26,171 bases of DNA. Source: a virus. Below the pieces are notes generated by a model. The model saw only the letters and a program-made list of their open reading frames with translations, ran no database searches and was not told the DNA's origin. Shown in pieces: positions 1 to 26,171 of this stretch (position 1 is the stretch's first letter; each line of letters begins with the position of its first letter). A program made the position numbers and the translations under genes. The stretch covers positions 1-26,171 of the IMG/VR virus record IMGVR_UViG_3300042261_001991, one strand, 5' to 3'.

Positions 1-1104
1 TTTACTAGCCTTGTCAATAACTAAAGCAAGAGTTGTAATATCTTCATTTGCTTTTCCTGTTGCTCCACCCAAGAATGCCGCTTGTTGTGCATACTCCCTG
101 ACTGTACCAGCGCTAACTGCAAATTGGTCAGCTAAGTTCCCTGCAAATTTTGAAGTTCTTTTCAATTGAGATTCAAGAGCTTCTCCGGAGAGATTTGCTT
201 GTTTAAATCCGAGTTCAAGATATTCGGAAGCCTCCATACTCTTTTTACCAGCTTCAAGAAGACCTTCAAAGCTACCAACAATACCTGAAACACCACTCAT
301 TAAGGCTGAACCTCCAAAGACTTGGAGAATACCTCCGAACATATCTTTGAAATCCATACCAGAGAATTTATGTTTCATTCCTTTGCCAAGTTCTTCACCT
401 GCTTTTTCTCCAGCTTTCTTAGCTTCATCAGGAATCTTTGAATCATCAATCTTGGGTGTTACTTTAACTTCTCCCACACTTTCCGTTTTAGGAACTGATA
501 CATTGACAGCAGAAGCATTTTTCAGGTTTTGAAGTAATTGTTCGGTCTTGGTTAGTTCAGCTTCAAGTAGTTTATATTCTTCTGTGCTTGCTTTCCCATC
601 ACTTGCCAATTGAGATAAAGCAGATTGTTGAGCAGAAACAGCTTCCTCTGCCTTTACTATTATTTCATCCAGTCTTTTTCCTGCTTCCTGAAAAGCTGAA
701 ATTAATGTGTCAGTGTCAATTTGACTAAAGGATTCAGAAATTGCATTTAATTCGTCAGGGTTAATTGAATTTGACAACTCATTGAGGTTAAGACCTTGCA
801 AAGCAGAATCAAGTTCATCTGCCGATGTCACAAGATTTTCGATTTCCTGCAAAGCAGATTCATCATTTATAGCTACATTCAGGTTTGATAAAACTTCACC
901 CACATCAGACCCGCTTTGAGAAAGTTCATCGAGAAAATTTGAAAGCGTTTGAATTTGGGATATAAGTTCTTCCTTATTGATTTTAACTTCCGGTTGAACT
1001 TTGCTTAAAATAGAAGACATTTCATCGGCAAGTTTTTCAACCTGGGATTTGTCTGATTTTAGACTTACAAGGAAGTCCAACACTATTTGAAAATTTTTAG
1101 CCAA
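1..1104 (-). CDS. Tail tape-measure protein, N-terminal part (runs off left edge)
   Basis: An open frame of 368 codons runs to base 1 without a stop, so the gene is partial. The first 250 or so residues are rich in Glu, Gln, Ser and Leu and look helical/coiled-coil. A Gly-rich hydrophobic stretch follows at about residues 255-280, then an amphipathic region rich in Ala, Glu and Gln. This composition, and the position directly after a frameshifted chaperone pair, is typical of tape-measure proteins, which set tail length. No ATG fits the start: an in-frame stop lies 12 bases upstream of the first possible TTG. I chose the TTG at 1104, which has AAAGG nine bases upstream. A TTG at 1113 or the GTG at 1083 are less likely alternatives. 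The family call rests on context and composition, not on a specific motif. Confidence 0.75.
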   Translation of the reverse strand, partial: MAKNFQIVLDFLVSLKSDKSQVEKLADEMSSILSKVQPEVKINKEELISQIQTLSNFLDELSQSGSDVGEVLSNLNVAINDESALQEIENLVTSADELDSALQGLNLNELSNSINPDELNAISESFSQIDTDTLISAFQEAGKRLDEIIVKAEEAVSAQQSALSQLASDGKASTEEYKLLEAELTKTEQLLQNLKNASAVNVSVPKTESVGEVKVTPKIDDSKIPDEAKKAGEKAGEELGKGMKHKFSGMDFKDMFGGILQVFGGSALMSGVSGIVGSFEGLLEAGKKSMEASEYLELGFKQANLSGEALESQLKRTSKFAGNLADQFAVSAGTVREYAQQAAFLGGATGKANEDITTLALVIDKASK

Positions 1105-1122
1105 TAATATCAACCTTTAAAA

Positions 1123-1796
1123 TCATGGACTTGAGTTTATGAGAATTTCCAAAGAAGTAATTGCATCTACAAACAAAGCTTTCCTTACTTCTTCAAATTT
1201 TGTAATATCATTTTTAGTTAATGCAGGCAAATACCAAATATCAACTCTTGCATTGGCGAGTCTCGATTTCAGTTCACCTTGATTATAGCAATTTTGCATT
1301 TTCTCTTGCTCTTCAATTAGCTTTCTTTGCTCATATTCCCGAGCATAGTCTTCTGTAAAATCGGCAATAACATTTCGATTCCGTTCCGCTTCCTTTCTCC
1401 TTGAAGCAAGATGGAGCCTGTCTGTTGCTTCCCGATACCTGTAAAAAAATCCTTTATGCAACTCCTTAAATCTTCAAGATGAATTACTGGAAGGCTTTTA
1501 ATCCAAGCCTCAACATCATTTTCAGCTTTGTCTTTATTGAAAGGTTGAACTATACCATCCTTTGTTTCCCTTAAAAGGTAACTTAGGATAATAGACAACC
1601 ATTCTGCTCCACGGCTTCTGATAACCTGTCTGAAAGATTCAGGTTCCGAGTTAATCTGATTAATCTTAAATTCTCCGGCTTCCCTTGCCAATTCTGCTTG
1701 CTCAACCGAGAGAATGTTAAAGTCATATTTAAAAGTTTTTCCATTGAAAGTAAAATCCAATGGCTCAATCGGTTTATAATTTGTTTCTTCACTCAT
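1123..1796 (-). CDS. Tail assembly chaperone, -1 frameshift fusion product (gpGT-like)
   Basis: The 159-aa frame starting at 1796 is joined by a -1 shift at the T7 run (1449-1443) to an overlapping frame that ends at 1123. The fusion would have 118 residues from the first frame plus 106 from the second, 224 aa in all. The second frame has no ATG and no ribosome site of its own near its 5' end. Its product is highly charged (many Glu, Arg and Lys) and looks helical, as expected for the T part of lambda gpG/gpGT pairs. In tailed phages such pairs lie directly upstream of the tape-measure gene, as here, and the fusion product recruits tail tube subunits to the tape measure. The slip site, reading frames and order are seen directly. 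The function is known for the family. That the shift really occurs is inference. Confidence 0.72.
1317..1796 (-). CDS. Tail assembly chaperone, unshifted product (gpG-like)
   Basis: This 159-aa acidic protein is the zero-frame product of the chaperone gene. The N-terminal ~118 residues (starting MSEETNYKPIEPLDF) are shared with the frameshifted form, and residues 119-159 are read only if no shift happens. The ATG at 1796 is preceded by AAGGAT at a suitable distance. In siphophages and myophages the short form is made in large excess over the fused form, and the two together keep the tape measure soluble during tail assembly. No catalytic motif is visible. The tail beyond residue 118 (rich in Gly, Lys and Leu) looks like out-of-frame reading of the T region, which supports this interpretation. 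Confidence 0.72.
   Translation of the reverse strand: MSEETNYKPIEPLDFTFNGKTFKYDFNILSVEQAELAREAGEFKINQINSEPESFRQVIRSRGAEWLSIILSYLLRETKDGIVQPFNKDKAENDVEAWIKSLPVIHLEDLRSCIKDFFTGIGKQQTGSILLQGERKRNGIEMLLPILQKTMLGNMSKES
1403..1449 (-). promoter_or_regulatory. Programmed -1 frameshift site: T TTT TTT heptamer plus downstream hairpin
   Basis: On the minus strand the zero frame reads GAT TTT TTT ACA, giving a perfect X_XXY_YYZ slippery heptamer at 1449-1443. After an 11-base spacer, GAAGCAA (1431-1425) pairs perfectly with TTGCTTC (1409-1403) across a 15-base loop, a possible stimulatory stem. A -1 slip here enters the frame that ends at 1123. Confidence 0.7.
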
Positions 1797-1805
1797 AATT
1801 CATCC

Positions 1806-2309
1806 TTATAAAAAATGTATTTCATTCAATCTTTTAGTAAATCCAAATAGCTTTATAACTACTCTTGGTCTGTATTCGACTGATTCAACCTCAATTGTGT
1901 GATTCATAGCATAGTTTGATATGCTAATCTTCATTCCACCTGTTGAATTGATAGCTTTTGGTGGATCATAACCGTTCTGTGTCCAACCTCTTGCTGTTCC
2001 CAGTATCAAAGTTACTGAGTACCTGCCTTTTAACAGTTCCTCGAAAATAAAGTCAAGTCCGTTATCTCCGATTCTGTTATAAGGAATATAAAGCGTAGCT
2101 TCAAACTTATACCCAAGCCTCCTTATTGTTCCCAAGTGTGTGTTTCTTGCAATTGCAGTCACATTAAAACTTGATTCAGCTTCAAGATTATGGATTACAA
2201 TATTAGCATCATACGGATCACCCCAATCAACCTGAGAATAAAATTCCACCGCTCTTATTGGCATAAGAAAAGCTTCATTGGCAAAATTCTTGAAAATCAT
2301 TTCTATCAT
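1806..2309 (-). CDS. Small phage tail protein, unassigned
   Basis: The product is 167 aa with no signal peptide or membrane segment. Alternating hydrophobic and polar stretches suggest a beta-rich structural protein. The ATG at 2309 overlaps the TGA of the preceding gene (ATGA), implying translational coupling; a second ATG three codons in is an alternative start. It lies directly upstream of the chaperone pair, a place often held by tail tube or tail completion proteins. I recognise no specific family, so the role in the tail is inferred from position only. Confidence 0.55.
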   Translation of the reverse strand: MIEMIFKNFANEAFLMPIRAVEFYSQVDWGDPYDANIVIHNLEAESSFNVTAIARNTHLGTIRRLGYKFEATLYIPYNRIGDNGLDFIFEELLKGRYSVTLILGTARGWTQNGYDPPKAINSTGGMKISISNYAMNHTIEVESVEYRPRVVIKLFGFTKRLNEIHFL

Positions 2310-2716
2310 ATTGGATTCGCATAGCTTAGGTTAAAAGAAACTTCCGGCAAATCTTTTATATCTTCAATGTAGGTCAAAGGAAACTTCCCGGATTCAGTCA
2401 TAATTTGCACATAACTGCCCCAGGTTGAACCTTTGAACAAAGAAATGTATTTGAACCTTGCCACCCAAAATGATTGAAGGAATTCAAAAATTGTAGAATC
2501 GATTTCATCGGAACTTATAATTATTTCCAAATCTCTGTGAGTATAGAGTAGATGACTGAATTTTCTTCCGTTTAAAAGAACTCCGGTTTCTGCAGTTGTG
2601 CTTACAACAGGATCAGTACATTTTACTGTTTCAAATGTCGTTTGATTTGAAGCATTTTCAACAAATGATAAGTCAGTCAACTTCGTATCAGAATATCTTA
2701 AAGCTATCTCTTTCAT
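2306..2716 (-). CDS. Small phage tail protein, unassigned
   Basis: The product is 136 aa and looks soluble. Its ATG overlaps the stop of the 806-aa gene (ATGA), with GGAG a few bases upstream inside that gene, and its own stop overlaps the next start. This tight coupling suggests that the 806-aa, 136-aa and 167-aa proteins are made together for tail assembly. No conserved motif is recognised. The sequence around residues 80-115 (hydrophobic and aromatic, FLQSFWVARFKYISLF) would suit a packed beta domain. Function unknown beyond a likely tail role. Confidence 0.55.
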   Translation of the reverse strand: MKEIALRYSDTKLTDLSFVENASNQTTFETVKCTDPVVSTTAETGVLLNGRKFSHLLYTHRDLEIIISSDEIDSTIFEFLQSFWVARFKYISLFKGSTWGSYVQIMTESGKFPLTYIEDIKDLPEVSFNLSYANPI

Positions 2717-5133
2717 GTTTGCTCCAATACACCTGATTCAAAAGGGAATTCATTAATGTTAAGAATGAAACTTTTAGCAGAATCAATTTTTCCAAGTGCA
2801 ATAATCATATCTTCAGTATAGTTTGGAGAATCAAGAATCGTTTCTGTTATATTCAATCCTTCTTCATTCGTTCTGGCGTAAATCTGCCTACCAATCATCT
2901 CAAAATTGTAACTATCTGATACTACTCTTCCAGAAATTTGAACCAAAATTGAATCACCTCCAATACCGCTTTCCTTAGCAATACCAATAATTCTATTCTG
3001 GAAATCGCTTAAACTTTTACTTTTTGCTATTTTCCCAGTGTCTGTAAGCATAACGGCATCACCTTCTGATATAATTTCATCTTGATCGATGTCATAGTTT
3101 TGAACAATGGTTGAATCATCAGCTACGAAACTATCTCGAGCAGATGAAATCATAAACAGAGGTAACAGTTCCTCACTGCCTTCCCACCAACCGAATGCAA
3201 ATCTTTCAAGACTATGAAGTTTTAATTTCGTTTCAGGTTTTTGAAGGTTAATTTCAATACCAACTACAACAAAATCATTTTGAACTTCAACTTCCGTCCA
3301 AGAACCACTAACATACCTTTTAACAGTTTCAGTCAGCTTAACTTTTGAACCAAGTTTAATGTTTTTCCAGGAAGAGTTTGAACCATCTTCGTTTTTAGAA
3401 AATCCATTCCAGAAAGGAACAGTAAGGTTGTATTCTGTTTCGTAATAATGTTTATCCCTCGAGAGAACATAGTTGACATATTTAGTCAAAGAATCAAAAT
3501 CAACATCATCACCGTTTATTTTAGTAAAAATCCTTGAGGCAGGTCTCCAAACATCAGGATTTCCCATCCTTTGTATTTGAGTAGCTTCCATAGGTTTGGT
3601 CATTATATATAATCCTGTATGCAGGTGTTCAAGCGAACTACTGCCTCCATTACCCGGGGCATTCAAAATTGTTTGTAAAGCTGTTGTATTCCAATTGTTC
3701 TTGTTTCTGCTAACATTCAAAGGGATGATATAATAAGCATGACCTCCATAATCATTAACAGCGCAGATTACAGCTCTGGTAACAGAAGTTGATAGCAATA
3801 ACCTTTGAGATTCGATCCCTTTCTTTTCCTTATCATATTTTCTTTGCTTGTCTGCATCCTGAAATTTCTGCGATGGTTCTGCTTCATTTGTGTTGGGTTT
3901 GTTTGAAACATCATCAAATTCATCAACGGCATAATTATTGGCAAGTCCGTAAAACTGATTTGATTCTTTTGTAATGATTGAGCTTGTGTCAAAACTTGCT
4001 TCATTCACTCCAATAATATAAGTATAGTCTTCTTCTACCAATCCTTTTCTTGACTTGAATTCAAGGTTTAGGGTTGTTCCCGATGTATAATTGATAAAGA
4101 GATAAGAAGCAAAACTTCTGGCTATTTCAAATAACAAATCAGAAATAGTTTCAATGTTTCTAAAAGAATAAGCATTCTCACTTGAAATCTGACTTTTCTG
4201 CCAGTCTGTTTGTTGAGAGTTACCCAAAGCAGGATCAACCATTTTTCTATGAATAAAAGCGGAACTCCAATTGCTTCCACCGTTTTGAGTAGAGAGCTTT
4301 AACTCGATTCTTTTTGATTGTTCTGCCTTAATTTCTTTTATTTGTTCTGAATGTTCATCTTTCAATGATATTGATACAGGGCAGGTTTGAAGTCCTAAAG
4401 TTCCTTCAATCAGATTAAAAGTAAGTGCAGTATTGGTTAGTTCTGATATAATGTCCTTTGCTTTTTTTAGGTACTCATCTATGACAAGATATAAATTTCC
4501 CAAAGGACAATTATAAACAAGGTTCCCAAGTGATGGTATTACATCGATAGAATATGTCAGTCTATACTGAAAAATTGATTTCATTGAAGTCCAATTTTCA
4601 GCTTCAAATCTCTGGTAAATATTATTTATTGGAGTTCCTTCAAGATTCTCAATTTTACTCGTCATTTTCACTTGGTCGAGGATTGAAATATCGAAACTAT
4701 AAGCTGATAGCTTGTATTCTCTTTTTGGATTCACATTGAATTCGTATTCTTCTCCAAACCATAGTTTATCAGTTCCTGAGACCTTACTTCCAATTTTACC
4801 AACAAAAAGCATTTCACTTAAAATAGGCTCATCACCCATGAACAAAGCACAGTACCTGTTTACTTTAATGTTAGTAGAATCCAGAACAAAAAACATTGCT
4901 TTTTCATCATCTTCATTTTGACAGGCAAGATGATTAATGGAAAAAGGCAGTTCGTCAATTGCAAAACTGCCTTCTTCAGTATTCAAATCTTTCTTTACCG
5001 ATTCAAGCAAGAAAATATCTGTCTGCGTACCGGTATCTTGAAACAATTCTGAATAATTGTCCGACACCGCAAAGATAACAGACTGCATTCCGAAATGATA
5101 TTCGGTAAAAATATATTTCTGCCAGAATCTCAT
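2713..5133 (-). CDS. Large tail-tip/baseplate hub-like structural protein
   Basis: The product is 806 aa with no signal peptide. Residues ~325-365 (a helix, FEIARSFASYLFINYTSG, then a beta hairpin) and ~620-645 (ending KLHSLERFAFGWW) resemble segments I associate with phage tail hub or tail-tip proteins; this is pattern resemblance, not a proven match. Residues ~685-795 look like a separate small domain with the pattern GDAVMLTDTGK..A, then NRIIGIA, then GDSILVQISGRV, much like DUF2190-type head-decoration/cement proteins. Residues ~410-445 form a Lys/Glu/Gln-rich linker. The start at 5133 has only a weak AAGAA-type site. The gene ends overlapping the next start. Most likely a virion protein of the tail; the exact location is uncertain. 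Confidence 0.6.
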   Translation of the reverse strand: MRFWQKYIFTEYHFGMQSVIFAVSDNYSELFQDTGTQTDIFLLESVKKDLNTEEGSFAIDELPFSINHLACQNEDDEKAMFFVLDSTNIKVNRYCALFMGDEPILSEMLFVGKIGSKVSGTDKLWFGEEYEFNVNPKREYKLSAYSFDISILDQVKMTSKIENLEGTPINNIYQRFEAENWTSMKSIFQYRLTYSIDVIPSLGNLVYNCPLGNLYLVIDEYLKKAKDIISELTNTALTFNLIEGTLGLQTCPVSISLKDEHSEQIKEIKAEQSKRIELKLSTQNGGSNWSSAFIHRKMVDPALGNSQQTDWQKSQISSENAYSFRNIETISDLLFEIARSFASYLFINYTSGTTLNLEFKSRKGLVEEDYTYIIGVNEASFDTSSIITKESNQFYGLANNYAVDEFDDVSNKPNTNEAEPSQKFQDADKQRKYDKEKKGIESQRLLLSTSVTRAVICAVNDYGGHAYYIIPLNVSRNKNNWNTTALQTILNAPGNGGSSSLEHLHTGLYIMTKPMEATQIQRMGNPDVWRPASRIFTKINGDDVDFDSLTKYVNYVLSRDKHYYETEYNLTVPFWNGFSKNEDGSNSSWKNIKLGSKVKLTETVKRYVSGSWTEVEVQNDFVVVGIEINLQKPETKLKLHSLERFAFGWWEGSEELLPLFMISSARDSFVADDSTIVQNYDIDQDEIISEGDAVMLTDTGKIAKSKSLSDFQNRIIGIAKESGIGGDSILVQISGRVVSDSYNFEMIGRQIYARTNEEGLNITETILDSPNYTEDMIIALGKIDSAKSFILNINEFPFESGVLEQT

Positions 5134-5142
5134 TCTTCATTC

Positions 5143-5871
5143 TTAGCTGTAAACAATGTTTGTAATAACTGCAACATCGCCTTCCAAGAGCTTTTGAGCG
5201 TCTGTTGAAATAATAGCTGGAGGTTTAATTCCTTCAACATCTTTTCCTGTACCGCCAAGCTTCCATGTGATTTCACCGAACAAAGTTGTTCCGGTTAAAT
5301 CGGTTTCTTCAATAGTTGAATCCTTGTAAGAAACAAAAGTCATGGTTAAACTTGCAGGACTGTTGTTCAATTGCTGTTCGATGTCATTACTTATTTTTCC
5401 AATCATGTGAATGAATCCGTCAGGCTTTCTCAAAGATGTATCTGTTCTTGCCTTGTGAGAATATCCTGTTCCGATAGTAATAAGGAATTTCCCATCAAGA
5501 TTTTCTTTAAGAGCTTTAATAAAAGCAGTCCAGGAATTCAATTCCATTGGAGCTTCGTTTGCCACAAGGGTAATTTCTCCCTTGCTTGTAGCATCGCTTG
5601 ATGTACCTGCAGGTGTAATATCGGTTTCATCAATACCCGAAAGAATAAGATTTGTTTTCGGAAATCTCCAGATAGCTCCGTCAGCCCTGTTAATATCAAT
5701 ATTATCAGAACTCTGTGAACTTGAACCGGGTTTCAGAATCTTATAAGTTGAAGATTGAAGGTTGTTAAACTTCCAAAGCTCTGTCAAAGCTCCTGAATCA
5801 ATCTTATGAATCCATCCGAATGGTGAGCCGGACAGGATTATTTTTTTGTCAGTCGTTACTGTAGTTGGCAT
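5143..5871 (-). CDS. Probable phage tail structural protein (tube-like), unassigned
   Basis: The product is 242 aa, Ser/Thr/Gly-rich and probably beta-rich, without signal peptide or membrane segments. The ATG at 5871 follows AGAGGT at good spacing. Its size, composition and position ahead of the tail-tip gene and chaperones suit a major tail tube or tail sheath-less tail protein, but no diagnostic motif is visible. The C-terminal third (LTGTTLFGEITWKLGG and a run towards the end) looks like strand-turn-strand structure. It could also be an appendage protein. Confidence 0.55.
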   Translation of the reverse strand: MPTTVTTDKKIILSGSPFGWIHKIDSGALTELWKFNNLQSSTYKILKPGSSSQSSDNIDINRADGAIWRFPKTNLILSGIDETDITPAGTSSDATSKGEITLVANEAPMELNSWTAFIKALKENLDGKFLITIGTGYSHKARTDTSLRKPDGFIHMIGKISNDIEQQLNNSPASLTMTFVSYKDSTIEETDLTGTTLFGEITWKLGGTGKDVEGIKPPAIISTDAQKLLEGDVAVITNIVYS

Positions 5872-5885
5872 ATTTACCTCTAAAA

Positions 5886-6059
5886 TTATTTATTGATTTC
5901 TTTATTAGTTTCTGGCGTAGCTTCTATTTTATCCTGTTCTTCTTCAATAAAAGGAACAGCTTTTATTTCGTTCAATAAAGCTATAACTTGTTTAAATGGT
6001 TTGTCTTCCATAAGGTTAACAATTTTATTTAATGTTTTGTCTGAAATAACATATTCCAT
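5886..6059 (-). CDS. Small hypothetical phage protein
   Basis: The product is 57 aa if it starts at the ATG at 6059, which has AAGGA eight bases upstream. A longer in-frame reading from 6122 would overlap the previous gene by about 50 bases and lacks such a site, so I prefer the short form. The protein is acidic, with a helical N-terminal part and a Glu/Thr/Asn/Lys-rich tail. No function recognised; it sits between a fibre-like gene and a tail gene. Confidence 0.5.
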   Translation of the reverse strand: MEYVISDKTLNKIVNLMEDKPFKQVIALLNEIKAVPFIEEEQDKIEATPETNKEINK

Positions 6060-6069
6060 AATTTTTCCT

Positions 6070-7116
6070 TTATTTTGATCCTGTACAATTATTACCCTCG
6101 GTTGTTCCAAGGTATTTAACATGAATATAACCGCCTAATAACTGCCTGAACAATCCATTAGGCAAAGTAACCCTGTAATTAACATCCCTCGAACCACAAT
6201 CAGCAGATTGAGCATAGAGAATGACTGAACCTTGCAATGAAAAATTAAACCATTTAATATCAGGGTGTGTAGCAGTTTGAGTAATGACACCACTCTTATC
6301 AACTGTAATCCAAGAATCTCCGGGTGTCATCAAGTCCAAAATTTGAGAAGCCGCGCATGTGGCTAATGTAACCCTGTCAGCTTCAAATTCTTTCACTTCC
6401 ACGTATGCATGAACTTCGTAAAAGCCATCGTAAGGCAAACCTTCGTTGGATAAAATTGGAACATTACCTGTAAACTGAGATTGTCCAAGTACAGGAGTTG
6501 CAGGTATCGGATACCTTTTAAACCAATTAACCTGTCTTTTTTCATAACTTACTAAAATCCAAGTATCACCGGTATAGCTATAAGAAAACTCTGCCTTGAC
6601 GATTTCGGTTAAATCGGTATCAGTCCTTGTATCAATCCTCTTATGATTTGCCGGAATCTGATTTGGAGAATTATTCTTGATATTAAACCAAGAACCATCT
6701 TTTGCAGTATAAACAAACCTTCTACCTTTGATTGTTTGCCAGTCGGATATAGTTTGGTCAGAACCTATAAAGTGCATTGTACCTAATGTTCTTGGAATAT
6801 TATCATCATATCCTTCAGCTAAATTTGGATTCCAACCTGAAGTACTAAGAAAATGACTAGTTCCGTTAAAAGCAGTTGATTCAATTCTTGGATTCAAGTG
6901 GTCAACAGCGTCATTATCTTCATAAGTCCAGGGCATACTATCCCAAGTACACCATTGGAGACCGTCCCAAACCCAAAGCTTGCTGTTTGAATAAACAGAA
7001 TAACCCTTATGAGTTAAATCAAGACCAGTAGGAAAAGAAGAAATGTTCTCAAGTCTTCCTTTTAATATCTCGGAATAATTCATATCCAAATCATCGAGTA
7101 TTGGCGTTGCTGGCAT
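6070..7116 (-). CDS. Phage appendage/structural protein, unassigned
   Basis: The product is 348 aa. The start at 7116 is set by AGGAG overlapping the end of the upstream fibre gene. The longer in-frame reading from 7281 would overlap that gene by 155 bases and its extra 55 residues look like out-of-frame translation. The N-terminus (MPATPILDDLDM) resembles that of the preceding fibre gene (MPIPFLNDIDLSG), suggesting both attach to the same virion site. Trp- and Tyr-rich segments (WVWDGLQWCTWDSMPW at residues ~48-63) and a beta-rich C-terminal half suit an adhesin-like tip or an attached accessory protein. No enzymatic motif found. Confidence 0.6.
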   Translation of the reverse strand: MPATPILDDLDMNYSEILKGRLENISSFPTGLDLTHKGYSVYSNSKLWVWDGLQWCTWDSMPWTYEDNDAVDHLNPRIESTAFNGTSHFLSTSGWNPNLAEGYDDNIPRTLGTMHFIGSDQTISDWQTIKGRRFVYTAKDGSWFNIKNNSPNQIPANHKRIDTRTDTDLTEIVKAEFSYSYTGDTWILVSYEKRQVNWFKRYPIPATPVLGQSQFTGNVPILSNEGLPYDGFYEVHAYVEVKEFEADRVTLATCAASQILDLMTPGDSWITVDKSGVITQTATHPDIKWFNFSLQGSVILYAQSADCGSRDVNYRVTLPNGLFRQLLGGYIHVKYLGTTEGNNCTGSK

Positions 7117-7126
7117 TTTAGAACTC

Positions 7127-8707
7127 CTATCCGATGATAACCACGTTATAAACTTTCCCGGTTGTTGGAGCAACTTTGAAAGTGAATTTCGCAGTGTTTG
7201 TATCAAATCTTTCAATAAGCGGATAAGCGGTATATCCTGTAGTGTTTTCATAGACATCAATAAAAATATCTTTGTTAGCAAGATTGTGAGTTATTGAGAA
7301 AGTGGTTGTAGTATTATCTCCTGTGATTGTTCCCAAGACTTTTTTATTCTTGTAAGCTCCTTTGAGTTCAATCTGATTACTGCCGTTAATCTGTAATGTA
7401 GTGTTATCTACATTGATTTTAAGACCGCTTGCAGATTTTGTAATTCCGCCAGTTGAATCAAGTTTGGCTTGTAGGGTATCAGCTGAAATTTCAATAGATT
7501 GGTTGTCAACATTAACATCAATTTGATTTCCTGTTTTAGATAGACCGTTTCCTGCAATGATTAGAGCGGCTCCAGTGAATTGGGAGAATACAATAGCAGT
7601 TGTTCCAAGAGTTCCACCCTGATCCGAAGTACAAACCCAAGCTGTATCTCCATTTACCGTACCTTGTTCAATGAATACTGCCGCAGAAACAATTTCATTC
7701 CAGGCATCTGCATCTGTGGCTCTTGACCAAGTAGAAGCTGCAACAACATAGATACCGTTCTGGCTTGGAGTAGTCTGATCTTTTACAAGAATTCTGTCTC
7801 CGGCTACCAAAGCAACTCCATCAACTGTTTGCGTTCCCGACAAAGTCAAGTTAGCTGTTGAACAAGCCTTCACGCTGTTTTTCCAATCAAATCCTGCAAC
7901 CGCTGAATCAACATAATTTTTTGTTGCCGCATCTTGAGGGTTTGTCGGGTCTGCAAGGTTTGTAATCTTTTGGGAATTAAGATTCAATGATGCAGTTGGA
8001 ACAGCCATTTGGTCAAGTCTGTTTGTCCGAACTGCAGTATGAAAATCTGTAATATCAGTAGAAGTATGATTATGAGAAGGCAAATCACTTGAAAGCAGAA
8101 CGGTAGCGGCTGTAACTCTTCCTTTAGTATCAATAGTAAGTTTGGTATAAGTACCAGCCGAAACTCCTGTGGGATTAAGGTCAACACCTGTTGCCTGAAT
8201 CCTTAAATCAGTTCCATTAAGTTTTAAATCAGCTTTTATCTGATTATTGGTATCGTCATAAGTAAAATCAATAGAGTTGGTGTCAATCAAAGCATTACCG
8301 ACAGCGTCCTGTGAGGCTTCGGTGAAATCTGATATTGAAGCTGATGTATCTGTTCCTGTATGATTTGCCCTATTCAGATAATAAGAACCATGCTGTCCAT
8401 CCAAAGTATCTGAATCATCTGCAAGATTTACTCTTCCATCATTATTGGTATCATAAACTGATTTCTCCATGTCAGGATAAACCCAGGAAGTTGCCGCTTT
8501 GTAGCCAAACTTACCATTTCCTTTTACCGAATCTGTTTTAGCTGTGTTGTGAATAATTTGACCTGCTAAAGGAGAAGCAGGTTCCGAAGCAAGATTCTGG
8601 ACAACTGCATTTCTTATTTCATTTTTATCGAGGTCTAAATATCCTGTGCTATTCAGAATTTTCAGAACACCTGATAAGTCTATGTCATTTAAAAAAGGTA
8701 TCGGCAT
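7127..8707 (-). CDS. Phage tail fibre protein
   Basis: The product is 526 aa, with AAGGAA upstream of the ATG at 8707. The middle carries segments common in tail fibres: DTLDGQHGSYYLNRANHTGT at ~100-119, a long region of beta-repeat character, and KITNLADPTNPQDAATKNYV near residue 250, which I recognise as a widespread fibre motif. A DTNNDGRVNLAD loop at ~86-97 resembles a dockerin-type calcium-binding loop. The last ~75 residues contain a THNL motif and resemble the small fibre-like protein encoded just upstream. Likely a trimeric receptor-binding or appendage protein. Receptor unknown. Confidence 0.8.
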   Translation of the reverse strand: MPIPFLNDIDLSGVLKILNSTGYLDLDKNEIRNAVVQNLASEPASPLAGQIIHNTAKTDSVKGNGKFGYKAATSWVYPDMEKSVYDTNNDGRVNLADDSDTLDGQHGSYYLNRANHTGTDTSASISDFTEASQDAVGNALIDTNSIDFTYDDTNNQIKADLKLNGTDLRIQATGVDLNPTGVSAGTYTKLTIDTKGRVTAATVLLSSDLPSHNHTSTDITDFHTAVRTNRLDQMAVPTASLNLNSQKITNLADPTNPQDAATKNYVDSAVAGFDWKNSVKACSTANLTLSGTQTVDGVALVAGDRILVKDQTTPSQNGIYVVAASTWSRATDADAWNEIVSAAVFIEQGTVNGDTAWVCTSDQGGTLGTTAIVFSQFTGAALIIAGNGLSKTGNQIDVNVDNQSIEISADTLQAKLDSTGGITKSASGLKINVDNTTLQINGSNQIELKGAYKNKKVLGTITGDNTTTTFSITHNLANKDIFIDVYENTTGYTAYPLIERFDTNTAKFTFKVAPTTGKVYNVVIIG

Positions 8708-8718
8708 ATTTTATTTCC

Positions 8719-9006
8719 TTAGTTACAATAAGCTATCCCTGCAAAAGGATATTTAAATGTTATTCTCAATTCGTTATTCGATAAATGTTCGATAAATCCG
8801 TAAACAACTGCTCCTGAACTATCAACAGTAGAAACAGAAGGTTTTTTTTGAAGGTTATGTGTAACCGTCCAAACATTACTCGCTGTAGTTTGTTCAAAGA
8901 CAAAATACTTGTCTGCAATACCTTGCTCAATTTCATCAGCTTTGATTTTACCAAGTTTGTTATACTTGATTTCACCATTAACAATTTCAGCTTTCTGTAT
9001 CCACAT
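8719..9006 (-). CDS. Small fibre-associated protein with C-terminal THNL beta domain
   Basis: The product is 95 aa from the ATG at 9006; a TTG start at 9018 (99 aa) is possible, but the nearest ribosome site, GAGGA, abuts it directly. The first ~35 residues are a short attachment segment. The rest follows a pattern widespread in phage and prophage fibre-related proteins: FVFEQ, then VWTVTHNL, then KKPSVSTVDSSG, a strand region, and ITF near the end. It probably binds or caps the fibre encoded next, which ends in a similar domain. Function inferred from pattern and position. Confidence 0.6.
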   Translation of the reverse strand: MWIQKAEIVNGEIKYNKLGKIKADEIEQGIADKYFVFEQTTASNVWTVTHNLQKKPSVSTVDSSGAVVYGFIEHLSNNELRITFKYPFAGIAYCN

Positions 9007-9021
9007 CGCATTGCTCAATCC

Positions 9022-9477
9022 TCATTTAACTGCTTTGCCCAATAAAAAACCTATAACAGCTCCCCCAAGTGAATAAGCAGATGCTTCCCACCAAGGTCTG
9101 TCTTTAGTGATTTCCTTAGTAATTGTAATTGTAATTGTTTGAATCAAAGTGCTGTCAGGTTTCTTCTTAATCCATAAATCAAAGTTATTGGCAGGAAATT
9201 CAATCTTTGCATAGACAGTGTCCTTTTTGATAATTGTATCAACAACCGCAATAAAAGGTTGTGTTTGAATAATGGTATCCCTTGTATAGACAATCTTTGT
9301 TTTTGCTTTTTCAATGATTATCGGTTCTGCCTGTTTTACAACAATAACAGTATCTCTTTTGATAATGGTTTGAACCGAATCACTACAATTCTTTGAACTT
9401 CTTCCAAGGAAGAAACTCAATAAAAGCACTATGATTATTAATGCCAAAGCAAATATGTATTTATACTTTTCCATCAT
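9022..9477 (-). CDS. Spanin-like membrane protein of the lysis cassette
   Basis: The product is 151 aa, with a strong N-terminal membrane anchor (~residues 7-24), a long periplasm-compatible stretch with repeated RDT/KDT plus valine/isoleucine-rich strands, and a second hydrophobic segment near the C-terminus (~133-148). The start ATG overlaps the TGA of the upstream endolysin gene. Its place after two peptidoglycan hydrolases suggests a role in the last step of lysis, like Rz-type spanins. The C-terminal membrane segment would suit a unimolecular spanin only loosely, since those usually have an N-terminal lipoprotein signal. I saw no lipobox, so the call is positional. Confidence 0.45.
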   Translation of the reverse strand: MMEKYKYIFALALIIIVLLLSFFLGRSSKNCSDSVQTIIKRDTVIVVKQAEPIIIEKAKTKIVYTRDTIIQTQPFIAVVDTIIKKDTVYAKIEFPANNFDLWIKKKPDSTLIQTITITITKEITKDRPWWEASAYSLGGAVIGFLLGKAVK

Positions 9478-10073
9478 ATAGGTTTGAATCCTAAATATCC
9501 TCTTAAAACCATTCTGCCTAAGAAGTGATTAACATTTCGTTTCCTGAAATAAACGCCTTCGCCATCATCTTGAGAACCAATATTGCCTGTACTTGTATTG
9601 AATCCTACTGTTTTAATCCAACCTGCTTTCAGAACTTCAATTATTCTCTCAACATGACCTTTCCATTCATTAGGTTTTCTCCAGAATATCAAATCATTAT
9701 CAAAAGGAGTTGGTGTCATTTTGTAACCGACTCGAATTGCCTCATTAAACACAGTAACAGTTGAACCTGTCTTGTAAATTGGAATATATGTTAAAGGATA
9801 TTTCAAGTCTAAACATGCAGAATAGAAACACCAATATTGACCAGCCGCGCAGTAAGCATCTCCTTTGAATCTGCCAACTGATTTCAGGTATTGTTCTACT
9901 TTGAATCCGTCATTTTTCCCGGTCTCTTCTCTTACTCCAACCTGAGCAATTGCCGAATCTCTTGATGCTTTAATCAATTTTGTTTTGCAAGGTATTAAAT
10001 ACTTAGTTGCAGACAAACTATCAATAGTGGCTGCCAAAAGAAGAAATATCACTAATATTTTAAGCTTTGTCAT
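9474..10073 (-). CDS. CHAP-type peptidoglycan amidase/endopeptidase (endolysin)
   Basis: The product is 199 aa. Residues ~1-22 form a signal peptide or signal-anchor. The rest matches the CHAP-like endolysin pattern: VGVREETGKNDG (46-56), then DAYCAAGQYW with candidate nucleophile Cys75, GHVERI with candidate His140, and VGFNTSTG around 156-163, where the third polar residue is usually found. Such enzymes cut amide or peptide bonds in peptidoglycan. The export signal suggests Sec-dependent release that does not need a holin for access. The start overlaps the end of the transglycosylase gene by 14 bases. Confidence is good for the fold, moderate for the bond cut. Confidence 0.75.
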   Translation of the reverse strand: MTKLKILVIFLLLAATIDSLSATKYLIPCKTKLIKASRDSAIAQVGVREETGKNDGFKVEQYLKSVGRFKGDAYCAAGQYWCFYSACLDLKYPLTYIPIYKTGSTVTVFNEAIRVGYKMTPTPFDNDLIFWRKPNEWKGHVERIIEVLKAGWIKTVGFNTSTGNIGSQDDGEGVYFRKRNVNHFLGRMVLRGYLGFKPI

Positions 10074-10518
10074 AGTTGTAATTTTGAGTTCGTAATTGAT
10101 TGAATAATGTCATAACTCGTTTTGCATAATAAGAAGCATGCCCATGTTTCTTGTAATACCTTTTCATTCCAGTAAATCCCATATTATAAGCTGTCAGAGC
10201 TTTTGCGGTATCGTTTTTACATTTGTTCAGGTAATGTTTTAATATCCCTGTTCCGCTCATGATATTTCTGTGGGAATCGTAAGTGCCACACTTAACCTGC
10301 ATTAATCCTTTGCAATTATCTTTTCCTTTTGCCTTTGAGAAACTGTTTGATTCAACCGTTATAACAGCTTTTATTAGCTCGACTGGTAAATCATATTTCT
10401 TTGAAGCAGAAGTGATTGACTTTGCAAAGCGATTTTTTCTGTCATGGTTCTTATGATTAGCCTGACCACTTACAACAAAAAAGAAGAAAAGAAATGCTAT
10501 TGTCAATAATATCTTCAT
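10060..10518 (-). CDS. SLT-type lytic transglycosylase
   Basis: The product is 152 aa. A signal peptide (~1-20, ending SGQA) is followed by a goose-lysozyme/SLT fold: LPVELIKAVITVESNSF with catalytic Glu56, GLMQV (71-75), a helix region with GTGILKHYLNK, and ALTAYNMG (107-114). These are the standard family I lytic transglycosylase motifs; the enzyme cleaves between MurNAc and GlcNAc, leaving 1,6-anhydro ends. AAGGAT precedes the ATG. It stands at the head of the hydrolase pair and most likely acts in host lysis, although a role in local wall opening on infection is possible. Confidence 0.85.
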   Translation of the reverse strand: MKILLTIAFLFFFFVVSGQANHKNHDRKNRFAKSITSASKKYDLPVELIKAVITVESNSFSKAKGKDNCKGLMQVKCGTYDSHRNIMSGTGILKHYLNKCKNDTAKALTAYNMGFTGMKRYYKKHGHASYYAKRVMTLFNQLRTQNYNYDKA

Positions 10519-10529
10519 TCAATTTATCC

Positions 10530-10874
10530 TTAATTTGAGAACTGAGCAATGTAAACACCCAATACAATCAGACCAACCAAAACATGTACGCTTAGAAAGA
10601 CTTTCCCGATAACATCATACATGCCTTGTCTTTCAAAGTCTGAAAACTTATCGTCATCTCCTTTAAGCAATGCTTTTGTAAAGTTGATTTTTGTATAGGC
10701 GTAAAGAGCAAGACTGCTTAGACCTATAGCAACCGCTTCAAAAAAAGCTATGAAAAGGAAAGTCTGGATTTCAGCTATTCCCGGTTTCATAAAAAAGAAT
10801 GCAAGGATTCCTATAATAAACCATACTGCATGCCTTGAAACAAAATCAATTGCGGTTTTTATTTTCTCGTTCAT
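10530..10874 (-). CDS. Small membrane protein, holin candidate
   Basis: The product is 114 aa with three likely membrane segments (~17-30, 36-60 and 90-110) separated by a charged loop (KGDDDKFSDFERQ at ~71-83). AAAGGAA precedes the ATG. It lies directly before the two peptidoglycan hydrolases, the usual place for a holin. The inner charged loop and three-helix topology fit class I holins. No family motif is recognised, so this rests on topology and context. Confidence 0.55.
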   Translation of the reverse strand: MNEKIKTAIDFVSRHAVWFIIGILAFFFMKPGIAEIQTFLFIAFFEAVAIGLSSLALYAYTKINFTKALLKGDDDKFSDFERQGMYDVIGKVFLSVHVLVGLIVLGVYIAQFSN

Positions 10875-10885
10875 TTCAAATTCCT

Positions 10886-11182
10886 TTATTTATGATTAGT
10901 TGTCAAATGATTATGAAATTTCTCATGAAGGTCATTCAATAACTTTTTTATGTCCTCAAGCTCCTTCCTGATTAAATCATCATAGATGTCAACCCTTTGC
11001 TCGAGGAGTTTCACTCTCTTTTCAAGGTCATTGAACTTTTCAATATCCGCCAACTTCTTGGAGAACACTTCTTCATTGGCTTTTCTGTTATCTCTTTTCA
11101 GCATGATGTAAAAAGTGATTAAGCCAACTATTAACAAACCAAACTGAATTATATCATCTGCAAAATTGTGAATCAAATCCAT
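10886..11182 (-). CDS. Membrane-anchored coiled-coil protein of the lysis region
   Basis: The product is 98 aa: one N-terminal membrane helix (~12-28), then a charged helical tail with heptad-like Leu/Val spacing (~45-90). GGAG overlaps the end of the previous gene. Its shape recalls small phage holin-accessory or Rz-like (i-spanin) proteins, which have exactly one anchor and a coiled coil. It may therefore be the inner-membrane spanin rather than the protein encoded at 9022-9477. Function not proven. Confidence 0.5.
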   Translation of the reverse strand: MDLIHNFADDIIQFGLLIVGLITFYIMLKRDNRKANEEVFSKKLADIEKFNDLEKRVKLLEQRVDIYDDLIRKELEDIKKLLNDLHEKFHNHLTTNHK

Positions 11183-11184
11183 CC

Positions 11185-11586
11185 TTATTCTCCGATAAAA
11201 TAAACTGATGGTAACATAAATCTCATTTCATAATGCCATTTATCTTCTTCAACAAATAGAAACTTTTCGGATAAGGGATATAGTTTTAGATTTTCTACAT
11301 AGAAATCATTGGTAATAGATTGTCTTACCCTTTCAAGAGTATCATAAGCTCCCAAGTGAGACCTTAGATTTCTGACGATAACAATTACATCAAACTCTAT
11401 CATTCTTGCTTGCTGTTCAAGTCTTGGATTCGTATAGTTTGAACCTTCATAGCTTACAAGAACTGCTCCCTTAGGATGAATAAGCTCATAATCCTTTTCA
11501 TTGTCCGGGAAAGGTTCGACTGATAAATCAGGTATATCCGATTTAAGCTTTTCTATAATTGCCGATTCTATTTCTTCAATTTTCAT
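11185..11586 (-). CDS. Mu gp37-like head-tail protein
   Basis: The product is 133 aa. It follows the pattern of the phage Gp37/DUF1834 family: an N-terminal helix (IEEIESAIIEKLK), a segment around HPKGAVLVSYEGSNY (~33-47), then RMIEFDVIVIVRNLRSH (~61-77), and a C-terminal strand region. In Mu-like phages this gene follows the gp36 gene, as it does here, and the protein is thought to act in head completion or tail joining. Its start overlaps the upstream stop by one base (TGATG). Confidence 0.75.
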   Translation of the reverse strand: MKIEEIESAIIEKLKSDIPDLSVEPFPDNEKDYELIHPKGAVLVSYEGSNYTNPRLEQQARMIEFDVIVIVRNLRSHLGAYDTLERVRQSITNDFYVENLKLYPLSEKFLFVEEDKWHYEMRFMLPSVYFIGE

Positions 11587-11999
11587 CAGTAGTTTTCCAA
11601 TATTTCTTTAGCAATTACTGGCTTTCTTTCCGAAACAAGAAAGAATCCCGGTCTTGTTTCAGGACTTCCTTCATCAAGAATTATCATCCCTTTTTGAATC
11701 TTCTCAAGGGTTGATATTCCGTCCTTGTATAAGTTCTGTATGTTGTCAAATACTTTCCCCCTGCGTTTGTAAAGCTCGTATTTGACTATGTCAATACAAA
11801 GCTTCTTAATAATTGAATGTTCTTTCTCCAAAGGAAGACCGTACCTTGACCTCAAAAATCCATCAATCAACTGGGTAGATTCGGAAATGTATTTAATTAC
11901 TATTTCCTCGTTTACTTCATTAGGATTTTCATCATTGCTAAGTTGAGCAACAACCTTTTCAGTCAAGTCATCCTTTATATCTTGAACATTGCAATACAT
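11586..11999 (-). CDS. Mu gp36-like (DUF1320) head-tail connector protein
   Basis: The product is 137 aa. It starts MYCNVQDIKDDL and has YISESTQLIDGFLRSRYGLPL at ~50-70 followed by a helical region ending in LYKRRG, the usual pattern of DUF1320/gp36 proteins that probably form part of the head-tail connector. Order (capsid, gp36-like, gp37-like) agrees with Mu-like phages. Its start overlaps the capsid gene stop by one base. Confidence 0.8.
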   Translation of the reverse strand: MYCNVQDIKDDLTEKVVAQLSNDENPNEVNEEIVIKYISESTQLIDGFLRSRYGLPLEKEHSIIKKLCIDIVKYELYKRRGKVFDNIQNLYKDGISTLEKIQKGMIILDEGSPETRPGFFLVSERKPVIAKEILENY

Positions 12000-13045
12000 C
12001 AGACCACCGTTGCAGAAATTATGGCATTAGGTTCATGGATGGTTGGCAAACTCTTTTGTTCCACTTTCCAATCCAAAGCTGTCTTGTCTTCGTTGGTATT
12101 TGTTTCAACATATAATTCATTTGGAATAATCTTCAAATTTCCATTATCAATTCTGTAAATTGGTCCGGAATGAATTCTAAATCCAGGAGACTGACTTGCC
12201 ACCATAATTGCCTTTTTGGGATTTATCATGTCAGCTGTTGTATCATCAGGCTTGGTATATTGCTGGTTATATTCGTAAATATCAATGCCCATAATCCTTC
12301 CTATATATAATCCTGAACGGGTAGCTGTTTGATTCAAATCAATAACACCGACCCTATTATTATTGGTATCAAGTTCTTTCTTTATTGAATCATTTCCAAG
12401 AAAGGCATCAGCAGATTCACTACCTAGAATAAGAGTATCTGCATTAACTCCGCATCTTTTCATTATGTTTCTTTTCCAGTTTCTTAACTGAATCAGAGGT
12501 TTTGAATTTGCAGAACTCCATTTATCGCCAGATGCTAAGGTTAGCAGTTGAACATCATTCTTGAACTCAAAATCAACAGTGAACTCAATATTATCCTGGT
12601 TAATTTCGATTTTGCCGTTTGAAATTGCCTCGCAAGCCATTTGCTCTCTGCGTCTGATAATCCTGTTCTTCAGTTCTTCAAGCTCCTGTAGAATCATCTG
12701 ATTTGCAATTCTTACACTATCATCACCATTTGAAACATAAATATTTCCGATGGATTTGTAATTTGCCAACTCAATCGCAGTAAATACTTTCTTTTCAAAG
12801 GTTCTTGGTAAAGTCAAAGTCTTAACTGATCTTGATAATTTCTTTATAATCTGAGCTCCTTCGTAAGGATTTACGAATTTTGCAAGTTTATCGGAACCCG
12901 TGATTATTTCAATATCGATTTTATCAGCGGCATGATACTGTTTAGTTTTGAATAAGGTATTCAAGATAAAAGGTTCCACCATTTGAACTCTGTTTATCGC
13001 ATTGGTCAAACTTCTGGATTCAAACATATCTATTAATGCGCTCAT
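11999..13045 (-). CDS. Major capsid protein, lambda gpE-like family
   Basis: The product is 348 aa, the usual length for E-type major capsid proteins (PF03864). Recognisable parts are an N-terminal segment with FESRSLTNAINRV, a region EGAQIIKKLSRSVKTLTLPR (~62-81), the E-loop-like stretch after it, and a C-terminal domain with the GIDIYEY segment. It is preceded by the strongest Shine-Dalgarno sequence in the window (AAGGAGG, seven bases upstream of the ATG), fitting the need for hundreds of copies. Start overlaps the decoration gene stop (TAATG). Forms the HK97-fold shell of the head. Confidence 0.88.
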   Translation of the reverse strand: MSALIDMFESRSLTNAINRVQMVEPFILNTLFKTKQYHAADKIDIEIITGSDKLAKFVNPYEGAQIIKKLSRSVKTLTLPRTFEKKVFTAIELANYKSIGNIYVSNGDDSVRIANQMILQELEELKNRIIRRREQMACEAISNGKIEINQDNIEFTVDFEFKNDVQLLTLASGDKWSSANSKPLIQLRNWKRNIMKRCGVNADTLILGSESADAFLGNDSIKKELDTNNNRVGVIDLNQTATRSGLYIGRIMGIDIYEYNQQYTKPDDTTADMINPKKAIMVASQSPGFRIHSGPIYRIDNGNLKIIPNELYVETNTNEDKTALDWKVEQKSLPTIHEPNAIISATVV

Positions 13046-13422
13046 TATTTTTCCTCCTTGATAACAATTGAACCTTCGTTATATACACCGGACTTAATAG
13101 TATGAACAGCAGATAAACTATCCTTGAGAAATTCTCCATGAACATACATAAATCCTTTGCAATCTGAATCAGAGGCATCAACATCACAACCAAGAATACC
13201 CACAAGGTTTTCTGAACCGTTACTTGCAGCTTCGTCCCAAAGTTTAAATTTGCCTTTGTCGGGATTTGCTTCTGCTGTAATTAATCCCAGACATGTTCCT
13301 CGTTTCAGATTCTGCCCTGATAAAATGACTATGTCACTTACCTCCATTGTCGGATGTATTCCGGCAAAGATATCCGAGCTTGAACTTTCTGAAAGTGTTG
13401 TTATTCCATATTCTGTACTCAT
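13045..13422 (-). CDS. Head decoration protein (lambda gpD-like/HDPD family)
   Basis: The product is 125 aa. The pattern VILSGQNLKRGTCLG, LVGILGCDVDAS and the beta-rich C-terminal half match the head-decoration family that stabilises the expanded capsid. AGGAA precedes the ATG. It lies between the protease/scaffold and the capsid gene, the usual order protease-decoration-capsid. It may also resemble the last domain of the 806-aa tail protein at the level of fold, although the sequences are only loosely alike. Confidence 0.78.
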   Translation of the reverse strand: MSTEYGITTLSESSSSDIFAGIHPTMEVSDIVILSGQNLKRGTCLGLITAEANPDKGKFKLWDEAASNGSENLVGILGCDVDASDSDCKGFMYVHGEFLKDSLSAVHTIKSGVYNEGSIVIKEEK

Positions 13423-13440
13423 TTTAGTTTCCTATAATTT

Positions 13441-14028
13441 TCAATTTTTAGATTTGTTATATTCTTCGATGTATTTGTTTTGCTCGTCAAGTTCTTCTTT
13501 TGAACTCAGAAGTTCTTTCCTTGCTATTTCATTGAATTCAACTTGAACTGGAAAAGATTCAATCAGTTTTTTAATCAATTCTTCTCCGTTAATGGAAACC
13601 ATTTTCCCGTTCTCGGCAAATTGGTATCCGGAATTATTTGTTCTAACGGCATCAAAAGCAAGTTTTACGATTTGCTTCTGAGCAGGAACCAAGCGACCTG
13701 TTTGAGACTTGAAGTATTCATTAAACTTCATATCGTTGTTGTCCCTTTCGAGAAGTTCAAGCTTCTTTTGAAGTTCTTGAAATTCTTTTGAATCTTCAAA
13801 TTTTGGATTATCATTTTTGGTATTACCGTTAGTAGTGTCACCATTTGAAGCTTGATTTGAACTAACCTCTTGATTACCGTTCTGATTTGTGTTATCAGGT
13901 TGGGATGTTAGATACTTGTTTTTAAGAACTTCAAGCTGTGCAGCAGTCTGGTTTGCTATTTCTTCATTGAAAGTTTCATTTAACCACCCCAGTAAATCCT
14001 GAAATAGTTTTGTGTAGTTTTCTGGCAT
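13441..14028 (-). CDS. Nested in-frame scaffold protein (Mu gpZ-like)
   Basis: Inside the protease gene, an ATG at 14028 (residue 202 of the long form, MPENYTKLF) is preceded by AAGGAG with a five-base spacer, a much better ribosome site than the one for the long form. It would give a 195-aa protein made of the helical/Gln-Asn-rich scaffold part alone. Mu I and Z, and lambda C/Nu3, use the same nested arrangement to make excess scaffold. Sequence shows the start; use is inferred. Confidence 0.6.
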   Translation of the reverse strand: MPENYTKLFQDLLGWLNETFNEEIANQTAAQLEVLKNKYLTSQPDNTNQNGNQEVSSNQASNGDTTNGNTKNDNPKFEDSKEFQELQKKLELLERDNNDMKFNEYFKSQTGRLVPAQKQIVKLAFDAVRTNNSGYQFAENGKMVSINGEELIKKLIESFPVQVEFNEIARKELLSSKEELDEQNKYIEEYNKSKN

Positions 14029-14631
14029 ATTAGCTCCTTGAAAATTTATTAATTTTTGATTGGTGTCAGATTTGGTTTTTCCTCCTTCAAAATTTTCAGA
14101 TTTTGAGGAAGAAGAATAATATATATTTCTTTTCCTTTCCTTTCCTTTAATAGCATTGGTATCGCTTTGCGTTTGTAATGCGTTCGCATAAGAATCGGAT
14201 AACTTTGTTTCTGCATTCTTTTCAGAACCGAATGAAATGAACTGTTTTTCCCCACTGAATTCAGAATCTTTAAGACCTTTTACAGCAGGTGGAACTGCTC
14301 CCAGAAAGCCAACATGCCTTAACATCATGTCAGGGTAAAGAGCAATTGAAACTTTCTTATATCTGCCTTCTTTGATTAATTCTTCAAACTGCGGATCAAT
14401 TTGAGAGAATTTAGCTTCAATGGTGTCTCCATTCTTTTTGAGTTGTTCAACCCAAGCATAAGCAGGAGAATTGTTGACAGGGTGTCCAATCACAACTGGA
14501 GCGTCATGTCTTTCATCGGGAAGTTGATTATTATACTTCTCGATTATGGCGTTCAAGTCTTCTTCAGTCCACTCACGTTCATTTCCGTTGGCGTCTGTAT
14601 GTAATCCTGCTTTAAAAACTTCTTTCCACAT
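13441..14631 (-). CDS. Mu gpI-like prohead protease/scaffold
   Basis: The product is 396 aa. The N-terminal ~120 residues match the Mu I-protein family: HDAPVVIGHPVNNSPAYAWVEQL (42-64), EAKFSQIDPQFEELI, GRYKKVSIALYP (89-100) and the conserved FLGAVPPAVKGL (109-120). A low-complexity Ser/Lys linker (~125-195) leads to a helical, Asn/Gln-rich C-terminal part that would act as scaffold. The gene appears to contain a nested in-frame start (see 13441-14028), as in Mu I/Z. The ATG at 14631 has only a weak AAAGAAA upstream. It is the first gene of the minus-strand phage operon in this window. No portal or terminase gene lies immediately upstream, where such genes usually are. Confidence 0.8.
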   Translation of the reverse strand: MWKEVFKAGLHTDANGNEREWTEEDLNAIIEKYNNQLPDERHDAPVVIGHPVNNSPAYAWVEQLKKNGDTIEAKFSQIDPQFEELIKEGRYKKVSIALYPDMMLRHVGFLGAVPPAVKGLKDSEFSGEKQFISFGSEKNAETKLSDSYANALQTQSDTNAIKGKERKRNIYYSSSSKSENFEGGKTKSDTNQKLINFQGANMPENYTKLFQDLLGWLNETFNEEIANQTAAQLEVLKNKYLTSQPDNTNQNGNQEVSSNQASNGDTTNGNTKNDNPKFEDSKEFQELQKKLELLERDNNDMKFNEYFKSQTGRLVPAQKQIVKLAFDAVRTNNSGYQFAENGKMVSINGEELIKKLIESFPVQVEFNEIARKELLSSKEELDEQNKYIEEYNKSKN

Positions 14632-14651
14632 TTTCTTTATGTGTTTTGTTC

Positions 14652-14659
14652 AAAATTAT
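14652..14659 (-). promoter_or_regulatory. Possible Bacteroidota-type -7 element for the phage operon
   Basis: TAATTTTG on the minus strand matches the TAnnTTTG consensus and lies 20 bases upstream of the protease ATG at 14631. A TTTG further upstream is closer than the usual 17-23 bases, so the -33 element is not convincing. The 5' leader would be short. Confidence 0.3.
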
Positions 14660-14955
14660 CTTTCTACAAACGCAAACTTATTGAAAGCTACAATCTTGCT
14701 AAAAGCACTCAATAAAGGTATTAAATGTATTCATTAAATGTAGTGATCAATAACGATAATAATTTTTCTTAGATAGAAATTCTAAAATTGTAAAATGAAA
14801 AGCTTAAAACAGATATACTATCTTAATCACATATAATATTGATTATTAAAAATGTAAAAATGTGATCGATTTAAATGTATTTTTGTACAAATTAATAAAC
14901 TATTAAAGATATAAAAAATCTAAAATTTTTATTAATTATTTGTAAATAGCAGCAA

Positions 14956-14993
14956 AATAATATTTTTAAGTGTGTTGATTTTCAAATATTATT
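14956..14993 (-). terminator. Possible weak terminator after the lanthipeptide operon
   Basis: AATAATATTT (14956-14965) and AAATATTATT (14984-14993) form a perfect ten-pair stem with an 18-base loop just beyond the stop of the LanB elimination gene. The stem is AT only and the minus strand is followed by just four T, so termination may be weak and read-through into the phage operon is possible. Confidence 0.3.
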
Positions 14994-14998
14994 ATTTT

Positions 14999-15928
14999 TT
15001 AAACAAAAAAATCAAAATTGTTCTCTTTTAATTTATATTCTTCCTTTTTTAGTACTGAATAATAGTACCTCTCTAAAAAATCATATAACACCAATTCGTG
15101 AAACCGCTGATTTGATTTGAAAATGCGGTTGATTGACATATGTATAATACTTGATAAAAAATCATTAATTGAAATATCAAGTCTATTAGTTTTTTTTAAT
15201 TGCAAAATAAAATTTATATCCTCATTGATTCTTTCAGTCCTACCTTCCAATAAGGAGTAAAGTATTGTAAATTCATTTTCATGAAAATTATTAGAGAGTA
15301 ATGCTTCTATAGTTTTCTTGTTTTTTCTATATTTATCACTTAGTTGTTGCTTAACATTACTATTAATTTGAAATTCCTGACTAAATCCATTTCTCATATT
15401 CTTTGAAAAGTCAAATTTTTTTTTTGTATCTAATTTAAAATCATTTAAATAGCAATCAATTGACTTTAAACAGAATTGCCATCTAAAATTTTCACCATCG
15501 ATACCTTTAATTCTAGATAACATATTCAAAATCACTAAGCTATCTTGATAAAAAATAGACTCTGAAGAAACTATTGTATTTAATCCATATCTTTCTAACT
15601 CTCTTTCATAAGTATCAATTTGCACCTTCCAAATTATACCATCATTAAGTAATGGTTTGGTATAAGAAGAAACAAGTAGTATCAAATTTGAAAAATTATC
15701 TATAGAAGAAAGATGAAATCTAACACGTAAATGAAAATTAGGATCTTTGTATCTAATAAAGAACCACTTATCAATCCAATTACAACTAATTGCAATTTCA
15801 CTAATAGGTTTAATTATACTTTTAAGAAAATCATCGGCACTTTTCGTTCCTATGTAAAATTTATAATAAATCCATTCATCACCTATTATAAAAGTTCGTT
15901 CTAGATTTATATAATTAATTGATTGCAT
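14999..15928 (-). CDS. LanB elimination domain, stand-alone (thiopeptide-type/SpaB C-terminal)
   Basis: The product is 309 aa and matches the C-terminal domain of class I lanthipeptide dehydratases (PF14028). Motifs: EWIYYKFYIG (18-27), WFFIRYKDPNFHLRVRFH (55-72), DTYERELERYG (105-115) and SSIIHMSINRIF (259-270, with His263). It would remove glutamate from glutamylated Ser/Thr to form dehydroalanine/dehydrobutyrine. The DTYERE and HLRVR motifs hold the Arg/Glu residues expected for this step. Its start follows the LanB N-terminal protein stop after only two bases, with no Shine-Dalgarno, so the two are likely translated together. In most Firmicutes LanBs this domain is fused; the split is known from thiopeptides and seems common in Bacteroidota. 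Confidence 0.88.
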   Translation of the reverse strand: MQSINYINLERTFIIGDEWIYYKFYIGTKSADDFLKSIIKPISEIAISCNWIDKWFFIRYKDPNFHLRVRFHLSSIDNFSNLILLVSSYTKPLLNDGIIWKVQIDTYERELERYGLNTIVSSESIFYQDSLVILNMLSRIKGIDGENFRWQFCLKSIDCYLNDFKLDTKKKFDFSKNMRNGFSQEFQINSNVKQQLSDKYRKNKKTIEALLSNNFHENEFTILYSLLEGRTERINEDINFILQLKKTNRLDISINDFLSSIIHMSINRIFKSNQRFHELVLYDFLERYYYSVLKKEEYKLKENNFDFFV

Positions 15929-15930
15929 TA

Positions 15931-18153
15931 TTAAAAATTTTCATTTTTGTAAAAACATAATATAAATTCATTAGTAAATTTTCCTTCATTATTTTCTACA
16001 ACAAAACTATCACTTTCAAAAAGAAATTCTTCAAGTTTTATTATTGCTTTTTTTCTTATTAGTTTATTAAATAGATTTATATGAATTAATTCAGATAGGT
16101 TTAATAACAATAAATTATCACCTTCAACAAAATTTACTAATTTAGGTAACTTTTCTTTCTCACGCCAAGATTTAACGTCAGAAAGTAAAATTTCATTGTC
16201 TGTTTGATCAAAAATTTTAGAAATTTCTTTTGTGTTAAAAATCCATGTTGCTGGTGAAAGTATAATATTTTTATATGTTACTCTTGGTAAATAAGTGAAT
16301 ATATTTTCCAATGGTCCCCAACTGAATCCTAAACTGTTAAAACAGTTTTGATAACTTAAGTTACAAAGAAATTCGTAGATTGGTAAAGAATTATTTGAAT
16401 AGTTATGTGCATTCGTAAGTGTTGGGATTATTTCTTTATTTAATCTTTTGGATCTTAAAATTATTTTGTCATATTTTATTGAAATAACCAAATCATCAAT
16501 TTGAATTTGATTTTCATATGGCAAAGTTGACTTACAAAGGTATGGTATTTCATAATCTCTTAAATGTGGTCTAGTTAATATATTACCTGTTCTTGATTGT
16601 GGAAGATGAACTATTTCAGCTAGAATAACATTTTTATTGATTTCTTGTTCTTTCAAAGTAATTTCTTTTACAAGATTATTTATTTTTTCATTAGAATAAC
16701 AAAACCTTGATATTAATTTAGCAGCATAACTCATTATTCCTTTTAAATAAATCAAAGATTGATTATTAAAATTGTTTGACAATAAATTACCAAAAACAGA
16801 AAATGTTGATGGTAAATCCAATTTTAAATCATCTAATTCAGAAAAATCTTCATCATTGAATACTATTCCTCTGTTATTATTATTAATATTCTTTACATAA
16901 TATTTTAATAGAAATATTTGTATTTTATTAAATTTAATATCATCATTTAATCCTAAATTAATTAAAGGAATATCTTCAATTAGTGGATTTAAATCAATAT
17001 TATTTAGGTGATTTAAATTTATTCCTGATTCAGGATCTAGTGCCGCATATAAGGGAACTTCTTTATCACCAAATCTTTCCATAAAAACTTTTTTAAAATC
17101 TGAAAGAAATATATTATTGGTATAAACTGTTAATATTTTTAAAAAATCTATAGATTTTAAAATATTTTCGACTAAGTTTTTATCAATTTCACACACTTCA
17201 GAATCTTTATACATATCTACTTGAAATAAATTCTTTTCTAATAAGGGTATTTCTAAGCTTTTTATTAATTCACTTGTGGTTTCATATAATAAAATTGATC
17301 CACCAATCTTATTACTATTAATTACATCTAATTGTTTGTAAATGCTTTCAACCCTATATAACAATTCATTTTTTAAATTTGTATTTTTTAATATTGTAAA
17401 AAATATTTGATAAAATTCATCTCCAGTTACAGATGGTTCAAATTCGTTTAAAAGAATTTTATTCTCAATTAAACTATCTAGAAGATTATGTGATTCTTCA
17501 AATTCAAGTCCATTATAAGATAAGAATTCAATAATGTCGTTATAATAACAACCAAATCTTGTCATTTTTAATATACTATCAATAAAAATATTTGATTCAA
17601 AGGAAGTATTATTGTACTTTCTTAATTGATTTATATAATGATAATCATAATACCGATATTTTGTTGATAATTTAAATATTGAAGTATTTTTAAAATATTT
17701 TAAGTTTTTCTTAATTAATTCATTTTTTGATAAATTCTCAACAATATTACACAATAAATCCATATCTAATCTTAAATGCAGATTATTATATTCATTTTCC
17801 AATAACTTTATTACAGTGCTATTACTTATTTTACCTATAGTACAACCAGCAAATAATCCAAAAGGTGTGCATCTTGTAGACATTCTAATTAAATATTGCA
17901 TTAATGAAAATTTGAATTCATTTTTCTTTTTGGGATTAGTAATATTTTTTTCTAAATAAAATTTGCAAGTTTGATAAATTGAAGTTGATGCTATATATAA
18001 AGATTCTAAAACAAATTCACTCGATAAAATTTCATTTATTGAACTATCAAAATCTTTAAAAATATTGTCAATATTAAAATAAAAATCGATTGGCTTTAAA
18101 GGAGTTCGTAAAATAAAATGTTCAAAATATTTAAAGTTCTGATGTATTTTCAT
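15931..18153 (-). CDS. LanB glutamylation protein (lantibiotic dehydratase N-terminal)
   Basis: The product is 740 aa, the size of the glutamylation part of LanB (PF04738), without the elimination domain. Motifs in order: LRTPLKP (15-21), RMSTRCTPFGLFAG (90-103; Arg90, Arg94 and Thr96 correspond to the conserved NisB Arg/Thr set), HLRLDMDLL (126-134), FGDKEVPLYAALDPESG (361-377), RTGNILTRP (521-529) and LTNAHN (579-584). These are the residues of the glutamyl-tRNA-dependent activation of Ser/Thr. It follows the LanC stop by three bases with no ribosome site, implying coupling. Very AT-rich: 14 G/C in the 60 bases from 17401, against 21 in the 60 bases from 5701. No sign of truncation or frameshift. 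Confidence 0.9.
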   Translation of the reverse strand: MKIHQNFKYFEHFILRTPLKPIDFYFNIDNIFKDFDSSINEILSSEFVLESLYIASTSIYQTCKFYLEKNITNPKKKNEFKFSLMQYLIRMSTRCTPFGLFAGCTIGKISNSTVIKLLENEYNNLHLRLDMDLLCNIVENLSKNELIKKNLKYFKNTSIFKLSTKYRYYDYHYINQLRKYNNTSFESNIFIDSILKMTRFGCYYNDIIEFLSYNGLEFEESHNLLDSLIENKILLNEFEPSVTGDEFYQIFFTILKNTNLKNELLYRVESIYKQLDVINSNKIGGSILLYETTSELIKSLEIPLLEKNLFQVDMYKDSEVCEIDKNLVENILKSIDFLKILTVYTNNIFLSDFKKVFMERFGDKEVPLYAALDPESGINLNHLNNIDLNPLIEDIPLINLGLNDDIKFNKIQIFLLKYYVKNINNNNRGIVFNDEDFSELDDLKLDLPSTFSVFGNLLSNNFNNQSLIYLKGIMSYAAKLISRFCYSNEKINNLVKEITLKEQEINKNVILAEIVHLPQSRTGNILTRPHLRDYEIPYLCKSTLPYENQIQIDDLVISIKYDKIILRSKRLNKEIIPTLTNAHNYSNNSLPIYEFLCNLSYQNCFNSLGFSWGPLENIFTYLPRVTYKNIILSPATWIFNTKEISKIFDQTDNEILLSDVKSWREKEKLPKLVNFVEGDNLLLLNLSELIHINLFNKLIRKKAIIKLEEFLFESDSFVVENNEGKFTNEFILCFYKNENF

Positions 18154-18156
18154 AAA

Positions 18157-19374
18157 TTAACTAATTAACAAGCATTCATCCCAGTTTGGTTCAATTGAAG
18201 ATACTGAAGCTAGTAACACTAATCCAATTCCAGCTATACCCAATAATAAATTAGTCATTGGATGGTATCCACCTTCAACATTTGATAAAAAAGTTTTATA
18301 CCCTGCAAATCCATCTGCGAACGATGCCATTGATAAAGTTTCATTAATCCAAAATTCAGATGCAAACTTAAAATCGCTAATATTTGTATAATTATACATT
18401 CTATTAAAAATATGAGCTATACCTGCAGTTCCATGACAAATACCAGCATCAAAAACCGAATTAATTTTTAAATCTCTGCGTTTAGAAGAATGATATAAAA
18501 TATCAAGAGAGTGTTCAAACCAAATATTATTGTCAAGCGCTTTTGATGCAAAATAAAGAGCTAATCCGATACCAAGATCTCCATAACACCATGAAAGACG
18601 AGAAGATGCTGATATTTGTTGATCATTATTGATCCAATATGGAAATTTTGATAAGTTAGTTTCGGATTTATTTTCTTTAGATAATAGAAAGTTAATTGTT
18701 TTATTTAATAATTCTTCAATTAAATAATTCTCATTTATTTTGTGGAATATTTTTGATAAAAAAATAATAATACTTGGTAATCCATGAGCTAATCCAAAAT
18801 TTATAACTTCTTGTTTAGCTGAATAATTAAAAGATTGTAACGGAAAATATTTATTTCCATTAAATTGAGAATTATATAAATTACGAATAATTTCAGTTAA
18901 CAAATAATTTTCTCTTTTTAGTTGATTCCTTTTAAAAAAGTAAAGGCCATATCCTAATGTTCCATAAAGAAAATCATAATTATTTTTTTTATTTAATTCT
19001 TGAATTAAAACTGTAGAAAGAGTACTATCAAGATCATTAAAAAATGTATTTGTATCAATTTCTATGAGATTCTTTTCGTGTAAATGTGTAAATATCCAAC
19101 CTAATCCACACAACCCATCACTAAATGCTGTATTAGGAATATACTCGTTACAGTTAATTCTTTCTATTAAATTTGTTATTATATTAAAACCATGAAATAA
19201 ATGGGTAGTATTTTTAGAATGCAAATAGTAATAATAAAAAAACAAAGCAATACCTCCAAAACCAGACATTAATCCAAAATCCCTAGTGTCTGTTAAATGA
19301 ATCAAAATGCTTTTACTTATCTCTTCAATTTTAGCTTCGATATCTTTGTTATCAGTTAATTTTGTCCAACTCAT
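18157..19374 (-). CDS. lanC: LanC-type lanthionine cyclase
   Basis: The product is 405 aa, the usual LanC length. The zinc ligands are present: Cys263 in SWCYGDLGIG, Cys313 and His314 in ICHGTAGIAH. His197 in GLAHGLP matches the conserved active-site His. Repeated GL/GG motifs (SGFGGIALFF 37-46, DGLCGLGW 86-93, GTLGYGLYFF 138-147, LLGIAGIGLVLL 377-388) mark the alpha/alpha toroid. It would add Cys thiols to dehydrated residues to form lanthionine rings. A short AAAGAA is the only hint of a ribosome site. It lies between the S41 peptidase (24-base gap) and LanB. All expected catalytic residues are intact, so it should be active. Confidence 0.92.
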   Translation of the reverse strand: MSWTKLTDNKDIEAKIEEISKSILIHLTDTRDFGLMSGFGGIALFFYYYYLHSKNTTHLFHGFNIITNLIERINCNEYIPNTAFSDGLCGLGWIFTHLHEKNLIEIDTNTFFNDLDSTLSTVLIQELNKKNNYDFLYGTLGYGLYFFKRNQLKRENYLLTEIIRNLYNSQFNGNKYFPLQSFNYSAKQEVINFGLAHGLPSIIIFLSKIFHKINENYLIEELLNKTINFLLSKENKSETNLSKFPYWINNDQQISASSRLSWCYGDLGIGLALYFASKALDNNIWFEHSLDILYHSSKRRDLKINSVFDAGICHGTAGIAHIFNRMYNYTNISDFKFASEFWINETLSMASFADGFAGYKTFLSNVEGGYHPMTNLLLGIAGIGLVLLASVSSIEPNWDECLLIS

Positions 19375-19398
19375 AAATTAATTCTTTTTTACAAATAA

Positions 19399-21666
19399 TC
19401 ATTTAAGATATTCAATTGCCTTCTCAATAACTTCGTCACTTTCCTCAATAATTCCTTTAATAGTCCTTTGAACATTTATATCAGGTGTAATGCCATTAAT
19501 AAATAATTGACTGTCATCTTCATTTGTAATCTTCATTCCGGAAAAATTAAACATTAAATTTCCTAGTAATTTAATTTTTATAACATTTCCGTTTGCTCCA
19601 GCCGTTCTTTCACCTATAAATGTACCAATTTTATTTAATTTAAACAAAGAAGCTAAGGTTTCGCCATAACTAATAGTTCCATTGTCAATTAAAAAAACTT
19701 TCTTACAAGGCAAGTAATTTTCGTTTGGTATTATTTGCCATTTAACGTTTTTAAATTTTATATCGATTCTGTCTGGATAAATTATTTCTGGTATAAGCAT
19801 ATTGGGGCTACTTGTAGTTTTTTTTGTTAACTTTGATATGAATGGAAAAATATTATTTTTGGGGTACTTCCTTAAATCAACAATTAGTCCATTCGCATTT
19901 TTCAATTGGTCTAAATGTATATTAAAACTATCTAAGTTAAATGAAGATAAGTCTATATAAACATTATTTCCACTTAAAAATCTAATACCAGAATTATTTA
20001 TTAAATCATCTTTCCATAATTTATTTCTAAGCACTCTTGCTAGTTTAAAGTTCATTGAAGTATTATTTCTAATCACAGAAATTTGTATTGAATCTTCAGA
20101 GTTAGATTCACCGAAATAACCATAATTTAGATTCATCCATCTTTTCAATTGAGGTGAGCCACAAATAAATTTCTCTCTATCATTTAAGATGTTTATTGCT
20201 GGTACATTATCAATATGAGTTATAATATCGCCAAGTTTTATTGGAATTGGATCCAATATTTTATCACAAACAACTTGATTATTTACAAATGTCGATTTAA
20301 AAGGCAAAATTCTTTTTGGCATATTCCCTGGCATTAAAACGCTTATATGGCCATCTTTAAGTGGCTCTAACATTAATTTTAATTCAGTTATATAATCTGA
20401 AGTATTTTGAATGTTCTCTAAATTGATTAAAGTGGTTTTCAATTGAGTAGTCCAATCTAATTTAGTATATTCAAAATATGGGTAAAAATGCTGAATGATA
20501 TTCCAAACAATTATAATATTTGCGATTTGGACATTTCTTTGACTAATGAAATTTTTATTATAAACGGTTGTATCAAAATAAGAAATTGATAATTCATTAT
20601 TATCTAAATGAGGATCACGATAAATTGTAAGAGGTATTCTACATTTTAAATTAGAGATCAATTCTTTTTCAAAAAATTCGTTTGGCTTAGGATAAATATT
20701 AAATAATTCACCTGAATATGCATTTTCTAACTTAGATATTTCAAAAGATGATTTACCTTCAATTGGTTCATTTGTTTTTTGTTTTAAAGTATATGAATTT
20801 CCAATAATCTGCCAGTCTTTTGGAACTCCTTCAGAATCAAATTCTTCGAAATCGCCATTTGGTATAATTATGTTTGATAATTCCCCATTTTTAGATTCTA
20901 ATAATTTTAAATCATCTAATTCTATTTCGCCTTTACCATTAAATGTTATACCAATTGATAAGTAATCAGCAGAATCAGAAACAAACATTTTTATAGTAGA
21001 TTCTGTAAATCCATCTGTCCTGATTGCCTCTTCAGAATAAATAGATGAAAATGAAAAATTCTTTTTATAATTTGATGCTGAAATGCTAACAAAACTATTT
21101 GTATCAATAAACTTTGTTCTGATTTTTAATTTAAAAGTTAATTCTTTACCACGATAATTAGCTGCATTCAATATTCGAAAACAATTAAAATCGTTATTAT
21201 TGGAATCAGTACTTAAGTTTACTCTAACACTCTTAAAAACATCTTTATTAATTATACTATCATGAATACTTGCAAAACCTAAATATTGCCAAAAAACTGG
21301 TTTGGAATTATTTTCAGAATTAAATATATTCTTACTTTTTATTATATTATTATTCTGAAATATTTGAATATATGGAGCAATTGGGAAAAAAATATCTTGT
21401 AATTTCTTTTCTAAATCATTCAAACTATTAAGATTTTCAATTTCATTTAAATTTGTTATTAAAAGATTATTCCAATCTAAAGAATTAGCTTTATCTCCAG
21501 GATAGAAATACTTCACATAACCATATAGCTTGGCAAATGCTACTAAATTATCTATTTTTCTAGCCTCAATTTGAGCATAAACACTAGAAAAATTAAATAT
21601 AGTTATCAAATATACAATATTAATAAAAATACAAATTATATAAATCTTAAATTTCGTTTTCCTCAT
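19399..21666 (-). CDS. Secreted S41-family peptidase, candidate leader protease
   Basis: The product is 755 aa. A signal peptide (1-31, cleaved after VYA) is followed by the LVAFAKLYGYVKYFYPGDKA segment (41-60), typical of a Bacteroidota S41 group; the motif returns as VWNIIQHFYPYFEYTKLDW (387-405). Residues ~120-260 look like a beta-sandwich. A PDZ-like region (~451-545, with LGDIITHIDNVPA) precedes the peptidase core, where GTISYGE (663-669) holds the candidate nucleophile Ser666 and GERTAGANGNV (685-695) is the usual following loop. C-terminal-processing-type serine peptidases act in the periplasm or outside the cell. Located inside the lanthipeptide operon, it may remove the leader from the modified precursor or protect the producer. 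Either is inference; S41 enzymes also occur in many unrelated contexts. No Shine-Dalgarno is visible. Confidence 0.8.
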   Translation of the reverse strand: MRKTKFKIYIICIFINIVYLITIFNFSSVYAQIEARKIDNLVAFAKLYGYVKYFYPGDKANSLDWNNLLITNLNEIENLNSLNDLEKKLQDIFFPIAPYIQIFQNNNIIKSKNIFNSENNSKPVFWQYLGFASIHDSIINKDVFKSVRVNLSTDSNNNDFNCFRILNAANYRGKELTFKLKIRTKFIDTNSFVSISASNYKKNFSFSSIYSEEAIRTDGFTESTIKMFVSDSADYLSIGITFNGKGEIELDDLKLLESKNGELSNIIIPNGDFEEFDSEGVPKDWQIIGNSYTLKQKTNEPIEGKSSFEISKLENAYSGELFNIYPKPNEFFEKELISNLKCRIPLTIYRDPHLDNNELSISYFDTTVYNKNFISQRNVQIANIIIVWNIIQHFYPYFEYTKLDWTTQLKTTLINLENIQNTSDYITELKLMLEPLKDGHISVLMPGNMPKRILPFKSTFVNNQVVCDKILDPIPIKLGDIITHIDNVPAINILNDREKFICGSPQLKRWMNLNYGYFGESNSEDSIQISVIRNNTSMNFKLARVLRNKLWKDDLINNSGIRFLSGNNVYIDLSSFNLDSFNIHLDQLKNANGLIVDLRKYPKNNIFPFISKLTKKTTSSPNMLIPEIIYPDRIDIKFKNVKWQIIPNENYLPCKKVFLIDNGTISYGETLASLFKLNKIGTFIGERTAGANGNVIKIKLLGNLMFNFSGMKITNEDDSQLFINGITPDINVQRTIKGIIEESDEVIEKAIEYLK

Positions 21667-21754
21667 TTTAATTCTATGCCATTAAGATTATCAATATTTA
21701 ATAATAACTTAATTGTATTACGTATGTAATTATATCAAATTGTTTTAACATATA

Positions 21755-22594
21755 TTAACCAAACATTATACATGCACCTGGATCAGCTTTTGAACCACCT
21801 GTATCTGGTGGAAAGCACTTATCACCACAACTAACACATGAGAAGCAAGTATTATCTGGATTACAAGAATTTTGATTACAAGTTATTTTAATTGTACCAG
21901 TATTAGTTAGACTTAATAATGGTTTAGAATGTTGAGTAATTACTTCTTTGTTTAAATTTAAACTAGGTGATAAAATTAATGGTCTAATTAATTGCAGATT
22001 ATTACTAATTGGCAGAATTACTGTTCTCAAATCAAATATTGAAGTATTGTTAGAAGTATCATTTAATCTAATACCAATATGAACCTCACCAATGAAATTA
22101 CTAAATAAAGCCTTTAGTGTTTGAGCACCTGTCCAAGGTCCAGTACCAAAATCAATAACTTGAATTTTCTCATTAAAATTCCCATTAGTTCCTGCATTAT
22201 CTAAAATACTTATTTGAATTGAATTGTAATTTAAACCACCCAAATTAATTGGGATGTCTATTTCATATTTTAATTCTCCTGGGTTATTTCCATATACATA
22301 AATCAAGTTTTTTAAAGCAGGTGGTCCAGAAATATTAGCTGATTGTGTTTGAGCATTCATTGCATTAGCTAACATTCCTTCGTTTGGAAATTGTGCAGCA
22401 TTAACAGCAACAACAACTGGATTTGATGTAATAGTTAATGGTGAATTTACCCAGCTACTATTAGGTAAATTATAATTTGAACTTAATTTTACAATACCTG
22501 GAGTTACTCCAATCATTGAAAAGGCAATAATATCTGTAATTTGTGATGGAAGTGAATTAGCTAAATCCATCCAACCGCCTGAAAACTGTCCCAT
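21755..22594 (-). CDS. lanA: Putative lanthipeptide precursor with very large leader domain
   Basis: The product is 279 aa. Residues 1-238 contain no cysteine; all seven (239, 244, 250, 253, 256, 260, 275) lie in the last 41, in a region also rich in Ser/Thr (T238, S243, T249, S252, S255, T265, S268) and Gly, which is what a LanB/LanC substrate needs. The N-terminal ~200 residues look beta-rich and are paralogous to the protein encoded upstream (shared GW near the N-terminus, NAMN.QTQ at 77-84, PPALKNLIYVYGN, QISIL, GIR and ILP). No GG, FNLD-type or nitrile-hydratase-like leader is recognised, and typical leaders are far shorter. AGGAGAT lies six bases upstream of the ATG. It could instead be a Cys-rich structural protein, but operon position supports the precursor role. 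Confidence 0.72.
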   Translation of the reverse strand: MGQFSGGWMDLANSLPSQITDIIAFSMIGVTPGIVKLSSNYNLPNSSWVNSPLTITSNPVVVAVNAAQFPNEGMLANAMNAQTQSANISGPPALKNLIYVYGNNPGELKYEIDIPINLGGLNYNSIQISILDNAGTNGNFNEKIQVIDFGTGPWTGAQTLKALFSNFIGEVHIGIRLNDTSNNTSIFDLRTVILPISNNLQLIRPLILSPSLNLNKEVITQHSKPLLSLTNTGTIKITCNQNSCNPDNTCFSCVSCGDKCFPPDTGGSKADPGACIMFG

Positions 22595-22648
22595 TTTTCG
22601 ATCTCCTAAAATTTATTAATTTTTTTGGTTAAAACTATAATAATAATT

Positions 22649-23359
22649 TTATATTAAGATTATATTAGCTATATTTTTATTTAAGTAATTCATTATATTT
22701 AAAAAATTTATTTGATTATTTAATTCATTAAAATTATTTGGTAAAATACACATTCTTAAAACTAAAATTGAACTTTCTATTAAAGGAGGATGCGGTGGTA
22801 TTGAACTATCATAATCTATTCTTATACCAAGATTTACTGAACCATAATATCCAGATAAAATTAGTTTTAATGTAAAAGGACCGGAAGTGAATGGTGCATT
22901 TCCAAATTCAAAAACTTCAATATTGCCATTCTTATCACCAGTTGTTGCAATATTTTCTAAAATACTTATTTGAAGATTATTAATTATTCCAGATGTTGAA
23001 TTAAAAAAAATATCAAAACTGAATTTAAAATCATGAGGATCATTACCATAAGCAAATATTAAATTTCGCAAAGGAGGCGAAACCAATGATTGATTCATAT
23101 ATTGTGTTTGCATATTCATAGCATTTACAATCGTCACATCTTCATTATTTAAAAAATTGATGGGAATTGATTGAACTGTATTAAAACTTAGAGGTGAAGT
23201 ATTCCAAACACCATTTAAAGGAGTATTAAATGAAGGAGAATCAATTACATAACCATTCCTAATTACACTTCCTATGATAGAAGCGTAAGACAGAACTTCA
23301 GTTATAGGTATAGGTTCCTTTTTTATTAATCCTCTCCAACCTTGATTGAATCTAGCCAT
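22649..23359 (-). CDS. Core-less paralogue of the putative precursor
   Basis: The product is 236 aa and shares the domain of the 279-aa protein: F..GW..L near the start, W..SPL (~52), NAMN.QTQ, PPLRNLIFAYGNDP, LQISILEN, FG.AP.T, G..NLGIR and ILP. It stops where that protein's Cys-rich tail would begin and ends in an Asn/Ile-rich segment without Cys-rich sequence; the 54 bases after the stop hold no lost core in any frame. It is the first gene of the operon, with AAGGAA before its ATG. It may be a partner, decoy, immunity or assembly protein, or a precursor that lost its core. Family not recognised. Confidence 0.7.
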   Translation of the reverse strand: MARFNQGWRGLIKKEPIPITEVLSYASIIGSVIRNGYVIDSPSFNTPLNGVWNTSPLSFNTVQSIPINFLNNEDVTIVNAMNMQTQYMNQSLVSPPLRNLIFAYGNDPHDFKFSFDIFFNSTSGIINNLQISILENIATTGDKNGNIEVFEFGNAPFTSGPFTLKLILSGYYGSVNLGIRIDYDSSIPPHPPLIESSILVLRMCILPNNFNELNNQINFLNIMNYLNKNIANIILI

Positions 23360-23383
23360 TAATGTTTTCCTTAATAGTACATG

Positions 23384-23414
23384 CCAACATAATTATTGTA
23401 TTATCATAATTCAA
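23384..23414 (-). promoter_or_regulatory. Possible promoter for the lanthipeptide operon
   Basis: On the minus strand TTG (23414-23412), a 20-base spacer and TATGTTGG (23391-23384) match the Bacteroidota TTG-N17-23-TAnnTTTG form with one mismatch. The leader to the ATG at 23359 would be about 18 bases and holds AAGGAA. Confidence 0.3.
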
Positions 23415-23456
23415 TGAAACTTCAATAATTTATAATAGTATATGGATTTTTTTGGG

Positions 23457-23477
23457 AAAAAGGTGACACTTTTTTTT
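23457..23477 (+). terminator. Terminator-like hairpin in the divergent gap
   Basis: AAAAAG, a GTGACA loop and CTTTTT form a six-pair stem, with eight T in a row on the plus strand. No plus-strand gene ends before it. On the minus strand it would precede the lanthipeptide operon and could shield it from read-through. Confidence 0.3.
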
Positions 23478-23670
23478 AAAATAATTTTGTGTAAAGCATA
23501 AGTCCTTTAAAATATTAAATTTTATTGCATCTATGTTCTTATCTATAAGATTCATACTAAATTCCATGGTAACCTGTTTCAATACAACCACTGAATACAT
23601 GCAGATTGGAAGGTACTGAGTGCATTTACCAGAACTCAGGATTTGATTTGTTTTGCATTGTTTAAAATGC

Positions 23671-23713
23671 CAAAACAGTAAAAATTGATACTGAAATATG
23701 GCTGTTTTGATAC
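23671..23713. repeat. Operator-like repeats ahead of the methyltransferase
   Basis: CAAAACAG (23671-23678) and CTGTTTTG (23702-23709) are perfect inverted copies. TTGATAC occurs at 23685-23691 and 23707-23713, a 22-base step, about two helical turns. GCATT/AATGC at 23655-23670 is a further small palindrome. They lie 30-90 bases upstream of the ATG at 23743. Confidence 0.4.
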
Positions 23714-23742
23714 AAATTTGGTACTAATGTAAAGCTTGAATA

Positions 23743-24444
23743 ATGGAAAAAGTAACGTCAAAACAAATCTATAACAGATTAAGCAAGGTATATGACAGGA
23801 GCTATGATGAACCTGTTCATAAGATTGAAGATGATTATATTTATAAGTTTATATCAGATAAGGGATTTACAGAGGGAAAGATTCTTGATTTGGGGTGTGG
23901 GACTGGAACACTTTTAAAAAACATAGCAATATTACCTGAAAATTATATAGGATTAGATATAGCAGATAAAATGATAGGAATTTGTCAAGAAAAGTTTCCA
24001 AACAATGTTTTTATTATAGGAGATATGTCGAATATACCCAATAAGGAAGGCAGTTTTGATAATGTTATTTCATTGTTTGGAAGTTATTCTTATTCTAATG
24101 ATCATCATAAAACAACTGAGGAAATAAAGAGGGTTTTAAAACCTAAAGGTAAGTTCTTATTAATGGTTTGCGGAATTAAATATAAAAGCAGAAAATCTTA
24201 TATTCTGAATAAATTCAATATTGATTCTCCTGCAAGATTTTTCAAAAAAAAAGAATTGAAGCTGTTATTTAAGGATTTTGATAATGTTAAAATCTTTGGT
24301 ATGACAATGCTTAGTGAAGAACTTTCAAAGCATTTTCCTTTCTCAATTTCCAAAGCATACCATTTTGTTGAAACCAACATATTGGGTTCTATCATTCCTA
24401 ACAAATTCTATTTTTTAATTATAACTGGTAACAAACATGCCTAA
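23743..24444 (+). CDS. Class I SAM-dependent methyltransferase
   Basis: The product is 233 aa with the Rossmann-type methyltransferase motifs: KILDLGCGTGTLL (46-58, SAM-binding motif I), IGLDIADKMIG (69-79), FIIGDMSNIP (90-99) and the later region EEIKRVLKPKGKFLL (126-140). N-terminal YNRLSKVYDRSYDEP resembles the UbiE/small-molecule family. Substrate is unknown. It is read away from the lanthipeptide operon but is AT-rich and lies next to it, so it could be a tailoring enzyme for the peptide or unrelated cargo. Its stop overlaps the start of the PP-loop gene by 8 bases, which suggests co-transcription with the phage-type genes instead. No Shine-Dalgarno is visible. Confidence 0.75.
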   Translation: MEKVTSKQIYNRLSKVYDRSYDEPVHKIEDDYIYKFISDKGFTEGKILDLGCGTGTLLKNIAILPENYIGLDIADKMIGICQEKFPNNVFIIGDMSNIPNKEGSFDNVISLFGSYSYSNDHHKTTEEIKRVLKPKGKFLLMVCGIKYKSRKSYILNKFNIDSPARFFKKKELKLLFKDFDNVKIFGMTMLSEELSKHFPFSISKAYHFVETNILGSIIPNKFYFLIITGNKHA

Positions 24445-25582
24445 GCACTATTGTATTGAAAACGTTTTTGATGCCGCTCTCGACCGAATGATAAAGCTAT
24501 ATCAGGAAGGACACAGGGTAATAGTTTCCTTTTCTGCTGGTAAAGATTCAGGAATATGCCTTGAACTTTGCATTATTGCGGCTACAATGACTGGTAGATT
24601 GCCAGTAGAAGTAGTAATGAGAGATGAAGAAATTATGTATCCTGGTACGTTCGAGTATGCCGAGAGAATGGCTAACAGACCGGAAGTTAAGTTTTACTGG
24701 TTCTATGCTAATCAACCTGTGGTTAATATCTTTAACCGTCAAAATCCTTATTTCTGGGTTTTCGATCCTTTGCTTTCTACTGATAAATGGGTTCGTACTC
24801 CTCCTGATTTTGCAGTAAAAATACATGAACAGAATATTCATGGACTTATTAGCGAAGAGAAATTTCCACCTGCTAAAGGTAAAGATTTAATTGCTGTTTT
24901 AGGACTTCGCACTGATGAATCCATGCTTAGAAAAATGGGTTTGATGTCGAGCAAGGGATATTTAACCAAAGGTAAAAACAGTTATGGAACTTTCTATGCA
25001 AGACCTATTTATGATTGGTCTGATGGGGATGTTTGGAAGGCAGTTAGGGACAACCACTGGGACTATAACAAAGCTTATGATGTAATGCACAGATTAGGAG
25101 TTCATAGAAACAAGCTAAGGATTGCTCCACCAACTTTAGCTCCTGCCGCTATTGACGGTCTTATGGTTGCTTCAAGAGCATGGCCTCAATGGTTTGATAA
25201 AGTTTGCGAAAGACTGTCTGGAGTTAGAACAGCTGGTATGTTCGGAAGAAGGTCAGTCGAACCTATACGAAAACTTGGAGAATCATGGAAGGAATGTTTT
25301 TACAGAACTTGTATTGAAGAAGCTCCCGATTGGATAGCCGACAGAGCTCAAAAGGTTGTTAATTATGTGATTCGCAGTCATTCAAGGCATTCCACCGAAG
25401 AATTTCCAGAAGTAACAAAATGTCCGAAATGCCAAATGCTTTCTTCTTGGAGAAATCTTTCAAAAATCATGTATATGGGAGAACCATTCTCTATGAAAGT
25501 AAAAGTGGATGTGCTACCTTATGTTGAACCTGAATTTTTCAGGGATGGAGCAGGAACTTGGGGAGGAAAACCTACTTGGTAA
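24437..25582 (+). CDS. PAPS-reductase-like PP-loop protein (DUF3440/IbrA-like)
   Basis: The product is 381 aa. The PP-loop SFSAGKDSG (31-39), VVMRDEEIMYPGT (59-71), GLRTDES (156-162) and the ARPIYDWSDGDVW segment (188-200) mark a PAPS-reductase/adenylyl-sulfate-binding family protein, of a kind often carried by phages. A Cys pair in the C-terminal third (CPKC, 329-332) may bind zinc, and the family may act on DNA or tRNA thiolation or sulfate-like chemistry. Its start overlaps the upstream gene. In phages such genes often lie beside ParB-like or DNA methyltransferase genes, which is the case here. More GC-rich than the lanthipeptide genes (27 of 60 from 25021), fitting the phage backbone. Confidence 0.75.
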   Translation: MPKHYCIENVFDAALDRMIKLYQEGHRVIVSFSAGKDSGICLELCIIAATMTGRLPVEVVMRDEEIMYPGTFEYAERMANRPEVKFYWFYANQPVVNIFNRQNPYFWVFDPLLSTDKWVRTPPDFAVKIHEQNIHGLISEEKFPPAKGKDLIAVLGLRTDESMLRKMGLMSSKGYLTKGKNSYGTFYARPIYDWSDGDVWKAVRDNHWDYNKAYDVMHRLGVHRNKLRIAPPTLAPAAIDGLMVASRAWPQWFDKVCERLSGVRTAGMFGRRSVEPIRKLGESWKECFYRTCIEEAPDWIADRAQKVVNYVIRSHSRHSTEEFPEVTKCPKCQMLSSWRNLSKIMYMGEPFSMKVKVDVLPYVEPEFFRDGAGTWGGKPTW

Positions 25583-25632
25583 TTTTTTTAAAAATATTAC
25601 AATGCATTATTATCTGTAACGTCTTGAAATGT

Positions 25633-25920
25633 ATGGATTTAAACAATTTCATAGAATTTATTGCAAGCCAGAAATGGATATTCGCAAAGACTTATTCCGA
25701 GAAAGCACCTCATGAATATTGTCTAAAGAAAAACTGCGCTGATATTGAAGTTTTCAATGAAGCTGTTCAATTTATCCGTGATAATGGAGTCAAAGAATTC
25801 TTCTTCAAAAAATCATTCATATATTTCTATCAAGACGGTTACAAGTACTGGACTATGGGAGCTCCCATTCCGGCTACAATTCTAATTAACCGAACAAATG
25901 ATATGAAAAAATATGAGTGA
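25633..25920 (+). CDS. Small conserved hypothetical protein
   Basis: The product is 95 aa from ATG 25633. An earlier in-frame ATG at 25558 would overlap the PP-loop gene by 25 bases and adds a hydrophobic stretch that looks like non-coding read-through. The KWIFAKTYSEKAPHEY segment and the GYKYWTMG and ILINR pattern near the end recall a small protein family that I associate with phage DNA-methyltransferase loci, but I cannot name it. It sits between the PP-loop and the DNA methyltransferase genes, so it may assist DNA modification. No clear ribosome site. Confidence 0.5.
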   Translation: MDLNNFIEFIASQKWIFAKTYSEKAPHEYCLKKNCADIEVFNEAVQFIRDNGVKEFFFKKSFIYFYQDGYKYWTMGAPIPATILINRTNDMKKYE

Positions 25921-25925
25921 TATGA

Positions 25926-26171
25926 ATGAAAACATTTGAAGAAGGAAAATGGCTCTATGGTGATTCCTGGGAGAGATTTCCCATTAATGATGGCGAAGTC
26001 TGGCAAGCAGGAAAAAACATCATAGCGGTCAAGGATTTGACAAATTTAACCCAATTAGATTTCTTTGGTATTCCTCAATTCGATATGTCTTATGTCGATC
26101 CGCCATGGAATACCGGAAACATCAATTCATTTTATACCAAAGCTGGATTTTCTGAAAAGAAAGAATTTGAT
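25926..26171 (+). CDS. DNA methyltransferase, N-terminal part (runs off right edge)
   Basis: 82 codons are visible from ATG 25926 and remain open at the edge. The sequence MSYVDPPWNTGN (residues 54-65) holds the DPPW catalytic motif of N6-adenine/N4-cytosine DNA methyltransferases, followed by INSFYTKAG as in phage-type enzymes. An overlapping ATG at 25922 soon meets a stop, so it is not used. Whether it modifies phage DNA against restriction is inference. Confidence 0.72.
   Translation, partial: MKTFEEGKWLYGDSWERFPINDGEVWQAGKNIIAVKDLTNLTQLDFFGIPQFDMSYVDPPWNTGNINSFYTKAGFSEKKEFD

Follow-up and report, generated by a model that had tools for sequence, protein, structure and literature searches.

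The motif LxLxKx5L marks the leaders of some class I lanthipeptide precursors from Bacteroidota (NCBIfam NF038153; Walker et al., PMC7268733), and a LanB split over two polypeptides has been reported in pinensin and other clusters (PMC7268733). Proteusins combine a rigid folded domain that is dispensable for binding with a flexible leader-like motif (PMC10858898). Fusions of mCherry to NisA and to clausin were modified in Escherichia coli, and LanB/LanC thus tolerate a leader that is preceded by a folded protein (PMC10413542); C-terminal fusions to pIII have been modified by lanthipeptide enzymes in M13 phage display (PMC5686179). The carriage of a RiPP antimicrobial cluster by a temperate phage is exemplified by sublancin and prophage SPbeta (PMC6391423). 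The gene described here, P, belongs as a LanBC substrate to an already known kind of system. For a natural, phage-borne carrier fusion with an unrelated domain of about 200 residues, no description was found in the openly accessible papers searched.

The window, that is, the whole stretch of 26,171 nucleotides that was analyzed, is an IMG/VR virus record (IMGVR_UViG_3300042261_001991) that encodes a major head protein, a head-maturation protease, an endolysin and other phage genes. A block of lan genes lies between the genes for the head-maturation protease and a methyltransferase. This block is phage cargo, and the placement of the cluster inside a phage genome had been overlooked in the preliminary description of P. 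The features of the block are collected in Table 1.

Table 1. Features of the lan insert, with positions in the window.
Feature	Position	Strand	Details
Whole lan insert, 8.8 kb	14743..23577		19-27% GC in a phage genome of ~35% GC
LanB elimination part, stand-alone	14999..15928	(-)	PF14028 E 5.5e-67 (1-255/255); TIGR03891 E 3.5e-64
LanB glutamylation part, split dehydratase	15931..18153	(-)	PF04738 E 2.8e-118, profile 3-648/649
LanC cyclase	18157..19374	(-)	PF05147 E 8.7e-45, profile 4-350/350
S41-family peptidase, candidate processing enzyme	19399..21666	(-)	PF03572 E 2.7e-13
Fused precursor P	21755..22594	(-)	279 aa
Core, P residues 234-279	21758..21895	(-)	TIKITCNQNSCNPDNTCFSCVSCGDKCFPPDTGGSKADPGACIMFG; start resembles short precursor cores (..SCNQNSCN..)
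Class I lanthipeptide leader, P residues ~203-233	21896..21988	(-)	LNLNKEVI; His at K+6, no GG
N-domain, P residues 1-~202	21989..22594	(-)	Uncharacterised ~200-aa family; A1/A3 profile matches
Paralogue Q	22649..23359	(-)	236 aa; same N-domain; upstream of P; LNK then stop

The reading frame of P opens with an ATG, a few bases downstream of a GGAG. Its seven Cys residues (239, 244, 250, 253, 256, 260 and 275) all fall within the last 41 of the 279 residues (chance probability 9e-7) and leave residues 1-238 free of Cys, as had been pointed out at the outset. Ser or Thr directly precedes five of the seven (p = 0.002), and the core, the last 46-47 residues, contains eight Ser/Thr in all. The preliminary description had read this arrangement as a folded leader of some 235 residues, of a novel type, fused to a seven-Cys core. 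A large N-terminal domain of unfamiliar kind and a seven-Cys core are indeed present, but the single long leader does not hold: the leader comprises residues ~203-233, and residues 1-~202 form a separate domain whose family occurs free-standing, without lan genes.

Residues 200-279 were used as a query against 22,976 open reading frames from LanB loci, and the 20 best matches were all short class I precursors (57-85 aa) with the leader motif, the best at an E-value of 0.0016; shuffled tails searched against the same frames gave 0-4 matches at E<=1. Regions as short as these yield modest E-values, and since the loci were picked for holding LanB, the finding that tail homologues are confined to LanB loci is partly circular. 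A search of 395 genomes of the phylum, unselected for LanB, placed tail matches at one lan locus (genome G096) and returned one borderline match (0.00996) outside a lan locus, in G246, with stops inside. The A1 profile also matched the short precursors of G096 that adjoin lanC/lanB (E 3e-6 in locus L119). In the alignment the short precursors, from their initiator Met (MKKIQLNKGLSLNKEAITKLQEDQLSNVKGG) to the GG site, correspond to P residues 203-233 (IRPLILSPSLNLNKEVITQHSKPLLSLTNTG), and the alignment extends into the core (SCNQNSCN versus TCNQNSCN). The LxLxK motif upstream of the core was also picked out by a leader HMM, with the stretch SLNLNKEVIT (P 211-220) scoring 9.2 bits, above all 5,000 shuffles and highest among the reading frames of the window.

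The P leader departs from the short leaders in two respects. At K+6 it has His222 rather than the Leu of 89 out of 96 short leaders, and it ends in TG (232-233), whereas GG is present in 88 of the 96. Because of these it is degenerate and could be decaying. The NF038153 model gave no match to it at E<=10; in the 395 phylum genomes the same model matched 48 times, in frames of 37-107 aa and one of 155 aa, which makes a fusion of 279 aa exceptional. Judged by sequence, residues ~203-279 nonetheless make up an entire class I lanthipeptide precursor of a fairly standard Bacteroidota type, its leader being somewhat degenerate. P resembles the LxLxKx5L precursors in the position of the motif, the length of the leader, the start of the core, the Cys-rich core itself and the LanB/LanC context, and differs from them, besides the two leader positions, in its length and in the extra domain of ~202 residues. 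Alternatively, the tail might bind metal or form disulfides rather than be a lanthipeptide core, as seven Cys in 37 residues, the CxxCxxC spacing at 250-256 and the MxCxC start common among free-standing N-domains would allow, but LanB and LanC adjoin P, the leader motif stands at the proper distance from the core and the best tail homologues are all lan precursors, so that this is very improbable. P is very probably a substrate of LanB/LanC.

Residues 1-~202, the N-domain, belong to an uncharacterised family. Relatives were found in 6 of the 395 phylum genomes with a two-sequence profile made from P and Q, and in 26 of 294 genomes of one class, some with ten matches; all six genomes of the phylum sample recur in the one-class sample, and within the samples searched the family is restricted to that class. 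Flagellar genes lie near N-domain loci, which suggests that the class is a flagellated lineage outside Bacteroidia. The nearest free-standing members are 38-46% identical to P. Nearly all of the 54 family matches, at 49 loci, stop at the equivalent of P residue ~195 and are tail-less. No LanB or LanC was seen near the N-domain genes of these 49 loci, no N-domain in 87 LanB loci and no LanB in the 294 genomes of the class, with LanB detected in 3 of 3 control genomes known to hold it. The MxCxC start was noted among the free-standing proteins of loci L110-L118 and L158-L197, with up to ten matches per genome. At one of these loci (L180, 2592-3407) the N-domain carries another tail, 66 residues long, Ser/Thr-rich and free of Cys; the gene that follows encodes a TPR protein with a transglutaminase-like-looking N-terminus.

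Profile searches of the N-domain in Pfam, PHROGs and the PDB gave no convincing match, and the NHLP and Nif11 leader models did not match P in Pfam and NCBIfam scans. Matches to Ika8 and Ika4 (E 1e-9 and 7e-6) were set aside, since they cover a stretch of only ~30 residues and no single stretch passes, and chain repeats seem to add up to these values. The earlier remark that the leader matches none recognized is accordingly true of residues 1-~202 and untrue of residues 203-233, with their LxLxK motif. No relative of the N-domain appeared among viral contigs in single-protein and A1/A4 searches, the A3 profile lacking any stretch of sufficient conservation for such a search, and tblastn of P against phages and plasmids gave chance matches only. 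Structural models were obtained with AlphaFold from two sequences (mean pLDDT 37 and 44); the better one places a helix at ~70-86 and strands at 97-195. Insofar as models of such low confidence can be read, the N-domain is probably β-rich, which lends weak support to that part of the preliminary description. Foldseek searches with these poor models returned weak matches that were mostly Ig-like, with the RRE fold absent among the 50 matches listed. In its layout of a folded N-terminal region followed by a leader-like motif and core, P recalls the proteusins (PMC10858898). Proteusins (NHLP) and Nif11 precursors differ in that their leaders, which often reach 80-90 aa or more, do not match the N-domain in sequence; the proteusin of solved structure is mostly helical.

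The free-standing N-domains, together with the match of the tail to whole short precursors, rule out a leader of 235 residues of novel type. A separate short precursor made from an internal start was likewise rejected: no ATG, GTG or TTG occurs between P residues 190 and 235, and the only start-like codon across residues 150-236 is a TTG at 189. We regard P as probably a natural carrier-lanthipeptide fusion, carried as phage cargo and modified by LanB/LanC while attached to its folded carrier. A complete class I precursor, with a leader of 31 residues and a core of 46, would have been appended, in the same reading frame, to the C-terminal end of the ~200-residue domain. No second fusion of N-domain, leader and core was found, and the P fusion is known as one copy.

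The S41 peptidase, LanC, the LanB glutamylation part and then the elimination part are encoded downstream of P. The split LanB (740 + 309 aa) resembles that of pinensin-type clusters in dividing glutamylation and elimination between two polypeptides; in the text consulted, no folded carrier is described for those clusters (PMC7268733), and the P cluster differs further in being phage-borne. LanC retains all of its zinc/active-site motifs (GLAHG, WCYG and CHG). Both LanB parts, the LanC zinc ligands and a C-terminal core with Ser/Thr and Cys, as a class I system requires, are thus present. The proposed sequence of events is that LanB would bind the embedded LxLxK leader of P, the split LanB would dehydrate Ser/Thr of the core and LanC would close thioether rings with Cys, all in the cytoplasm and with the carrier folded. 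The N-domain may be dispensable for recognition and may instead set the destination or the binding partner of the product. In these respects P would be like the mCherry and M13 pIII fusions, in which a folded protein, leader and core are modified in the cytoplasm, except that those are man-made.

No transporter or exporter, PCAT or immunity gene was found within the window. Since there is neither a GG site nor a peptidase-transporter, the product might have one of several fates: it might stay on its carrier, be freed by host lysis or by lysis that the phage triggers, or be cleaved, either by the S41 peptidase or by a protease of the host. The S41 enzyme starts with a hydrophobic, signal-peptide-like stretch, contains a GTISYGE at the usual position of the catalytic Ser, and could on these grounds act after export or lysis.

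A core-less paralogue sharing the N-terminal region had been reported and was confirmed as Q, which shares 38% identity with P across 210 aa and has no Cys tail. In Q an LNK occurs 19 residues past the domain-ending ILP, exactly as in P, and the protein then ends; by itself this motif is not significant, but its P-like spacing indicates that Q probably lost its core. The simplest reading of the two sequences is that Q is probably a duplicate that was made after the fusion and then lost its core. This loss also bears on whether the cluster is a decaying remnant, in which a chance fusion arose when the lan genes were acquired, the leader is eroding and little or nothing is made. The absent GG and the His at K+6 of P, the lack of an exporter within the window and the absence of the insert from relatives fit such decay. 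Against this, all reading frames are intact over 9 kb of AT-rich DNA, the LanB, LanC and PF14028 domains are complete, and the seven Cys are kept, five of them after Ser/Thr. Decay is thus considered unlikely.

Related phages define the insertion. In L009 the two flanks of the insert (window 13453-14742 and 23578-25000) align at 85% and are separated by 26 bp, which represents a clean empty site, and the neighbouring PAPS-reductase-like protein is 98% identical to that of the window. The lan block is also absent from L007, from L010 and from the prophages L206 and L207. Sequence L005 is 100% identical to the window through the left junction, up to position 14818. An assembly chimera was ruled out by the single lineage of the flanks and by this identity past the left junction; no independent copy covers the right junction. 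No convincing terminal repeats or transposase that would explain the insertion were found, and no LanB was detected in viral contigs with the A2 profile. Two genomes from the class in which the N-domain is found harbour prophages with a capsid protein 80% identical to that of the phage. Given this capsid match and the absence of LanB from the 294 genomes of the class, the fusion appears to join a domain from the likely host class to a lan system not seen in that class. Beyond the insert, the window (24437-26171) contains a PAPS-reductase-like gene, a gene of 120 aa and a further reading frame; these are conserved in relatives that still have the adjacent methyltransferase, and PHROGs assigns the PAPS-reductase-like gene to the moron/auxiliary category.

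In L011 (1-2001) an N6-methylase/Eco57I-type gene adjoins the head-maturation protease at the same phage site in place of the lan block, which indicates that the site takes cargo. A use as a bacteriocin for lysogens may be envisaged, as with prophage-borne sublancin (PMC6391423), which is likewise a phage-carried RiPP but is a glycocin and has a Gram-positive host. The carrier fusion could also work inside the lysogen against competing phages, so that export would be unneeded. Intracellular anti-phage lanthipeptides have been reported in Streptomyces (PMC12360287), and the L011 gene at the same protease and the lack of a transporter in the window agree with such a use, but Streptomyces is a distant host and the S41 peptidase looks exported; we consider this use rather doubtful.

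The surroundings of the N-domain genes elsewhere suggest what the carrier might do. An N-domain gene, a partner without a signal-like N-terminus and a protein with one follow each other in 33 of the 42 loci with room for this order, as compared with about 9 expected from a background of 30%, signal peptides being judged by hydropathy alone. The middle partners vary widely (galactose-oxidase-like, PQQ-propeller and unknown). A tentative possibility, compatible with the carrier fusion and specifying the role of its carrier, is that the N-domain is a delivery module and that in P the payload is the fused lanthipeptide. The phage order Q, P, S41 peptidase would then place the peptidase, with its signal-like N-terminus, as the signal-peptide gene. 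Secretion machinery was, however, not identified, the N-domain has no signal peptide of its own, and the link of partners to secretion is putative. A more far-reaching reading, in which the N-domain family would serve one Bacteroidota class as a hitherto unrecognised module for delivery or docking, usually partnered by variable proteins without a signal peptide, and the phage would have loaded it with an enzymatically modified lanthipeptide as a carrier-borne warhead, is rather improbable.

If modified as proposed, P would be a natural class I lanthipeptide in which recognition, by a short leader, is separated from the carriage of cargo, by a folded domain, and thus a natural counterpart of the engineered mCherry or pIII fusions. 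The phage carries a complete LanBC set as cargo, and its prophage relatives belong to a class without LanB in the 294-genome sample. The locus also draws attention to a domain family, so far uncharacterised, whose genes stand first in a conserved order of three. Genome mining that expects short precursors, or that requires GG or an NF038153 leader, would miss genes like P. Separately, in L096 (6692-9639), from a Bacteroidales MAG, ten short class I precursors lie in tandem adjoining LanB, which contrasts with the reported absence of LanB from surveyed Bacteroidales genomes (PMC10352776).
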